A stretch of 64,000 bases of DNA from Aestuariispira insulae. Its GTDB lineage: Bacteria > Pseudomonadota > Alphaproteobacteria > UBA8366 > Aestuariispiraceae. Location: contig NZ_QRDW01000015.1 in the NCBI RefSeq assembly GCF_003385955.1, positions 1 through 64,000 of the forward strand, in the 5' to 3' direction. The stretch's first letter is position 1. Each line of letters begins with the position of its first letter. Shown piece after piece: positions 1 to 64,000 of the stretch. Both the position numbers and the translations under genes were made by a program. The notes below the pieces were generated by a model, which was not told the origin of the DNA, ran no database searches, and saw only the letters and a program-made list of their open reading frames with translations.

Positions 1-87
1 TCGTGTGTTTTGATGGTTTGGTTCGCACCGTCATCAAAACCGGTAACTCTCACTCCTTCAAGGAAGCGGTGTCAGATCAGATCGCAA

Positions 88-444
88 CTACTTCAGATTA
101 TAGGCCAGTTGCCCGGATGCGTAATTCGCGGCCGCACCTTCCGTCATCAACAAAATATTATAGCCGTTCGATGGTTGACGCATGAATATCCGGATCGCCT
201 CCATCCCGCCGTCAGCGGGGCGATTGACTATAGTGACATCCAAACCTGATGTGGCCTTGATCGCACGCGCCATTTGACGGGCCAGTTGATCTGAACCGCC
301 ACCGGCACCAAAAGCCACAATGATTCGCACCGGTTCACTGGGGTAAACCGCCTCGGTCGAGAATAATTGGCCGGATGCCCTAGAACCAGAAACCGGCACT
401 AGGGAAAAAAAGCACAGAAGAATGACCAAGAGCGGCCGAACCAT
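88..444 (-). pseudogene. Truncated TctC/Bug-type solute-binding protein
   Basis: The product is 118 residues. It starts with a hydrophobic signal peptide (about residues 1-24) and continues into the family opening YPSEPVRIIVAFGAGGGSDQLAR. NRPADGGMEAIR and a GYNILL segment follow, all typical of the N-terminal third of tripartite tricarboxylate transporter (TctC/Bug) periplasmic binding proteins. Such proteins are normally about 300-330 residues. Here a TAG follows YNLK, yet the next in-frame codons read LRSDLTPLP, which resembles the usual 'DFTPL' continuation, before a second stop (TGA) 27 bases later. This suggests decay by a nonsense mutation plus further damage, although the window edge prevents checking the remainder. 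The gene lies 56 bases downstream of gckA and could be cotranscribed with it. No TctA/TctB membrane genes are visible. Confidence 0.7.
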
Positions 445-500
445 GGGTTTGTCAACTCTATCTATGTTTGATCCCCCGCAGCCTTATTATCCCCGGTCTT

Positions 501-1829
501 TCAGAAAATTACCAGTACCTGTAAATCTGCTACATTGGTACCGGTGCCACCGGTATTAACCAGATCTCCGCTGGCTTTCAGCCCATGATAGGAATCATTG
601 TCATCCAGGATGGCAATCGCGTCCAATCCCTGCTCCGACAAGCGCTGCAACGTGCCCGGATCGACAATGCCGCCCGCGGCATCGGTCGGCCCATCCCGGC
701 CGTCTGTACCCCCGCTGAGGAAACACCAGCGCGGCTCCAGCCCTTTTGCCGCCGCCGCAAAAGCCAGGGCAAATTCCTGATTGCGCCCGCCCCGGCCCGT
801 GCCTTTCAAGACCACCGTGGTCTCGCCACCAGCAAGAACCGCCATCGGCCTGTCGCCGACCTGATCCATCAAGCTGGCGGCTTCCTTGGCCAAGATGCCC
901 GCTTCCTCGCGCGCATTGCCTTCCAGGGCGTCGCTATAGAGCCGAACCTCCAGGTCCAAAGCCGCCGCCTTTTCCATCATGGCATCGACACTCAGCCGGT
1001 TGCTGCCGACCAGCATGGTCCGGGCCTGATGGAAAATCGCATCATCCCCTTTTGGCGTTTCCGGGATCTTACCAGCCACCCCCTCTTCAATCCGGGATCG
1101 GACGGAGGCTGGAACCTTGTCCCAGATTTCATAGGTTTCCAGGATCGCTTTGACATCGTCAAAATGGGTAGGGTCCGGCACAGTAGGGCCACTGGCGATC
1201 GCGCTCAGGTCATCGCCGATCACATCACTGAGCACCAACGCCTTAAGGTTGGCAGGTGCCGCCATCCGGGTCAATTGCCCACCCTTGAAGCAGGATAGAT
1301 GCTTGCGCACCGCATTGATCTGTACAATATCCGCGCCACAGGCCAGCAGCAGATCTGTGGTAGCAATTTTTTCCTCAAGCGTTACCGGTTCCGCCGGATA
1401 CGGCACCAATGCGGACCCGCCACCGCTGACCAGGGTCAGAACCAGATCCCCCTCTTCGGCTTGCGCCAGAAGAGTCTCGATCCGTTTGGCCGCCGCCAGG
1501 CCGCGCGCATCCGGCAATGGATGGCTTGATCCCATGACCTCGCATCCGGACATTTCCCGGACGTTTTCATCATTGGTGACCACCAGGGCGGGTGAGACAA
1601 CCTTTTCCGCAGGCAGGATCTCCAGAGCCGCTTCAGCCATGGCACAGGCAGCCTTGCCGAAAGACACTACGAAAATCCTTTTCCAGTCACCGCTTTCCCC
1701 GGCGACTGACAGCACCCCACCTTCCAGAAAAAGGCCCCGGCGCACCGCGTGGGCCGGATCGGCCGCAGCCACGCCCGCCTGGAAGATTTCAAGCGCTTTT
1801 GCGCGCATCCCGGAGATATCCGCTGCCAT
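501..1829 (-). CDS. gckA: Glycerate 2-kinase (MOFRL family), serine cycle
   Basis: This 442-residue protein matches the GckA/TtuD glycerate kinase family in length and motifs. It has an N-terminal DUF4147-type domain (VSFGKAACAMAEAAL near residue 55, LVSGGGSALVPYP near 130, and the conserved ADIVQINAVRKHLSCFKGG near 170). The C-terminal MOFRL domain contains GRGGRNQEFALAFA and FLSGGTDGRDGPTDAAGG. The family phosphorylates D-glycerate with ATP in the cytosol to give 2-phosphoglycerate, the step feeding PEP in the serine cycle. I chose the ATG at 1829 because AGGGTGG lies about 8 bases upstream; a GTG at 1841 is also in frame. It is 51 bases downstream of ppc in the same direction. The assignment is strong. 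Confidence 0.93.
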   Translation of the reverse strand: MAADISGMRAKALEIFQAGVAAADPAHAVRRGLFLEGGVLSVAGESGDWKRIFVVSFGKAACAMAEAALEILPAEKVVSPALVVTNDENVREMSGCEVMGSSHPLPDARGLAAAKRIETLLAQAEEGDLVLTLVSGGGSALVPYPAEPVTLEEKIATTDLLLACGADIVQINAVRKHLSCFKGGQLTRMAAPANLKALVLSDVIGDDLSAIASGPTVPDPTHFDDVKAILETYEIWDKVPASVRSRIEEGVAGKIPETPKGDDAIFHQARTMLVGSNRLSVDAMMEKAAALDLEVRLYSDALEGNAREEAGILAKEAASLMDQVGDRPMAVLAGGETTVVLKGTGRGGRNQEFALAFAAAAKGLEPRWCFLSGGTDGRDGPTDAAGGIVDPGTLQRLSEQGLDAIAILDDNDSYHGLKASGDLVNTGGTGTNVADLQVLVIF

Positions 1830-1880
1830 AATCTTTGCCACCCTTAATACTCAACTGTTCAACCCGCTCAAGATAGCGGT

Positions 1881-4634
1881 TTATCCAGTCCAGCCAAGCC
1901 CGGAAGCGACACAGTTTATCGAAAGAAGCAGGCTCACCAACTCTTTGCTATTGCTCTCGCCTTTGGAAGCCCCGTCCCGGAAACGCCGGACCATCTCGAT
2001 CTGATGGAAACCGGCTTCTCTGAGAAACGGCAGCCTGCGATCCAGTTTGACCCGATATTCGGGAAATCGGTCCGCCAACGCCGGCTCACCAGTGACCGCC
2101 AGGATCGCCTCCAGTGTCCGCTCATATTCTTCGCGAATAAGCTGGAATAATTCCGCTCGCACCGCCTCATCCGGCACCAGCCCGGAATAGGCCTTTGCGA
2201 TCTCCAGATCGACCAGACAAAGCGATCGCTCAACCTCATCAATAACCAAGCGGAACAGCGGCATTTTTTCAAACATGTCGCGCAGCAGGGAGAGCCCCGC
2301 ATCACCGCGAATCTTGATGAATTGCTGCAGCCCGCTGCCGACCCCGAACCAGACCGGCACCAGATGGCGATTCTGACTCCAGGCAAAAACCCAAGGGATG
2401 GCGCGCAGATCATCAAGCGAGGCAACGCCGCGCCGCCTGGCAGGACGGGAGCCAATATTCATCAGGCCCAGTTCCTCCACCGGGCTGGCCTCCTGGTAAT
2501 AGCTGACCAAGCCCGGATGTTCCGCCAGTTTGCGATAGGCGACATAGGCCGTTCCCGCGATCGCCTCCATGGCGTCGTCAAAGCTGGTATTGTCGGTGCG
2601 TTCTTCTACCACGGGCTTGCGCAGGCTATGGTCCAGCACACTTGCCGCCAGCATTTCCATCTGATGTTGCGCCGTGCCCCGGTTGGCATATTTGGACGAG
2701 ACCGCCTCACCCTGTTCAGTAATCCGCAGCCTGCCCTGGACAGTGCCTGCCGGCTGGGCAGCGACCGCCCGGATGGTTGGTGCGCCGCCACGGCTGACCG
2801 ATCCGCCTCGGCCATGGAAAAAGCTGATTTTCACACCGGCCTTTTCGCCGGCGCGGGTCAGTTTGGTCTGTGCCTTGTTCAATTCCCAGTTACAAGTAAA
2901 AAAGCCGCCATCCTTGTTTGAGTCCGAATAGCCGATCATCACTTCCTGGACACGGTTGCGCGCACGCAGGGATCGGCGCACCAGCGGAATCGACAACAAC
3001 TCGTTCATTATGCCCGGCGCCTGCTGCAGATCCTCGATGGTTTCAAACAGCGGCACGATATGACAGGTGCAGGCCTCCACCCCTTCCATATCGGAAAACA
3101 GGCCGCCATATTTCGCCAGAAGATACACACCCAGAATATCCGCCACCGATTGGGTCATGGACAGGATAACCGATCCGATCTGACCCTTGGATCCTCGATG
3201 GCTCACCCGGCCCAACAGGGTGAACAGGCTGAGCGTTCGGGCTGTCATCTCCGACAGATTATCGAAACTGTAGGGGGAGACCATCGGCGCGCTCAGTTCC
3301 GCCAGCAGCCAGGCCTTCCATTCGTCACTGTCTGCTTCGGGCGCAATCGCCCCTCCTGTGCGCCGCTGCCAGATCTCTGCAAGCGTTTCGTTGATCACCC
3401 CGGAATTTTCCCGGATATCAAGGGCTGTGGTATGAAAACCAAAGGCATCCACCTGACGGCGCAAGGGCCGGATCAAGGTCCGGTTCAGGGTGACACAGCC
3501 CACATCCTGCATGCCCTTTTCCAATACCCGCAAATCCTGGGCAAATTCATCCGCATCTTTGTAGGGCATCACATCATCGTCGCCCCTGGCATTCAGCATG
3601 CTCTCGACACGGCGTTTCATGGCCGTGGCATATTGCCGGAACAACTCGCCCGGGTTGCGCGCCACGATCATGTCTCCACTGCCGCACAGATCAAGAAGGC
3701 GCTCCAGATCCCTCTTAAAATCATCCGGAAATTCAATACCATGCGCCGCGATGCTCAATCGGGCGGTCAATAAGGATAACTCATGATCATACCGGATCAG
3801 AGCCAGTTTCTTATTGCTGGCAAAGGTGTTGCTGGTGACTTCCGTCGTCACAAAGGGGTTGCCATCGCGGTCACCACCAATCCAGGAACCAAAGCGCATG
3901 ATCGGCGGGATCTTGAAATTGAAGTCAGGATAATGACAGCTCAAGGCCCAGTCCAACCGATCCATCAGTTCCGGCACTTGATCGAACAGCACTTCTTCAA
4001 AGAAATGCTGGCCCCAGGCCACCTCCTGATCCACGGTCGGTTTCTCCAGCCGGATTTCCCCGGTCAGCCAGAGCAAATCAATCTCAGCGCGCAATTTGTT
4101 GGTCAGGCGGTCTTTTTCCCGCGGAGTCCAGCGTGGTGATTCCAAATCCACAAGACGGCGGTATATGCGCCGATGGATCTCAAGAACCGTCACCCTCTTG
4201 GCTTCGGTCGGATGCGCTGTCAGAACCGCACAGATATCCATGTCATTGAGCAACTGCTGGATCTGTTCCGCAGGAATGCCTTCGCGCGCCGCATCAGCAA
4301 TCACCTGGGCAAAGGATCCCCTGGCATGTTCCGCGCCATAAAGTGTCTCATCATGCCTGCGGCCGTGCATCGCGGCATTTTCCTCAGCGATTGCCAGCAG
4401 TTGGAACCAGGTGCCCAGCGCCTGGAGGCCGCGCAGGATGTTGTGCGGGTTGGGATCGCTCAATTCCCCCCCTTGCAGCAACGGCAGTATTTCTGGCTGG
4501 CGTTCGGCCAGTACCTCGCAAAAGAGGGTGAATAACAGATCGATGGTTTCACCGGTATAGCTGTCAGGGCTTGGGTCTGTCGGGGCCAGCGCCAAGATAT
4601 TCGCCTGCTCTGTCCGTTTGATAGTGGCCGTCAT
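1881..4634 (-). CDS. ppc: Phosphoenolpyruvate carboxylase
   Basis: The 917-residue product is the normal size for bacterial PEPC, which makes oxaloacetate from PEP and bicarbonate. The catalytic signatures are present: VLTAHPTEAKR (His about 141), the GYSDSNKDGGF loop, and the HGRGGSVSRGGAP glycine loop. QNRHLVPVWFGVGSG follows near the C-terminal third. In a serine-cycle operon PEPC is the CO2-fixing step that feeds malate to the malate thiokinase. The ATG at 4634 has GGGGA 8 bases upstream and fits the family start; an alternative start 42 bases upstream adds unconserved residues. It is separated from mtkB by 143 bases that hold two strong hairpins, so its expression may be set apart from that of the upstream genes. 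Confidence 0.97.
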   Translation of the reverse strand: MTATIKRTEQANILALAPTDPSPDSYTGETIDLLFTLFCEVLAERQPEILPLLQGGELSDPNPHNILRGLQALGTWFQLLAIAEENAAMHGRRHDETLYGAEHARGSFAQVIADAAREGIPAEQIQQLLNDMDICAVLTAHPTEAKRVTVLEIHRRIYRRLVDLESPRWTPREKDRLTNKLRAEIDLLWLTGEIRLEKPTVDQEVAWGQHFFEEVLFDQVPELMDRLDWALSCHYPDFNFKIPPIMRFGSWIGGDRDGNPFVTTEVTSNTFASNKKLALIRYDHELSLLTARLSIAAHGIEFPDDFKRDLERLLDLCGSGDMIVARNPGELFRQYATAMKRRVESMLNARGDDDVMPYKDADEFAQDLRVLEKGMQDVGCVTLNRTLIRPLRRQVDAFGFHTTALDIRENSGVINETLAEIWQRRTGGAIAPEADSDEWKAWLLAELSAPMVSPYSFDNLSEMTARTLSLFTLLGRVSHRGSKGQIGSVILSMTQSVADILGVYLLAKYGGLFSDMEGVEACTCHIVPLFETIEDLQQAPGIMNELLSIPLVRRSLRARNRVQEVMIGYSDSNKDGGFFTCNWELNKAQTKLTRAGEKAGVKISFFHGRGGSVSRGGAPTIRAVAAQPAGTVQGRLRITEQGEAVSSKYANRGTAQHQMEMLAASVLDHSLRKPVVEERTDNTSFDDAMEAIAGTAYVAYRKLAEHPGLVSYYQEASPVEELGLMNIGSRPARRRGVASLDDLRAIPWVFAWSQNRHLVPVWFGVGSGLQQFIKIRGDAGLSLLRDMFEKMPLFRLVIDEVERSLCLVDLEIAKAYSGLVPDEAVRAELFQLIREEYERTLEAILAVTGEPALADRFPEYRVKLDRRLPFLREAGFHQIEMVRRFRDGASKGESNSKELVSLLLSINCVASGLGWTG

Positions 4635-4674
4635 GTCACACATCCCCATCAGATATCGATACTGTTTCAAATTC

Positions 4675-4727
4675 AAAAAAGACCCGGCCGGACATTGGGA
4701 ACGAGGGATAGGGTCGTCCGGCCGGGT
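4675..4727 (-). terminator. Rho-independent terminator or attenuator between mtkB and ppc
   Basis: A perfect 12-bp inverted repeat (4682-4693 against 4716-4727, core CCGGCCGG) encloses a 22-base loop. Read on the minus strand it is followed immediately by six T residues (4680 down to 4675). This is a good intrinsic-terminator shape, placed inside what otherwise looks like one operon. Confidence 0.6.
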
Positions 4728-4739
4728 TTCAAAATGCCC

Positions 4740-4766
4740 GACGGAACCGGGTCAAGGGGTTCCGTC
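4740..4766 (-). other. Second hairpin after mtkB
   Basis: A perfect 9-bp inverted repeat, GACGGAACC at 4740-4748 and GGTTCCGTC at 4758-4766, with a 9-base loop. It starts 11 bases after the mtkB stop codon and precedes the T-tailed hairpin on the minus-strand transcript. It could protect the mtkB 3' end or act together with the neighbouring terminator. There is no strong T-run of its own. Confidence 0.5.
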
Positions 4767-4777
4767 AGGCCTTACCA

Positions 4778-5677
4778 TCACGCAACCTTGGCGATGCCTC
4801 CCAGGGCAGCCGCCATCGAGGAGCCAAGCTCCGACGGGTTGGGCGCGACAGAAACGCCTGCTTCACGAAGGATTTCCACCTTCTCCGCAGCAGATTCGCC
4901 AAAGGCGGACACAATGGCACCCGCATGGCCCATGCGGCGGCCTTTCGGCGCGGTCAGGCCCGCGATATAGGCCACCACCGGCTTTTTCATGTGATCGCGG
5001 ATAAATTCAGCGGCTTCCGCTTCCTGCGGACCACCAATTTCACCGATCATCATGACCGCCTCGGTCTCCGGGTCTTGTTCGAAATGCGTCAGGATATCCA
5101 TGAAGGAGGAACCATTGACCGGATCCCCACCGATACCGACGGAGGTGGAAACACCGATTCCCAGCGCTTTCATCTGGGAGGCGGCTTCATAGCCCAGCGT
5201 GCCGGAGCGCGCGACGATTCCGATGGAGCCTTTTTCATAGATATGTCCCGGCATGATACCGATCATCGCCTTGCCCGGGCTGATGGTGCCGGCACAGTTC
5301 GGACCGGTCAGGATCATGCGGTTTTCTTCCCGGTAACGACGCATATAACGTTTCACCGTGATCATATCCTGGGCCGGGATGCCGTCGGTGATGCAGACCG
5401 AATAACGGATACCCGCATCGGCCGATTCCATGATCGCATCCGCTGCATAGGGCGGCGGCACAAAGATCCCACAGGCTTGCGCGCCGGTGGCTTCAACCGC
5501 TTCCTTGACGGTATTGAAAACCGGTTTGCCCAGATGGGTGGTCCCGCCTTTGCCAGGGGTCACCCCACCAACAACATTGGTGCCATATTCCATCATTTCC
5601 TGGGCATGGAAGGTCCCGATCCGGCCGGTATAGCCCTGAACGATAACCGGGGTGTTTTCGTCAATCAGAATAGACAT
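4778..5677 (-). CDS. mtkB: Malate thiokinase (malate-CoA ligase), small CoA-binding subunit
   Basis: This 299-residue protein is of the SucD/MtkB type. The N-terminal CoA-binding domain shows VIVQGYTGRIGTFHA and GGVTPGKGGTTHLGKPVF, followed by LTGPNCAGTISPGK and GIVARSGTLGYEA. The phosphohistidine of the family sits in GHAGAIVSAFG (His about 251). Its partner MtkA is encoded 25 bases upstream. The context of mcl, sga, ppc and glycerate kinase makes malate the likely substrate (malate + ATP + CoA to malyl-CoA) rather than succinate. Overall wording closely resembles methylotroph MtkB from memory. A ribosome site GAGGAG precedes the ATG. Succinyl-CoA synthetase is the main alternative, judged much less likely here. 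Confidence 0.92.
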   Translation of the reverse strand: MSILIDENTPVIVQGYTGRIGTFHAQEMMEYGTNVVGGVTPGKGGTTHLGKPVFNTVKEAVEATGAQACGIFVPPPYAADAIMESADAGIRYSVCITDGIPAQDMITVKRYMRRYREENRMILTGPNCAGTISPGKAMIGIMPGHIYEKGSIGIVARSGTLGYEAASQMKALGIGVSTSVGIGGDPVNGSSFMDILTHFEQDPETEAVMMIGEIGGPQEAEAAEFIRDHMKKPVVAYIAGLTAPKGRRMGHAGAIVSAFGESAAEKVEILREAGVSVAPNPSELGSSMAAALGGIAKVA

Positions 5678-5702
5678 GTCTCAACTCTCCTCTTCGCTCA
5701 GA

Positions 5703-6878
5703 TCAGGCGGCTTTGGTATCGCGCCAGGCCCCGACTACACGGTCGGCGGCTTCGGCCAGGGTATCGGCAGTCAGGATCGGCAGACCGCTTTCCTCAAGGA
5801 TACGGCGTCCCTCTTCCACATTGGTGCCCGCCAGACGGACCACCAAAGGCACAGTGATATCAGTGTTTTTCACCGCCTGGACCACCCCTTCAGCCACCCA
5901 GTCACAGCGGTTGATGCCGGCGAAGATATTGACCAGGATCGCTTCCACGCCTTCATCGGCCAGAACCGCCTTGAAGGCCTTGGTGACACGCTCAGGCGAC
6001 GCGCCGCCGCCGATATCGAGGAAGTTCGCGGGTTCACCACCTACATGCTTGATCATGTCCATGGTTGCCATGGCCAGGCCCGCGCCATTGATGATGCAGC
6101 CAATATTGCCATCCAGGCCGACATAGGAAAGCCCCCGGTCTGCCGCATAGGATTCACGCGGATCCTCCTGGGATTTATCACGCAGCTCCGCAATTTGCGG
6201 ACGGCGGTAAAGGGCGTTTTCGTCAAAGCTCATCTTGGCGTCCAGCGCCACAATGTCTTTTTCCTTGGTGATCACCAGCGGGTTGATCTCCACCATGGTA
6301 GCATCGAGCTCTCGGAATGCCCGATAGCAACCAAGGATGGTCTCGGACGCTTTGGCGATCTGCCCCGGCTCCAGGCCCAGACCGAAAGCGATCTCGCGCG
6401 CCTGGAAAGGCTGCATGCCAACAGCAGGTTCGACAGAGGCCCGGACAATGCTTTCCGGGTTGGAGGCGGAGATTTCCTCAATCTCCATGCCGCCCGCAGC
6501 GGAGGCGACAACCATCACCCGCTCGGTTTTCCGATCCAGCACAAAGCCCAGGTAAATCTCCTGGTCGATATTGGTCGCTTCCTCCACATAAAGGCGGTAG
6601 ACAACCTTGCCCTGGGCGCCGGTCTGATGGGTCACCAGGCGTTTGCCCAGCAGGTCGTCGGCCGCTTCCCAGATCTCCTTATCATTTTCGCAAACCCGGA
6701 TACCGCCGGCCTTGCCCCGGGCACCGGAATGAATCTGGGCCTTCACCACCCATTTGTCGCCGCCGATTTCCCGGGCGCGGTAGGTTGCCTGTTCCGGGCT
6801 GTAAGCGAGGCCGCCACGCGGGATCGGCACGCCGAAGTCGGACAGCAGCTCTTTAGCCTGATACTCATGAATATCCAT
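5703..6878 (-). CDS. mtkA: Malate thiokinase (malate-CoA ligase), large ATP-grasp subunit
   Basis: The 391-residue protein opens with [20 protein letters not shown], the classical start of SucC/MtkA subunits. It has an ATP-grasp domain over about residues 1-230 ([24 protein letters not shown]). A C-terminal CoA-ligase flavodoxin-like domain follows, with [27 protein letters not shown] and [13 protein letters not shown]. With MtkB it forms malyl-CoA from malate, CoA and ATP. The gene is 32 bases downstream of mcl, whose product cleaves malyl-CoA, so the two consecutive reactions are encoded side by side. An AGGGAAAGGA ribosome site precedes the ATG. The choice of malate over succinate rests on gene context and remembered family similarity. 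Confidence 0.92.
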
Positions 6879-6910
6879 GGATCTAATCCTTTCCCTATTG
6901 CCGAAAACGC

Positions 6911-7855
6911 TTAGGCCGCGCGGCCGTGAATGATGTTGTCGACATTGACCACATTTTCCGCCATGCGGGCGGATGCGGCGTCGATCATCTTGCCGTCCAA
7001 TTGGGCAGCGCCTTTGCCCTGGGCGGCGGCTTCATCGAGGGCTTTCAGGATATTTTTGGCACGCTCGACTTCCTTGGCCGGTGGGGAATAAACCTCGTTG
7101 GCCAGCTCAATCTGGGAAGGATGGATTGCCCATTTCCCTTCCAGACCCAGCGCCGCGCCACGGCGCGCCGCATCCAGATAGCCTTCCGGATCATTGAAAT
7201 CACCAAACGGCCCATCGATGGCACGCAGGCCATAGGCACGGCAGGCGATGGTCATGCGGCAAAGTCCTGCATGCCACTGGTCGCCTGGATAATCCGGGTT
7301 CAATCCGCCGATATTGGTGGTGCGGGCGCGAAGGCTGGCGGCATAGTCGGCAACGCCGAAATGCATGGCCTCCAGTCGCGGGCTGGCCTGCGCGATGGCT
7401 TCCACATTGGCCATGCCAAGCGCGGTTTCGATCAAAGCTTCCAGGCCCACCTTATGCTGGATGCCTTTCGCCTGTTCGATCTGGTTGCAGAGCGCTTCGA
7501 CCATATAGAGATCGGCCGGCACCCCCACTTTCGGCACCAGGATCGTATCAAGACGATGCCCTGCCTGCTCCATCACATCCACCACATCGCGATACATGTA
7601 ATGGGTATCGAGACCGTTGATGCGAACAGAAATGGTCTTGCCCTTGGCACGCCAGTCAATATCGTTCAGCGCCTGGATGATGTTCTTCCGGGCCTGTTCC
7701 TTATCCGAGGGCGCAACCGCATCCTCGATATCCAGGAACACATAATCGGCGGCGCAATCGGCGGCCTTGTCAATCATTGTCGGGTTGGAACCCGGCACCG
7801 CCAGCTCGGACCGCTGAAGGCGGGTTTTCACCGGGGGATAAATCGTATGGCTCAT
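6911..7855 (-). CDS. mcl: Malyl-CoA lyase
   Basis: This 314-residue protein belongs to the HpcH/CitE aldolase superfamily. Visible signatures are [15 protein letters not shown], the metal-site segment [24 protein letters not shown], and the acidic/aromatic [35 protein letters not shown] lies near the C-terminus. The family cleaves L-malyl-CoA to acetyl-CoA and glyoxylate using Mg2+, closing the serine cycle; some members also act on beta-methylmalyl-CoA. The gene sits between sga and mtkA. An AGGAGAAG ribosome site lies before the ATG, preceded by a 9-bp hairpin in the sga-mcl spacer. The assignment is strong. Confidence 0.94.
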
Positions 7856-7872
7856 GTCAGACTTCTCCTGTT

Positions 7873-7897
7873 CGGAGAGGCCGCAGCAGCCTCTCCG
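7873..7897 (-). other. Intercistronic hairpin between sga and mcl
   Basis: CGGAGAGGC (7873-7881) and GCCTCTCCG (7889-7897) form a perfect 9-bp stem with a 7-base loop. It lies just upstream of the mcl ribosome site on the minus-strand transcript. No T-run follows, so mRNA processing or protection is likelier than termination. Confidence 0.45.
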
Positions 7898-7958
7898 TCA
7901 TAAGATTTTCCTGGCGTTTGAACGCCTTATCTATGCTTGTTGTTTCTCTGGATTGCCG

Positions 7959-9155
7959 CTATTCCGCCGCCGCGGCCAAGGCCTGGCCCCGGGTGGTACG
8001 GTAATAATCAACCGCCTGGGCAACACCGCTGCCAGCTTCGACCGGGATGCCGAGATCCCGCAGGGTCATCTCGACACCGCCCAGAACACCCAGCAGCATG
8101 GTTTCATTCAGACTGCCCAGATGGCCAATGCGGAACACCTTGCCCGCCACTTTGGACAGGCCGACACCCAGTGAGATGTTGTATTCGTAATAGGCATGAC
8201 GCACGACTTCAGCGCTATCAAAACCTTCAGGCACACAAATGGCGCTCACCGTATCGGAATACCATTTCGGTTCTTTGGCACAAAGATCCAGTCCCCAGCC
8301 TTCTGTCACCGCGCGCCGAACACCTTCGGCCATGCGATTATGACGGGCAAAGACATTGTCCAGCCCTTCGCCCAAAAGGGTGTCAACTGACGCCCGCAGG
8401 CCACGTAGCAGGGTGGTTGCCGGGGTATAGGGGAAATAACCCTGGGCATTGGTCTTGATCATATCCTCGAAATCGAAGAAGCAACGGGTATGCTGAGCCG
8501 TATGGCGTGCTTCCAGGGCTTTCTGGCTGACCGCAACAATGGCAAGACCGGTCGGCAGCATGAAGCCCTTCTGGGAACCGCTGACCGCCAGGTCGACCCC
8601 CCATTCATCCATGCAAAAATCGATGGAGGCAATGGAACTCACGCCATCCACATAGAGCATGGCCGGGTGATCAGCCGCATCCAGCGCCTTGCGGATCCCG
8701 GCGATATCGCTGGTGACACCGGTCGCCGTTTCGTTATGGCAGGCAAAAACCGCCTTGATCTCTTTATTCGTGTCCGCTTCCAGGCGTTTGGCAAATTCCT
8801 CGACCGGAACCCCCTCACCCCATTCGACGTCTATACAGTCAACATCCAGTTTGAACCGTTCCAGCATATCCACCCAGAGATGGGAGAACTGGCCAAAGCG
8901 GCTGATCAGAACCTTGTCGCCGGGCGACAGGGTGTTGGTGATGGCTGCTTCCCAGCCGCCGGTGCCGGAGCCCGGGAACAAGAAGACCTGACCGGTCTCT
9001 GTCTTGAAGATCTTCTTCAGATCCTGGAACAGCGGCAGCGTGAATTCCGGAAAATCCGGCGCCCGCATATCTTCCATGGAAAGATCGACCGCAGACCGGA
9101 TATGATCCGGAATATTTGTCGGTCCAGGAATAAACAGCGCATTACGACCCGCCAT
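7959..9155 (-). CDS. sga: Serine-glyoxylate aminotransferase
   Basis: The 398-residue protein is a class V PLP aminotransferase. NALFIPGPTNIPDHI is at the N-terminus, FLFPGSGTGGWEAA is the phosphate-binding region, and YVDGVSSIASIDFCMDEWGVD carries the PLP-contacting Asp. SGSQKGFMLPTGLAI carries the Schiff-base Lys (about residue 195). The enzyme converts serine plus glyoxylate to hydroxypyruvate plus glycine, the entry of the serine cycle proper. It is the first gene of the minus-strand operon and is preceded by a strong GGGAGGA ribosome site and a long upstream region. Hydroxypyruvate reductase, the next enzyme in the pathway, is not adjacent. The assignment is strong. Confidence 0.95.
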   Translation of the reverse strand: MAGRNALFIPGPTNIPDHIRSAVDLSMEDMRAPDFPEFTLPLFQDLKKIFKTETGQVFLFPGSGTGGWEAAITNTLSPGDKVLISRFGQFSHLWVDMLERFKLDVDCIDVEWGEGVPVEEFAKRLEADTNKEIKAVFACHNETATGVTSDIAGIRKALDAADHPAMLYVDGVSSIASIDFCMDEWGVDLAVSGSQKGFMLPTGLAIVAVSQKALEARHTAQHTRCFFDFEDMIKTNAQGYFPYTPATTLLRGLRASVDTLLGEGLDNVFARHNRMAEGVRRAVTEGWGLDLCAKEPKWYSDTVSAICVPEGFDSAEVVRHAYYEYNISLGVGLSKVAGKVFRIGHLGSLNETMLLGVLGGVEMTLRDLGIPVEAGSGVAQAVDYYRTTRGQALAAAAE

Positions 9156-9332
9156 AAGTCGTATCCTCCCTCAGTATCATGTCGGACATCCGGATCAACG
9201 GGATATGAACGGCAATGATGACAAGCCCCACGCTGCATCTAGCCTGCACGGCCCCACGCCATGCCCATATCTTTTATCCATTCACCCGGACCGCCTTCGC
9301 ACAGGCGCCTTGCCCTCGGTTCACAACCACTG

Positions 9333-9347
9333 GATGCATGATGCATC
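9333..9347. promoter_or_regulatory. 15-bp dyad, candidate regulator site upstream of sga
   Basis: GATGCAT-G-ATGCATC is a perfect 7-1-7 palindrome, about 180 bases upstream of the sga start codon. LysR-type regulators often bind such interrupted dyads, and a LysR gene lies next door. Its role is inferred. Confidence 0.4.
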
Positions 9348-9604
9348 TTCAGCAATTTGATAATGACGATAGAGGGGCATGAAAAATTCCCCCGACACGA
9401 CCAAATGCAATTCAAATGCGACCTCAGAAATGATCTTATATTACAAGCTGCGACATTTTGACCTAAGCATATTTCAATATATTGCCGATTTTGCGTCAAA
9501 AAGTCGAAAACGGGAGTCGTTCACAGGATCAAGCATGCCGCAAAGAGATAACAACTATGGAGATAAGTTGTATAGGGAAGTGGCGACAAAATAAGACGGC
9601 ACCT

Positions 9605-9642
9605 TGCGTTGCGCCGATGCTGCAACGCGCCATCGCAACGCA
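9605..9642 (-). terminator. Hairpin after the LysR gene
   Basis: TGCGTTGCG (9605-9613) pairs with CGCAACGCA (9634-9642), with a further CGATG/CATCG pairing inside the loop. On the minus strand a TTATTTT stretch lies about 10 bases further on, so this is a weak terminator candidate for the LysR gene ending at 9672. Confidence 0.35.
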
Positions 9643-9671
9643 GCAATTCTGTCGCGTGAAAACAAATGCCG

Positions 9672-10520
9672 CTATTCAGTCTGATAAAGGTTAAACAACA
9701 GGGTTTCGACCTCACCAACAAAATCAGGCGCATCCGGTCGCCGGATCAAGCGGATTTCCGTCATGCCGAGCGTTGGCAAGTTCCAGGCGGCATCGGCCTT
9801 TTGCAATTGGGGCGGCACCGTGCCTTCGGCCATGACCGTGAGCGCCAGCCCCGCTTCAACTGCGGCCAGAACCCCGCGGCCGCTCTCCGACGACATGATG
9901 ATGCGCCATTCCATCCCGCGCCGCTCGAGGGTTTCCAACGTGTTTTGCCGATAGACACATCCCTGCGGATAAAGTGCCACTGGCAGTGGCTGACCCGGCT
10001 GAAACTCAAACCCCGCCGAACAGGTCCAGATCAATTGCCGACGGGAAATCAAGGTACCGCGCTTAAACCCGTCCGGCGGTGTTATCACCGCCAGGTCCAG
10101 TTTGCCCGCATCTACCATGTCGACCAGATCAACGCTTTTGCAGCAGACAACCTCGAACTCTAGCTGCGGCATGCTTTCACGCTGAAGGTTCAAAACCGCT
10201 GCCAGCCGCGCGCCGGCGTAATCTTCCGCCACCCCCAAACGAGCCGTTTTCAGGGATTGCGGCTGCAGGGCAATCCTCGCCTCATCATGCATGCGCAGAA
10301 TCCGGCGCGCCATCGGCAACAGTTGCTGTCCTGCGGCGGTTAGCGCAAGCTTGTGATAATTTCGGGCAAAGAGAGGCCCACCGGCCCGGTCTTCAAGCGT
10401 CTTGATGCGTTGCGACACGGCCCCTTGCGTAATGTTCAAACGCCGGGCGGCACCGCTGAAAGATCCTTCTACGGCCGCCATGGAAAAAGACCGGAGAAGC
10501 GGAATATCCAAATCGCTCAC
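9672..10520 (-). CDS. LysR-family regulator, divergent from dddP
   Basis: About 282 residues with the LysR layout. The N-terminal winged helix-turn-helix is LLRSFSMAAVEGSFSGAARRLNITQGAVSQRIKTLE, given here in two parts: LLRSFSMAAVEGSFSGAA then RRLNITQGAVSQRIKTLE. A co-inducer-binding domain follows. I chose the GTG at 10520, which begins close to the conserved helix; a TTG at 10544 is also in frame, and neither has a strong ribosome site. It is transcribed away from dddP across 141 bases, the usual arrangement for a LysR protein that controls its divergent neighbour. It is also the nearest regulator to the serine-cycle operon 516 bases downstream. Its ligand is unknown; DMSP, acrylate or a serine-cycle intermediate are guesses. 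Confidence 0.88.
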   Translation of the reverse strand: MSDLDIPLLRSFSMAAVEGSFSGAARRLNITQGAVSQRIKTLEDRAGGPLFARNYHKLALTAAGQQLLPMARRILRMHDEARIALQPQSLKTARLGVAEDYAGARLAAVLNLQRESMPQLEFEVVCCKSVDLVDMVDAGKLDLAVITPPDGFKRGTLISRRQLIWTCSAGFEFQPGQPLPVALYPQGCVYRQNTLETLERRGMEWRIIMSSESGRGVLAAVEAGLALTVMAEGTVPPQLQKADAAWNLPTLGMTEIRLIRRPDAPDFVGEVETLLFNLYQTE

Positions 10521-10661
10521 AGTTATTAGGCTTTCTATTAGCAAGCATCAATTATTGTAGTTTTACAGCGATCACGAAAAAACTCAAATTTGATAAAACA
10601 GTATTCCTTGGCACCAGCATACGGACCAGGGAAACAACAAGTAGATCAGGGACATCTATAA

Positions 10662-12008
10662 ATGGATACTATCGGCACCGCCTCCCTTAGCAGTTCCAAC
10701 CGGAAGATTGATCCGACGCGCCGGCCTGCCCGGCCATTGAAGGGCGACGGCACGCCCAATGATAATGACCGGGTGGAGATCGGGCCAACCGCCCTTGCCT
10801 TTAGCGAATGGGAGGCGCTTGGCCTTGCGCTGCCCAACCTGCCGGAACTGCGAGAATACCGACTGGGCCGGATCCGTGAGCAGCTGCGCCTGAGGGATTA
10901 TGGCGGGATCCTTTTGTTTGATCCGCTCAATATCCGCTATGCCACCGACAGTTCCAACATGCAGCTCTGGGTCACCCACAATGCCTGCCGCGCCTGTTTC
11001 ATCCCGACGGAAGGCCCGGTCATCCTATGGGATTTCCATAATTGCGAGCATCTGTCCGAGTTCCTGCCGCTGGTCGACGAGGTCCGCCATGGGGCCTCGT
11101 TTTTCTATTTTGAATCGGGCGACAAGCTGGAGCAGCATGCTAGTGAATTTGCTCATCAGATTGATGAGCTGATGCGCAAACATGCCGGACGCAACCGCAA
11201 GCTGGCCGTGGACAAGATGGAGATTGTCGGCATTCGCGCCTTTGACTCTCTGGGTATCGACATTTGCGAAGGCCAGGCGGTCACCGAACATGCCCGTGCC
11301 ATCAAGAATGAAAACGAATTGAACGCCATGCGTTGTGCCATTGCTGCCTGCGAGGCTGGCATGGATGATATGCGGCGTGTCATGCGGCCCGGCGTCACGG
11401 AAAACGAGATGTGGGCCGCCCTGCATCACGGCAATATCATCCGGGGCGGCGAATGGATCGAAACCAGACTGCTGGCATCAGGCCCCCGCACAAATCCATG
11501 GTTCCATGAATGTGGCCCGCGAGTGATCCAGAATGGTGATATCGTCGCCTTCGATACCGATCTGATCGGCCCTTATGGGTATTGCGCGGATATTTCACGC
11601 ACCTGGCTGTGCGGGGATGGCAAACCGACCGCGGAACAAAAAACCCTCTATCAAATGGCCCATGACCATATCATGTCCAACATGGCGCTGCTGGCCCCTG
11701 GCGTCAGCTTCCGGGAATTAATGGAACGGGGACACCGCCTGCCCACGGAATATCGCAACAACCGATATGGCGTCATGTTCCACGGTGTGGGCCTGTGTGA
11801 TGAATATCCGTCACTTCGCTATCCGGAAGATTGGGACAGTTGCGGCTATGACGGCGTTTTAAAACCCGGCATGACGCTTTGTGTCGAAGCCTATATCGGC
11901 GTCGATGGCGGTCGCGAGGGGGTTAAACTGGAAGACCAAGTGGTGATCACGGAGACTGGATATGAAAACCTGACCCGCTATCCGTTTGAGAAGGATTTCC
12001 TGGATTAA
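10662..12008 (+). CDS. dddP: DMSP lyase DddP (M24 metallopeptidase fold)
   Basis: The 448-residue protein has the length and highly recognisable wording of DddP. Examples are RKIDPTR near the start, GTPNDNDRVEIGPTALAF, FDPLNIRYATDSSNMQLW, GGEWIETRLLASGPRTNPWF, DTDLIGPYG and MTLCVEAYIG. DddP cleaves dimethylsulfoniopropionate to dimethyl sulfide and acrylate. It keeps the creatinase/M24 'pita-bread' fold with a two-metal centre, for which the DTD, MFHGVGL, VEA and KLEDQ segments supply ligands. A GGGA motif lies upstream of the ATG. The neighbouring gene on the left is a divergent LysR regulator; on the right it ends 3 bases from the convergent speE. An ordinary M24 peptidase is the alternative, but the DddP-specific segments make that unlikely. 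Confidence 0.88.
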   Translation: MDTIGTASLSSSNRKIDPTRRPARPLKGDGTPNDNDRVEIGPTALAFSEWEALGLALPNLPELREYRLGRIREQLRLRDYGGILLFDPLNIRYATDSSNMQLWVTHNACRACFIPTEGPVILWDFHNCEHLSEFLPLVDEVRHGASFFYFESGDKLEQHASEFAHQIDELMRKHAGRNRKLAVDKMEIVGIRAFDSLGIDICEGQAVTEHARAIKNENELNAMRCAIAACEAGMDDMRRVMRPGVTENEMWAALHHGNIIRGGEWIETRLLASGPRTNPWFHECGPRVIQNGDIVAFDTDLIGPYGYCADISRTWLCGDGKPTAEQKTLYQMAHDHIMSNMALLAPGVSFRELMERGHRLPTEYRNNRYGVMFHGVGLCDEYPSLRYPEDWDSCGYDGVLKPGMTLCVEAYIGVDGGREGVKLEDQVVITETGYENLTRYPFEKDFLD

Positions 12009-12011
12009 GGA

Positions 12012-12824
12012 TCAGACTTTCGGAAAGGGCAGCAGGAAGGACGCCATTCGACTGTTATCGGAATAATAGCGGGTTTCAAAATCACAAGGTCTGGGCGTGA
12101 CCGCTTTCAGATCGATTGCGTCGCTGCCCCAGGCAAAGGCATGAAGCCCGCCTAAATAACTGGGCACCGCCGCCTGATAATAGCCATGATATGAAAACAA
12201 CTCCGCCAGATCCACGCCGATCTGGCGACCGAAATCCTTCTGATACATCGGGCAGCCGGCCTGGGCCACCAGAACGCCCCCCCGGGCCAGGACCGCCTTG
12301 CAGCCCTGGTAAAATTCAGACGTGAATAGCGGCTCACTTGGGCCCGCCGGATCTGTGCTGTCCACGATGATCACATCAAAGCGATCTTCAGTCTTTGCAA
12401 TAAAATCAACCGCATCGCCAATCGCCAGCCGGGCTTTTTCATGCCGGAAAGCCCCCTGGACCATGTCCGGCATGTGTCTTTCGCACAGCTCGATCAGCCC
12501 ACCATCCAGCTCCGCCAGGACAGCTTCCCGGATATTTTCATGACGCACAGCCTCGCGCAGGCAGGTTCCGTCCCCGCCCCCGACGATCAAAACCCGTTTC
12601 GGGTCCGGATGGGACAGGACCGGCACATGCACCATCATTTCCGAATAGATCGGCTCGTCCAGCTCGGTCACCTGCACCGCGCCATCTAGCACCATGACAC
12701 GGCCCAGCAGGTCATTTCGAAAGAACCGTAAGGTTTGATACTCTGTCCGGCCCGCGTAAATATCCTCATCCACGCGAATCGATTGCGCGACCTCGCCATG
12801 CAGCTCTTCTTGAAACCAACCCAT
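12012..12824 (-). CDS. speE: Spermidine synthase
   Basis: The 270-residue product is the usual length for SpeE. The N-terminal beta-sandwich contains YQTLRFFRNDLLGRVMVLDGAVQ in family form (split here: YQTLRFFRNDLLGRV, then MVLDGAVQVTELDE). The Rossmann core shows RVLIVGGGDGTCLREAVRH, the decarboxylated-SAM site, and FDVIIVDSTDPAGPSEPLFT with the catalytic Asp. It transfers an aminopropyl group to putrescine. The gene follows the type III decarboxylase by 3 bases, so putrescine production and its conversion to spermidine are coupled in one transcript. S-adenosylmethionine decarboxylase is not seen nearby. It is convergent with dddP, with 3 bases between the stop codons and no terminator in between. 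Confidence 0.93.
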   Translation of the reverse strand: MGWFQEELHGEVAQSIRVDEDIYAGRTEYQTLRFFRNDLLGRVMVLDGAVQVTELDEPIYSEMMVHVPVLSHPDPKRVLIVGGGDGTCLREAVRHENIREAVLAELDGGLIELCERHMPDMVQGAFRHEKARLAIGDAVDFIAKTEDRFDVIIVDSTDPAGPSEPLFTSEFYQGCKAVLARGGVLVAQAGCPMYQKDFGRQIGVDLAELFSYHGYYQAAVPSYLGGLHAFAWGSDAIDLKAVTPRPCDFETRYYSDNSRMASFLLPFPKV

Positions 12825-12827
12825 GGG

Positions 12828-14000
12828 TCACGCCACCTGAACGGCGGCCTCCGGACGCACCCAGAAAGGATCACTTTCCAGGCACATGAAAGTGTCTGAG
12901 AAGAAACCGTTAAACCGTGTGCGATAGGCATTGGAATAGGCGCCGATCATGCCGACTTCCAGATAATCACCCGTTTCAATATCGTCCGGCAGCAAAAACG
13001 GCCCCGGGCAGCTGTCCACATTGTCACAGGTCGGGCCGAACATGCGGTATTCACGCAGATCGCCGCCGCGAACCGTACCGTCGGAACGCATGACACGCAG
13101 CGGAAAATGCGCGCCCAGATATTTCAACTCAGACAGACCGCCAAAGACACCGTCATTCAGAAACAGGTCGCCATCCCGGCGCAGATCGATGCGCGTGACA
13201 ATGGACTGACCTTCCGCACAGAGCGCCCGGCCCGGCTCACACCAATATTCCGGCTCACCCGCAAACTGCAGATCAGCAATCGTTTGCTTGATCTCGGAGA
13301 CAAAAACCTCAAACACAGGTTCCTGACCAGTATAGCTGACCGGGAATCCGCCGCCGCAATCGATCACTTCATATTCAACACCGGCCGCCTGCTCGATATC
13401 CTTGGCAAGGGTGAGTGCGCGCCGAAAAGCCATCGGGTTCAAACAATGGGAGCCCACATGGAAACAGACACCACAGCGGAAGCCGGCCTCTTTGATTTCC
13501 TGCAGCAGATGCGCGGCACGCTCAGGGGTCGCACCAAATTTGCCTCCCAGATCCATGGTCGCCATCTGGCGCGGCAGATCGAGGCGCACCATCAGGCGCA
13601 CATCCGCCCGGTCAGTGGGCGCGATCAGCTCAATGAATTTCTTCAACTCATTCTCATGATCGAGCGAATAGTTGCGCAGGCCGAACTCATTATAAGACCG
13701 ATCGATGGAATCGTAGGATTTAACCGGGTTCATGAAATAGCAGCTGGCATCTTCAAAACGGCTGGTGACCACTTCGATCTCATGCACGGAAGCGGTGTCG
13801 AAATGGCGGATGCCACCGTCATACAGAGCCTGCAGGATCCGGTTATCCTCGTTGCATTTGACCGCATAGAGAACCTTCCCCGGAAACGCCTTGTTCAAAC
13901 GGGCGGCCTTCGCGCTCAGCAGATGCGGATAAACGAAGTGAACGGGATGATCGAAATTATTGTCGGCAACCAACTGGCCGACATGGTCCAAAACACTCAT
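12828..14000 (-). CDS. Ornithine/lysine decarboxylase (PLP fold type III)
   Basis: A 390-residue alanine-racemase-fold decarboxylase. VLYAVKCNEDNRIL carries the PLP lysine (about residue 48), CFHVGSHCLNP and IDCGGGFPV line the cofactor, and YWCEPGRALCAEG is the EPGR phosphate site. FGPTCDNVDSCPG contains the catalytic Cys contributed across the dimer. It decarboxylates ornithine to putrescine; many alphaproteobacterial members also accept lysine, and sequence alone does not decide this. An AGGAAA ribosome site precedes the ATG. It is cotranscribed with speE downstream and lies 55 bases after a small unknown gene, giving a compact polyamine operon. Confidence 0.92.
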   Translation of the reverse strand: MSVLDHVGQLVADNNFDHPVHFVYPHLLSAKAARLNKAFPGKVLYAVKCNEDNRILQALYDGGIRHFDTASVHEIEVVTSRFEDASCYFMNPVKSYDSIDRSYNEFGLRNYSLDHENELKKFIELIAPTDRADVRLMVRLDLPRQMATMDLGGKFGATPERAAHLLQEIKEAGFRCGVCFHVGSHCLNPMAFRRALTLAKDIEQAAGVEYEVIDCGGGFPVSYTGQEPVFEVFVSEIKQTIADLQFAGEPEYWCEPGRALCAEGQSIVTRIDLRRDGDLFLNDGVFGGLSELKYLGAHFPLRVMRSDGTVRGGDLREYRMFGPTCDNVDSCPGPFLLPDDIETGDYLEVGMIGAYSNAYRTRFNGFFSDTFMCLESDPFWVRPEAAVQVA

Positions 14001-14055
14001 GGCATATTTTCCTAATAAAGAGAGACGTTAACTTCCAGTGAGGAAAGTCAACGAA

Positions 14056-14337
14056 TTACAGGATCGCCATTTTGCGCGAGAGCAGGGCCATATCGCCCTG
14101 ACGGTCGTAAAAATCCTCCGGCCCGTAAAAGGCGGCAATCGCCATACGGCCATCAGGAATCCGAGGTTCCATTTTTTTCAGGACCGGGATGCGGTCAGCA
14201 CGGATCGCATAATCCACAAATCGGGAAAAAATTTTCAATCTGGTTTGAAAAGCATGGCCTTTTTCGGCCCAGGCTTTGAGGCCAGCAAACAGAATTCGCA
14301 ACATCGCATTCATTCCATCAACCAGTCCCGGGCCCAT
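14056..14337 (-). CDS. Small protein of unknown function upstream of the decarboxylase
   Basis: A 93-residue frame whose codon use looks like real coding sequence (GC-rich third positions, ordinary amino acid mix). I do not recognise a family. The middle is basic and amphipathic (AWAEKGHAFQTRLKIFSRFV); the C-terminus reads AIAAFYGPEDFYDRQGDMAL. There is no signal peptide or membrane segment. The start at 14337 lacks a clear ribosome site; internal ATGs at residues 9 and 12 are possible. It lies 55 bases upstream of the decarboxylase in the same direction and may belong to the polyamine operon. About 200 bases of AT-rich non-coding DNA separate it from the next gene. Confidence 0.5.
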   Translation of the reverse strand: MGPGLVDGMNAMLRILFAGLKAWAEKGHAFQTRLKIFSRFVDYAIRADRIPVLKKMEPRIPDGRMAIAAFYGPEDFYDRQGDMALLSRKMAIL

Positions 14338-14537
14338 CCCGGCTTGAGTGAGAGCGCCGAAATATACGGAATCTAAACCTGGGTCTACAGAAAAATGAGA
14401 CCTCTTAGAAAAAAGTTCATTTCCCGTAAAAAGAACACATATTTTTTCACATTATTTCAATAATATAAGCCAAAAACGCCCACTTCAACAGAAAACTCGC
14501 ACCTCTCAAACAAACGAAGGAAAAGGGCATGTGAAAC

Positions 14538-15641
14538 TTAGTCGGCGGCCACAACCTTGTTACCTTCAGCATAGATGACGCAATCCGGCTGCCCGCACAG
14601 CTTCATCGCCTCTCGGAATGCATAATTCCGGTAATGGTAGGGATACATTCCGAAGCTGCCTGTGCTGGGACTGTAGGCGAAGAATTTATAATTATATGTC
14701 CCACGCCTGATCAGAGGAATTGACTGGTATGAACCATGGAAAATCTCTCTCGCCCGGCCTTCCAGCACTATTGCCGTTTGGGCGAACTTCTCCCGGTCAA
14801 CTTCCCCCCTGTCATATTGATCATGGTTAATCAGATTCTTTTGCTTGCTCAGCTCCAATTCGCAGCTGCCCGCCCCACCCTGTGATAGGAACTCACTCAA
14901 ACAATCATAATAGTTGTTGGCTAGATAAGCGTGACTGAACGCAAAATGCCCTTTTGCCCAGCGTGGAGAATCGAGTGTGGCATGCACTATACCGTTCCGC
15001 GTGAATATTTCTGAATATTGATCACAGCGTCCCGCAACCTCCCAAGGATCATCATTGAAGCATGCTGTCAAAACACTGGCATGGACAATCCTGTTCGCCA
15101 GTTTCCCTGTCTCGTTCAGTGTTCGATCAAATGATCTGTTCTTTTTGCCATCAACTGTTATAGCCGGACCAAATTTATTCACGCTGGCCAGGATGACTGT
15201 ATCGATGATCCCTTCGGTATCCATTGCTGCCGCTTGCAGCGCAATCCAGCCGCCATACGCGCTTCCTCCGAGGATTATCTTCTTATAATCGTTCCGGCGC
15301 TTCCATTTTCCGATTTCATCTAGAACCGCTCTGGCCAGTGCCTCATCAAAACGGCGCCCCGGTTCCAATTGGGCAATCTGATATCGGTGCAAATTATAAC
15401 CGTTTTCTTGGACAAATCTGGACAGAAACACCCCTTCAATACCCTGTCCTTCCGATCCTTTCGGGTCCAGTTTTGCCCGGCCAATCAAATTGAAAACGCC
15501 CCCGCTGGCCTCATTCAGCCCGACAATCATCTCAATGCCGCCAGGCTCGAGCGCCTTGGTCACATCCGGATGCGGATCGTTTGATGACAGGCAGGACGCC
15601 AATAGTAACAAACTGCCTCCAAGGGCAATAATATGTTTCAT
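14538..15641 (-). CDS. Putative lipoprotein with alpha/beta-hydrolase-like core
   Basis: About 367 residues from the ATG at 15641. The N-terminus MKHIIALGGSLLLLASC ends in a lipobox (LASC), so the mature protein should be lipid-anchored in the envelope. The core has KKIILGGSAYGGWIALQAAA, a nucleophile-elbow-like segment written GGSAYGG rather than GxSxG, and a later RWAKGHFAFSHAYL that could provide a His. The C-terminal region is rich in Tyr and Phe (YNYKFFAYSPSTGSFGMYP). I do not recognise a named family; an esterase or hydrolase role is inference. A TTG start 24 bases upstream is in frame but would spoil the signal peptide. It follows mgsA by 34 bases in the same direction. Confidence 0.5.
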   Translation of the reverse strand: MKHIIALGGSLLLLASCLSSNDPHPDVTKALEPGGIEMIVGLNEASGGVFNLIGRAKLDPKGSEGQGIEGVFLSRFVQENGYNLHRYQIAQLEPGRRFDEALARAVLDEIGKWKRRNDYKKIILGGSAYGGWIALQAAAMDTEGIIDTVILASVNKFGPAITVDGKKNRSFDRTLNETGKLANRIVHASVLTACFNDDPWEVAGRCDQYSEIFTRNGIVHATLDSPRWAKGHFAFSHAYLANNYYDCLSEFLSQGGAGSCELELSKQKNLINHDQYDRGEVDREKFAQTAIVLEGRAREIFHGSYQSIPLIRRGTYNYKFFAYSPSTGSFGMYPYHYRNYAFREAMKLCGQPDCVIYAEGNKVVAAD

Positions 15642-15675
15642 CTGTACCAAACCAGCACCATTCAATTAGGAAGAA

Positions 15676-16137
15676 TCATGAAAGCTTGCGATCAGTATAG
15701 CTCCTGAAGCGATCCAATCGATCAGGACGGGCGTTATGATGCTCATCGCTATTAAACAGCGGACTCATGATCAGGAAATCTGCGGAAGCCCGGTTGCAGG
15801 CCAGCGGCACATCATAGACGGTGGAGAGGCGAATCAAGGCCTTCACATCGACATCATGGGGCTGGGGTGTCATCGGATCCTGGAAAAAGACCAGCATCTG
15901 CAGCTTGCCATCGGCAATCATGCCGCCAAGCTGTTGATCCCCGCCCAAAGGCCCGCTTTTCATCGCTTGGATATTCAGGGACGGATTGGCCTCTTTCAAG
16001 ACCCGCGCCGTTGTGCCGGTCGCAAAGAGGGCGTGCGGCGCCAGTTTCTCCAGATGGGTTTTCACCCAATGGGCCAGTTCCGGTTTTACCGCATCATGAG
16101 CCACCAACCCGATATTCAATTTCCGTCCATCTGACAT
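15676..16137 (-). CDS. mgsA: Methylglyoxal synthase
   Basis: The 153-residue product starting at 16137 has the normal MgsA length. Its family motifs are NIGLVAHDAVKPEL, LFATGTTARVL, the phosphate-binding MKSGPLGGDQQLGGMIA, FFQDPMTPQPHDVDVKALIR with the active-site region, and the C-terminal PLACNRASADFLI. It converts dihydroxyacetone phosphate to methylglyoxal, an overflow route. I chose the start at 16137 because AAGGATAGG lies upstream and MSDGRKLNIG aligns with the family; a longer frame adds 29 unconserved residues. It lies downstream of the glycerol regulon, whose GlpK and GlpD make exactly this substrate, but a terminator separates them. Confidence 0.95.
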   Translation of the reverse strand: MSDGRKLNIGLVAHDAVKPELAHWVKTHLEKLAPHALFATGTTARVLKEANPSLNIQAMKSGPLGGDQQLGGMIADGKLQMLVFFQDPMTPQPHDVDVKALIRLSTVYDVPLACNRASADFLIMSPLFNSDEHHNARPDRLDRFRSYTDRKLS

Positions 16138-16203
16138 TGATCTACCTATCCTTACATCTGCCAAGCAGCCTATTGGATTTTCATGACATTTCATAGAGCA
16201 TCC

Positions 16204-16247
16204 AAAAAATTCGGGCGGATCCAAAATTCATGGATCCGCCCGTTTTT
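16204..16247. terminator. Bidirectional terminator after the glp operon
   Basis: CGGGCGGATCC (16212-16222) and GGATCCGCCCG (16232-16242) form a perfect 11-bp stem with a 9-base loop. A T-run follows on the plus strand (16243-16247). On the minus strand AATTTTTT follows the stem, so it ends the glpD-to-glpV transcript before mgsA. Confidence 0.75.
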
Positions 16248-16310
16248 AGTCTGGAAATCTTGCCGCGAAGCAACCGGCCGGATTTCCTTGTTCATTCACG
16301 TTGAGCGTGA

Positions 16311-18047
16311 TCAGCCCTGTTTCCAGCGCTCGATCAGCTCTTCGTAAGGAACGGTTTCGCCCTGCGGCTTCTCGTTTTCCAGCTTCGCTTTCGCGCCGCC
16401 TTTGCCGAGCCACTCGCTGGCGTCTTTTTCAGCGTTCAGACGCGGGCCACAACCGCCGTAAACGTTGGCAGCTTCATCAGCAGCCTGCATACGGGACATG
16501 ACCTGATCCATTTCACCCGCCAGACGGTCCATGGCTTCCTGCGGGGTGAAGGAACCGGAGTTCACGTCACCAATCTGCTGCCACCAGATCTGGGCCAGTT
16601 TCGGATAATCCGGAACGTTGACACCGGTCGGGGACCACATCACACGATCCGGGGAACGATAGAACTCAACCAGGCCGCCCAGTTTCGGCGCACGCTCGGT
16701 GAAGCTCTCATGGTTCACGGTGGATTCACGGATGAAGGTCAGGCCTTCATGGCTTTTCTCAACGTCAACGGTCTTGGAGACCACGAACTGAGCATAGAGC
16801 CAGGCTGCTTTTGCGCGGTCAGCCGGGGTGGATTTCAGGATGGTCCAGGAACCGGCATCCTGATAGCCGAGCTTCTGACCTTCTTCCCAATACGGGCCCT
16901 TCGGAGAGGGTGCCATCCGCCACAGCGGGTAACCTTCCTCATCCACGGTATTGTTGCCTTCGGATTTCGGCGCCACCATGGACTGGGTGAAGGCGGTGTA
17001 CCAGAAGATCTGCTGGGCTACGTTACCCTGAGCCAGAGCCGGCAGGGACTGGTAGAAGTCATAGCTGGCAGCGCCCGGAGGTGCATATTTGCGCAGCCAT
17101 TCATCCCATTTGCGGATCGCGTAAACAGCCGCCGGACCGTTCGCAGCACCACCACGGGTAACGGAAGCGCCCGCCGGGTTACAGGACCCCTCTTCCATGC
17201 GGATGCCCCACTCGTCGATCGGCTTGCCGTTCGGCAGGCCTTTGGAACCGGCACCGGCCATGGACAGCCAGGCATCGGTCATGCGCCAGCCGAGATCCGG
17301 CGCGCGCTTGCCATAATCCATATGACCATAAACGCGGACACCATCGATTTCCTTCACATGCTCGGAGAAGAATTCGGCGATATCCTCATAAGCGGACCAG
17401 TTAACCGGCACGCCCAGCTCATAGCCATAGATTTCTTTAAACTTGGCTTTCAGGTCAGGCTTGTCGAACCAGTCTTTGCGGTACCAATACAGGTTCGCAA
17501 ACTGTTGGTCAGGCAGCTGATAAAGCTTGCCATCCGGACCGGTGGTGAAGGATTTGCCGATGAAGTCATCGATATCCAGGTTCGGGTTGGTAACGTCCTT
17601 GCCGTCACCTTCCATGTAATCGGACAGGTTCACCGCCAGCTGCAGGCGGGAATGGGTGCCGATCAGATCGGAATCGTTGATATAGGCATCATACAGGTTA
17701 CGCTTGGTCTGCATCTGGGTCTGAACGGCCTGGACGACTTCGCCCTCGCCGAGCAGCTGATGGTTGACCTTAATCCCGGTGATTTCCTCGAATGCCTTGG
17801 TCAGGACCTTGGATTCATAGGTATGGGTCGGGATGGTTTCGGAGAGCACGTTGATTTCCATGCCCTTGAACGGTTCTGCCGCGTTGACGAACCATTCCAT
17901 TTCCTTCATCTGCTCGTCCTTTGACAGGGTCGAGCGTTTGAATTCTTCGTTAATCCATTTTTCCGCTTCGGCCATGCCGGCAAAAGCGGGAAGCGCCCCT
18001 GCGACAATACCGATCGCGGCTACAGACGCGATTAAAGACTTTTTCAT
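16311..18047 (-). CDS. glpV: Glycerol ABC transporter, periplasmic binding protein GlpV
   Basis: The 578-residue protein has a cleavable signal peptide (MKKSLIASVAAIGIVAGALPAFAG, cut near residue 23; shown as MKKSLIASVAAIGIV then AGALPAFAG). An unusually long family 1 type solute-binding domain follows. This length and the position after glpSTPQU match the rhizobial GlpV component of the glycerol importer. Aromatic residues are abundant (NLYWYRKDWF, QIFWYTAFTQ), as expected for small polyol binding. It binds glycerol in the periplasm and delivers it to GlpPQ. A GGGAGGA ribosome site precedes the ATG, and the 193-base gap after glpU may allow a higher level of this subunit through processing or an extra promoter. 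An intrinsic terminator follows the gene. Confidence 0.9.
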   Translation of the reverse strand: MKKSLIASVAAIGIVAGALPAFAGMAEAEKWINEEFKRSTLSKDEQMKEMEWFVNAAEPFKGMEINVLSETIPTHTYESKVLTKAFEEITGIKVNHQLLGEGEVVQAVQTQMQTKRNLYDAYINDSDLIGTHSRLQLAVNLSDYMEGDGKDVTNPNLDIDDFIGKSFTTGPDGKLYQLPDQQFANLYWYRKDWFDKPDLKAKFKEIYGYELGVPVNWSAYEDIAEFFSEHVKEIDGVRVYGHMDYGKRAPDLGWRMTDAWLSMAGAGSKGLPNGKPIDEWGIRMEEGSCNPAGASVTRGGAANGPAAVYAIRKWDEWLRKYAPPGAASYDFYQSLPALAQGNVAQQIFWYTAFTQSMVAPKSEGNNTVDEEGYPLWRMAPSPKGPYWEEGQKLGYQDAGSWTILKSTPADRAKAAWLYAQFVVSKTVDVEKSHEGLTFIRESTVNHESFTERAPKLGGLVEFYRSPDRVMWSPTGVNVPDYPKLAQIWWQQIGDVNSGSFTPQEAMDRLAGEMDQVMSRMQAADEAANVYGGCGPRLNAEKDASEWLGKGGAKAKLENEKPQGETVPYEELIERWKQG

Positions 18048-18240
18048 TATAAGTCCTCCCAGTTCACTAGGTTACCTCCGGATCGGAGATCGGGTTCCAA
18101 CCACTGAAACCCTCAGCGAGACACGACAAGCCAGCCCCTTTGTTCAGGCGGGCGGGTCCTGGCGTGGGTTTCACCTTTCTTCCTGTATCGCACTTATTTT
18201 CTAGGCTTTCGGAAGATCGGCGATTCGTGTGCGGCCCTCC

Positions 18241-18522
18241 TCAGACCCAGCGGAATACCGCCAGGCCGAAGAGAACAGCGATAATGGTCGCACCCCAGAG
18301 CGGCGCGGAAACGAGGCCCAGCCAAGCCAGATGGATATAAGCCGAGCCAAGCAAAGAGATGAACAGGCGGTCACCGCGTGTGGTGTCCAGGCCCAAGATG
18401 CCCTTGCGGGGCGCGCCGCCAGGCCGGGCGAATTCCCAGACCGTCATCACGGTCAGCGCGCAAGCAATAAAGCCGAAGAACAGACCTGTATGCCAGGTCC
18501 AGGCCATCCAAGATAAATCCAT
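18241..18522 (-). CDS. glpU: Small membrane protein GlpU (DUF2160-like)
   Basis: A 93-residue protein with three hydrophobic stretches: MAWTWHTGLFFGFIACALTV, then LFISLLGSAYIHLAWLGLV, then WGATIIAVLFGLAVF. The basic connector RPGGAPRKGILGLDTTRGDR is the hallmark I associate with the DUF2160 family encoded in glp transporter operons. It is an inner-membrane accessory of the glycerol ABC transporter; its exact role is not established from sequence. It is 3 bases downstream of glpQ and 193 bases upstream of glpV, the same order as in rhizobial glpSTPQUV loci. The identification rests on position, size and topology together. Confidence 0.87.
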   Translation of the reverse strand: MDLSWMAWTWHTGLFFGFIACALTVMTVWEFARPGGAPRKGILGLDTTRGDRLFISLLGSAYIHLAWLGLVSAPLWGATIIAVLFGLAVFRWV

Positions 18523-18525
18523 GGG

Positions 18526-19322
18526 TTAAACCCTCCCCATTGCAAAGCCTTTGGCGATATGGTTCCGCACGAACCAGATCACGATGGCACCAGGCACGAT
18601 GGTCAAGACACCAGCCGCCGCCAGCAGGCCCAATTCATAGCCGGAGCTGCTGGCCGTTTTGGTCATGATGGCGGCGATCGGTTTTGCTTCCACGGTTGTC
18701 AGGGTTTTTGCCAAGAGCAGCTCAACCCATGAGAACATGAAGCAGAAGAAGGCCGTTACCCCGATCCCGCTCGAAATCAGCGGCATGAAGATCTTCACGA
18801 AAAACTTCGGAAAGCTGTAGCCGTCGATATAGGCGGTTTCGTCAATTTCCTTCGGAACACCGGACATGAACCCTTCAAGGATCCAGACCGCCAGCGGGAT
18901 GTTGAACAGGCAATGCGCCAGGGCAACAGCCAGATGGGTGTCAAACAGCCCCATGGCGGAATAGAGCTGCAGGAACGGCAGGGCGAAAACCGCCGGTGGC
19001 GCCATACGGTTGGTTAGCAGCCAGAAAAACAGATGCTTGTCGCCCAGGAACCGATAACGCGAAAACGCATAGGCCGCCGGCAATGCAAAGGAAACCGAGA
19101 TGACCGTGTTCAACGCCACATAGGCAATCGAGTTGATATAGCCTGAATACCAGGTGCTGTCGGTCAGGATTTTCACATATGATTCAACCGTGAATTCCGA
19201 CGGCCACAAGCTGAAACCGCCCAGGATCTCATTCGTGGTTTTGAAGGACATGCTGACCAACCAGTAAATCGGCAGCATCAGGAATAGGATATAGAGGGTC
19301 GGGACGAGCCAGCGATACCGGT

Positions 19323-19326
<4 letters not shown>
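18526..19326 (-). CDS. glpQ: Glycerol ABC transporter permease GlpQ
   Basis: A 266-residue MalG-type inner-membrane permease with about six transmembrane segments, beginning RWLVPTLYILFLMLPIYWLV. The cytoplasmic EAA loop reads EIDETAYIDGYSFPKFFVKIFMPL in family form (split: EIDETAYIDGYSF, PKFFVKIFMPL), the contact site for the ATPases. It pairs with GlpP to form the glycerol channel. Its start overlaps the glpP stop by 4 bases (ATGA), so the two permeases are translationally coupled. In carbohydrate ABC families the second permease is of this MalG type, which agrees with its place in the operon. Confidence 0.9.
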
Positions 19327-20186
<860 letters not shown>

Positions 20187-20190
20187 CGGT

Positions 20191-21261
20191 TCAGGCCCCC
20201 AGTTCCACACGCCAGTCGTTGGCGTAAACATTGATACCCTTGGGGTCGAACGCGATTTTCGCATCGGTCGGAACAGATTCATCCTCACCGATCACTATTG
20301 CGATATTGCGTCCTTCCAACTGGGCACGGACGATCTTTTGCCGTCCGACATCTTCGACCTTGTTCACGGTCACGGGCATACCTTTGGCGTCAAGCCGGAT
20401 GAATTCCGGGCGCACGCCAAGCTCAACCTTGTCCCCGGCCTTGACCTTCGCGGCCCCCGGCAGACTAACCGTCTGGCCGCCCAGTTTCGCCGAAGCGCCA
20501 TCCAGTTCAATCGGCATGACATTCATGCCCGGCGAGCCGATGAAATAGCCGACAAAGGTGTGGCTGGGTTTGATGAACAATTCTTCCGGCGTACCAAGCT
20601 GGACGATCTGACCATCATACATGACAACCACCTTGTCCGCGAAGGTCAGAGCTTCGGTCTGGTCATGGGTGACATAGACCATGGTATGTTCGAACTGACG
20701 GTGCAGCAGCTTCAGCTTGGACCGAAGATGCCATTTCATATGCGGGTCAATCACGGTAAGCGGTTCATCAAAGAGAATCGCATTCACGTCATTACGCACC
20801 AGGCCACGGCCCAGAGAAATGGTCTGTTTCGCATCCGCGGTCAGGCCGCGTGCGCGGGTCATCAGCGCATCGTTCAGATCAAGATGGCTTGCGATTTCAC
20901 GCACCCTGGCATCCACTTCGGCTTCCGGCACATGCCGGTTGCGCAACGGGAAGGCCAGATTGTCATAGACCGTCATGGTGTCGTAGATCACCGGAAACTG
21001 GAAAACCTGCGCGATATTACGATCCTGCGGCTGCAGGTCGGTCATATCCTTGCCATCAAAAAGGACTTGGCCTTCTGACGGTCGCAACAGACCGGAGATG
21101 ATATTCAACAAGGTGGTCTTGCCGCATCCCGACGGCCCCAGCAGCGCATAGGCGCCGCCATCGTCCCAGGTATGGTTCATCCGGGTCAGCGCATAATCAT
21201 TATCGCTTTTCGGATTGGGCAGGTAGGAATGGGCGAGATTGCTAAGATCAATGCGTGCCAT
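20191..21261 (-). CDS. glpT: Glycerol ABC transporter ATPase GlpT, atypical signature motif
   Basis: A 356-residue ATP-binding subunit with an MalK-like C-terminal TOBE domain (about residues 240-356). Walker A is GPSGCGKTT, the Q-loop is QVFQFPVIYDTMTVYDN, Walker B is NAILFDEPLTVIDP, and the H-loop is VYVTHDQTEAL. The ABC signature is degenerate: GLTADAKQTISLGRGLVR stands where LSGGQ is expected. Its partner GlpS has a standard signature, so the two form an asymmetric pair with one canonical and one weakened ATP site. It is 2 bases from glpS. The name follows the rhizobial glycerol transporter and is not related to the enteric GlpT permease. Confidence 0.9.
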   Translation of the reverse strand: MARIDLSNLAHSYLPNPKSDNDYALTRMNHTWDDGGAYALLGPSGCGKTTLLNIISGLLRPSEGQVLFDGKDMTDLQPQDRNIAQVFQFPVIYDTMTVYDNLAFPLRNRHVPEAEVDARVREIASHLDLNDALMTRARGLTADAKQTISLGRGLVRNDVNAILFDEPLTVIDPHMKWHLRSKLKLLHRQFEHTMVYVTHDQTEALTFADKVVVMYDGQIVQLGTPEELFIKPSHTFVGYFIGSPGMNVMPIELDGASAKLGGQTVSLPGAAKVKAGDKVELGVRPEFIRLDAKGMPVTVNKVEDVGRQKIVRAQLEGRNIAIVIGEDESVPTDAKIAFDPKGINVYANDWRVELGA

Positions 21262-21263
21262 GA

Positions 21264-22361
21264 TTAAGCCGCCCCCTTCATTTTAGCGCGGTTGGGAGCC
21301 GCCACAAGGTTGCCGCCGCGTTCAAAGATATAAAGCCGCTTGGGATCCATATAAAATGTCATGGTCTCACCAAGACGCGGATCATGCACACCCTCTTCCT
21401 GGATAACCCAGGAGACATCATTGTAATGGACATGGACAAAGGTTTCGGAACCGGTGATTTCTGCCAGCTCCACCTGCCCCTGCATGGCGATGGAATGCGC
21501 GCCTTCCGGTGCCACCGTCAGATGATTGGCACGAATGCCGACGGTGTATTTCCCATTGCTGAGGCCTGCGAGATGGCCCTCAAGCGCAATCTTCTGGCCA
21601 CTGCCGAGAAACAGCGTGCCGTTTTCCGCTTCCGCATCCACATAGTTGATCGGCGGGTCGGAGAAAATGGTGCCGGTCTGAACACAAGCCGGATTGTGGT
21701 AAACCTCGGCTGCCGGCCCGAACTGCATCAGGCGCCCCTCATGCATTACGGCTGTTTTGCCGCCCAGCAACAGGGCTTCCATCGGTTCCGTGGTCGCGTA
21801 AACAACGATGGTATTGCGGTCCTTGAACAGCCGCGGGATTTCATCGCGCAATTCCTCACGCAGTTTGTAATCCAAGTTGACCAGCGGTTCGTCCAGCAAC
21901 AAAAGCGACGAATCCTTAACCATGGCGCGCGCCATGGCGGTCCGCTGCTGCTGGCCGCCGGACAGTTCCAGCGGCAGCCGGTCCAGCAGATGTTCGATAT
22001 GCATCAGTTCGGCAGTTTCCCGAACGCGCTTATCGATCTCGCTGTTTTCCATTTTCGAAAGTTTCAAGGGGGATGCAATATTATCGAAAACCGTCATGGA
22101 CGGATAATTGATGAATTGCTGATAGACCATAGCCACATTGCGCTGCTGTACCGGAATGCCTGTAACATCCTGGCCGTCAACAAGAACACGGCCTTCGGTC
22201 GGGCGTTCCAGCCCGGCCATCAGCCGCATCAACGTGGTTTTTCCTGCCAGGGTACGCCCCAGCAGAACATTTAAGCTTCCCGGTTCCAAAGTCAGGGAGA
22301 CGTCCCCGATATGAACTTCGCCGCTTACGGTCTTGGTTGCATTTTCCAAGGCCAATGTCAT
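21264..22361 (-). CDS. glpS: Glycerol ABC transporter ATPase GlpS
   Basis: A 365-residue ABC ATPase with a C-terminal regulatory/TOBE region. Walker A reads GRTLAGKTT, an unusual variant without the customary Ser-Gly. The Q-loop is MVYQQFINYPSMTVFDN, the signature is the canonical LSGGQQQRTAMARAM, and Walker B is LLLLDEPLVNLD. The H-loop position reads VVYATTEPMEAL, with Thr-Thr where the His of 'THD' normally lies, so its own switch His is missing. GlpT supplies a normal THD but lacks LSGGQ, a complementary arrangement. Its ATG overlaps the glpD stop by 4 bases, coupling uptake to catabolism. Confidence 0.9.
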   Translation of the reverse strand: MTLALENATKTVSGEVHIGDVSLTLEPGSLNVLLGRTLAGKTTLMRLMAGLERPTEGRVLVDGQDVTGIPVQQRNVAMVYQQFINYPSMTVFDNIASPLKLSKMENSEIDKRVRETAELMHIEHLLDRLPLELSGGQQQRTAMARAMVKDSSLLLLDEPLVNLDYKLREELRDEIPRLFKDRNTIVVYATTEPMEALLLGGKTAVMHEGRLMQFGPAAEVYHNPACVQTGTIFSDPPINYVDAEAENGTLFLGSGQKIALEGHLAGLSNGKYTVGIRANHLTVAPEGAHSIAMQGQVELAEITGSETFVHVHYNDVSWVIQEEGVHDPRLGETMTFYMDPKRLYIFERGGNLVAAPNRAKMKGAA

Positions 22362-23905
22362 TGCGCCGATACCTTCCTACTATCTGTTAGTGGCGCACCC
22401 GTATCCAGACCCGCAAACCAATCTTCAATATTTTTTATTGTTTTTTCAGATAGATGCAGACCAAGCTTGGACCGGCGCCAAAGAATATCCTCGGCCGTGC
22501 GCGCCCATTCCTGTTCAACAAGATAGGACATTTCTGCCCCATATATGTTTTCACCCAGATCGTCCCCCAGCCCTGCCAGCGAAGTGGCATCGCCCAATAT
22601 GTTTTTGAGACAAGTACCGTAATTTCGGGCATAGCGATATGCAAGCTGATCCGGCAGCCAGGGGTAACTTTTTTTCACTTCCGCAAGGAATTTGTCAAAA
22701 TTCGCACCTGGGATATCACCACCCGGCAAAGCGGCCGACGCGGTCCAGGGGCGGTCATCCACTGACAGGAAACCACAAAGTTTCTGCAGCGCATGCTCCG
22801 CAAGCTTGCGATAAGTGGTGATTTTGCCGCCAAAGATATTCAAAAGCGGCGCCTCACCGTCCCCGCCGTCCGTTTTCAGGACATAATCGCGGGTCACCTT
22901 GGAGGCATCCTGGGATCCGTCAGAATAGAGCGGACGCACCCCGGAATAGGTCCAGACCACATCGGTAGGTGTAATCTGCTTTTCGAAATAACTGTTGGAC
23001 AATTCGCAAAGATAGCTGACCTCATCCTCGGAGATCGCCACATGCGCCGGATCGCCTTCATAATTCACGTCCGTCGTGCCGATCAGCGTGAAATCCCCTT
23101 CATAGGGAATGGCGAAGACAATGCGCCCGTCCGGATTCTGGAAAATATAGCAGCGGTCGTGATCAAACAGCTTTGGCACCACGATATGGGAGCCCTTAAC
23201 CATCCGGATATCTTTTTCCGAGGATTTGGTCTCCACACGATCACCAAGAATGGAGGTGCACCATGGCCCCGCCGCATTCACCAAAGTTCGGGCCGCGATA
23301 GTATCCTCTCGACCTGTTGCCAAGTCCCGGACGGTGACCTCCCAATGATCGCCCATGCGCACCGCACGGACACACTCCGTGCGCACCCGGATGTCAGCAC
23401 CGCGATCCCGGGCGTCCATGGCGTTCAATACCACCAGCCTGGCATCCTGAACCCAGCAATCCGAATATTCGAAGGCCTTGACCATATCCGGTTTCAGCGG
23501 CCGGCCAACCGCGTGGGTCTTGAGATTGACCCCGTTTGACGCCGGCAGCAGTTTCCGACCGCCCAGATGGTCATACAAAAACAGCCCCATGCGAATCAGC
23601 CAAGTCGGCCGCAGCCCCTTAACATGGGGCAGAATGAAGCGCAGAGGCCAAATGATATGCGGGGCAGCGCGCAACAGAACTTCACGTTCCTTCAATGCTT
23701 CACGCACCAGCCTAAACTCGTAATGCTCCAGATAGCGCAAGCCACCATGGATCAATTTCGTACTCGCGGAAGATGTCCCGCAGGCCAGGTCTTTCTGTTC
23801 GCACAAAAAGACGGAAAGGCCACGTCCTGCGGCGTCCCGGGCAATTCCTGCTCCGTTGATCCCGCCACCAATGATGGCGATGTCGTATGGGGCCGTTCCA
23901 GTCAA
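22358..23905 (-). CDS. glpD: Glycerol-3-phosphate dehydrogenase (FAD), GlpD
   Basis: The 515-residue protein is the usual GlpD length. The FAD dinucleotide fold is YDIAIIGGGINGAGIARDAA at residues 7-26. The conserved CGTSSASTKLIHGGLRYLEH follows (about 42-61), then LVNAAGPWC and FAIPYEGDFTLIGTTD. The C-terminal DAO_C domain contains YVLKTDGG, NIFGGKITTYRKLAEHAL and the helical end. It oxidises sn-glycerol 3-phosphate to dihydroxyacetone phosphate at the membrane and passes electrons to quinone. It is the first gene of the seven-gene minus-strand glp operon and is divergent from glpK across 417 bases, so one regulatory region can control both. Confidence 0.96.
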   Translation of the reverse strand: MTGTAPYDIAIIGGGINGAGIARDAAGRGLSVFLCEQKDLACGTSSASTKLIHGGLRYLEHYEFRLVREALKEREVLLRAAPHIIWPLRFILPHVKGLRPTWLIRMGLFLYDHLGGRKLLPASNGVNLKTHAVGRPLKPDMVKAFEYSDCWVQDARLVVLNAMDARDRGADIRVRTECVRAVRMGDHWEVTVRDLATGREDTIAARTLVNAAGPWCTSILGDRVETKSSEKDIRMVKGSHIVVPKLFDHDRCYIFQNPDGRIVFAIPYEGDFTLIGTTDVNYEGDPAHVAISEDEVSYLCELSNSYFEKQITPTDVVWTYSGVRPLYSDGSQDASKVTRDYVLKTDGGDGEAPLLNIFGGKITTYRKLAEHALQKLCGFLSVDDRPWTASAALPGGDIPGANFDKFLAEVKKSYPWLPDQLAYRYARNYGTCLKNILGDATSLAGLGDDLGENIYGAEMSYLVEQEWARTAEDILWRRSKLGLHLSEKTIKNIEDWFAGLDTGAPLTDSRKVSAQ

Positions 23906-23997
23906 ACCTGACTACTCCAATATCTCTAGTTTATGTCCAGACTTGCTTCCCTCTTGCGGAAAGCCAAAATTTTCGTTTCCGAATAAAACAGCGATTC

Positions 23998-24018
23998 ATT
24001 TTCGTTTCAATCGAAAAT
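23998..24018. promoter_or_regulatory. Operator-like perfect inverted repeat
   Basis: ATTTTCG (23998-24004) and CGAAAAT (24012-24018) are perfect 7-bp inverted arms around a 7-base centre TTTCAAT. This is the best of the repeated elements between glpD and glpK. Confidence 0.5.
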
Positions 24019-24160
24019 TAGCCATAAACCTGAAATAGTCGAAAAATGCTGCAATGCAAAACAGAAAAGTTATTCTATATATTTGTTTTTAAATGTTTTT
24101 ATAATTTCCGCAAAAACCAAGAATACCGCTTCGCACCATCGGTAAAACACCTGGAATATA

Positions 24161-24178
24161 CGAAAATCACTATTTTCA
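24161..24178. promoter_or_regulatory. Second operator-like inverted repeat, near the glpK promoter
   Basis: CGAAAAT (24161-24167) and ATTTTCA (24172-24178) form a 6-of-7 match to inverted arms with a 4-base centre. It lies about 37 bases before the TTGACA box, consistent with control of glpK. Confidence 0.4.
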
Positions 24179-24214
24179 TTTCCGATACAATCTTTCAAAT
24201 CGGAACCAGCATTC

Positions 24215-24243
24215 TTGACAGATCCCCCTCCTCTACGCTTATT
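24215..24243 (+). promoter_or_regulatory. Possible sigma-70 promoter for glpK
   Basis: A perfect TTGACA -35 box lies at 24215-24220. With 17-base spacing the -10 position is CTTATT (24238-24243), a poor match, so this call is tentative. Confidence 0.3.
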
Positions 24244-24322
24244 GATCCCAGAGAAAATCAAGCAATTATGCGCCCGACGGCATCAAACAGCCCGTTTCAG
24301 GCGACCGAACAGGAGAGTTTTC

Positions 24323-25804
24323 ATGTCGCAAGACCGTCTTATTCTTGCCATTGATCAGGGCACAACCAGCAGCCGGGCCATTGTCTTTGACGAATCAGGC
24401 AGCATCCGCGCGGTTGCCCAGCAGGAATTCCCGCAGCATTTCCCAAATGACGGCTGGGTCGAACATGATCCGGAGGATATATGGGACAGCACTTTGGAGG
24501 TTTGCCGGGCCGCGCTTTCCAAAGTCAATATCGAAAAAGTGGTTTCGGTCGGCATCACCAACCAGCGCGAAACCACCGTGGTCTGGGACCGCGCAACTGG
24601 CAAGGCCATCTATAACGCCATCGTCTGGCAGGATCGCAGGACAGCCGCCATCTGCGCGGGCCTGCGCGATGCCGGACATAGTGAAACCGTTACCGAACGT
24701 TCCGGTCTGCTGCTCGACCCCTATTTCTCCGGCACCAAAGCAGCCTGGATTCTCGACAATGTGGAAGGCGCGCGGGCAAAAGCGGAAGCAGGTGAATTGG
24801 CCTTTGGAACGATCGACAGTTTCCTGCTCTGGCGCCTGACCGGCGGCCAGGTCCATGCCACTGACGCCACCAACGCATCACGCACCAATCTCTATAATAT
24901 CCATACGGCCCAATGGGATCCGAAACTTCTGGAAATATTCAATGTTCCAGAGGCCATTCTGCCGACCGTCCAGGATTGCGCATCGGATTTCGGTCAAACT
25001 GAAGCCAGCCTGTTTGGCCGCAGCCTGCCCATCGGTGGCATCGCCGGTGACCAGCAGGCCGCCGCGATCGGCCAATGCTGTTTCGAACCGGGTATGATTA
25101 AAAGCACCTATGGCACCGGCTGTTTCGTCATTTTGAATACGGGGGAAAAGGCTGTTCGATCCAACAACCGCCTTCTGACAACGGTGGGATACCGCCTGGA
25201 TGGCAAGACCACCTATGCCATTGAGGGGGCGATCTTTGTTGCCGGCGCGGCGGTTCAATGGCTGCGCGACGGGCTTGGCCTGATCAAATCCGCCTCGGAA
25301 ACCGAAGATCTGGTGAAATCCACCGATGGCAATCATGGCGTCTACCTGGTCCCCGCCTTCACCGGCCTTGGCGCCCCCTACTGGGATCCCGATGCCAGAG
25401 GGGCCATTTTCGGCCTGACCCGGGATACCGGACCGAAGGAATTTGTCCGGGCGGCACTGGAATCGGTCTGCTACCAGACCTTCGACCTTTTTGAGGCCAT
25501 GGCGGAAGACGGCGTACGCCCCAAGGCCCTGCGCGTGGACGGCGGCATGGTCAGCAATGACTGGGTCACGCAATATCTCTCCGATATTTTGAATATCGAA
25601 GTTGACCGCCCGGTCATCACCGAAACAACCGCCTTGGGAGCAGCCTACCTGGCCGGGCTGCAAGCCGGCATTTTTGAAAGCCTGGAAGATATCGCCTCGA
25701 AATGGGGCTGCGAGCGCAGCTTCTTACCCAACATGGAAGATTCGGACCGAAACCGCCTGACCGCCAACTGGCGCGACGCCGTTTCCAGGATACGGAAAAA
25801 CTGA
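24323..25804 (+). CDS. glpK: Glycerol kinase
   Basis: The 493-residue FGGY-family kinase begins [20 protein letters not shown], the phosphate-1 motif of Glp[35 protein letters not shown] and the C-terminal [12 protein letters not shown] adenosine motif follow. It phosphorylates imported glycerol to glycerol 3-phosphate, the GlpD substrate. I placed the start at 24323 because AGGAGAG lies 8 bases upstream; a longer frame adds 36 unconserved residues. It is divergent from the glpD operon and convergent with a LysR gene 7 bases beyond its stop, with no visible terminator. The assignment is strong. Confidence 0.97.
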
Positions 25805-25811
25805 CGCCTGC

Positions 25812-26711
25812 TTACTCTACGGCGGATTCCAGCCGTTTTGACAGAGCAGGACGCAGATAGGCGGCAACAGCCGACAGTTTTTCCGGCAGAGGCGACTGGT
25901 AGGGATAGGCCATCAAAATCGGCCATTCCCCGCCCTGCCAGGGCTCGAGACATCTCTTTCCCCGCCCTTCCAGCATGGCCAGGCAATAGTCCGGCGCAAG
26001 CGCAACCCCATCATTGCGCAAAGCGACATCCACCAACAGGGCATAGTCCGAAATGAACGCCGCCCCCTCCGGTTCCAGATCCACGGTTTGCTGCCCATTG
26101 GACACACTGAGCACACCGTCACGCATGGAATAGGGGTTGATATAGAGCGGCCGGGCATGAAGATCCGCCAAGGAGGCCGCATGCCCCTCCGCCTCTATTG
26201 CCGGGCCTCCCACAAAAACCTCCCGTGCCGCGCCCAAAGGATGTGCGATTAAACTCTCATCGACCGGAGATCCTGCCCGGATGGCCATATCAATGCCCTT
26301 CCCCGCCAGATCGAGATTCTCATTTGACGGAAGGATGTGAAACCGAACCTCCGGAAATGCTCTCTCCAACCCGGGCATTTCTGGCGCCAAAAGATATGCG
26401 CACAGGCTGAGCGGAGCAGTGATCACAAACTTGCCGGCCACGCCCAGATCGAGTGTTTGCGCCTGTCGCGCAAGCCTGATCGCAGAATGATAATGCTGGA
26501 CTGCCTGCTCATGAAAACGGGTGCCGGCATCAGTTAAAACCAAACGGCGCGTTGAACGGTGCAGCAACCGGATCCCCAACCGCCCTTCCAACTCTCCCAG
26601 CTTTCTACTGACATGAGCCTTGGAGCATCCCAGCGCCTTTGCCGCCGCCGTAAAGCTTCCCGCCTCACAGATTGCCGCAAAACAAAGTATCTCTTCCTGT
26701 ATAGCCAACAT
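25812..26711 (-). CDS. LysR-family regulator (AaeR/DsdC-like group), divergent from an SDR
   Basis: A 299-residue LysR regulator. The N-terminal helix-turn-helix is FAAICEAGSFTAAAKALG then CSKAHVSRKLGELEGRLGIR, and a substrate-binding domain includes FVITAPLSLCAYLLAPEMPG. I start it at the ATG at 26711 (MLAIQEEIL) because the 20 upstream residues of the longer frame are hydrophobic and not family-like. It faces a small SDR gene across 110 bases. LysR/SDR divergent pairs of this type are common in Proteobacteria, and the SDR is its likely target. The inducer is unknown. Confidence 0.88.
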   Translation of the reverse strand: MLAIQEEILCFAAICEAGSFTAAAKALGCSKAHVSRKLGELEGRLGIRLLHRSTRRLVLTDAGTRFHEQAVQHYHSAIRLARQAQTLDLGVAGKFVITAPLSLCAYLLAPEMPGLERAFPEVRFHILPSNENLDLAGKGIDMAIRAGSPVDESLIAHPLGAAREVFVGGPAIEAEGHAASLADLHARPLYINPYSMRDGVLSVSNGQQTVDLEPEGAAFISDYALLVDVALRNDGVALAPDYCLAMLEGRGKRCLEPWQGGEWPILMAYPYQSPLPEKLSAVAAYLRPALSKRLESAVE

Positions 26712-26820
26712 CTTATTGTTACCAAATAGAAACAGTACATTACAAATAGGGCTATAAACCCTTTTCGTCAAAGAGATTATATAGTTTTGGAAACAAAATT
26801 CCTGATTTGAGGATCATATA

Positions 26821-27423
26821 ATGAGCAAAAAAATCGTTGTCGTCGGCGCAAGCGGTACCCTGGGCCGGGCCATCACCGGAAATCTTGAGAAAGACCATGA
26901 GGTCATTCGTGCCGGGCGCTCCGGGTCGGATCTGATCCTGGACGCATCCAACCTGGAACAGCTGCAAACCGCGTTTTCGGAGCTGGGATCCATAGATGCG
27001 CTGGTTTCCTGCATCGGCACCGTGCCGTTCACCCCTTTTATGGACACAGCCCCAGAGGATTTCAATCAGGGCCTGCTCAATAAATTCGGCCATCAGGCCA
27101 ACCTTGTCCGGGCCGCCCTGCCCCGGCTCTCCGCCGGCGGATCAATTACACTGACCAGCGGCATCCTGGCTGATGAGCCTCTGGTCAGGGCCAGTTGCGC
27201 CGCCTCCGCCAATATGGCGCTACACGGATTTACAATGGCGATTGCCGCCGAACAGCTCGGCAAGGCCCGGATCAATTGCATCAGCCCTTCGGTTGTCGAA
27301 GATTCCGTTGAAAAATATGGTTCCTTTTTTGACGGCTTTCCCGTGACAATGATGCCAGACCTGATTACAGCCTATCGCAGAAGCATCTTTGGGCCCATTA
27401 CGGGCAAAGTGATACGCTGTTGA
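26821..27423 (+). CDS. Short-chain dehydrogenase-like protein without the usual Tyr/Lys
   Basis: A 200-residue Rossmann protein. It has an N-terminal KKIVVVGASGTLGRAITGNL nucleotide-binding motif and a shortened SDR core, IDALVSCIGTVPFTPF in place of NNAG, and SITLTSGILADEPLVRASCA with a Ser. After that Ser no YxxxK is found at the expected spacing; the following residues are CAASANMALHGF. This matches a compact SDR subgroup often encoded opposite a LysR gene. NAD(P) binding is likely, but oxidoreductase activity is uncertain. A ribosome site is weak (GAGGATC before the ATG). A strong bidirectional terminator follows 18 bases downstream. Confidence 0.85.
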   Translation: MSKKIVVVGASGTLGRAITGNLEKDHEVIRAGRSGSDLILDASNLEQLQTAFSELGSIDALVSCIGTVPFTPFMDTAPEDFNQGLLNKFGHQANLVRAALPRLSAGGSITLTSGILADEPLVRASCAASANMALHGFTMAIAAEQLGKARINCISPSVVEDSVEKYGSFFDGFPVTMMPDLITAYRRSIFGPITGKVIRC

Positions 27424-27440
27424 TCCGTTTTTGCAAAAAA

Positions 27441-27462
27441 AAGGCCGCTGAAAAGCGGCCTT
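27441..27462. terminator. Bidirectional terminator between the SDR and GMC genes
   Basis: AAGGCCGCT (27441-27449) and AGCGGCCTT (27454-27462) form a 9-bp stem with a GAAA tetraloop. Eight A residues just before it give a T-run on the minus strand, and ATTCTTTC follows on the plus strand. It serves the two convergent genes. Confidence 0.75.
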
Positions 27463-27522
27463 ATTCTTTCCTCCAGGAATTCCAATCGTTCCCATAGGGA
27501 TCGACGCAGGCTTTAGTGACCT

Positions 27523-29130
27523 TCAACAACCGCTCAAAATCTCTTCGGCGGCTTTCTGTCCCACCATGATCGTGGGAGCGTTTGTGTTGCCCGATGTGAC
27601 GGTTGGAAAAACAGACGCATCCACGATCCGCAGGCGCTCCAGGCCGTGCACCCTGAGCTTGCTGTCCACCACGCTGGATTGTGGATCAGGCCCCATCATG
27701 CAGGTGCTGACCGGGTGGAAAATGCTGCCGGATCTCTCGCGGAAGTCCTGAACGATTTCTTCATCATTCATGGTCGAGACATCCGGGCCTTCCGCCGCCT
27801 TCACCAATTTTTGGATGGTCGGTGTCCCGGCCATGCGCTGGATCAGGCGCCCGCCTGCAATGACATCCTCGATATCCTGGTTGGTCGAGAGATAGTTTGG
27901 ATGAATGGCCGGTTTGTCGACCGGATTGCCGGACCGGATTTCCAGATGGCCGCGGCTGCTGGGCCGGCAGGGCTGGAAAGACATGATGAATCCAGGATAC
28001 GGGTCCGGATGCATCAGGCGCCGTTCCCCGGAAGTTTCGGTTCTGTAGGAAATCGGATTGAAATACAGCTGCAAATTGGGACGCTTCTGCTTTTCATCGC
28101 TTTTCACAAAGCCGCCGCCCTGGTTGACGCTCAGGCTCAGCGGGCCGCTTCTGGTCAGCACATAGCGCATGCCCAGCAACAGTTTTCCCCACCAGGGCGT
28201 CAGCTGATTATTCAAGGTTGGAACCGTTGCCCGGTAAAAATAGCTGATCCCCAAATGATCCTGCAGGTTCGCCCCGACATTTTTTTGATCCAGGACCACC
28301 TCGATGCCGTGTTTCCGCAACAGATCCGAAGGACCGACACCGGAGAGCTGCAACAATTTCGGGGAATTGATCGCGCCGCCGGAGACAATCACCTCCCGGC
28401 GGGCCGCCGCCTTGAACCGAACACCCCCCTGAACATATTCAACACCCGTCGCCATCTTGCCGTCCAACAGCACCCGGGTGACCTCGGCATTACTCTCCAG
28501 TTTTACATTGCCGCGTTTCATGGCCGGACGCAAAAAGGCATCGGCAGCAGAACATCGAACACCGTTTTTCGTATTAATTTGATAAAATCCAATGCCTTCC
28601 GGATCATCAATCATGCTGTCTGAGACCGGCAGCCCCATCTCGCGCGCGGCCGCTTTATAATGCTCCTTCAAGGGATGCATATCCCGATAAACATCGCTGA
28701 CATAGAGCGGGCCGCCCCCATGGCTATTCCCGTCACGATCAACAAAGGTTTCCGAGCGTTTGAAATAGGGCAGCACATCCTGCCAGCCCCAGCCGGGATT
28801 GCCCATATCGCGCCAATCATTAAAATCGGAGGGCAGTCCGCGCACATAACACATGGCATTAATCGAACTGGAGCCACCGATTACCCTGCCGCGCGGCCAA
28901 TAGCTGGTCCGTCCGGCAAGACCGTCAACCGGCTCGGTTTCATATTTCCAATTGACCTTTTCATCGTAGAAAAGCTTGCCGTAACCGATCGGCATCTTGA
29001 TGAAGAATTTTCGGTCGGATCCGCCTGCCTCCAAGACCAGAACCTTGTTTCTGCCATCTGCGCTCAACCGGTCGGCCAGCACGCAGCCAGCCGACCCGGC
29101 CCCGATCACAATAAAGTCGAACTCTTCCAT
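27523..29130 (-). CDS. GMC-family FAD-dependent alcohol dehydrogenase
   Basis: A 535-residue glucose-methanol-choline oxidoreductase. FDFIVIGAGSAGCVLADRLS at residues 4-23 is the FAD fold. YWPRGRVIGGSSSINAMCYV and VIVSGGAINSPKLLQLSGVG are PROSITE-type GMC signatures. The C-terminal active site shows IFHPVSTCMMGP (catalytic His) and VTSGNTNAPTIMVGQKAA with Asn as the partner residue. Choline dehydrogenase and polyethylene glycol/alkanol dehydrogenases have this form; the substrate cannot be read from sequence. It is last in a four-gene operon with an aldehyde dehydrogenase and two enolase-superfamily enzymes, so it probably oxidises a primary alcohol to the aldehyde that the ALDH then converts to an acid. 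Confidence 0.9.
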   Translation of the reverse strand: MEEFDFIVIGAGSAGCVLADRLSADGRNKVLVLEAGGSDRKFFIKMPIGYGKLFYDEKVNWKYETEPVDGLAGRTSYWPRGRVIGGSSSINAMCYVRGLPSDFNDWRDMGNPGWGWQDVLPYFKRSETFVDRDGNSHGGGPLYVSDVYRDMHPLKEHYKAAAREMGLPVSDSMIDDPEGIGFYQINTKNGVRCSAADAFLRPAMKRGNVKLESNAEVTRVLLDGKMATGVEYVQGGVRFKAAARREVIVSGGAINSPKLLQLSGVGPSDLLRKHGIEVVLDQKNVGANLQDHLGISYFYRATVPTLNNQLTPWWGKLLLGMRYVLTRSGPLSLSVNQGGGFVKSDEKQKRPNLQLYFNPISYRTETSGERRLMHPDPYPGFIMSFQPCRPSSRGHLEIRSGNPVDKPAIHPNYLSTNQDIEDVIAGGRLIQRMAGTPTIQKLVKAAEGPDVSTMNDEEIVQDFRERSGSIFHPVSTCMMGPDPQSSVVDSKLRVHGLERLRIVDASVFPTVTSGNTNAPTIMVGQKAAEEILSGC

Positions 29131-29141
29131 TCAACAGATCC

Positions 29142-30326
29142 TCACAAAGGCTGATCAGCCATGGACAGGTGCAGATCCAGCCCATCATACGGGTATTTTT
29201 CAATCACAGCTTCATCCAATTCCACGCCCAGGCCCGGCGCGGTCGGCGGAATGATGTAACCGTCTTCCCATTGGACCGTTTTCTTGAGGATTTCGGCATG
29301 GAAACCGCCCCAGGTCTGGATGCTTTCCTGGATCAGGAAGTTGGGGCTGCAGGCAGAAACCTGGATATCCGCCGCACCGCTGATCGGGCCGCAATACATA
29401 TGGGGCGCGATTTGCACATAGTGGGCTTCGGCCATGCTGGCGATCTTCTTGCCCTCCAGGATGCCGCCTACCCGGCCGATGGCCATTTGCAGGATGGCAG
29501 CGGCCTGGGTTTCCAGCACCCGCTGGAAATCATATTTGGTCGCCAGCCGCTCGCCAGTTGCCACAGGAATGCTGGTCTGGCGGGCGACCCGGGCCATTTC
29601 ATTGGCATTTTCCGGCGGGGTCGGTTCCTCAAACCAGAGCGGGTCGTATTTCTCCAGACGCTGGGCCAGGCGGATCGCACCGGCGGCCGTCATCTGGCCA
29701 TGGGTGCCAAACAGCAGATCCGCTTTGTTGCCGACCGCCTCGCGGATCGCCTTGGTCATTTTTTCGGAATGATCCAGCATCTCCAGCTTGATCTGGCGCG
29801 GATCAAAGGCTGAATAGCCGCCAACCGGATCAAACTTCACCGCCGTAAAGCCCAGATCCACATATTCGGCCGCCCGTTCCGCTGCCATCTGAGGATCGGA
29901 ATAGGCATCAGCCCTGTCCCCTTCATGGGGATAAAGATAGGTGTAACAGCGCAGTTTTTCGTGAACCTGCCCCCCCAGAAGCTCATAAACCGGCTTGTCC
30001 AATTCCTTGCCGACAATATCCCAGCAGGCCATTTCCAGGCCGCTGATCACCCCCATCAGGGAAAGGTCGGGATGCTGGGTATAGTTGGCCCCGTAAATAC
30101 GCCGCCACATGCGTTCGATCTTGAACGGATCCTCACCAATCAGAAAGCGCTGGGCGGTATCCTCAATCATCTGGGTCACCACATGGGGACCGAAGGGCAC
30201 CCCATAAACCTCGCCATAGCCTTCAACGCCGCTGTCTGTGGTCAGCTTCACAAACACCCAATAAAGCCCGCCGAAATGCGGCGGCGGCGTTCCGACCACC
30301 CAGGTCTTGATATCAGTGATCTTCAT
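29142..30326 (-). CDS. Enolase-superfamily (MR/MLE) enzyme, probable sugar-acid dehydratase
   Basis: A 394-residue mandelate racemase/muconate lactonizing family protein. The N-terminal capping domain contains GVEGYGEVYGVPFGPHVV. The barrel shows SGLEMACWDIVGKELDKPVYELLGG, FTAVKFDPVG (KxD region), LLFGTHGQMTAAGA with a His in the metal region, LWFEEPTPPEN, VATGERLAT, and a terminal HYVQIAPHMYCGPISGAA with the general-acid/base His. The HGQMT and EEPTPPEN pattern resembles galactonate-type acid-sugar dehydratases. The exact acid is unknown. It lies 11 bases upstream of the GMC gene and 26 bases after the ALDH gene. No 2-keto-3-deoxy acid aldolase is visible nearby. Confidence 0.85.
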   Translation of the reverse strand: MKITDIKTWVVGTPPPHFGGLYWVFVKLTTDSGVEGYGEVYGVPFGPHVVTQMIEDTAQRFLIGEDPFKIERMWRRIYGANYTQHPDLSLMGVISGLEMACWDIVGKELDKPVYELLGGQVHEKLRCYTYLYPHEGDRADAYSDPQMAAERAAEYVDLGFTAVKFDPVGGYSAFDPRQIKLEMLDHSEKMTKAIREAVGNKADLLFGTHGQMTAAGAIRLAQRLEKYDPLWFEEPTPPENANEMARVARQTSIPVATGERLATKYDFQRVLETQAAAILQMAIGRVGGILEGKKIASMAEAHYVQIAPHMYCGPISGAADIQVSACSPNFLIQESIQTWGGFHAEILKKTVQWEDGYIIPPTAPGLGVELDEAVIEKYPYDGLDLHLSMADQPL

Positions 30327-30352
30327 TTCCCATCTCCCGAAATATTTTCTTT

Positions 30353-31846
30353 TTAAATACGGGCAGTTACTGCCTTTATCTTACAATAAGCCTCAAGACC
30401 GGCCAGACCTTTTTCGCGACCAAATCCAGAGAGTTTGTTGCCGCCGAAAGGCACTTCCACGCCGCCTGCATAATATTCATTGATATAGAGCTGGCCTGCA
30501 TCGATATCCCGGGCCAGCCGCAGCGCCTTGGTGATATCGGCGGTATAGATGGCCGCCGCCAGGCCGAAATCAGTGCCATTGGCATATTCAAGAGCCTGTT
30601 CCACGCCATCCGTCACCTGGACAGAGAGAACCGGACCAAAAATTTCTTCCTGGATCACGCGATCCTGATGCTCGACATTGTCGAGAATGGTGGGTCTGAA
30701 GAACCAGCCTTTTCCGCTTTCCAGGTCCGTGGCACGCTCGCCGCCTGCGGCAACCGTCACCCCGCGCGACCGCGCATCCTCCACATAGCCCGCAATCTTA
30801 TCCAACTGCATGGCGGAATTGATCGCGCCCACATCCGGCTGCCGCAGGCCGTGGCCGACGGTCAGCTCATCGGCCCGCTTGGCGAGCTTTTCGAGAAACT
30901 CAGCATGGATCGACCGTTCAATGACCAGGCGGGAACCGGCCGAACAAATCTGGCCCGCATTGGAATAGATCGCCCAAATCATGTCCTCGACCGTCCTGTC
31001 GAGGTCACAATCAGCCAAAACGATGGCCGGGGATTTGCCACCCAGTTCCAGGGTCACGCTGGCGATATTCTTAGCTGCCGCCTCCATCACCCGACTGCCG
31101 GTGCCGACGGAACCGGTAAAAGTGATATGGCGGACACGCGGGTCTGAAACCAATGGCGCCCCTGCCTCGACGCCGGTGCCGGTCACAACATTCAAAACAC
31201 CGTTCGGAAGGCCCGCCTTCTGGAACAATTCCGCAATCATCAGCGCGGTCAGCGGTGTTGTTTCCGCTGGCTTGACCACGGCCGTGCAGCCCGCTGCCAA
31301 TGCCGGCGCAATGCCGCGGATCATGGTCGAGGTGGGATAGTTCCAGGGAATGATATGGGCCGTCACGCCAACCGGCTCGATCATAGTCCAGGACATATAG
31401 TCCGGCCCCAGCGGGATGGTGTCCCCCTGCAGCTTGTCCGCCGCACCGGCATAATAGTCCAGCAGGCGCGCACTGCCGCGCACATCCCCCAGCGCCTCGC
31501 TGACTGTTTTGCCGGAATCCAGCGTTTCTACCACCGCCAGCCGTTCTTCATTCTCGCGCATCAACCGGGCTGCACGACGCAGGATATTGGCCCGTTCTAC
31601 CGGTGCCGCCTTCCGCCAGACCTCTTTAAAGGCTTTGTCGGAACCGGCAACCGCCTCTTCCACCTCCGCCGCGCCACCGGCAGCAAATTCGGCAAAAGCC
31701 TCACCCGTGCCCGGATCCAGGGTTTCCATCCTGTTGCCCGTCGCCGCCGCGCGCCATTGGCCATTGATGAACATATCGCCTGGAAGGCCTTCAATCCGGC
31801 CGGTTTCCAGGGCTTCAGCCCGCAGGCGGTTCAAAAGGTCGCTCAT
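30353..31846 (-). CDS. NAD(P)-dependent aldehyde dehydrogenase
   Basis: A 497-residue class 3-type aldehyde dehydrogenase. IIPWNYPTSTMIRGIAPALA forms the nucleotide-binding entrance, HITFTGSVGTGSRVMEAAA binds the cofactor, VTLELGGKSPAIV has the catalytic Glu, and NAGQICSAGSRLVIE has the catalytic Cys. EEIFGPVLSVQ follows, and the end PFGGNKLSGFGREKGLAGLE is standard for the family. It oxidises an aldehyde to the acid in the cytosol. Position within the operon suggests that it acts after the GMC alcohol dehydrogenase and supplies acid to the dehydratases. The aldehyde itself is not identifiable; betaine, gamma-aminobutyraldehyde and sugar-derived aldehydes are all used by relatives. Confidence 0.93.
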   Translation of the reverse strand: MSDLLNRLRAEALETGRIEGLPGDMFINGQWRAAATGNRMETLDPGTGEAFAEFAAGGAAEVEEAVAGSDKAFKEVWRKAAPVERANILRRAARLMRENEERLAVVETLDSGKTVSEALGDVRGSARLLDYYAGAADKLQGDTIPLGPDYMSWTMIEPVGVTAHIIPWNYPTSTMIRGIAPALAAGCTAVVKPAETTPLTALMIAELFQKAGLPNGVLNVVTGTGVEAGAPLVSDPRVRHITFTGSVGTGSRVMEAAAKNIASVTLELGGKSPAIVLADCDLDRTVEDMIWAIYSNAGQICSAGSRLVIERSIHAEFLEKLAKRADELTVGHGLRQPDVGAINSAMQLDKIAGYVEDARSRGVTVAAGGERATDLESGKGWFFRPTILDNVEHQDRVIQEEIFGPVLSVQVTDGVEQALEYANGTDFGLAAAIYTADITKALRLARDIDAGQLYINEYYAGGVEVPFGGNKLSGFGREKGLAGLEAYCKIKAVTARI

Positions 31847-31880
31847 GTCTTTATCCTTACTCTCTTCGGGAAAAACCCGG

Positions 31881-32996
31881 TCAGTCCAGTTCGCTGATCT
31901 GATAGTCGGCAGCCGCGAGCCAATCCTCGCTGACCTCTACGCCCCAGCCCGGCCCTTCCGGGATCTGCACCTTGCCATCCCTGGCCACCAGCACAGGATC
32001 AAAAAGGCCTTCCTGCCAGGGATAATAACCCTCATTGGGCTCGATCGAGAATTCCACATAAGGCCCTGCATTCGGAATGGCCCCCATCATGTGAAGGGTG
32101 AAGACGGTGACCATGGAAAGGTTGGCTGAATGGGGGGTGCAGGGCAAACCTGCAGCCGCCCCCATTCCTGCCACGCGCAGGGTGCGCGACAGACCGCCCA
32201 GGTAGCAGATATCGGGCTGGATCACATCCACCACCTTTGAATTGATCATGTATTTCCACAGGGGAATGGAGTTGTCCTGTTCACCGCCAGTGACATCGAG
32301 GTTGAGCGCAGCGGTCACTTCCCGGGTCCAGTCCAGTTCCCAATAGGGGCAAGGCTCCTCAAAATGGACAACGCCGTGATCTTCCAGCATGCGGCCGACT
32401 TCAATTGCCTTTTTGGGCGTGTAACAGCTGTTGGCATCCACCAGCAGGGTCGCATCATCGCCAAGCGCCGCCCTCACCTGTTTGACCACGGCCTCGGTCC
32501 GGCCCGGCCATTCATCCTGGTCATGGCCGCATTCGGAACCGACACGGAATTTAAAGGCGTCATAACCATGCGCATCCCGCAATTCCGCCATGCGGCGCGC
32601 TTCATCCTCCGGGGTGATGTCCCGGCGCATGCTGGAGGCATAAACCCGGAAAGGGCGTGCCGTGCCGCCCAACAGTTCGACCACAGGCTTGCCCTTGCGC
32701 TTGCCATGCAGATCCCAGAGGGCTGTATCCAGGCCACAGAGCGCCCGGCACATGACAGAGCCGGAGAATTTATGTTCTTTTTCAGAGACGAAATCGATCA
32801 AGCCACCAATATCATCATTGGTCTCCCCCGCACTTTTGCCAAGGGCGTGCGGTGCCACCAGCCGATGAAACGCATGCGCGGAAACATCCGCTGTATAGGG
32901 GGAAATCTGTCCCCAGCCCGTCTCTCCGTCGGTGGTGGTCACACGCACCAGGGAAACAAACTCATTGGTGAAAGTTTCAAGGCTTTTGATGTTCAT
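31881..32996 (-). CDS. Second enolase-superfamily (MR/MLE) enzyme
   Basis: A 371-residue MR/MLE protein, clearly different in sequence from the other one in the operon. SLVRVTTTDGETGWGQISPY is the capping-domain strand. The barrel contains CGLDTALWDLHGKRKGKPV, DAFKFRVGSECG (KxR in place of KxK), TLLVDANSCYTPKKA (first metal Asp), VHFEEPCPYWELDW, VTGGEQDN, and AGLPCTPHSANLS with the C-terminal His. It may be a dehydratase, racemase or epimerase of a hydroxy or amino acid. The start at 32996 (MNIKSLETF) is preferred; a longer frame reaching 33092 enters the regulatory region. It is the first gene of the operon and is divergent from a LysR regulator. Confidence 0.87.
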   Translation of the reverse strand: MNIKSLETFTNEFVSLVRVTTTDGETGWGQISPYTADVSAHAFHRLVAPHALGKSAGETNDDIGGLIDFVSEKEHKFSGSVMCRALCGLDTALWDLHGKRKGKPVVELLGGTARPFRVYASSMRRDITPEDEARRMAELRDAHGYDAFKFRVGSECGHDQDEWPGRTEAVVKQVRAALGDDATLLVDANSCYTPKKAIEVGRMLEDHGVVHFEEPCPYWELDWTREVTAALNLDVTGGEQDNSIPLWKYMINSKVVDVIQPDICYLGGLSRTLRVAGMGAAAGLPCTPHSANLSMVTVFTLHMMGAIPNAGPYVEFSIEPNEGYYPWQEGLFDPVLVARDGKVQIPEGPGWGVEVSEDWLAAADYQISELD

Positions 32997-33111
32997 GACG
33001 GTTCGATAACTCGCTGTTTGGACGTCTGACCGGCATTCTTGAAGACTCTTTACGACAAAAACAAACGAAGTATTATAGCGCTTAGACACCAAAAAATTTG
33101 AAAGAACCTCC

Positions 33112-33996
33112 TTGTCCTACCAGCTCCCCCCCTTGAATTGGCTTCGTGCCTTTGAAGCGGCAGCCCGCCATCTCAGCTTCACCGCCGCTGCGGGTGAGCT
33201 GAATCTCACACCTGCCGCAGTCAGCCATCAGGTCCGTTCTCTGGAAGAACATTTGGAATACCAACTCTTTGAACGCCTGCCGCGCAGCCTGATGCTGACC
33301 GACATGGGCAGAGCCTATCTTCCCTCGGTGCGCAAGGCTTTCGGGGACTTATCCGTGTCGACCATGGGGCTTTTTGGTGTCAAAGGAGACTTATCTGTTT
33401 CCGTCCGCTCCACTGTATCCTTCGGAGTTATGTGGCTTGCGCCGCGTTTGAAGGGGTTCTTCGATCGATACCCTGAGATCGATGTCCGCCTGAGCACATC
33501 CAATTGGGCGGATTCACAGCCGCCGGACAGAACCGATGTCGACATCCGATATGGCGATGGTCGCTGGGGCCAAGGAGAAATAAAGCTCACACATGATGAA
33601 ACGGTGATTCCATTATGCGCGCCCATGATCGCCCCGCAGATTAATACCCCTCAAGACCTAGCTTTATTTCCTCATATTCACATCATGGGCGTGGAAGATT
33701 CCTGGGATCATTTCCTGAAACACGAAAAAGTCGATCTCTCAGATAGCCAGAAAATGATCCGTGTCGACAATTCCATGTCAGCCATGGAAATGTCTGCCGC
33801 TGGAGCTGGCATATCGCTGGTTTTCAAAAGTCTGGCGCAGCCTTACATCAATTCTGGCCGCTTGGTTGTGCCTCAGCAGATGTTCTACCCTTCCCGTCAG
33901 TCACAATATATCGTATTACCCGACGGCCCCGCCAACGCCCGACCCGAAGTACAGTTGTTCATCAACTGGCTGCAGGAAGAAGCGTCTGGGGCATAA
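33112..33996 (+). CDS. GcvA-type LysR regulator
   Basis: A 294-residue regulator starting at a TTG codon. The opening YQLPPLNWLRAFEAAARHLS then FTAAAGELNLTPAAVSHQVR is the classical GcvA/AmpR-type helix-turn-helix. A ligand domain has VSVRSTVSFGVMWLAPRLKG and DVDIRYGDGRWG. No ATG lies near the conserved start, and the ribosome site is poor, so weak translation is likely. It is divergent from the enolase-superfamily operon across 115 bases and is its probable regulator. The sensed compound is probably an operon substrate, which is not known. Confidence 0.9.
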   Translation: MSYQLPPLNWLRAFEAAARHLSFTAAAGELNLTPAAVSHQVRSLEEHLEYQLFERLPRSLMLTDMGRAYLPSVRKAFGDLSVSTMGLFGVKGDLSVSVRSTVSFGVMWLAPRLKGFFDRYPEIDVRLSTSNWADSQPPDRTDVDIRYGDGRWGQGEIKLTHDETVIPLCAPMIAPQINTPQDLALFPHIHIMGVEDSWDHFLKHEKVDLSDSQKMIRVDNSMSAMEMSAAGAGISLVFKSLAQPYINSGRLVVPQQMFYPSRQSQYIVLPDGPANARPEVQLFINWLQEEASGA

Positions 33997-34082
33997 CCAG
34001 GGCTAAACAACGATCAGGCATAGGAAACCGTTTGAGTTCTTAAAATCGGGGTGCTATCGAGGCCGTTCTGAAAAACGCACCC

Positions 34083-35363
34083 GTGATCGCTAGTCAAGTG
34101 GATAGAAGTTTGGAACGATTTGAAACAGCCAAGGCAGTGCTCTTGGGAATTTCCATTCCCATGGCTGCCTTTGGTCCCGCGCCGCTGGCGGTCACGTTGG
34201 GTTTGGCGGTTCTGTTGGTTCTGCGGGACTTCATCCGAGAAAAGAGATATTTGGATCTAGCCGAAGCGGCACGCGCGCCCCTGGGGCTAAGCCTTCTTCT
34301 CTTGTTGGGTTGGTGCCTTCTAGGGGCTCTGTTTTCCTCTGAAAAAACCTTTTCATTGATCACCTTGTTGAGAACCGCACTCAGCGTGTTGCTATGCCAT
34401 GTTATCTTTCAGCAGCTTCGGGACAAACAAGCTTTCTTTAATCTGGCGGTAAAAACCCTTCTGGTCAGTTCCGCGATCGTCATTGGTTACATTTTTATCG
34501 TTCAATATCTGTATCCAGAAGCCCTGGAAATATATGCCCAATTTCGCAGCAGTGACACAAAAGTGCGCTGGGCTTTCAAAGCCTTCTCATCTGTGGCCGC
34601 TTGCCTGATCCCTATCTTCCTTTGGTTTTCCATAACAAAACAGGGATATTGGCGCATCTGCGCACTAATTCTGTTGCCTTTGGCCATAGCCATCATCTGG
34701 CGCAATGGCATCAACACCAGCCGCTCCGCCTTATTTGGACTAGCTGGCAGCATTGTGTTCCTCGCCCTCTGCTTTATCTTGCAACATTTTTCCAAGCGCC
34801 GGTTTTACGTGATTTTCACCGGCATCCTCATCACTGTTAGCCTGTTTTCAGCCTGGCTTCTCTCCGCCATGCCACATTATCCGTTCGATGGCATGGCGCT
34901 CGTGGACATTGCCCTGCCCTTTCCCGATCCCCATAGACAGGTAATTTGGGCGAGAACAGCAGAAATCATCATGGATCACCCCTTTATGGGTATTGGCCTG
35001 AATACGATCAATCTGCTGCCGCAGGCTCAGGAGACTGTGACGTTAAAATTCGCACCGGGCATGGTTAAGACAATCGAATTCATCCCCTCCCATCCGCATA
35101 ACTGGATTCTGGAAATTGCTGTTGAGGCCGGCCTTGTGGGGCTGGCAATCACCTTCGCCTGTTTTACGATATTGATCGGCAATCTCTTACATGCAATCCG
35201 GGTGGGGCAAAACACTGCTTGGGTGCCGCTGGGTTTGATCGGTGTTTTCAGCATCAGTTCCATGACCAATTTTTCAATCTGGACCAGTTGGTGGCAGGCG
35301 ATTTTCTTCGTTTTACTGGCCTTGTGCCTTGCCGCTGTCTACCATCATCAGGAAACCAATTGA
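34083..35363 (+). CDS. O-antigen polymerase/ligase-like membrane protein (Wzy/WaaL type)
   Basis: A 426-residue polytopic membrane protein with about ten hydrophobic segments. It has the Wzy_C/O-antigen ligase signature in the periplasmic loop and beyond: NTSRSALFGLAGS, VIWARTAEIIMDHPFMGIGL, and IPSHPHNWILEIAVEAGLVG. Such enzymes either polymerise repeat units or attach glycan to lipid A core; sequence does not decide which. The start is a GTG at 34083 with no clear ribosome site. It is the first gene of the surface-glycan region and is followed by another membrane protein in the same direction. A second protein of this type is encoded at 40405. Confidence 0.85.
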   Translation: MIASQVDRSLERFETAKAVLLGISIPMAAFGPAPLAVTLGLAVLLVLRDFIREKRYLDLAEAARAPLGLSLLLLLGWCLLGALFSSEKTFSLITLLRTALSVLLCHVIFQQLRDKQAFFNLAVKTLLVSSAIVIGYIFIVQYLYPEALEIYAQFRSSDTKVRWAFKAFSSVAACLIPIFLWFSITKQGYWRICALILLPLAIAIIWRNGINTSRSALFGLAGSIVFLALCFILQHFSKRRFYVIFTGILITVSLFSAWLLSAMPHYPFDGMALVDIALPFPDPHRQVIWARTAEIIMDHPFMGIGLNTINLLPQAQETVTLKFAPGMVKTIEFIPSHPHNWILEIAVEAGLVGLAITFACFTILIGNLLHAIRVGQNTAWVPLGLIGVFSISSMTNFSIWTSWWQAIFFVLLALCLAAVYHHQETN

Positions 35364-35472
35364 TCCGATGTTTCGCCTTATCCGTTTCACTGATCCTGTT
35401 TAACTTTCGCCCACAGACAATGCGGATCCTTCCTCTTAGCTTTCCATCCGCACCATCAGAAGCAATTGATCA

Positions 35473-36882
35473 ATGATGTCTTTTCCTGTTCCGCGCATGA
35501 TTAAGAAATTCGGCTATCTCAGTATATCGCCGCTGTTGGTCCTGGCAGGCGGCCTGTATTTTGGGATCCTTCCGCAGTTGAGCCCGGACTCAAACAGTTA
35601 CATGAATTTCTCCGGCGCTAGAACCGCGGGCTACCCGATCTTCCTCAAATTTTTTGAGCTTTTGGGCGGTCTCTCCGCCGTGGTGATCGCGCAATATGGT
35701 ATCGCCGCCATAGCAGGGATTTATTTAAGCCAAGCCATAAAGTCCTTTTCCGGCAGCCGGCTAATCGCCGCTGCTGCCGCGGCCCTGGCGATCGGCAATC
35801 CGGTTTGTCTAAAATTCCACAATCAAATCCTGACAGAATCGCTGTTCTACAGCCTGCTCCTGATCATCCTAGGCTCATTGGTTGCCATTTTTTCGCACCA
35901 AAAACGAAGCTCAATCTGGGTATTTTCATTGGCGATTGGCGCTTCGTTATTTGTTCGGCCCACGGCTTTTGCCTATCTGCCATTAATGGTCATTTTATTG
36001 GGGTTGGGATGGGATGGTCTAAAGGGCCGGCGCCGCGCTTTTATTGCCACAGCTATTTTTTTTCCTGTGTTGTTTCTGTTCGGCGATCATGCCTCCTTCC
36101 GGATTGTGCATGGCGATCAGCCGCGGGGATCGCTGGCCCCACTTCATCTGTTTGCCAAAGCGAGTATGATTGATAGCAACACCCAAAACCCTTTTGCCAG
36201 GGACAATCCGAGATGGGCGCTCTGGCAGGAAATGGAAGATGGCTATGCCCCCACACGCCAGTTTGTTCAACAGGCACCCTCACTGACCTCGAGGGCCTTC
36301 ATGAGCCCTTTTTTCGAGGTGTTCGCCCAATATCAGTTTGCCCGGGCAGAGATCAATCTTTCCGCGCAACAAGCAGGCACCACGCCACATGAGATAATGG
36401 TAGATGTCGCCAGAAAACGGCTCGCAGCCAATCCAAGCGGATATCTCGGCAATGCCGCCCTGAATTACTATGCGCTTTGGACAATTTTCAAAGGCAGCTA
36501 CCCGACACAGGTCGAAGAATTAAAGACCTATTTCGCGGAAACCCCCGTGCCCGAATCCAAAGGCAAGAAAACCGTTTTCCCACTCGCAGATCAACCGTCG
36601 AAAATATCAATCATCGCGCGGCCTGTTCTATGGGGTTTCTGGTTTTTGACCACTGTGATTTGTATTATCGGACTATATCTACTGTGGCGCCGTCAGTTAA
36701 CACCGCTCTGGCGAGTCCAGATACTCCTGAGCCTGATGATACATGGCAATTTTGCCCTGATCGCCCTGACCGGCGTTGGGATACCGCGCTACACGATGAC
36801 AATGTGGCCAGCCATGGCAGTCATCGCCGTGCTGTCCCTGATCCCTGTTTGGAAATTTCTGTCTGAGGTACGCCGTCGCTAG
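35473..36882 (+). CDS. Polytopic membrane protein, possible GT-C glycosyltransferase
   Basis: A 469-residue protein with roughly ten transmembrane segments in the first and last thirds. A large hydrophilic, probably periplasmic stretch lies between about residues 205 and 370 (HGDQPRGSLAPLHLFAK ... PSGYLGNAALNYYALW). An acidic loop near the N-terminus (LSPDSNSYMNFSGARTAGYP) resembles the first periplasmic loop of GT-C enzymes such as ArnT/PMT relatives, where an Asp acts as base. I do not recognise a precise family, and the glycosyltransferase role is inference from topology and position. It lies 109 bases downstream of the Wzy/WaaL-like gene in the same direction and is convergent with the asnB-like gene. 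Confidence 0.55.
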   Translation: MMSFPVPRMIKKFGYLSISPLLVLAGGLYFGILPQLSPDSNSYMNFSGARTAGYPIFLKFFELLGGLSAVVIAQYGIAAIAGIYLSQAIKSFSGSRLIAAAAAALAIGNPVCLKFHNQILTESLFYSLLLIILGSLVAIFSHQKRSSIWVFSLAIGASLFVRPTAFAYLPLMVILLGLGWDGLKGRRRAFIATAIFFPVLFLFGDHASFRIVHGDQPRGSLAPLHLFAKASMIDSNTQNPFARDNPRWALWQEMEDGYAPTRQFVQQAPSLTSRAFMSPFFEVFAQYQFARAEINLSAQQAGTTPHEIMVDVARKRLAANPSGYLGNAALNYYALWTIFKGSYPTQVEELKTYFAETPVPESKGKKTVFPLADQPSKISIIARPVLWGFWFLTTVICIIGLYLLWRRQLTPLWRVQILLSLMIHGNFALIALTGVGIPRYTMTMWPAMAVIAVLSLIPVWKFLSEVRRR

Positions 36883-36938
36883 AAAAAACCAAAGATCTAT
36901 CAGGAACAATCGCGTTAAACGGTCGGCACCTTAATAGG

Positions 36939-38873
36939 TCAGCGGTTGGCATCCGCCCAGGCATGCAGCATCAGCACATCCCAAAGGTGATACTGCCAGT
37001 TTCGTCGGCCGCTTTTATGTTCCTGCCAAAGCGTTCTGACGGGTTCAGCACGAAGGAAACCATGCCGGTTGAATGTTTCTTCCGACAATAAATCTTCCGC
37101 CCATTCAGCAAGCGGCCCGCGCAACCAACTGTCAATCGGCACGCCAAAACCCATTTTGGGGCGCTCCACCAGCGATTTTGGAACATATTTGTATAACAGC
37201 TGTTTCAACAGCCATTTTCCACCACCGTCCCGAATTTTCATATGGTGGGGCAAAGTCCAGGCAAATTCGACAATCCGGTGATCAAGGATCGGGACCCTCG
37301 CTTCCAGAGATACAGCCATGCTGGCCCTGTCCACCTTGGTGAGAATATCATCGGGCAGATATGTAACGGTATCGAGATATTGCATCCGCTGGGTAAAGTC
37401 GGGAATGCGTCCTGCCAGTCCAACATCCCAAATAATCCCCTTCGGCTCTTCCGCATCAAAAACCACATCTTCCGGCTCCATCCAGTGACTGATCAGACGC
37501 CGGTAAAAGCCATCTTGGTCCGTATTCAGGACCGCAGCCAGCTTATGCATTTTGTCGCCTGGCTGCGCTGGCCGCCTTTCCACGGGAACCAGACGGAACA
37601 GTTGATCCCAGAATCGCGGCGGAAGCGCTTTGATCCCGGCACCTGCCATCGCCTTGATCGGCCCCGGCACTGCCGCCAGTCTCCCCCCGATGCGCATGGC
37701 CTGAAAATAGCGATTATAGCCAGCAAACAACTCATCCCCGCCATCTCCGGACAAAGCGACCGTCACATGCTCGCGGGTCATGGCCGAAACTAAATAGGTT
37801 GGTATTTGGGAACTATCGGAAAATGGCTCGTCATAGAAATAAGGCAGCTTGGGAATAACAGCCATGGCCTCTTCCGGACTGACATAAAGCTCCGTGTGAT
37901 CCGTGCCAAGATGCCTAGCGATCGTTTTTGCGTGCTCGGCCTCGTTATATCCTGTCTCGTTAAATCCAATCGAAAAACTGCGCACCGGCTTGTCACTAAT
38001 TTTCTGCATCAGCGCCACCACAGTAGAGCTGTCGATCCCTCCTGACAGAAATGCGCCGAGCGGCACATCAGCGATCATTCGGGTTCGGATCGCCTCTTCC
38101 AGCAGATTCTCCAGCCTGCTCAGCGCTTCTTCATCGCCGCCTTCAAATTTGTTTTCTCGGCCATTGGCAACCACCTGATCCATTGACCAGTAAGTGTCAA
38201 TCTTGGGTTCACGGCTGTCTTCGGAAACCCTCAGAATCTGACCCGGCAGCAGTTTGCCAATCCCTTGATAAATGCTGTGCGGGCCGGGAATGTAATTGTG
38301 GCGCATATAGCTGGCGATGGCATCCCTGTTAATGTCCTGAGGACAATCAGGATGCGCACGCAAAGCTTTAAGTTCCGAACCAAAGATCAACCGACCTGTC
38401 TGATCCTGGTGCCAATATAGCGGCTTGATACCCAGACGGTCCCGCACCAGCCACAAGCATTTCTCCCGACGGTCCCAAAGGGCGAAGGCAAACATGCCCA
38501 CCAGTTTTTTGACCGTTGCATCAATTCCGTAAAGCGCGCAGCTTTCCAGAATCACTTCTGTGTCCGAATGGCCTTTGAAAACAATCCCTGCCTGTTCCAG
38601 GCCAGGCCGGATTTCATGTGAGTTATAGACCTCGCCATTGTAACAAATCACATAATTCCCACAATGAGAGACCATGGGTTGATGCCCGGCTTCGCTGAGA
38701 TCCACAATCGCCAGGCGCCGGTGCGATAGTGCCAGGCCGGCATCCTCATCAACCCAGACTGCTCCGCCATCCGGGCCACGATGCAAGATTGCATCCCCCA
38801 TCTTCCGGGCGAGATCCCGCAATGCCGATCCGGCTCCTGTACGGCTATCAAAAATACCGGCTATACCACACAT
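36939..38873 (-). CDS. asnB: Glutamine-hydrolysing asparagine synthase-like amidotransferase
   Basis: A 644-residue AsnB-family protein. The N-terminal class II glutaminase domain starts MCGIAGIFDS with nucleophile Cys2, followed by LHRGPDGGAVW, HRRLAIVDLS and YNGEVYN. The C-terminal synthetase domain has the PP-loop GAFLSGGIDSSTVVALMQ and VALSGDGGDELFAGYNRY. In polysaccharide loci such proteins often amidate sugar acids (uronamides) or nucleotide-sugar precursors instead of making free asparagine, so the acceptor is uncertain. It is transcribed together with a glycosyltransferase gene 23 bases upstream. The active-site Cys and PP-loop are both intact. Confidence 0.92.
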   Translation of the reverse strand: MCGIAGIFDSRTGAGSALRDLARKMGDAILHRGPDGGAVWVDEDAGLALSHRRLAIVDLSEAGHQPMVSHCGNYVICYNGEVYNSHEIRPGLEQAGIVFKGHSDTEVILESCALYGIDATVKKLVGMFAFALWDRREKCLWLVRDRLGIKPLYWHQDQTGRLIFGSELKALRAHPDCPQDINRDAIASYMRHNYIPGPHSIYQGIGKLLPGQILRVSEDSREPKIDTYWSMDQVVANGRENKFEGGDEEALSRLENLLEEAIRTRMIADVPLGAFLSGGIDSSTVVALMQKISDKPVRSFSIGFNETGYNEAEHAKTIARHLGTDHTELYVSPEEAMAVIPKLPYFYDEPFSDSSQIPTYLVSAMTREHVTVALSGDGGDELFAGYNRYFQAMRIGGRLAAVPGPIKAMAGAGIKALPPRFWDQLFRLVPVERRPAQPGDKMHKLAAVLNTDQDGFYRRLISHWMEPEDVVFDAEEPKGIIWDVGLAGRIPDFTQRMQYLDTVTYLPDDILTKVDRASMAVSLEARVPILDHRIVEFAWTLPHHMKIRDGGGKWLLKQLLYKYVPKSLVERPKMGFGVPIDSWLRGPLAEWAEDLLSEETFNRHGFLRAEPVRTLWQEHKSGRRNWQYHLWDVLMLHAWADANR

Positions 38874-38896
38874 GGGTGCACCCTTCTGAACTGGGG

Positions 38897-40099
38897 TTAT
38901 GCTTTTTCAATTATATTGAAGGCGGGATGATGGGAAAGCGGCTGTTTGTCCATCAATATCCGATAGAGCAGCTCATATTGCTCCACACAAGTCTCAATAC
39001 TGTAACTTGATCGTGCCTTATCACCTGCGGCACTGCCAAGCATCTGTCTCAAATCCGCGTCGTTGGCCAGTTTTTCTATCGCCGCAGAGAGGCTAACCGG
39101 GTTTCTGGAGGGTACGATCAGCCCATTGACCCCATCTTCCACAGCCTCTGTGTTGCCCCCTACATCCGTTGCGATAATGCCAACCGACGCAACCATTGCC
39201 TCAAGCAATGCATTGGAAAAGCCCTCTTCATGAGACGGCAGTACAAAAATATCAGAAGCGGCCAGCAATCTTGACACTGGTGAAAAAGATCCCAGGAACT
39301 TCACCCGGTCAAGGATCCCCAAATCGGCCGCACGTTTCTCAAGGGCCGCTCCATGGCCGTCATCCCGCCCGGCCAAAAGCAGGCACCAACTCCGGCGGAT
39401 TTGCGCTTGGCCCAACGCCTCCAACAGATCCATATGGCCCTTATAGGGAATCAAATTCGCAACCGTGGTCAAGACAAGCGTGTCATCGGATATACCCAAT
39501 TCACGCCGCAGATCCATGCCTGTATTGTCCGGAACCCTGGAAGCGTCGACACCATTATAGATCAGACCGACCTGACGCGATGGCGCATCCTCATCTTTGA
39601 CAAGCTGTCGGACAACCGCCGCAGAATTTCCCAATAAAGCATGCATCCGCCGATGTAAGAACATCTCCAGAGGACGGGAAAATCTCCGTGAATTCATATA
39701 GTGATTGAGACTCCGGCGGCTCATGATCCGTTTCGCGCGGCATGTCAGCAATCCAATGGGTCCGCCAAGCCAATAGCTGGCCGGCAGGAAAAAATGCATG
39801 ATCGTCGGCTGTTTGGTCACACAATAGAGCGCCAGTTGGACAGCGGTTGTTAGATGACGCAAAAGGCGGATGGGGGCAACCGGTGGCTTCTCTATATTCA
39901 ATTCAAACCACGGCCTGATCAACTTGACACCCCTGGCCTCGAATTCAGGCGCCAGGCTACCTGAGAAAGCCAGTATGAAAACACGGACATCATGCCCTTT
40001 TTGCACAAGCTCCGGTAGGACTTGCAGAAGATGTGTCTCACAGCCACCGCGCTCCAGGCTGCCAATAACTGTCAGCACCATGTCTTTTTTTTGCGCCAT
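38897..40099 (-). CDS. Family 4 glycosyltransferase
   Basis: A 400-residue GT-B enzyme. The N-terminal VIGSLERGGCETHLLQVLPE (GG-xET acceptor loop) and the C-terminal nucleotide-sugar motif DIFVLPSHEEGFSNALLEAM (EGF...E) are typical of GT4. TVANLIPYKGHMDLLEAL separates the two halves. It probably transfers a sugar from a nucleotide donor to a lipid-linked glycan on the cytosolic face; donor and linkage are not predictable. It is upstream of the asnB-like gene in the same direction and divergent from the second Wzy-like gene across a 305-base region. Confidence 0.9.
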   Translation of the reverse strand: MAQKKDMVLTVIGSLERGGCETHLLQVLPELVQKGHDVRVFILAFSGSLAPEFEARGVKLIRPWFELNIEKPPVAPIRLLRHLTTAVQLALYCVTKQPTIMHFFLPASYWLGGPIGLLTCRAKRIMSRRSLNHYMNSRRFSRPLEMFLHRRMHALLGNSAAVVRQLVKDEDAPSRQVGLIYNGVDASRVPDNTGMDLRRELGISDDTLVLTTVANLIPYKGHMDLLEALGQAQIRRSWCLLLAGRDDGHGAALEKRAADLGILDRVKFLGSFSPVSRLLAASDIFVLPSHEEGFSNALLEAMVASVGIIATDVGGNTEAVEDGVNGLIVPSRNPVSLSAAIEKLANDADLRQMLGSAAGDKARSSYSIETCVEQYELLYRILMDKQPLSHHPAFNIIEKA

Positions 40100-40404
40100 A
40101 CCGACTTACAAGACCCCCTTCATCCAATCAGGCAATGTCCGAATTCGGACCGCAACCCAAGGGTCTCTTGTAATCAAGAAATCAGTAAATTCAAGCGCAA
40201 CCCAACACAGCGACCAACAGTCGACGAGGTTGAGGTCTAAAAACACCAGCTTGGAGCCAGCCGGTCATTTCAGACCGCCAACGATTAAGCAGTTGCAAAT
40301 AAGTTGAGTTTTTCCGTATCTTCAGCGGTCAAATTCTGTCGGGCCGTACGGGCAGCACCTGATACAAAACGGCCGACATCCAAAGCAATAAAACGGTATC
40401 GTAT
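40100..40404. other. Divergent intergenic region, nothing recognised
   Basis: These 305 bases separate the GT4 gene (minus) from a Wzy-like gene (plus). They must hold both promoters. I saw no strong palindrome, terminator or RNA gene. Confidence 0.5.
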
Positions 40405-41568
40405 ATGTCCAGCCTATCAATCGACAGGACGAATCACTGGCCAATCTTCGCACTGATTATCTGTGCCCTAGCCACCTTCAAGATTCAAATTGAAGGTTTG
40501 GTGAATATCAACTTGTCCCTGTTCGAACCTATGCTGGCTGCTCTGGTTCTGCGCGCTTTCCTGCGCAGCGGAATCTTGGTTTTCAAAAAAACGGTCTTCT
40601 TTGCTGTCCTAGCTGCATCTCTGCTGGTTTTACATGCTTTTTGGACAGAGCCCTCCGCCACAGAATTTTACTCTTATTGGCTCAAGGGCTATCTTAAAAA
40701 CCTGTTCATCATATTTGATTTATGCGGCCTGCATATCGTCCTGAAAGACCTTATCAAAAATGACAAAACAATCGAGGGCAAACAGGGTCTGACCCGTTTC
40801 CTACTGCCCTTTTATCTGGTTATCGGACTTATCTCCATCACCCTGTTTCATGATGAGATAACGGCAAGAACCATATTTGTGGCCAATATGGTTTTCCTGC
40901 ATTTCCTCAATCTGCTGTATCGGAACTATGCCAGTCGGAGTGAAAAATACCTTATGCTGGCCTTAATGGTCTTCGCCTCCCTGTATGTCCTCAGCAAGGT
41001 CGGTGTCATCGTCGTTTTCTTTCTGATCATCGCCGACGTGCTCACCAGTTCCCATCCGACCATAAAACGATACAGAATTCCGGCGATCCTAACTTTTTTC
41101 CTGAGTTTGATCCTGATTGTTAGCTTACTTCACCATTTGGAAATCCAGGGCCGGTCCCTCGACAGTGTCACCCGCTCTTTCGACGTGCGCATGGCATTAT
41201 GGACAGCAGCCCTGCAGGCCACGGCAGATACCTTCCCCAAAGGCATCGGCGCCGGTCTGTGGCGCCCCTACCTTCAGGTGGTATCGCCTGTCATGTTTGA
41301 CGAAAACCACCATTACGTCCACTCAACCATACTCTCCTATACAACAGAGCTTGGCCTACTCGGCATTCTCATTCTTGGCGGCATTGGCTTTTTGTTTGCC
41401 CGCGCCTTGCTCGGCCTCCAGAGGGTTGGTTGTGCGGTCGCCCTCCTTGCCTGCACCCTGCCTTTCTTGCTGCTGCATGATATTCAGGGGATGCGCATGT
41501 TCCTGATTGCCCTAATGCTGGGGCTGGCCATCGACATCAGGCCTTCCGCTCTTCAACGCAGCCAGTAA
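40405..41568 (+). CDS. Second O-antigen polymerase/ligase-like membrane protein
   Basis: A 387-residue polytopic protein with about ten hydrophobic helices. The Wzy_C-type region reads SFDVRMALWTAALQATADTF and FPKGIGAGLWRPYL, then HHYVHSTILSYTTELGLLGIL, where the conserved His-containing loop is followed by E-x-G-L. It is dissimilar from the protein at 34083 except in this domain. It might polymerise a second glycan or act as ligase while the other is the polymerase. No ribosome site stands out before the ATG. It is the only plus-strand gene between 36939 and the right edge. Confidence 0.8.
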   Translation: MSSLSIDRTNHWPIFALIICALATFKIQIEGLVNINLSLFEPMLAALVLRAFLRSGILVFKKTVFFAVLAASLLVLHAFWTEPSATEFYSYWLKGYLKNLFIIFDLCGLHIVLKDLIKNDKTIEGKQGLTRFLLPFYLVIGLISITLFHDEITARTIFVANMVFLHFLNLLYRNYASRSEKYLMLALMVFASLYVLSKVGVIVVFFLIIADVLTSSHPTIKRYRIPAILTFFLSLILIVSLLHHLEIQGRSLDSVTRSFDVRMALWTAALQATADTFPKGIGAGLWRPYLQVVSPVMFDENHHYVHSTILSYTTELGLLGILILGGIGFLFARALLGLQRVGCAVALLACTLPFLLLHDIQGMRMFLIALMLGLAIDIRPSALQRSQ

Positions 41569-41620
41569 CCGTTCCCGGGCCGGCAATTGGGCCGTCAAGA
41601 TCCAGGCAGGAACCGTTCAA

Positions 41621-42649
41621 TCATCGTGCCAGACGGAGGAACACCAATCTGGCAAAATTGCGGGCAAAGATCTCCGGATACCGCCCGATCGTTACCGCCA
41701 GCAACCGGATCCAACCGGGCTCAAACGGCGGTACCACCCCCATACGGATGACCCTGTCGATCACGAATGATCTGATATAGCGTGTTTCCCTGTGCCCGAA
41801 ACGTTTGACGATCCGATCAAGAATAGCCAGCGCACAAAAACAGGCGGACACACGAACCGGCCCTAGCTTGCCCGCCTCTTCACGGCCCGCCAAAAAAACA
41901 GTATCAATTTGCCGGAAAACATCAGCATCCCATTCTCCGCCCAGCAGGAAAGCGGCATAGTCGCGCTGGATTATTATGCTGTTTTCAATCTGCCGACCGC
42001 GCTTGCGGATGGAAATAGACTGGTCATGAAGCCGTTGCTTCAGCACATGCTCTGCAAGATTGGCGGCTTTGCCCGCTTTAAGGCATTCTTTCCAGAATGC
42101 CCAGTCCTGAGTGGTATCAAATGCCACATCGTATTTTAAGCCATCCCGGCTGAACAGGGATCGCCGGAACATGACGGCCGGATGAGAGAACGGATTTTGA
42201 AAAAGGTTGATCTGCCGGACATCCCTGTCTTCCAGCACATGCCCCGTCTCGCCGACGAACTTGCCATCGGGCGCGATGTGGATAACCTGCCCGCCGACAA
42301 GAACATGATCCTGATGCCGATCCAAAAAGGCAGCCTGTGCCTCAAATCGGGACGGCAGGGCGATATCATCCGCATCCATACGGGCAATATAGTCACCTTC
42401 GGCAAGGCCAATCGCCTTGTTCAGGCTCGCGGCAAGACCGATATTTGCAGAATTATTAATCAGTCGTATTTCCGGGAAACGCGCGGCGTAATCCGCCAGG
42501 ATCTCAGCACTTTGATCTGTAGAGGCGTCATCTACAACAATAATCTCACTGGCCTTGAGGGTCTGATGAAGGACACTGTCTAGCGCTTCGGCCAGAAAAT
42601 CGCCTGTGTTATAGACACTTAGAACGACAGAGACAGTCGCATCCTTCAT
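41621..42649 (-). CDS. Family 2 glycosyltransferase
   Basis: A 342-residue GT-A enzyme. SVVLSVYNTGDFLAEALDSV at the N-terminus, EIIVVDDASTDQSAEILADY (nucleotide-binding Asp pair), and GDYIARMDADDIALPSRFEA with the DxD metal motif are all intact. The C-terminal third is hydrophobic and aromatic but without a clear transmembrane helix. It transfers a sugar in an inverting reaction; the donor is unknown. It is the last gene of the long minus-strand glycan series, and its start overlaps the previous gene's stop by 4 bases (ATGA). Confidence 0.92.
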   Translation of the reverse strand: MKDATVSVVLSVYNTGDFLAEALDSVLHQTLKASEIIVVDDASTDQSAEILADYAARFPEIRLINNSANIGLAASLNKAIGLAEGDYIARMDADDIALPSRFEAQAAFLDRHQDHVLVGGQVIHIAPDGKFVGETGHVLEDRDVRQINLFQNPFSHPAVMFRRSLFSRDGLKYDVAFDTTQDWAFWKECLKAGKAANLAEHVLKQRLHDQSISIRKRGRQIENSIIIQRDYAAFLLGGEWDADVFRQIDTVFLAGREEAGKLGPVRVSACFCALAILDRIVKRFGHRETRYIRSFVIDRVIRMGVVPPFEPGWIRLLAVTIGRYPEIFARNFARLVFLRLAR

Positions 42650-43779
42650 GTCCGGCCCGCCTTCTGACTAACCTGGCCAAATAACGACTGTTCCATCTTC
42701 GCTATCGCCTGGACCGAAAAACGGGAAAGTGCCCAGTCCCTTGCTTTTTTTCCAAGCGACTCCGACTGCTTCCGATCCAGACCGCTAATGCGTTGAAGGC
42801 CGTGTCTCAATCCCACCAGGCTGCTATCTGCAAGTATACCGGTTTCCCCGTCCACAATTTGTTCCCGGATCCCCGGGCTGTCGGCGCCAAAGACAGGCAT
42901 GCCAAAAGACATGGTTTCCAGCAGTGATTTTGGATGACCTTCATAATGAGAAGGCAGGACAAACCAGTCCGCATCAGACAAATATTCCCGCAATTTTTCC
43001 TGGGCGACGCGGCCGACAAACTGGCAATTAATGTCAAACTTTTGCGCGGTCGCCTTCAATACCCTTTCCAGAGGCCCCTCACCGATCAATGTCAGGCGCA
43101 CAGGCATTCCCGCGCAAGCTTCAATGAAGGTTTCAAGATTCTTTTGTTCAGTAAAACGGCCATAAAAGGCCAGCCGCAAAAGCTCAGGTTGCCGTTTCGC
43201 CTTGAAAGGTGGACTCCAGCTTTCAGGGACAATGTAATTTGGTACAATGGTCACTTTCTCCGGTGCCAGCCCGTGCCGATCCGCTGCACGCTTCGCCAGC
43301 TCCGCCGTTGTGAAAACGGCATGAGCGCCCGCTTGAAGATTTACAAACTCATATCGGCAGGCAGCCAAAGCCTCTCGACTATCCGTCCCATATTCCGCGA
43401 CCCTGTGCTCATAATGGCCATAGCCCTGGCGTACGATCAGGGGGATCTTCCAGGCGCGCGCACATCGCCTGGCTATATGTGCGCCGTAAAGCTGATTGGT
43501 TTTCAAAACGGTGGCAGCGCGCCCCACACGCGCATGCAGCCAGGGGATGAGCGCGGCATACAGCCTGAAATGCAGATGATATTCGTTGCAAAGGACTTCA
43601 ACAAAATCAAAACTTTTGGCTATTTCAAGATCTTCCGGCCCGCCATAGCTGACAATGCGAACTTTCCATCCAGCTTGGGCATGCTCATGGTAAAGCGCCA
43701 GTTCGCGTTCCAGAATGCCCGCATCCTTCCAGGACTTCAGCGAGCTGCCGTAAGTCAGGAAAAGAACAAGTTCAGGCAT
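42646..43779 (-). CDS. Family 4 glycosyltransferase
   Basis: A 377-residue GT-B enzyme. LRLAFYGRFTEQKNLETFIE begins the donor-binding half, LTLIGEGPLERVLK follows, and WFVLPSHYEGHPKSLLETMS then FGMPVFGADSPGIREQI form the nucleotide-sugar signature. I use the ATG at 43779, preceded by GGGCGG; a TTG eight codons earlier is also in frame. The start overlaps the stop of the methyltransferase gene upstream by 8 bases, and the end overlaps the GT2 gene by 4 bases, so the three are likely translated together. Donor and acceptor are not predictable. Confidence 0.9.
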   Translation of the reverse strand: MPELVLFLTYGSSLKSWKDAGILERELALYHEHAQAGWKVRIVSYGGPEDLEIAKSFDFVEVLCNEYHLHFRLYAALIPWLHARVGRAATVLKTNQLYGAHIARRCARAWKIPLIVRQGYGHYEHRVAEYGTDSREALAACRYEFVNLQAGAHAVFTTAELAKRAADRHGLAPEKVTIVPNYIVPESWSPPFKAKRQPELLRLAFYGRFTEQKNLETFIEACAGMPVRLTLIGEGPLERVLKATAQKFDINCQFVGRVAQEKLREYLSDADWFVLPSHYEGHPKSLLETMSFGMPVFGADSPGIREQIVDGETGILADSSLVGLRHGLQRISGLDRKQSESLGKKARDWALSRFSVQAIAKMEQSLFGQVSQKAGRT

Positions 43780-44551
43780 CTGAACCGCCCGCAGGCTCGG
43801 CAACGACCCATATCTCGCCCCAACGGATTTCAGCCTTCAATATCCGCAGGCCACTTTCCTCCAGTTCCGCCATCAATTCCGGCGGCCGGTGCTCAATGAA
43901 ATGCGTGACATCACTTCGATACTCAACAGCGAGTTCATCTTTCAGCGGTACTCGCCAGTCGCGCTCGTAATTTGGCACCCGGATAATGAATTTCTCGGGT
44001 TGGTGCTGTTGGCATAGAGAGCGGAGAAAAGCCGGTCGTTCCTCAATATGTTCCAGGACATTAGACAGGACCACAGTCCGGTAACCGCCCGCGCCAATCT
44101 TCCCTTTCGTGGCATCAGCACAAAAATACGACAAATTGCCACCCTGATGCGTGGCATTGGCAATATCAATACGCTCCTGGCTGATATCCACGCCCACCAC
44201 CTGGGTATCTATTCTCTCTGAGATGGCTGCCGCCAAATATCCGGTATGGCAGCCAACATCCAAAATTGGCCCCCCGGCGGCAGCGGCCAGTTCGGCAAAG
44301 TGATCCACATAACCTGTCAGGCGATGTTTGACATGATGTCCATGACCATACTTAACCGCCCATTGGCCGCACATTCCGTATATATAGTTATCCATTTTCA
44401 GGAGAAAACGCAGAGTTTCAACCGGCTCCTGCCCTTGCGCCCTTAGAGAAACGGCCAGTTTCAATAGCTGTTCGAACCTTGCCTGGGGGATCAACCTTAA
44501 GATTGCGGCAATGCCTGTTTTCAAGACAGATCTCATTTTTAGGGGATCCAA
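43772..44551 (-). CDS. SAM-dependent methyltransferase (class I)
   Basis: A 259-residue Rossmann methyltransferase. GPILDVGCHTGYLAAAISER is motif I with the SAM-binding GxG, VVGVDISQERIDIA is the acidic loop, and YRTVVLSNVLEHIEERPAFL is the conserved 'LEH' region. An N-terminal helical extension of about 90 residues precedes the core. In this locus it may O-methylate a sugar or carrier-linked glycan. The stop overlaps the GT4 gene downstream, and 3 bases separate it from the glycosyltransferase upstream. Confidence 0.9.
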   Translation of the reverse strand: MDPLKMRSVLKTGIAAILRLIPQARFEQLLKLAVSLRAQGQEPVETLRFLLKMDNYIYGMCGQWAVKYGHGHHVKHRLTGYVDHFAELAAAAGGPILDVGCHTGYLAAAISERIDTQVVGVDISQERIDIANATHQGGNLSYFCADATKGKIGAGGYRTVVLSNVLEHIEERPAFLRSLCQQHQPEKFIIRVPNYERDWRVPLKDELAVEYRSDVTHFIEHRPPELMAELEESGLRILKAEIRWGEIWVVAEPAGGSDA

Positions 44552-44554
44552 TTT

Positions 44555-45574
44555 TTAAATGGCTTGCCGCAAGTCGAGTCCTTGCCCATTGCCAGACGAC
44601 ATAACATGCTCTTGGTAAACCCGTTTCAGGACGTCTTCATACTGAGGCCCAACAAGCGAGATTCGATAGGGGTTGTGTTCCAGACGCTCAACCATATCGT
44701 GATAATTCTTTTTAATGCTTTCAAGGCAATGAAAGAAATTCCCCTCATATGCGACACCATTTTCTCCGACATTTTCTGGACTGGATCCAGAAGGGTGGAA
44801 TATCACCGGCAAACCGCAATTCATTCCTTCAAGAATAGTATTCGAACATGTTTCTTCACGTCCTAAAAACAACAGCACGTGGTTTGAGCGGTAGAATTCA
44901 GCTAGCTTTCGGTGAGGTAACGGCCGATTGGTGGGAATATTTTCAAACATCACCCCTTCGGGTAAACGGCCAACAAATGTCACCTGCACATCAATGCGTC
45001 CTGCAATTTCTTTATCAATTTTTTGATAAAGTTCAAATCCCTTTGCGGGGTCGCAAGACCAGGAAACCGCAAGCACCTTAAGCGGATTTTTCCCATCCCA
45101 ATAGTTTCTTTTTTCATGTTTTAGGCCGAACCAACGTGGATGGAACAGATTAAATATATTCTCATCCACACCATTGCGAATCACTGTGGCCTCACCACTG
45201 AACCCCTCCTGAGTAAAGAAATCGCGGCTGTACTGGCTCTGAAATATCGAGTGTTTTACGTATGGCGAAAATGCAATCTGTCGTCGGTCTCCTTCAACAA
45301 CACCATCACGCATTGCCCGGATTTCCGGAGAGCCGCTCACCACCATACCAGTTTTTCTGTGGATGATTGGAATACCACGATCATAAATCTTCTTAACTGT
45401 TTCAAGATTGAGTTCAAGCGTCAGCGCGTTCAATAATGCGATATCAAAGTCTTCGTTAATCTTGTTTGTAACTATATGGCCATGTTTCTCAAGCCAGCGG
45501 CCAAGGGCCACCAGGAAACTATTCGCCCCCCCCCAGGGCCCGCGAATGACTTTGCGATTAATAAAGATCTTCAT
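44555..45574 (-). CDS. GT-B glycosyltransferase
   Basis: A 339-residue protein starting at the ATG at 45574 (MKIFINRKVIRGPWGGANSF). This N-terminal GGANSF loop is typical of GT4 acceptor domains. LKVLAVSWSCDPAKGFELYQ opens the donor domain, and LFLGREETCSNTILEGMNCG then LPVIFHPSGSSPENVG is the nucleotide-sugar site (E-T-C-S-N-T-I-L-E). The longer frame start at 45610 overlaps the upstream gene and has no family support. The gene is AT-richer than those in the left half of the window. Function beyond glycosyl transfer is unknown. Confidence 0.8.
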   Translation of the reverse strand: MKIFINRKVIRGPWGGANSFLVALGRWLEKHGHIVTNKINEDFDIALLNALTLELNLETVKKIYDRGIPIIHRKTGMVVSGSPEIRAMRDGVVEGDRRQIAFSPYVKHSIFQSQYSRDFFTQEGFSGEATVIRNGVDENIFNLFHPRWFGLKHEKRNYWDGKNPLKVLAVSWSCDPAKGFELYQKIDKEIAGRIDVQVTFVGRLPEGVMFENIPTNRPLPHRKLAEFYRSNHVLLFLGREETCSNTILEGMNCGLPVIFHPSGSSPENVGENGVAYEGNFFHCLESIKKNYHDMVERLEHNPYRISLVGPQYEDVLKRVYQEHVMSSGNGQGLDLRQAI

Positions 45575-45590
45575 AGAAACAAAACCCACA

Positions 45591-46733
45591 TTAAATAAAA
45601 CGTCTCTCAATCAGTCTTAGTACTCTGCTTGCAATAGATGGCTGTGGTGGAGACCTGTATTGTTTAAGCTCACTTTCCGCGCTTGGAACACATGAAATTT
45701 CCACAGGAAGACTTGGGGCTGAACAATCAAGAGCGTCTAAAAAACCCTCCAGTGCCTTTTCGCGTACAAGTTCCACTTTTCGAGCCAAAGCTCTACCCAT
45801 ATCCGTCCGCTTTTCAGCAGATTGTGCCAATTCCATCAACCCCCGATACCAACCATGTGGTGTACCAGCCAGAACTCCCTCAACCCCATCTTCGATTAAC
45901 TGGCATGTAGATGGTGTAAAATCCGAGACAACCGGAATGCCGAATTTTCCAAAAACACTGATACGCCCAGCATTTGCACTGGCTTTGTATCGGGTGAAGA
46001 AATCAAAAGGTTCATAATTAACATTTAAGCCTGGCACTTCAGCCCGGCGCAGCATTTTTTGCATATCCCGAACAGGCAGAAGATTAGGTACTATTCCGAT
46101 ATCCACCCGCCTCAAGACCTCTTCATAGACATTCGGATGCCACTGAACATGCTCAGTAGCTACCAATTTTTCGTCCGGTATACCTTTAGTCACACGACCT
46201 AGTTTATCGATATTATATATGAGCACCAGGCGACATCGATAGTTTCGCGCAAATGCTTCAATTGCCGGCGAGACATGCTGGCCCATGCCTTCAAGGTGAA
46301 CTTTGTTACCATGATATCCAATGATGATTTCATCATTCTCTACATGTTTCACCAATCGTTCTTCCATTTCGGGGAACATTGGAAAAACCAGCACATTGTT
46401 ATTCAGCCGGTAGAACGCATCCCTTTGCTCCACAGAGCTGACCAAAAGCAAGTCTCCCGCCCGTGCAGCATCGATATAGGTCTGGCTGGATTGTTTGGGG
46501 TCCGCTATGACAATCTTGAGATCCGGGTTCTGCCCCCTAGCCTTCTCAATATCCGCTTCTACCCCCATAAAAACAGCGACATCATATTGATCGTAATGAT
46601 CCCAGTCGCCATGTACGGCGACATGCCCCAACGATTTCAACCTTGCCGCTAAGTCAAAGATACAAACCTGGCTTCCCATGTTATTCACATGAGTATTTAA
46701 AACAAACCGCTTCTTTTCAGTAACAACAGTCAT
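45591..46733 (-). CDS. Putative GT-B-fold glycosyltransferase
   Basis: A 380-residue protein. VLNTHVNNMGSQVCIFDLAA at the start and the GT4-like RISVFGKFGIPVVSDFTPSTC region (written here as RISVFGKFGIPVV, SDFTPSTC) suggest a two-domain GT-B fold. ENDEIIIGYHGNKVHLEGM lies mid-protein, and DIGIVPNLLPVRDMQKML resembles the donor-site strand. Classical EGF-type residues are absent, so it may belong to an unusual family or be inactive. It lies between another glycosyltransferase (16 bases downstream) and a methyltransferase (10 bases upstream). Assignment is moderate and mainly from fold-like patterns and context. Confidence 0.6.
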   Translation of the reverse strand: MTVVTEKKRFVLNTHVNNMGSQVCIFDLAARLKSLGHVAVHGDWDHYDQYDVAVFMGVEADIEKARGQNPDLKIVIADPKQSSQTYIDAARAGDLLLVSSVEQRDAFYRLNNNVLVFPMFPEMEERLVKHVENDEIIIGYHGNKVHLEGMGQHVSPAIEAFARNYRCRLVLIYNIDKLGRVTKGIPDEKLVATEHVQWHPNVYEEVLRRVDIGIVPNLLPVRDMQKMLRRAEVPGLNVNYEPFDFFTRYKASANAGRISVFGKFGIPVVSDFTPSTCQLIEDGVEGVLAGTPHGWYRGLMELAQSAEKRTDMGRALARKVELVREKALEGFLDALDCSAPSLPVEISCVPSAESELKQYRSPPQPSIASRVLRLIERRFI

Positions 46734-46743
46734 GGGTCAATTA

Positions 46744-47973
46744 TTATTTTTGTGCTGAGAATGTGATATCCTTGGCAAGCAGATCCGCCAAAGAAACATC
46801 CGGATAATGTCGGTTCACATGGGAGAGTATTTTGCGATCGAGCATGCCCGCGCGTGCGCTATCCCCAATGCTTTCACTCCAGCTTTGAATAGAAAACCCA
46901 GCATCAGCGAGTGAACGCTGTAACGAGCGAATAGTAATACTCCGATTGAGAGCATTGCTGTTCCAGGATAGTGCAGCGTCAGCCTCATGCGATCGAAATT
47001 CCCTAATATAGCGCTCGTAATCTTTTTCGCTCAATGCCGCATGCAACCATGGAGCATCAAGAATACCCAGCGCATGCGCCCCATTCTCAGACCAGAAATG
47101 GTTCAAACTGTGCAACATCCAGCCCCCAGGTCTCAAAAGGCGGTGCATCTCGGAAAACGCCTTATCCAAATCCTGGATATGCTCCAGACAACTGATCGAA
47201 ACGATCATGTCAAAGCTACAATCCGGCAATGCTGGGCATTCTGTAACATCCCCTGTCACAAATTCAACACCGGCATCCGCGTTCGCCGAGACCATGCTCC
47301 GAACACGGGTGACTTGGGAGTAATTTCGGTCAGAACCATAATTATTGTCTAATCCGGTCACCCTATGCCCCAAACGCCTGTAAGCAAGCGTAGAAAGACC
47401 AAAACCGCACCCCACGTCCAGGATGCGCTGTGATTTTCCGGCAAGATCAGGAAGATGCGCGCCAATCCGTTCTCGCGCAGCATTCGTCAACTGCACCACC
47501 ATGTTTTCATAATGACTTGCCGGTATCCGCGGAACCGCTTCCCCCAGATCATTAAGCGTTCCTTCAACAAAGAGATCTTCATGCTCTCTTAATATCGGTA
47601 GCGCAAAGTCACGGATATCATCAAGAGAGGCCGTAATGGTTCTCGTGCCGATCAATTGGTTGAACCGCTCAAGAATTTCATCTGGCAATTTGCGGCTGTT
47701 CTTAACAAAGCTTACATTATCCAGCGACTCTGCCCATCTCCAACCTGGTTTCACAGCATATCGATAATCATCATACACAGGAAACCGATTTCCATCACTG
47801 TCCTCAAACTCGCCAAAGCTCTTTCCCTTCGGCAATTCAACTCGGCTCAGAAGTCGGATATTTGCTTGTTCAAAAGGCAGACCATTTCTTGATCGGCGGA
47901 TTTCGAGACCAACACGCCTTAATCCATCTTTCGCAAACTTTTTTGCTTGAGTAACTACAGACAAAGCAGACAC
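46744..47973 (-). CDS. SAM-dependent methyltransferase with N-terminal extension
   Basis: A 409-residue protein with a class I methyltransferase core. KSQRILDVGCGFGLSTLAYR is motif I, HRVTGLDNNYGSDRNYSQV the acidic loop, and FDMIVSISCLEHIQDLDKAF plus LLRPGGWMLHSLNHFWSENG the LEH and post-core segments. About 170 residues precede motif I and contain no domain I recognise. It may methylate a glycan or lipid-linked intermediate. It is followed 10 bases later by a putative glycosyltransferase and preceded by a 114-base gap before the acetyltransferase gene. Confidence 0.88.
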   Translation of the reverse strand: MSALSVVTQAKKFAKDGLRRVGLEIRRSRNGLPFEQANIRLLSRVELPKGKSFGEFEDSDGNRFPVYDDYRYAVKPGWRWAESLDNVSFVKNSRKLPDEILERFNQLIGTRTITASLDDIRDFALPILREHEDLFVEGTLNDLGEAVPRIPASHYENMVVQLTNAARERIGAHLPDLAGKSQRILDVGCGFGLSTLAYRRLGHRVTGLDNNYGSDRNYSQVTRVRSMVSANADAGVEFVTGDVTECPALPDCSFDMIVSISCLEHIQDLDKAFSEMHRLLRPGGWMLHSLNHFWSENGAHALGILDAPWLHAALSEKDYERYIREFRSHEADAALSWNSNALNRSITIRSLQRSLADAGFSIQSWSESIGDSARAGMLDRKILSHVNRHYPDVSLADLLAKDITFSAQK

Positions 47974-48087
47974 ATTCCCTATTCAAACGTTTTTGTTTCG
48001 AGATAGTTTGTTGATCTAGTCTACTTGAATAGACAAACCTCGGGCCTTCAAGAGCCATCAGCTATCGTTCATTTTCCTCCATTCGCA

Positions 48088-48657
48088 TCAGGCATCAGGC
48101 ACAAACTCTTCAGGAAACAAGCCGAATAAGATTCGATCAGTATATTTTCCATTAATCATTGCATGTTGGCGTAAGACGCCCTCTTGATGAAAGCCCAAGC
48201 TTTTGAAGCAGCGGCACATTGCCATATTGGTCTCATTCGTGCTCGCACATAGCCTACGTAGCGACAGTCGTTCGAAAGCATAACGTGCAGCCAGTGAAAC
48301 GGCCTTCTTAGACAGCCCTTTCCCAATAAAATCCTGGTGACCGATCATGATTCCGACTTCCGCTTGACGCATTCGCCAATCAATCCCCAACAGCCGTAAA
48401 GTTCCAATAAAAACGCCTGTTTCTTTATGAATAATTGCAAAAAACGCATCATTTTTGCTGATAAAAAGGTTCCGAACGTATTCTTCAACCTTATTAAATT
48501 GAAGCGGCATTAGATATTCAATTCGATTGATACCAGAGACAACGTCGGGATTTCTCAACCACGAAAAATATGTTGGGTCAAACAGGTGTTTTTCTTGAAA
48601 TTCTTCAAGAATGATTGAACTGCCCTCGATCGTAAGGCCTTGAATGTCTTCTGTCAT
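48088..48657 (-). CDS. GNAT-family N-acetyltransferase (RimJ/RimL-like)
   Basis: A 189-residue acetyltransferase. FIGTLRLLGIDWRMRQAEVG is the beta-4 strand, GIMIGHQDFIGKGLSKKAVS (QxxGxG/A-type acetyl-CoA loop as Q-D-F-I-G-K-G) is motif A, and CASTNETNMAMCRCFKSLGF is motif B. In bacterial nonulosonic-acid pathways a GNAT protein (PseH type) acetylates an amino sugar, so an amino-sugar acceptor is plausible here. Serine/alanine protein acetylation is an alternative for the RimJ/L group. It lies 15 bases downstream of the GT42/DUF115-like gene. Confidence 0.88.
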   Translation of the reverse strand: MTEDIQGLTIEGSSIILEEFQEKHLFDPTYFSWLRNPDVVSGINRIEYLMPLQFNKVEEYVRNLFISKNDAFFAIIHKETGVFIGTLRLLGIDWRMRQAEVGIMIGHQDFIGKGLSKKAVSLAARYAFERLSLRRLCASTNETNMAMCRCFKSLGFHQEGVLRQHAMINGKYTDRILFGLFPEEFVPDA

Positions 48658-48672
48658 TTTTGAACCTCTTCC

Positions 48673-49638
48673 CTACTGCGGACGGCTATCCGAATGTCTT
48701 CCATCATATACCGACAAGACCTGGGATAGGAGCGATTTAGGATTATAGACTTGTATCTCGACGCCATTCACCTGAAATTCCGCGTTCCATCTGGAAATCA
48801 GATCGAGAATTCCTGCTGTCGCGGTGCTGTGAGCCTCGTCAAATCGCTGCCCCCTATCCGTAACCGCAGATATTTCCTGCTTGCCTGTTACGTAGTCTGT
48901 ATAGATTGTCTCATCGTCACGAAGCCAGAAGTATCTCGAATCATAAAGATCAACCCCAACAAGGACTATTCTTTTCCACTCCATACAGTAGGCAAATGAG
49001 ATCGCATCGCAAAGAGTTCCGACACCGTGGCAAACATAGTCAGGCTGATTTGGGTCTGGAGATGAACTTTCCTTCAGTGTTTTAAACTGAAAGATCTTTG
49101 TACCTTTCGCAAAATACCCATCACCAACCAGCGTATTTCCAAAAAAAGCACGGAAATCATGCTGCACAACAAATGTTGTATTCCGATACTCATCTTTTCC
49201 ATCAATCAGAGAAATGAACTCTTCGGATATCTCCGCAGCGATCTCCGGATCTGTCACCCCTTCACGCCAGCCTCGGATCAAATGATAATCAGACCGCACC
49301 CAATCCTGCCTGACGAAATGGTTAAAGCCCATCGTGTCATGCATTGCGATCCTGCGCCATTCTTCAGCAGAAATATCGTTTAAGGAATATCCAGAACCGA
49401 AAATAAAAATCGTTTCCGATTTTTTACTTTGCTTGATTTCTTCATGGGAAAGGTTTCGATACCGAGACTTCCGGAACTTAGATTTCGTATGGGCGCGTAG
49501 CAAATATGCATTCAGTTGGACATAATTTCCGAAACCGTGTTCCCGAATTCGCGCCACCGCCCCAAATGCGTTTTGCACAAATCTAGTACGAACAACAGGC
49601 CTCAAGATATCTCTAATCATCTGCCAAGAAATCCTCAC
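48673..49638 (-). CDS. Putative CMP-sugar transferase (GT42/DUF115-like)
   Basis: A 321-residue protein I cannot assign firmly. FIFGSGYSLNDISAEEW is an N-terminal G-S-G-x-S-L nucleotide-binding-like loop, followed by MGFNHFVRQDWVRSDYHLI. The middle has CHGVGTLCDAISFAYCMEWK then RIVLVGVDLYDSRYFW, and the end FDEAHSTATAGILDLISRW with a conserved-looking His. The same order of features (GxGxSL, N-x-F, a G-V/T helix then 'GVDLY', and a late His) occurs in GT42 sialyltransferases and the DUF115/Maf nonulosonate-transferase group, from memory. Its start overlaps the stop of the neuA-like gene by 4 bases, which supports use of a CMP-sugar. Confidence in transferase activity is moderate. Confidence 0.55.
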   Translation of the reverse strand: MRISWQMIRDILRPVVRTRFVQNAFGAVARIREHGFGNYVQLNAYLLRAHTKSKFRKSRYRNLSHEEIKQSKKSETIFIFGSGYSLNDISAEEWRRIAMHDTMGFNHFVRQDWVRSDYHLIRGWREGVTDPEIAAEISEEFISLIDGKDEYRNTTFVVQHDFRAFFGNTLVGDGYFAKGTKIFQFKTLKESSSPDPNQPDYVCHGVGTLCDAISFAYCMEWKRIVLVGVDLYDSRYFWLRDDETIYTDYVTGKQEISAVTDRGQRFDEAHSTATAGILDLISRWNAEFQVNGVEIQVYNPKSLLSQVLSVYDGRHSDSRPQ

Positions 49639-50345
49639 ACCAGACCTGGATTGTTCAAATACACTTCAGCCAGCAGAAAATCTTTGAGATTATCAATATC
49701 TAACCCGTTACGTGCATCAGTGAGATAAGCAAAGGTCTTGTCAGTCAGGAAAGACTGTTCTTTCCGGAAATGCTCCCATTCCGACAAACAAACTGAGCCT
49801 GACAGTTGGAAAAACTGCGGCAACTCCTGACGGTTCTTTGTTCGGATAGCAGGATCAATAAAGTCGCGCATGCTTTGGCTTTCAGGTAAGGCATTCGCCT
49901 GCCAAGGATGATGATCACATTCGCGAACAGTAAAAATCGCCTTGGCGTCATCATTTTCCACCAAAGCCTCAAGACAAGCATCCACTTCTGCGGCATCGCG
50001 AAGCGGTGTGGTTGGTACGAGCACCATCACATAATCATATGCTCCCTCCTCAGCCTCGACCCAATCCATAGCATGTAGAATGGCGTCTTCCTGTTTGGAT
50101 AGATCTCCGGCAAGAGATTCCGGACGGATAAATGGGGCTTCTGCGCCATATGCAACGGCAGTATCAACGATGTCTTGGGAATCGGAACTAACTATGATAC
50201 GGTCAACATAGTGCGAATCACGGGCTGCTTCGATCGTATAGGCGATTAAAGGCTTCCCCATCAATGGCTTGATGTTTTTGCCTGGCAGCCCCTTAGAACC
50301 ACCACGCGCCGTAATCACCACTAGTACCTTTTTATTTTCAATCAT
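49635..50345 (-). CDS. neuA: CMP-nonulosonate cytidylyltransferase (NeuA-like)
   Basis: A 236-residue nucleotidyltransferase. VLVVITARGGSKGLPGKNIK (residues about 6-25) is the CTP-binding signature of NeuA, PseF and LegF enzymes. LMGKPLIAYTIEAARDS and DRIIVSSDSQDIVDTAVAYG follow, and VLVPTTPLRDAAEVDACLEAL is the LQPTSPLR equivalent. It should activate a nonulosonic acid as its CMP derivative. I chose the ATG at 50345; a frame extending 16 codons upstream overlaps the HD gene. It is 2 bases after that gene and overlaps the putative transferase gene by 4 bases. Whether the sugar is sialic, legionaminic or another acid cannot be told. Confidence 0.92.
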   Translation of the reverse strand: MIENKKVLVVITARGGSKGLPGKNIKPLMGKPLIAYTIEAARDSHYVDRIIVSSDSQDIVDTAVAYGAEAPFIRPESLAGDLSKQEDAILHAMDWVEAEEGAYDYVMVLVPTTPLRDAAEVDACLEALVENDDAKAIFTVRECDHHPWQANALPESQSMRDFIDPAIRTKNRQELPQFFQLSGSVCLSEWEHFRKEQSFLTDKTFAYLTDARNGLDIDNLKDFLLAEVYLNNPGLV

Positions 50346-50347
50346 TT

Positions 50348-51070
50348 TCACGCCATATGTTGCGCAATGAACCTGTCCAGCTGATCCTTGCAATCGGGCC
50401 TGTAACCTGCGGTTTCCTGGAATTCAGCAACAGCAGTGAAATAATCACCGAACGGTTTGGAGAGCCTGTATGCCATGGGGGCCACAAATTGCTTTGCCAA
50501 GGCGACATAGCTCGATTTAACCGAGGGATCTTCGATAATCTGGGCACCAAACAAATTGTCGAGTTTGTCACAACAACGCACTAGCGACAAAGCCGGCCCC
50601 CAGCCTTCGATCGCACTGTAAAACCCGGCTAAATACTCTGGGTCTTCTTCATAACGGCGGTCAATTGTGAGCAGCCCGATTGCCGTCTGAATACGTTTTG
50701 AGTAGCCCGCATCACGCAAATCAATTTTCGTCAGGCTGGTAATCTCAAAAAGATTGTGCATCAGTGCGATTTCAATGGTCTCGGCACAAGGTTTCGACAT
50801 CATTTGCGCAACACAGCACGCAACCCGCAACGGATGGCTGAGATATGCGATCATTGAGGGATGATGTTCATTCTCCGGTTCCAACCGATAAACGAATGCG
50901 AGCGTATCAGATAGTTTCTTTCTGGACTGATCATCTAGCTTTTTTGCGCCAAAGACCTCAAGTTCATCTCTGATTGGTTTGGGAGGCACAAGCATGGAGC
51001 CAAGCTTCCTATCCACTTCTTCTTCAACTGAGCCAAAGGGCAGTGTGATTTGAAAATCAGAAACCGCCAT
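50348..51070 (-). CDS. Degenerate HD-domain protein (RelA/SpoT-like hydrolase fold)
   Basis: A 240-residue helical protein. HHPSMIAYLSHPLRVACCVA then IEIALMHNLFEITSLTKIDL resemble the HPLxVA ... AALLHDVVEDT core of Rel/Spo-type HD hydrolases. The metal-binding HD pair has become HN (Met-His-Asn), and the ED pair has become EI, so canonical metal-dependent hydrolysis is doubtful. RTAIGLLTIDRRYEEDPEYL follows, with the helix found after the HD core in that family, then VRCCDKLDNLFGAQIIEDPS with the conserved 'K-L-x-D/N' segment. Its start overlaps the upstream SDR gene by 14 bases and its end is 2 bases from neuA. Function is unknown; a phosphatase-like role would be speculation. Confidence 0.7.
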   Translation of the reverse strand: MAVSDFQITLPFGSVEEEVDRKLGSMLVPPKPIRDELEVFGAKKLDDQSRKKLSDTLAFVYRLEPENEHHPSMIAYLSHPLRVACCVAQMMSKPCAETIEIALMHNLFEITSLTKIDLRDAGYSKRIQTAIGLLTIDRRYEEDPEYLAGFYSAIEGWGPALSLVRCCDKLDNLFGAQIIEDPSVKSSYVALAKQFVAPMAYRLSKPFGDYFTAVAEFQETAGYRPDCKDQLDRFIAQHMA

Positions 51071-51863
51071 GGGAAGCACCGCCATCAAGGGGGATTGCTG
51101 TACCGGTCAGGTAACCAGCCGCTTCAGACGCCATAAAAAGAATCATCTGAGAGAACTCTTCAGGGGAAGCAATATGCTGGATCGGCAGCGTTTTACCGAT
51201 ACGCACACATGCCTCTTCCAGAGTTTCTCCGGTGGTCTCAATTTCCTCACGAATAAAGGAGAACGCTCGTTCGGTCAGCACGCCACCGGTCAAAATCGTG
51301 TTAACGGTAATGCCAAACGGCCCTAGATCGCGCGATAGTGTCTTGGAAAGAGCCACCACCCCGGCCCGGGTGACATTTGAGAGGACCATACCGGATTCGG
51401 GTTCCTTCGCGGTTAAGGATGTCAAGTTGATGATCCGGCCCCAGTTATTCTTCTTCATGCCAGGCACAACAAGCTTGGCCAGCCGGATCACACTCAACAT
51501 ATTCCGGTTGATGGCACCGTCCCATTGTTCTTCGGTCATTTCAAGCGTATCGCCTGACGGCGGGCCGCCATTATTGTTAACGAGAATGCTAATTTCGTCC
51601 GAGAAATGCGAGGCTGTGGAACTAGTCAGTTCCTTGAGAAAAGAAGGATCCCCGATGTCACCCACCATTGCATACAAACGATCTGCACCATGCGGAGACA
51701 TTTTTTCGATCGCTTCATCTAGCCCGTCTTGGTTTCGCGCGCAAATGGAGACATTGGCGCCCATACGATGGAGGTTCTGGGCAATTCCGAAACCGATCCC
51801 TTTGCTGCCTGCGGTTACCAGGGCTGTTTTCCCGGAAAAGTCGATAATCATAGGGCTGTCCAT
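51057..51863 (-). CDS. SDR-family protein lacking the catalytic Tyr and Lys
   Basis: A 268-residue protein with SDR nucleotide-binding features: KTALVTAGSKGIGFGIAQNL (TGxxxGxG) and ISILVNNNGGPPSGDTLEM (NNxG). The catalytic triad is broken. Aligning GRIINLTSLTAKEPESGMVL then SNVTRAGVVALSKTLSRDLG without gaps to FabG puts Ser at the Tyr position and Arg at the Lys position, while the Ser is kept. This variant occurs in a recognisable group of SDRs. It may act as a binding or scaffolding protein or use different chemistry. Gene order places it between the kinase gene (5 bases upstream) and the HD gene (overlap 14 bases). Confidence 0.88.
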   Translation of the reverse strand: MDSPMIIDFSGKTALVTAGSKGIGFGIAQNLHRMGANVSICARNQDGLDEAIEKMSPHGADRLYAMVGDIGDPSFLKELTSSTASHFSDEISILVNNNGGPPSGDTLEMTEEQWDGAINRNMLSVIRLAKLVVPGMKKNNWGRIINLTSLTAKEPESGMVLSNVTRAGVVALSKTLSRDLGPFGITVNTILTGGVLTERAFSFIREEIETTGETLEEACVRIGKTLPIQHIASPEEFSQMILFMASEAAGYLTGTAIPLDGGASHGGF

Positions 51864-51868
51864 CTGTG

Positions 51869-52933
51869 TCAGTGATTGGCAAAAATAAATTCAATTTCGT
51901 GTAAGGAGACCAGGTGTTTGGGCAATGCAAAATTCTGCCTCAGATCGCCGCGCAACAGCCAGCCAGACAAGATTTCATATATCAAGCTCAATACTTGATA
52001 ACAAGCGCCAAGCCGGAGCATATGTGCATCAACCCTCTCCGCCGGAAAAGAACTGTTCCAGTTTTCAATCCACATCGCCAATTGTTCACGCGCCTGCTTT
52101 CTTCTGTCAGCAACCGGACAGTCCACCAAGCTTTGTCGAATGAGTTTGAGTGCTGCAAATCCATTGGCCGCTAACATTGAATGCGGCTTCACATCTTCAA
52201 AATCCAGGATGCAGGCCAGTTTTTCGCCTGAGAAGAGAAGGTTATGCGGATGATAATCCGTATGCATTAGTTTCACATTCCCCCGCAGAATTTCCTTACC
52301 ATTGATCACCGAATACACCGCCTCCTTCAAGTACTGACGGTTATCAAGGAAAACGGCCGCATTCTCTACCGATGGATCAATGTTTTGATCGGATTCATCT
52401 GTACAAAATTCAATCAGTTTATCAAGAAATCCCAACTCCAATCCATGTTCATTGCAAGACTGATCCCTTAAATCGGCAAACGCCTTTGACAGTCGGGAGA
52501 ATCCAATTGAAGCTGATTTCAGTTGAGCAGCACCTCCAGTATAATAGCAACCTGGAATATACGCATAGCGAACCCAGGTCTTGCCTTCGACAAGATGACT
52601 CCAACTTCCGTTATATGCATGAACCGTCCTCGCCGCAGGCAATCCGGCCGAGCGAAGCGCCTCACTCAATTCCGCTTCGTAAGCAAAGCGTGCCCGTCGA
52701 TCACCGGAACTCGCCTTCAGTATCAATGTTTCTCCGGGCGTTTCGACCCGATAGTTTCTGTTAAATATCCCGGGTGTTCGGATTCTTTTGATGGATGGTA
52801 GAACAGATGGCGGAAAGTTGTAGCCATCCTCAAGAACAGAAAGAACAGTCGCGACCTCATCAGAGTCGGGAGAAAGAAGGTCCGCCACAACCGACCTGCA
52901 GGAAAGATTATTCGGCGCAAAAAGCTCTGCCAT
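51869..52933 (-). CDS. APH/choline-kinase-like small-molecule kinase
   Basis: A 354-residue kinase of the aminoglycoside phosphotransferase fold. LILKASSGDRRARFAYEAEL includes the ATP-binding Lys and the Glu of the helix. VKLMHTDYHPHNLLFSGEKL is the HxDxxxxN catalytic loop, and ACILDFEDVKPHSML is the metal-binding D-F-E/D. All catalytic residues are present. The substrate may be an amino alcohol, a sugar or an amino sugar; choline and ethanolamine kinases are relatives. The ATG at 52933 overlaps the stop of the exonuclease gene (TGATG), so the two are translationally coupled. Its activity in this locus is inferred to be a sugar or carrier phosphorylation step. Confidence 0.85.
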   Translation of the reverse strand: MAELFAPNNLSCRSVVADLLSPDSDEVATVLSVLEDGYNFPPSVLPSIKRIRTPGIFNRNYRVETPGETLILKASSGDRRARFAYEAELSEALRSAGLPAARTVHAYNGSWSHLVEGKTWVRYAYIPGCYYTGGAAQLKSASIGFSRLSKAFADLRDQSCNEHGLELGFLDKLIEFCTDESDQNIDPSVENAAVFLDNRQYLKEAVYSVINGKEILRGNVKLMHTDYHPHNLLFSGEKLACILDFEDVKPHSMLAANGFAALKLIRQSLVDCPVADRRKQAREQLAMWIENWNSSFPAERVDAHMLRLGACYQVLSLIYEILSGWLLRGDLRQNFALPKHLVSLHEIEFIFANH

Positions 52934-53499
52934 CAAATCAACTTCTGTTTTGGGAACACTCCTTTTCCCATACAGCGCATAAAACACTCCCGAACAACCA
53001 GAGCGTCAAACAAAGCCTCATGCCGCTGTCCAGAAACAGAATGTTCGATAAAATTGCCTCGATCCAGATCAGGATCAAGTCCTGCCAAAGCAAATATTGT
53101 CGTCAGATCAAAATGTGCAGCATGATTTAAATAGTCCGGCAGACAGTAGAGATTGTGAAAATATTCACGATCCGGATAGGCCTTATGCCATAGCTCGAAC
53201 AACAGTATCAGATCGTGTGTTTTGCCGAAGGATACAAGGGAGACTGATTGCTTTTTGCGATAGGACTCGAACCAGTCAGCCAGTATTCGAAAACCTTCCT
53301 CCTGGCTCACCGATTCCCTCTCATCAATATGGGCTAGGACATTCTCTTCAAGCCATGGCGTAACCTGATTGCGGTCATAATCATTGAAAGAAAGATAGAT
53401 TTTTTCATCCCCCTCTCCAACTATCCCCAGAGAAACAAGCGTTGTAAATTTGTGCTCGCCGGTGAATTCCGCATCGATGAACGCAAGAACATTTCTCAT
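52933..53499 (-). CDS. DEDDh-type 3'-5' exonuclease-like protein
   Basis: A 188-residue RNase H-fold protein. NVLAFIDAEFTGEHKFTTLV carries the DxE of motif I, SLVSFGKTHDLILLFELWHK the second Asp region, and SVSGQRHEALFDALVVRECF the HxxxxD of motif III. This is the full DEDDh set expected for exonucleases. No additional domain is visible, so it is a short, single-domain nuclease like those related to oligoribonuclease or DnaQ. It is tightly coupled to the kinase gene by a TGATG overlap and lies 10 bases after the amidotransferase gene. A nuclease inside a sugar-nucleotide pathway is unexpected; nucleotide trimming or an unrelated housekeeping role are possibilities. Confidence 0.75.
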   Translation of the reverse strand: MRNVLAFIDAEFTGEHKFTTLVSLGIVGEGDEKIYLSFNDYDRNQVTPWLEENVLAHIDERESVSQEEGFRILADWFESYRKKQSVSLVSFGKTHDLILLFELWHKAYPDREYFHNLYCLPDYLNHAAHFDLTTIFALAGLDPDLDRGNFIEHSVSGQRHEALFDALVVRECFMRCMGKGVFPKQKLI

Positions 53500-53509
53500 C
53501 GCGCCACCG

Positions 53510-54640
53510 TCAGTCCCAAAGATTGTCTTTTACCCAATTGCCCATCGAATCCTTGCGCCAGACACGCGGGTCCCTGAACCTGTCCGCAATTTCCCAGAAC
53601 TCTTCTTCACGCATCTCGACATAATCAAGCCAATAATAGAGATCATCCGAAACGACATCGTCATATTTCCGGACCATCTCCACCCCGGTCTCGCGATCCA
53701 TATAACCGGTCCGAATATCCTTTGAAGCATGATCCGATGCCCGACCATAACCGAACTTGATGAATTTCAGCAGGTCGTGAATTCCGTTTTCATATCGGTC
53801 ATCCAGGTTTGAAATATTCCGATAAGTGCGCTCAAACGGTCGACTTGGCATTTTCCAGCCATATTTTTCATGCGCCATTTTTGCGTGAGCGTTCGGATCC
53901 CATTTAAAATAGTTACCAATATAAAGTCCCCGGACCCCAACATTTATGATTTCCTCATCAGTTGGATATTTTGCCCAGTTCATATCACGCTCGGTCAACG
54001 GGTCCTCCGGATCATCAAGCATATCATACCATTCATAACCGCGAACAGAATGCTCATGACGGACGCGGGCGCTGAATTCAACGAAATCGTCGGGGCCATG
54101 CATGCCGGAAAGATCCCAGGCCGTCTCTCCCCAGATGATCAGCGGAATATTGAATTTGACCGCTATCTGAATCGGGGTGGTATAAATCCCACAGTGGGCC
54201 TGCCAATTCATATCGCCCATTTTCTTGAAACAGATACGATTGAGCTTTTTGATCACGTCGACACTTGGGCCATATATGATATGATCAGCATCGAAAACAT
54301 GGCGCATCCTGTCTCGGTTATAGTCGGCCACAGGAAGATAGTTGTTTCCGTGATAGGTCATCAAAAGCGGTTTAAGACCAAACTCGGTAGCCATGATATG
54401 CGTTTGATAATAGCTATCCTTGCCACCACTTACAGGGATGAGACAGTCGAAATCGCCACCATTCCTGTTCTTGAGGATCATATCCACGATCCGTTCGAAT
54501 CGTTTTCTGCGCTGCGCCCAGAAGTCCGGAGTTAGTGCTTCAAATTCTTCAAAAGACCGGCAGCTGGAACAAACACCTTCTTCATCCAAAGACAAATTGA
54601 CTGCGACTTCTGGATAGACACAACGGGTACAATATTTCAT
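53510..54640 (-). CDS. N-acetyl sugar amidotransferase (WbpG/PseA-like)
   Basis: A 376-residue PP-loop enzyme. The N-terminal zinc-like CTRCVYPEVAVNL ... CSSCRSFEEFEAL segment (two CxxC pairs) is followed by FDCLIPVSGGKDSYYQTHIM, the ATP pyrophosphatase SGGKDS motif near residue 80. IIWGETAWDLSGMHGPDDFV and IRTGYMDRETGVEMVRKYDD follow. The family adds nitrogen to an N-acetyl sugar, making an acetamidino group in B-band O-antigen or flagellin glycans. It takes ammonia from a HisH/HisF pair, and both are encoded next door. I use the ATG at 54640; a TTG just upstream is in frame. Confidence is high for family and moderate for product. Confidence 0.9.
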   Translation of the reverse strand: MKYCTRCVYPEVAVNLSLDEEGVCSSCRSFEEFEALTPDFWAQRRKRFERIVDMILKNRNGGDFDCLIPVSGGKDSYYQTHIMATEFGLKPLLMTYHGNNYLPVADYNRDRMRHVFDADHIIYGPSVDVIKKLNRICFKKMGDMNWQAHCGIYTTPIQIAVKFNIPLIIWGETAWDLSGMHGPDDFVEFSARVRHEHSVRGYEWYDMLDDPEDPLTERDMNWAKYPTDEEIINVGVRGLYIGNYFKWDPNAHAKMAHEKYGWKMPSRPFERTYRNISNLDDRYENGIHDLLKFIKFGYGRASDHASKDIRTGYMDRETGVEMVRKYDDVVSDDLYYWLDYVEMREEEFWEIADRFRDPRVWRKDSMGNWVKDNLWD

Positions 54641-54679
54641 CAAACTAACTCTTCTGAAAGGATGCCGGCTACTATGAGA

Positions 54680-55486
54680 TTAGGCAGAAATCAGGTCCGG
54701 TGGGCGCACGTTATACCCATTGTCGTGTAAATATTTTTTTGCGACATGGACGCTTTGATCATAGTAGTGAAAAATATTTGCAGCAGCAACTGCATCCACA
54801 TTTGTCTCGTCGAGGGCATCCCCGAAATCCCACCAATCTCCGACACCACCAAGAGCGATAACCGGCACCTGAACATTGGTGCTGACGAGGTCAAGCACAG
54901 GCAGATCATATCCCATTCTCATTCCATCATGATCAATGGAATTTAACAAAATCTCTCCTGCCCCCAAACTTTCTACTTGCTTCGCCCAGTCCAACGGCTT
55001 CAAACTTGTTGTTTCCTGCCCATACCCTGTCATTACAACATGATCGCCATCAACTTTCTTCACATCAATCGACACAACGATACATTGTGAACCAAATTCC
55101 TTGGCTGCCTGAGTAATGAACTCCGGCTCGCGGAGAGCCTGGGTATTGATTGAAATTTTGTCTGCGCCGCGTTTCAGTCGATCTTCAATATCTTGAAGCG
55201 ATCGGATCCGCCCACCAAATGTGAGCGGCATGAAACAAACTTTGGAAATCTCTTCCAAAACTTCCAACGGAGTATTCAGACCTCGCTGTTTTTTATCATC
55301 CCGATCACTTCGGTATTTCCCGCCGCGCGAGATATCAAGATAAATAAGTTCGTCGCTTGCCCACGCGCTCAATCGCTGAACCGATGTCACCGGATTACCA
55401 AGATCCTGATGCTTGGCAAACAATTTGCTCTGAACAATATATCCGTCTTTGAGGAGCAAAACGGGAATAAGTCTGTTTTTTTTCAT
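54680..55486 (-). CDS. HisF-like partner of the sugar amidotransferase
   Basis: A 268-residue TIM barrel of the HisA/HisF family. RLIPVLLLKDGYIVQSKLF, ISVNTQ-type strand DKISINTQALREPEFITQAA, IVVSIDVKKVDGDHVVMTGY and EILLNSIDHDGMRMGYDLPV are the barrel strands. In histidine-pathway HisF the first strand reads C-L-D, and that Asp is catalytic; here the position is Leu (VLLLKD), while the second catalytic Asp (SID) remains. It therefore probably guides ammonia, not imidazole-ring closure. It lies 2 bases after hisH-like and 37 bases before the amidotransferase gene, matching the known three-gene arrangement. Confidence 0.9.
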   Translation of the reverse strand: MKKNRLIPVLLLKDGYIVQSKLFAKHQDLGNPVTSVQRLSAWASDELIYLDISRGGKYRSDRDDKKQRGLNTPLEVLEEISKVCFMPLTFGGRIRSLQDIEDRLKRGADKISINTQALREPEFITQAAKEFGSQCIVVSIDVKKVDGDHVVMTGYGQETTSLKPLDWAKQVESLGAGEILLNSIDHDGMRMGYDLPVLDLVSTNVQVPVIALGGVGDWWDFGDALDETNVDAVAAANIFHYYDQSVHVAKKYLHDNGYNVRPPDLISA

Positions 55487-55488
55487 AT

Positions 55489-56109
55489 CTACTGCTGGAT
55501 AGCCAGAAAGTTTTCGATCATTCGACGTCCGGGTTTCTGGCTCTTTTCCGGATGAAACTGAACACCGAGAATATTATCCTTTCCCATTACACAGGGAAAA
55601 GTCTCGCCATAAGTGGTGGTTGCCAGCAACTGGCTTTCATCAATATCCTTGAAAACAAAACTATGCACAAAGTAAAAGTCCCGATTATCCTCAAAGGAAT
55701 TCAAAAGAGGGCACTCGCGCACAATGTCGACATCGTTCCAGCCGATATGCGGCAAACGCACTCCGGAAGCAGAGATTTTACCTACGGTGCCCGACAGCCA
55801 CCCCAATCCATCTGTTTCACCAAATTCATCACTTTTGTCAGCGAGAATTTGAAACCCGACGCATATGCCAAGGAACGGCTTGCCTTTGCCGCAGACCTCC
55901 TCCTCAATCAACTCCATCGGCAACGTGGAGTTAATCTTGGCCATAGCTGCACTAAAGGCCCCAACCCCCGGCAGAAACAAATGCGACGCATTCCGAATAT
56001 CATCGGGGGCGTTGGAAATCACTACGTCATCAGAAATACTCTGGACCATATTATAGACAGATCGAACATTTCCGGACCCATAATCCAATATGCATACGCG
56101 CGAAGACAT
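55489..56109 (-). CDS. HisH-like glutamine amidotransferase, partner of the sugar amidotransferase
   Basis: A 206-residue class I glutaminase. VCILDYGSGNVRSVYNMVQ opens the domain, LFLPGVGAFSAAM carries the oxyanion region, KPFLGICVGFQILADKSDEF has the nucleophile Cys (about residue 87), and ILGVQFHPEKSQKPGRRMIE has the His and Glu of the triad. It releases ammonia from glutamine for use by the HisF-like and WbpG-like partners. I start at the ATG at 56109; upstream in-frame TTGs are possible. A 202-base non-coding gap separates it from the neuB gene. Histidine biosynthesis is unlikely because no other his genes are near. Confidence 0.9.
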   Translation of the reverse strand: MSSRVCILDYGSGNVRSVYNMVQSISDDVVISNAPDDIRNASHLFLPGVGAFSAAMAKINSTLPMELIEEEVCGKGKPFLGICVGFQILADKSDEFGETDGLGWLSGTVGKISASGVRLPHIGWNDVDIVRECPLLNSFEDNRDFYFVHSFVFKDIDESQLLATTTYGETFPCVMGKDNILGVQFHPEKSQKPGRRMIENFLAIQQ

Positions 56110-56311
56110 CGTAAGAATCAACAACCTTGTGAAAATGCGAGGGGTGACGCAAACAGCATCCGAAGGGTATTCGGCATTTCACTGTTTTGCATATTTTTTT
56201 GCGCCAAAACAATCAAAAATGCAAGAGCGTTAACCCTATGGATTACTTCCCCTGCCAGGCTCTCAGAATACTTTAATCGGCCCTGAACCCACTCCTAAAA
56301 ACTCATGGAGT

Positions 56312-57367
56312 TTACAAGAAATCATCCCATTGAAGCACTTTGTCCTCCACCAGATCATGTTTGGCCCTCGCCCCAACGATGACTTCGTAGAATCGAGGCT
56401 CAATGCCGGTTCCCGGTCGTTTCACCTCTAGATCCTGTTCCCGAACAATTTCACCGGCTTTCATTTCCCGATTGATAACCAGGCTGCGCCGCGCCTGTTT
56501 GCGTGATTCCGTCTCACACTCCAAAAGAGGCTTGCCGCCTTCACCCAACAGCATATCGGCGTAGTCACACTGCTCCCTGAAGGCCTTAAAATCATCCGGG
56601 TCCAACGCATGATAATGATCATTACCCGGTTTGCTTTTGTCCAAGGTGTAATGTGTTTCAATGATTCTGGCACCTCTGGACCAAGCTAAAGTCAGAGCGA
56701 GCCCTCCATGACTGGGCGGAACATGGTCGCTATATCCAGTCACATATCGTGGAAAGGTTTCTTTTAGAAAATCAATGCCACGCAGATTGGCATCCTTGGG
56801 ATCCGTCGGATAGGACAGCACGCAATGCAGCAGACAAATATCGGTACACCCTTCCGCTTCGATTACCTCGATCGCTTCATATATCTCAACGATCTTCGCA
56901 GCCCCCACCGACAGAATCATCGGCTTACCCTTAGACGCGCAGCGTCGAAGAAGCGGGAAGTTTGTTACATCCGCAGACGCAATCTTAAACGCCGGCATCA
57001 GACACGCCAGTTCATCCGCAAAATCCAGATCAAACGGGGTGCTCAAAAAATCGATCCCGACATCACTGGCAACCTGGGCCAAAACTTCATACTGTTTAAT
57101 ATCGAAATGGTCATATTTCGAAAACAACTGAAACTGGCTGGTGGTGGATTCCTTTGAGAGATCCCAATAGGAAGGACTGAATTTTGATGCAAGTTTGCCG
57201 GATTTGTAACTCTGAAACTTGATGGCATCGACACCAGCTTCCGCAGCGGCAACAACCATATCCCGCGCAATGCCTAGATCACATTCGTGATTGACGCCCG
57301 CCTCTGCAATCAGATACGGCCGATTTCTGGAGAGGGTAAGTCCCCCAAACTGAATATCCTGTCTCAT
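56312..57367 (-). CDS. neuB: NeuB-type nonulosonic acid synthase
   Basis: A 351-residue condensing enzyme. RPYLIAEAGVNHECDLGIAR (E-x-G-x-N-H) begins the barrel, VDAIKFQSYKSGKLASKFSP follows, and FLSTPFDLDFADELACLMPA and FKIASADVTNFPLLRRCASK are family signatures. A C-terminal SAF antifreeze-like domain runs from about residue 285 (ARRSLVINREMKAGEIVREQ then DLEVKRPGTGIEPRFYE). NeuB, PseI and LegI join PEP to a six-carbon amino sugar to make a nine-carbon acid. Which sugar is used cannot be told. The ATG at 57367 overlaps the GT2 stop (ATGA). No NeuC-type 2-epimerase or dehydratase is in the window. Confidence 0.94.
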   Translation of the reverse strand: MRQDIQFGGLTLSRNRPYLIAEAGVNHECDLGIARDMVVAAAEAGVDAIKFQSYKSGKLASKFSPSYWDLSKESTTSQFQLFSKYDHFDIKQYEVLAQVASDVGIDFLSTPFDLDFADELACLMPAFKIASADVTNFPLLRRCASKGKPMILSVGAAKIVEIYEAIEVIEAEGCTDICLLHCVLSYPTDPKDANLRGIDFLKETFPRYVTGYSDHVPPSHGGLALTLAWSRGARIIETHYTLDKSKPGNDHYHALDPDDFKAFREQCDYADMLLGEGGKPLLECETESRKQARRSLVINREMKAGEIVREQDLEVKRPGTGIEPRFYEVIVGARAKHDLVEDKVLQWDDFL

Positions 57368-58029
57368 TGGCCCTTTTGCTTTCTTCTGCTCTCCTTGATA
57401 GCAGACAGCTTTTGCCTGAACTCGCACATAAGGTCGGCATTTTTTGTAATATTGTGATGGTGCTTGGTATAGCGATATAGCGGCAAGTGAACATTGCCGA
57501 TTTCAAACTTCTCCTCGTAACGGATGCGTAACTCCTCATCTTCACATAATAGCATCCGTTCATCATAAAGACCTACGTCAATTAGATTTTCTTTGCGGAA
57601 CATAATACCGCAGGCGATGGGATCTTTCATTGCGGAATAGCGTTCAAGATGCTGCTCATCCTCATCAACCTCGTAATAGTCACAAGCCACAGCTCCCCAT
57701 TCGGGATTAAAGGCGAGATGCATTTCTTCGATATAGAGCAGATCCTCATGCATATAGTCATCAGAATCCAGATGCATCACAAAACGCCCTTTGGCTTTCC
57801 TGATACCTGTATTGCGCGCCGCCGGCAGCCCCTTGTTTCCATCATGAAAAATGGACACCACCTCTTCGCCGAAGTCTGTAATCACCGCGCGAGAACTGTC
57901 TGTCGAGCCATCATCGACGACAATCACTTCAAAATCATCTCGGGGAAACCGCTGGGAAATTGCACTACGTATGGCACGCGCGATAAATTTTTGCCGGTTA
58001 TAGCATGTAATGATAATACTAACTTTCAT
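57364..58029 (-). CDS. Family 2 glycosyltransferase
   Basis: A 221-residue GT-A enzyme. VSIIITCYNRQKFIARAIRS is the N-terminal strand, FEVIVVDDGSTDSSRAVITD binds the nucleotide, and GRFVMHLDSDDYMHEDLLYI holds the DxD metal motif. It is short, with essentially only the catalytic domain. I start at the ATG at 58029; the preceding GTG is also in frame. The stop overlaps neuB and the start overlaps spsF by 11 bases, so it is embedded in the nonulosonate gene group. Its transfer reaction is unknown. Confidence 0.92.
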   Translation of the reverse strand: MKVSIIITCYNRQKFIARAIRSAISQRFPRDDFEVIVVDDGSTDSSRAVITDFGEEVVSIFHDGNKGLPAARNTGIRKAKGRFVMHLDSDDYMHEDLLYIEEMHLAFNPEWGAVACDYYEVDEDEQHLERYSAMKDPIACGIMFRKENLIDVGLYDERMLLCEDEELRIRYEEKFEIGNVHLPLYRYTKHHHNITKNADLMCEFRQKLSAIKESRRKQKGQ

Positions 58030-58765
58030 CACTCAATCCTTCATACATCGCACTCCGCTTCTCACCAATATTCATCTTTGCGATGAGAGGGTTTTCTTCA
58101 AGGAACCCGATGATGTCGTTCATCAGGAAAATCTGCCCCTCCCGATAGAGTGAGGAATAGACCGCCTCTGCCATCTGGAAATCCGCCTCCGTATCAATTG
58201 TCCAGCGATACTGCGGATATCCTTGATCGCATGCGATATTCCGTTGAGGAAACCGGTCAGGATTGCGATAGAAAAACTGCGTCACATGCTCCCGTTCAAA
58301 AGGATCCTTAGCCTCTTTGCCGGCGCATTCTAAAGCCGCATAAGTGAACACTTCCGCATCAAGACCTTCCGGATAGGATGGCGGATTATTATTGCTGGCA
58401 AAAGCCAATCCGTTCTCCAGAAGGCAATCGACAACCAAATCGGTAATCACCGGGTCCTTAAAGGGATCATCGGCAGTAATTCGGGCGATAACATCGGCGC
58501 CCACAGCGTTAGCGGCCTTGCAATAGCGCCCTAAAACATCGGCTTCACTGCCGCGAACGCACAAAATGCCATTTTGTTCGCACCATGCTTGAAGAACGTC
58601 ATCAGCCGGGCTCACTGTCGTGGCTAGCACAATATCCGTTATCCGGCGGCTAAAGCGAAGGCGTTCAACAATATGGGCAATCAACGGCTTTCCCGCGAGC
58701 GGTCGCATAACCTTCCCCGGTAGCCTTGTGGCCCCCATGCGTGCCTGGATGATAGCGGTAATCAT
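58019..58765 (-). CDS. spsF: SpsF-like cytidylyltransferase
   Basis: A 248-residue nucleotidyltransferase. ITAIIQARMGATRLPGKVMR is the SpsF signature at residues 2-21, PLAGKPLIAHIVERLRFSRR follows, and VGADVIARITADDPFKDPVI is the D-x-P region. The family resembles CMP-KDO synthetase and is common in nonulosonic-acid and surface-polysaccharide loci, often next to a NeuB and a DegT aminotransferase. It is distinct from the neuA-like gene at 49635, so two different sugars or two activation steps may be involved. The gene lies 5 bases downstream of an SDR. Confidence 0.92.
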   Translation of the reverse strand: MITAIIQARMGATRLPGKVMRPLAGKPLIAHIVERLRFSRRITDIVLATTVSPADDVLQAWCEQNGILCVRGSEADVLGRYCKAANAVGADVIARITADDPFKDPVITDLVVDCLLENGLAFASNNNPPSYPEGLDAEVFTYAALECAGKEAKDPFEREHVTQFFYRNPDRFPQRNIACDQGYPQYRWTIDTEADFQMAEAVYSSLYREGQIFLMNDIIGFLEENPLIAKMNIGEKRSAMYEGLSDES

Positions 58766-58770
58766 AGCGT

Positions 58771-59562
58771 TTACCAGGCCGTCCAGCCGCCTTCGACCAG
58801 CACATTGCTGCCAGTGCTGTAGGAAGACGCATCAGATGCAAGATAAAGAACTGAACCTACAATCTCTTCAGCCTTCATCATACGCTTCATCGGAGACATG
58901 GCGCTAAAACGGTTTTCGAAGGCTTCTTCATGATGGTTCCAGACCCCGTGCGGCGTGATGCAATTCACACGCACTCCCCTGGACGCCCAATAGCAGCCCA
59001 GATACTGGGTCAGCATAATCACTCCGCCCTTGCTAGCGCTGTACGCGACAGGATTACCCATCTGATTATCTTCATACAGTGCCGGATTCGATGAAACCAC
59101 GCCATAAGTTGACGCCATGTTGATGACAGATCCCGCCCCCTGCTTCAGCATCTGGCTCCCGAAATCCCTACAGGTCAAGAAAGTACCTTTTAGGTTTACA
59201 TCCAAGACATGGTCCCAAAGCTCTTCAGGGAAATTTTCGGCCTGCCCTTCCAGAAAGCCCTTCGGTTTTGCATGGTGGTTGTTAATCAAGACATCCACCT
59301 GCCCGAAATGCTCCAGGGTTTTACTCAGCAACTGTGCAACGCTGTTGGCGTCGGCAACGTCTGTCGGCACCCCGATACAGCTATCGCCGAACGAAGCCGC
59401 AAAAGCTTCCGGATCTGCCGCCTCAACATCAGCGATTACAAGTTTGGCCCCTCTTTGATGAAGTGCCTCCACAATCGCACGGCCGATCAAACCGCATCCG
59501 CCGGTCAAAACAACCGTCTTCCCAGCAACATTAAAGACCGGATCAAAAACCTGTTCTGACAT
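58771..59562 (-). CDS. SDR-family oxidoreductase with intact active site
   Basis: A 263-residue SDR. KTVVLTGGCGLIGRAIVEAL binds NAD(P), VDVLINNHHAKPKGFLEGQA holds a variant NNxx motif (NNHH in place of NNAG), SVINMASTYGVVSSNPALYE has the catalytic Ser, and NPVAYSASKGGVIMLTQYLG has the YxxxK. The end of the protein (SDASSYSTGSNVLVEGGWTAW) is typical of the FabG-like subfamily. It lies between spsF and the aminotransferase and resembles PtmA-like dehydrogenases of nonulosonate loci; a sugar keto-reduction or oxidation is inferred. The ATG overlaps the DegT stop by one base (TAATG). Confidence 0.92.
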   Translation of the reverse strand: MSEQVFDPVFNVAGKTVVLTGGCGLIGRAIVEALHQRGAKLVIADVEAADPEAFAASFGDSCIGVPTDVADANSVAQLLSKTLEHFGQVDVLINNHHAKPKGFLEGQAENFPEELWDHVLDVNLKGTFLTCRDFGSQMLKQGAGSVINMASTYGVVSSNPALYEDNQMGNPVAYSASKGGVIMLTQYLGCYWASRGVRVNCITPHGVWNHHEEAFENRFSAMSPMKRMMKAEEIVGSVLYLASDASSYSTGSNVLVEGGWTAW

Positions 59563-60740
59563 TAACCTGCAAACTCCCTGGCTGTTCTATGCAAAATTTC
59601 AGCTTGCTTCTCAGCCCGGCGAACATCCCAATAATTGGTCTTCAACTGAAGCATGCGCGGTTGAAGTTTCTCGGCAACAGGACACAAACCAGCTTCGTAA
59701 GGCTGGGTGACTCCATCCATATTTTGAACATCTTTTTGAAAATAGGGCTCCATATAATTCAGCAGCCAAGCCGCGTAATAATTGTCCCCGCCATTCCCTT
59801 GATGCAGTTTCCGGAAAGTGAACCAATCTTCTTCAGGTTTGTCTGTTTCCAGTTGAAGGGCGCAAGCCCAGTGGGCGTTCTTGTAACCTTTAGGCTCTGC
59901 CTGCGGCCGCAGAAACGAAAACTCCGCTACGGCCTGCTCAAAAAGCTTGGCAGCTTTAACACGGGCATCAACCAATTCATCCAAACGCTCAAGCTGAGCC
60001 AACGAAACGGCGGCATTGATCTCAGACAACCGGTAATTGTAACCTAGGCACACATGCCTGGCAAAGTTCGGGCTCTGAATGTCATCCTTACTGATGGAAC
60101 CCTTCTTAGCTCCAACGGTAGAATAACCGAGATTCGCAATGCGGCGGGCCTTATTGGCCAGTTCTTCGGTCTTAGCCGTGAGCATCCCACCATTTCCGCA
60201 GGTCATATGTTTGGAAGCCTGAAAACTATAGCTCGCAAACTCACCAAACTGGCCGACTAATTTTTCTTTATACTCTCCCAAAAAACACTCAGCATTGTCC
60301 TCTACAAGACCCAGCCCATGCTCCCGGCACACCTCCATCAGGCGGTCATAGTCAGGCGCCAGCCCATAAAGGGAAACCGAAATCACGGCCCTGGTTTTAT
60401 CGGTAATCTTACGCCGGACATCTTCCGGATCAATTGTAAAAGTTTCCGCATCCACATCAGCAAAAACGGGAATTCCGCCCGCCTGCAATACTGCGAAGGC
60501 AGTGCTTCCCATCGTCAACGGCGGCACAATCACCTCGTCACCGGCGCCGACATCCAGGGCAAGCAAGGCGGTATGCATCGTTGCGGTACCGTTAACATGT
60601 CCAATCGAATAGCCAACGCCGAACTTGTCACAGAACGCCGCCTCAAGTCGTGAGTTGAAGATATTCCCCAACGACGACCGGAAACAATATTCCAAGGCTT
60701 CAGCTACATACAGTTTCTCAAGATCGGAAATACGCTGCAT
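59562..60740 (-). CDS. DegT/DnrJ/EryC1/StrS-family aminotransferase
   Basis: A 392-residue fold type I PLP enzyme. YSIGHVNGTATMHTALLALD and GDEVIVPPLTMGSTAFAVLQ form the cofactor pocket, LGLVEDNAECFLGEYKEKLV carries the PLP Asp, and FASYSFQASKHMTCGNGGML carries the Schiff-base Lys (about residue 184). NYRLSEINAAVSLAQLERLD is the standard family C-terminal helix. It adds an amino group to a nucleotide-linked or free keto sugar; a catalytic Lys is present, so it is an aminotransferase and not a dehydratase. It is the first gene after a 114-base gap downstream of the ABC exporter. Confidence 0.93.
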   Translation of the reverse strand: MQRISDLEKLYVAEALEYCFRSSLGNIFNSRLEAAFCDKFGVGYSIGHVNGTATMHTALLALDVGAGDEVIVPPLTMGSTAFAVLQAGGIPVFADVDAETFTIDPEDVRRKITDKTRAVISVSLYGLAPDYDRLMEVCREHGLGLVEDNAECFLGEYKEKLVGQFGEFASYSFQASKHMTCGNGGMLTAKTEELANKARRIANLGYSTVGAKKGSISKDDIQSPNFARHVCLGYNYRLSEINAAVSLAQLERLDELVDARVKAAKLFEQAVAEFSFLRPQAEPKGYKNAHWACALQLETDKPEEDWFTFRKLHQGNGGDNYYAAWLLNYMEPYFQKDVQNMDGVTQPYEAGLCPVAEKLQPRMLQLKTNYWDVRRAEKQAEILHRTAREFAG

Positions 60741-60854
60741 TAAATTACCTCTTTCGGGACTTCTTGGAGGATGAAACTATCTTCATTTCCAACCATTTTC
60801 TTAACTTCGATTACGCTGCCATGCAAGCAATCATAAATGACTTCGCAGACCGGA

Positions 60855-62744
60855 TTATGAATCTGATCTGGCGGCAGGTTTGCGACTGTTTTCAGCCTTT
60901 TCCAGACTTTGTAATTCTGCCATTTCCCTGAATAAACCGCCCCGCTTCATGAGATCATTCCAGGATCCATTTTCAACAACGCGGCCATTTTCCAGGACAT
61001 AAATTTCTCTGGCATCACGAATCGCTGAAAAGCGGTGTGCGATCACAAGAATAGCCAGATCCGAATAGTTTTCTTTTAAACGCTGCAGGATTTCATTTTC
61101 AGATAGAGCATCTTGCGCGCTGGTAGCTTCATCTAAGATGAGCAGTTTCGGCCGTCTGACCAACGCTCTGGCAATCAGAATTTTCTGACGTTGTCCGCCC
61201 GACAATGCTATGTCCTTACCACCAACTACCGTATCGTAGCCTTCTGGCAAGTTATCAATATAGTCCGAAATGCCGGAATTTTCTGCCGCCTGCACAATAC
61301 GGGATCGGGGAATACCAGAATCAAACATGGAAATATTTTCCGCTATCGTACCGTAAAAAATATGTCCATGTTGCTGGATCATAGAAATTGTCAGGCGCCA
61401 TTGTTCCAGCGGGAATTCCATTATATCTCGCCCACTGACGGTGATGGTGCCCTTCGCCGGGTCCAGAAAACGTGTCAGTAACTTGATGACCGTGCTCTTG
61501 CCGGCACCAGAAGGCCCCACCAGCGCCGTCACTGTATTGGGCCTCAAAGAGATATTAACATCATGAAGGATCGGCGCACCCTCTGCACCATATCCACAAG
61601 TCACCCCATTTAGCTGGATGACATCAGTTTCCTCCCGATAAGTACATTTTTTTTCTTGCAAAGCAGGCTCGTGCGGCCCAGCCTTCGCAACATCCCGCTT
61701 GTCCATGAATTCTAACAGTGCCTGCGCACCGACAACCTTGTTTAAGAGCGAAGAACGGTTCACATTGAATTGGGATATGGGCCCATAGAGCCTAACCACA
61801 AGAAATAAAACCAGCAACGACCGCTCTATCGTCAAAAGGGATTCATTTGGTGGCGTCAAAACATCCAGAAGGATGAGAATACCCCCTATCATCAGCAGCC
61901 CCAATCCACGTTGCAACGGGCTCACAGAAGAGGACACCAAAGCAAGCCAGAGCCGGTCACGCCGGATATTGCCCGCCAACTGATCTTGGCGCTCCAAGAA
62001 AGTAGCCTGGCGGTTGTTCATGATCACCTCAACCAAACCATATACGACATCATGCAGTCGATCATGATAGGTCAGGTTCGTTTGGCGGAGTTTCCCACCT
62101 ATCTCCTCTTGAACAGTGACCAATTTGTTTGTCAGAAAAAGAACAATTCCGACGACAAGAGAAACAACCAAGAATGGATAAGGTTCTAATATAAAAAGAG
62201 TGAAAATATATAGAACTGCAACAACTAATACATTGAACGTCAAAACAACTTCAGAAATAAAATTTGAAAATGAACTTGAATAGTTCATTATCTGAAGAAT
62301 AAGATCATTTTTCTTGGCCGATTTAATCGATTCATGGTCATCAGAAACCAAATTTTCCGTAAGCTTTTTCTTGAGCTCGTATTCGATGACGGCAGCCAGT
62401 TTTGCGGGTAGGTACTGGCTCAGATATAGCATTCCTTCACGCAATATCTGCAGCAGGACAATCAGACCGATCGACACAAGCAACAGATTATCCGCCCCCA
62501 CAAGATCCCTTGGAATAGTAACCTCAGCAAGCAATGGAATCGGTATCTGCGTCGCACCGTCGTTCGGCGCAATGGCGAGAACCGCGACTACTCCTGCGGA
62601 GACGATGTCGAATGCCACAATGGCCAGCCCAATAAAAACTAAAGATATCACCGTCCCCTTGAACGCCATGAGATAAGGCAGGCTCCTATAAAAAACCCAC
62701 TCGAAGCGTTCCGAAAAGAAATATCTCAATACAAAGGAAATCAT
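60855..62744 (-). CDS. ABC exporter, fused membrane and ATPase domains (MsbA-like)
   Basis: A 629-residue half-transporter. About six transmembrane helices lie in residues 25-320. The ATPase domain follows, with Walker A VTALVGPSGAGKSTVIKLLT, the Q-loop SMIQQHGHIFYGTIAENISM, the signature LSGGQRQKILIARALVRRPK, Walker B LLILDEATSAQDA and switch LVIAHRFSAIRDA. All residues are intact. It may flip a lipid-linked oligosaccharide (PglK-like) or export a lipid-bound glycan at the inner membrane; no separate Wzx flippase is visible, so this protein is a candidate. It lies 114 bases upstream of the DegT gene and 50 bases downstream of the acetyltransferase. Confidence 0.93.
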   Translation of the reverse strand: MISFVLRYFFSERFEWVFYRSLPYLMAFKGTVISLVFIGLAIVAFDIVSAGVVAVLAIAPNDGATQIPIPLLAEVTIPRDLVGADNLLLVSIGLIVLLQILREGMLYLSQYLPAKLAAVIEYELKKKLTENLVSDDHESIKSAKKNDLILQIMNYSSSFSNFISEVVLTFNVLVVAVLYIFTLFILEPYPFLVVSLVVGIVLFLTNKLVTVQEEIGGKLRQTNLTYHDRLHDVVYGLVEVIMNNRQATFLERQDQLAGNIRRDRLWLALVSSSVSPLQRGLGLLMIGGILILLDVLTPPNESLLTIERSLLVLFLVVRLYGPISQFNVNRSSLLNKVVGAQALLEFMDKRDVAKAGPHEPALQEKKCTYREETDVIQLNGVTCGYGAEGAPILHDVNISLRPNTVTALVGPSGAGKSTVIKLLTRFLDPAKGTITVSGRDIMEFPLEQWRLTISMIQQHGHIFYGTIAENISMFDSGIPRSRIVQAAENSGISDYIDNLPEGYDTVVGGKDIALSGGQRQKILIARALVRRPKLLILDEATSAQDALSENEILQRLKENYSDLAILVIAHRFSAIRDAREIYVLENGRVVENGSWNDLMKRGGLFREMAELQSLEKAENSRKPAARSDS

Positions 62745-62794
62745 TAACCTGTTCCTAAACCGTCAAAAACTCGACCCTGACGGTTCTTGCAAAA

Positions 62795-63307
62795 TTAAGA
62801 GTTAGATAGTTGGGAGACTCCATTACCAAGGGTTTCAATCCGTCGTATCACCTTCGCTGGAATCCCCCCGACAATAGTATTTTCAGACACATCTTTGTTA
62901 ACCACCGCGCCAGCCGCAACAACGGCATTGTCTCCTATCGTCACGCCCCCGAGAATCTTCGCCCCGGCTGCAAGCCAAACATTGTTGCCAATCTTTATCG
63001 GCTGCGTTTTTGTTCGGCCCGAATAGGCCCCACCATCAATAATGTGATCAGCATTCACAATGATCACATTATTGGCTATCTGGCAGTGACTGCCGATTTC
63101 AATCCTGTCACTCGCTCGAATGTAGACGCGTTCCCCCACATGGGTATGGTCCCCTATCGTCACCAGCTTTGGATGGATAATCATAACGTCCCGCTTCAAC
63201 AGCACCCCTTCGCCAATTCGGCCTAGCTGTCTTTTCAGATCTTCCCGCCGGGTTTCATCCATCATTCGATCCAGTCTTAACAGCCAACGACGCACCAATC
63301 TCTTCAT
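62795..63307 (-). CDS. Hexapeptide-repeat O-acetyltransferase
   Basis: A 170-residue left-handed beta-helix protein. I-x-x-x-x-x repeats run from about residue 45 to 150, including MIIHPKLVTIGDHTHVGERV, NNVWLAAGAKILGGVTIGDN, AVVAAGAVVNKDVSENTIVG and GIPAKVIRRIE. An N-terminal basic helical stretch is typical of the CysE/NodL/WbbJ group, and the AAG-x-V-x-x-D signature is clear. It probably O- or N-acetylates a sugar using acetyl-CoA. It is 50 bases upstream of the ABC exporter and 80 bases downstream of the partial gene at the right edge. Serine acetyltransferase is an alternative, made less likely by its short length. Confidence 0.9.
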   Translation of the reverse strand: MKRLVRRWLLRLDRMMDETRREDLKRQLGRIGEGVLLKRDVMIIHPKLVTIGDHTHVGERVYIRASDRIEIGSHCQIANNVIIVNADHIIDGGAYSGRTKTQPIKIGNNVWLAAGAKILGGVTIGDNAVVAAGAVVNKDVSENTIVGGIPAKVIRRIETLGNGVSQLSNS

Positions 63308-63387
63308 CTTTTCTCTTCCCCGTTGTCCTGTTGCAATAAAATTGGCATGAAGGCGGAATGTCGGCCAATTTCAATACAGCGCGGCTG

Positions 63388-64000
63388 TTATTCCAGTTCG
63401 CCAAGCACTTCATCGATCAGATTTTTGAAGGTGAACTTCTCCCTCACCAACGTGTAGCTGGCCTCGGTCAATCCAAGACAAAAATCAGAATCACTCAATT
63501 TATCGAATGCCTCACTGAGGTTCCGATGATCCAGAGCAATTGGAATGTAATGGATATCCGGCGTTAGATAGCCTTCATAATGCCCTTCATACAGCATCAA
63601 CACAGATTGCGAAGCAGCCGCTTCGATCACACGCCCGGTGATAAGCCTGCATCGCAGCCATTCTTTCTCTTTGAACGGCTCCATTGTATCCCGGAAAACC
63701 TCTTCAAAGGTGGCACTAGGATTATCCTCCCGATAGGCATTCACCCGATAGCGAACTTTGTCATCCAAGTTAAAAAAATCCGTCCCCCCTTCCGTCCCCA
63801 GTTGGGCACGGCAATTTCTCAAAAACCCGGCCCAGCCATTTGGATCGAAACGGTCTTTGCTCTCCATGGACATATCGAGCTTGAGCCCCCGCTGCTCACC
63901 GGCTTCCTGAACAGCTTGCATGATCCAGGATCTTTCCTGGTGACCGAAATAGTAGGGCTCGACCTCCCCCCGAAACCCAATATCAATCGGCCGTTCATCC
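63388..64000 (-). CDS. Glycosyltransferase-like protein, N-terminal part cut by the window edge
   Basis: The reading frame continues past position 64000 with no stop, so only the C-terminal 203 residues are seen. The first visible ATG (63921) is internal, since in-frame residues DERPIDIGFRGEVEPYYFGH precede it. RPIDIGFRG is reminiscent of a conserved motif in glycosyltransferases of the group 1_2/CgeB-like type, and LITGRVIEAAASQSVLMLYEGHYEGYLTPD contains the E-A-x(5)-L-x-Y-EG-x-Y-x-G-Y nucleotide-sugar-type region (shown as LITGRVIEAAASQ, SVLMLYEGHYEGYL). The C-terminus is acidic. The family call is moderate because the N-terminus is missing. It begins the visible minus-strand glycan series. 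Confidence 0.6.
   Translation of the reverse strand, partial: DERPIDIGFRGEVEPYYFGHQERSWIMQAVQEAGEQRGLKLDMSMESKDRFDPNGWAGFLRNCRAQLGTEGGTDFFNLDDKVRYRVNAYREDNPSATFEEVFRDTMEPFKEKEWLRCRLITGRVIEAAASQSVLMLYEGHYEGYLTPDIHYIPIALDHRNLSEAFDKLSDSDFCLGLTEASYTLVREKFTFKNLIDEVLGELE

Follow-up and report, generated by a model that had tools for sequence, protein, structure and literature searches.

The window analysed here is a 64,000-nt stretch of Aestuariispira insulae DNA, in which six minus-strand genes run in the order EXO-KIN-SDR-HD-NEUA-TRF from position 53499 to 48673. All six open reading frames are present at the coordinates listed here, together with those of the neighbouring cluster genes.

58771..60740, minus strand: SDR2, an ordinary short-chain dehydrogenase (SDR), and a LegC/PseC-type aminotransferase (TIGR04181, 203.8 bits, cut-off 420)
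58019..58765, minus strand: SPSF, an SpsF-like cytidylyltransferase and, beside NEUA, the cluster's other CTP-transferase (sub-threshold matches to KdsB-type NCBIfam models, best E = 1.6e-15)
56312..57367, minus strand: NEUB, nonulosonate synthase (TIGR03569, 291 bits, cut-off 400; TIGR03586, 238 bits, cut-off 340)
55489..56109, minus strand: HISH, glutaminase subunit (TIGR01855, 220 bits, cut-off 105.4)
54680..55486, minus strand: HISF, WbuZ-like HisF (TIGR03572, 255.5 bits, cut-off 299.7)
53510..54643, minus strand: WBUX, N-acetyl sugar amidotransferase (TIGR03573 WbuX, 310.9 bits, cut-off 203.2)
52933..53499, minus strand: EXO, DEDDh 3'-5' exonuclease-like protein (PF16473, E = 7e-4, and NF033638, E = 7e-9, both below cut-off)
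51869..52936, minus strand: KIN, APH-fold kinase (PF01636, E = 2e-12, above cut-off); the ATG at 52933 is the more likely start
51057..51863, minus strand: SDR, short-chain dehydrogenase-type protein (PF13561, E = 5e-45)
50348..51070, minus strand: HD, degenerate RelA/SpoT-like HD domain (weak matches to RelA/SpoT-type proteins)
49635..50348, minus strand: NEUA, acylneuraminate/PseF-type cytidylyltransferase (PF02348, E = 1.4e-22); first Met at 50345
48673..49638, minus strand: TRF, putative transferase, distantly MptE-like (PF01973, E = 0.0023, sub-threshold)
48088..48657, minus strand: GNAT acetyltransferase (PF13302, E = 3e-20)

With the chosen starts, EXO and KIN overlap by 1 nt (4 nt if KIN begins at the TTG of 52936), KIN and SDR are separated by 5 nt, SDR and HD overlap by 14 nt, HD and NEUA are separated by 2 nt, and NEUA and TRF overlap by 4 nt. 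The packing reported in the preliminary description, with overlaps or gaps of no more than 5 nt, is confirmed, but the limits of the run are less sharp than claimed: EXO is preceded at 10 nt by WBUX and TRF followed at 15 nt by GNAT, both on the same strand, and NEUB, HISH and HISF precede WBUX, so that a six-gene boundary is arbitrary. These upstream genes also bear out the reported proximity of nonulosonate genes, with the WbuX and HisH models scoring above and the WbuZ and NeuB models below their cut-offs. The name SpsF is given by presumed resemblance, and no curated model stands behind it.

Between 44.5 kb and 62.7 kb the genes of the cluster have a GC content of 0.42–0.52, lower than that of the scored genes below 32 kb, which is 0.50–0.60 (17 of 18 at 0.54–0.60). 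Codon usage is weak evidence of coding here, the coding frame being no better than the best other frame for NEUA, EXO and GNAT and barely better for TRF and KIN; homologues argue for the reality of NEUA, SDR, EXO and TRF as genes, and family or motif matches for that of KIN and HD. Scans for promoters and terminators predicted 16 and 13, respectively, where shuffled sequence would give 17.9 and 14.2, and the predictions are therefore uninformative. No RNA features were found in the window at the gathering threshold and no direct repeats of at least 20 nt between 48 and 54 kb, a region that contains three weak inverted repeat pairs.

Our comparison set comprised 125 stretches around NeuA-like genes, of which L055, L100, L106, L110 and L136 are cited by label; genome counts throughout refer to samples, and families may exist in genomes that were not drawn. 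NEUA scores 81 bits against PF02348 (cut-off 22.6) and 160.8 bits against the PseF model TIGR03584, below its cut-off of 205.7. Among potential NeuA fusion partners, long frames were mostly spurious, the exceptions, judged by eye, being two HAD-like tails and one GT-like head. TRF has a homologue in L100 (L100:8649-9737, 35% identity over 272 aa) that abuts NEUA there; with 18.2 bits for TRF and 30.5 bits (E = 3.6e-7) for the homologue, both remain below the PF01973 cut-off of 34.6. The Maf N-terminal domain had no Pfam match in TRF, and a two-sequence TRF profile showed no similarity to the genome's own Maf protein (hhalign probability 0.5%). Given the failure of this comparison, the transferase role draws on the sub-threshold Pfam hits and on gene position. 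No solved chain matched the TRF profile at E ≤ 1, and the L100 TRF weakly matches one L136 open reading frame (E = 3.5e-4, 16.5 bits), a match unconfirmed by the two-row profile. TRF was found in none of 397 sampled genomes of the phylum and in 1 of 13 other genomes of the family. AlphaFold, run on single sequences, gave unusable models for HD and TRF (mean pLDDT 40 and 34).

In EXO, residues D9, E11, D96, H160 and D165, which we take to be the catalytic DEDDh residues, are invariant across four aligned sequences, and EXO is accordingly not degenerate. The EXO family is phage-rich, with relatives in 112 of 50,697 phage records. EXO was found in none of 288 sampled genomes and is absent from the 32 nearest relatives searched, and the EXO of L055 (43% identity) is absent from 45 relatives of its genome. 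Single-protein scans of viral contigs with HD, EXO, KIN, TRF and SDR detected no relatives; of the composite scans, two gave no matches and the third gave three EXO relatives. Anti-phage defence was considered and rejected: with PADLOC, run on five proteins (NEUA left out), the sole match was that of EXO to a generic CRISPR-associated DEDDh model (E = 4e-4).

KIN scores 47.7 bits against PF01636 (cut-off 23.2) and carries the HxDxxxxN...D motif of APH kinases, whose H225, D227, N232 and D245 are also present in the L055 kinase. The two kinases share 20% identity over the alignment, and of 300 shuffles only 1 is not outscored by the pair; with two other APH-like proteins, KIN is unremarkable by the same measure (65 and 178 of 300). 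The L055 kinase had no Pfam match at E ≤ 0.01. A two-row profile of both kinases best matched, among solved structures, N-acetylhexosamine 1-phosphate kinase (E = 0.022), followed by unrelated kinases, and is to be read as a lead. KIN was found in none of the 384 other genomes of the class (385 searched, E ≤ 1e-6).

Aligned to SDR2, SDR has Ser in place of the Tyr and Arg in place of the Lys of the classical active site. HD had no Pfam family at E ≤ 0.1 and matched one RelA/SpoT-type NCBIfam model alone (E = 0.0013). In a tblastn alignment to six RelA/SpoT-like frames, three residues are retained: the first His (SHP), the His in the HD pair and the late Asp. Where those frames have LLHDT(I/V)EDT, however, HD has LMHNLFEIT (D to N, D to I), so that at metal and catalytic positions the H-D of the metal motif has become H-N and the E-D pair E-I. 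HD matched 3 of 384 other class genomes, all weakly (25–28%) and inside RelA/SpoT-like frames of 723–738 aa.

Of the 125 NeuA stretches, L055 alone has EXO and L100 alone has TRF; sequence comparison found neither KIN nor HD in any of them, nor a close SDR relative, the best match over at least 150 aa being 28% identical. In L055, whose genome belongs to another family, EXO, detected once among 2044 open reading frames picked from these stretches, adjoins a kinase with the APH motif, followed by a second NeuB and NEUA; the second NeuB stands where the window has SDR and HD, and counterparts of SPSF (39% identity over 237 aa) and, at the end of the stretch, WBUX (56% over 135 aa) lie further 5'. 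Two sub-associations therefore recur, once each: EXO-kinase near NEUA in L055 and TRF beside NEUA in L100. These, with NEUB, HISH, HISF and WBUX upstream, sustain the earlier suggestion of a link to an activated CMP-sugar. Tblastn searches of plasmids gave no match for HD, TRF or the L055 EXO and kinase, one weak match for EXO and two for KIN. Two scans of genome contigs without matches are weak negatives, since the first used short fragments hardly able to reach the E-value limit and the second two 7-residue patterns. Among the top-ranked matches of a partial literature collection, no paper on such a gene set was found.

The reading we tentatively favour, with confidence just short of even, is that the six genes make up the promoter-distal end of a single gene run for a nonulosonate, a sialic-acid-like sugar, within a cluster for surface polysaccharide, in which NEUA and TRF activate and transfer the nonulosonate and EXO, KIN, SDR and HD are accessory. 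The aminotransferase, SDR2 and NEUB would make a nine-carbon acid, to which WBUX, HISH and HISF would add an acetamidino-type group; NEUA is predicted to activate the acid with CMP, and the distantly MptE-like TRF to pass it on to an acceptor at the cell surface. The likeliest task of KIN, SDR and HD would be to prepare the sugar or a substituent, or to modify either, by phosphorylation, hydride transfer, and phosphate removal or regulation, and EXO may be a nuclease of phage type that was co-opted as an accessory and perhaps acts on an intermediate linked to a nucleotide. The single strand and tight spacing, which extend on both sides of the six genes presumed to share one transcript, speak for this reading, as do the low GC of the cluster, the WbuX, HisH, WbuZ and NeuB model matches, the TRF homologue abutting NEUA in L100, the EXO-kinase-NeuB-NEUA row of L055 and the shuffle score of the two kinases. 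That each recurrence is a single locus, that the two kinases are 20% identical and that of L055 has no Pfam match, and that the TRF profile did not match Maf speaks against it.

Also against it, the SpsF-like cytidylyltransferase is located two genes upstream of NEUB, so the acid served by NEUA may be a different one. It is possible, though on balance doubtful, that the locus makes two CMP-acids, the SpsF-like enzyme activating the NEUB product and NEUA a second acid, with KIN, SDR and HD supplying the precursor and TRF transferring the second sugar. Eight of the 125 stretches carry both an SpsF-like gene and NEUA, and three of these (L055, L106 and L110) have two NeuB; in L055 and L110 NEUA is next to one of them, and in L106 a single gene separates the two; the SpsF-like gene is next to the other NeuB in L106 and 3–4 kb from it in L055 and L110, and the second NeuB of L055 occupies the position of SDR and HD. 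However, within the fetched stretch, four of the eight have one NeuB and one has none, and the window has one NeuB and no apparent enzyme for a second 2-keto acid. In Bacillus subtilis, spsF is described in an excerpt of PMC7439481 as a putative cytidylyltransferase of the CMP-legionaminate pathway, but complementation of the spsF deletion failed, according to the same excerpt.

A further, unlikely reading is that EXO-KIN is an undescribed accessory pair of CMP-ulosonate pathways: a phage-type DEDDh nuclease would have taken on a small substrate linked to a nucleotide, for example to edit or recycle a CMP-sugar or its by-product, together with an anomeric sugar kinase that would supply a second branch, whose acid NEUA activates. 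It is quite improbable that EXO, KIN, SDR and HD are instead passengers outside the sugar pathway, in a variable, horizontally acquired sugar locus. Low GC, atypical codon use, the phage relatives of EXO and the lost motif residues of HD would fit such an origin, but a genome from another family repeats the order of EXO and an APH-motif kinase near NEUA, the EXO and KIN motifs are intact, and the genes overlap or nearly touch. Least probable is the view of the preliminary description that all six genes work as a single module that makes an unusual CMP-sugar or controls its quality. The description named rare co-occurrence of the six families as the finding that would refute it, and despite the very tight packing and the two adjacencies that recur once each, the searches found the set together in no other sampled genome and in none of the 125 NeuA stretches, HD is in neither L055 nor L100, the SDRs of L100 are just 24 and 27% identical to SDR, and the boundary genes are nearly as close.

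Nonulosonate loci are very variable, and often no function is assigned to the genes that determine which sugar finally results. Should EXO-KIN truly work with NEUA, the involvement of an RNase-family protein in sugar activation would amount to new chemistry and could serve as a marker for finding further loci of this sort; otherwise, the locus would still exemplify a sugar operon of mosaic make-up, with gene pairs shared rather than whole modules.

Among known proteins, RelA/SpoT HD hydrolases share an alignable HD region with HD but differ in length (frames of at least 723 aa, against 240 aa) and at the changed metal and catalytic positions. The solved chains nearest to SDR by sequence, 6jh7 (AerF) and 2z1n, both carry Ser where a classical SDR has Tyr, as SDR does; in place of the Lys, 6jh7 has Asn and 2z1n the Arg seen in SDR, and the pathway context differs for both. 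The Rv2179c/RNase AS exoribonuclease family resembles EXO in its DEDDh residues and is matched by a profile of EXO and three relatives (4oke, E = 2.9e-13), but EXO alone scores 36.2 bits against the RNase AS equivalog NF033638 (cut-off 200), and phage family phrog_2259 fits far better (E = 2e-21).

A second NulO cluster of the same genome (contig C1), a plain form of the acetamidino nonulosonate operon, contains NeuC, NeuB, Gfo/Idh, NeuA, WbuX, HisF, HisH and a Maf protein, and no match to TRF, KIN, HD, SDR or EXO was found there at E ≤ 1e-3. We take the NeuB and aminotransferase of the window to be equivalents of SpsE and SpsC. As in the B. subtilis sps legionaminate pathway, so far as the excerpt of PMC7439481 describes it, an SpsF-like cytidylyltransferase, so called by resemblance, lies near NeuB and an aminotransferase; the window additionally has NEUA and the amidotransferase set. 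With acetamidino nonulosonate operons (WbuX/HisH/HisF with NeuB and NeuA/PseF/LegF), one use of which is Maf flagellin glycosylation, the window shares NEUB, HISH, HISF, WBUX and NEUA, and it differs by the extra EXO, KIN, SDR and HD, by the second, SpsF-like cytidylyltransferase and by a TRF that lacks a Maf N-terminal domain match. The locus is best read as a variant of this known nonulosonate operon type, not as a separate module, and the EXO-kinase pair is its odd part.

Six ORFs run on the minus strand from 53499 to 48673, in the order EXO (DEDDh exonuclease-like), KIN (APH-fold kinase), SDR, HD (RelA/SpoT-like), NEUA (cytidylyltransferase) and TRF (putative transferase), each junction being an overlap or a gap of at most 5 nt; the coordinates, gene order and family guesses of the preliminary description were correct, TRF being the least certain of the guesses. 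These genes are a real, tidy part of a nonulosonate gene run, with an arbitrary boundary, given that neighbours on the same strand lie at 10 nt (end of the amidotransferase gene WBUX to EXO start) and 15 nt (TRF end to GNAT start). Upstream of WBUX are HISF, HISH and the nonulosonate synthase gene NEUB (202 nt between NEUB and HISH), followed further upstream by genes for a GT2, an SpsF-like cytidylyltransferase, an ordinary SDR (SDR2) and a LegC/PseC-like aminotransferase. WBUX and HISH score above the cut-offs of curated nonulosonate, amidation or HisH models, which HISF and NEUB match below cut-off. The sugar genes extend up to contig position 71.8 kb (stretch L024; taken from the ORF list). 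GC is 0.42-0.52 between 44.5 kb and 62.7 kb of the window and 0.50-0.60 in scored genes below 32 kb (17/18 at 0.54-0.60). This one cluster has a single NeuB and two cytidylyltransferase-type genes (window 58019-58765 and 49635-50348).

The proposal that the six genes form a conserved module was not supported, the set being complete in none of the other sampled genomes and none of 125 NeuA-centred stretches (2.2 Mb). NEUA matches occur in 100 of 385 class genomes, own counted (E<=1e-20); all listed matches except G316:C255 and G246:C4 were covered by 120 stretches, none longer than 20 kb, some overlapping and some short, and four plasmid loci and a stretch of contig C1 of the same genome were added. 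Across the 125, tblastn gave no match for KIN, a single chance-level row for HD (E=0.42), one match for EXO (L055, E=4e-40), one for TRF (L100, E=2e-38) and 31 rows in 24 stretches for SDR. The top-scoring SDR alignment is 27% identical over 268 aa; alignments of at least 150 aa stay at or below 28%, and short pieces reach 32%. The plasmid SDRs closest to the window SDR are 38% identical to it. The own genome alone matched KIN among 385 sampled class genomes, EXO among 289 class genomes and among 33 relatives, and TRF among 398 phylum genomes; judging by match strength, the L055 genome (G336) must have lain outside the 289 and G005 outside the 398. TRF is present in 1 of 13 other genomes of the family, and HD in 3 of 384 other class genomes (E<=1e-6), each time within a RelA/SpoT-like frame of 723-738 aa. 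Two associations are worth following: an EXO-kinase pair close to NEUA, and TRF beside NEUA. Each recurs in a single further genome.

Genes of the L055 locus, minus strand, in reading order
WBUX-like, 56% over 135 aa; the stretch ends within the gene
SpsF-like, 39% identical
GNAT with PseG-like tail (PseG by eye)
ATP-grasp (PF15632/PF02655), then NeuB, then PIG-L deacetylase
EXO, 43% over 173 aa
Kinase, directly after EXO, APH motif
Second NeuB, PF03102 E=6e-34
NEUA, 38% identical

The L055 kinase matches no Pfam family at E<=0.01; its APH motif was found by pattern, with H, D, N and D aligned with KIN. A single BLASTP comparison with KIN gave E=0.003, and the score exceeds 299 of 300 shuffles (z=3.6), as against z=0.9 and -0.3 for KIN with two other APH-like proteins and z=68 for the two EXOs. 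The kinase overlaps EXO by 64 nt from its first start, or follows after 8 nt from a later GTG. A pattern scan of 2044 ORFs, from a picker that overlooked some genes (e.g. the L055 SpsF), gave a single EXO; the APH pattern occurred in 18 frames, two of them APH-like by eye (L055, L101), and an additional L055 APH protein (PF01636, E=3.9e-9) escaped this pattern. ATP-grasp and GNAT fused to a PseG-like region occupy L055:16435-18827.

In L100, from a genome of the same family, the TRF homologue (34% identical, with long conserved stretches) immediately precedes NEUA, the precise junction being uncertain where N masks the TRF end. Both TRFs match PF01973 below cut-off; comparison of the TRF profile with the Maf protein of the own genome came out negative.

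The own genome carries a second, plain set on C1 (L023, G000:C1:897000-916000) with NeuC, NeuB, Gfo/Idh, NeuA, WbuX, HisF and HisH (the last three recognised by tblastn alone), together with a protein bearing Maf N-terminal (PF20157, 92.6 bits) and MptE-like (PF01973, 95.2 bits) domains. The C1 stretch has no tblastn match (E<=1e-3) to TRF, KIN, HD, SDR, EXO or GNAT. The C1 set is likely the flagellin system; flagellin glycosylation would therefore be better placed there than with the window cluster, which more likely makes another surface glycan.

SpsF-like genes and NEUA occur together in 8 of the 125 stretches. Synthesis of two acids rather than one is favoured by the three with two NeuBs, where NEUA adjoins one or lies a gene away, but four of the others have one NeuB and one has none in view. 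In Bacillus subtilis, spsF is described as a putative cytidylyltransferase gene needed for legionaminate transfer onto the forespore surface, with complementation of its deletion reported as unsuccessful (PMC7439481). At L106:9644-16275, one NeuB gene overlaps the SpsF-like gene; after the other come what looks by eye like a radical SAM gene, and then NEUA.

EXO retains all DEDDh residues and belongs to phrog_2259, found in 112 of 50,697 phage records, by name mostly Bacillus (77) and Enterococcus (31). Relatives of EXO also occur on IMG/VR contigs (L016-L018, 26-31% identical), and a Miltoncostaea plasmid (L175) has an exoribonuclease relative (28%) near a Thg1-like gene, the annotation showing no sugar genes for 6 kb around. 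HD has lost the Asp of its HD pair and another Asp. SDR has Ser for Tyr and Arg for Lys, as in the solved structure 2z1n, whereas 6jh7 shares the Ser but has Asn at the Lys position. The latter is AerF, reportedly a double-bond reductase. AerF is described as taking part in Choi synthesis (PMC10143770).
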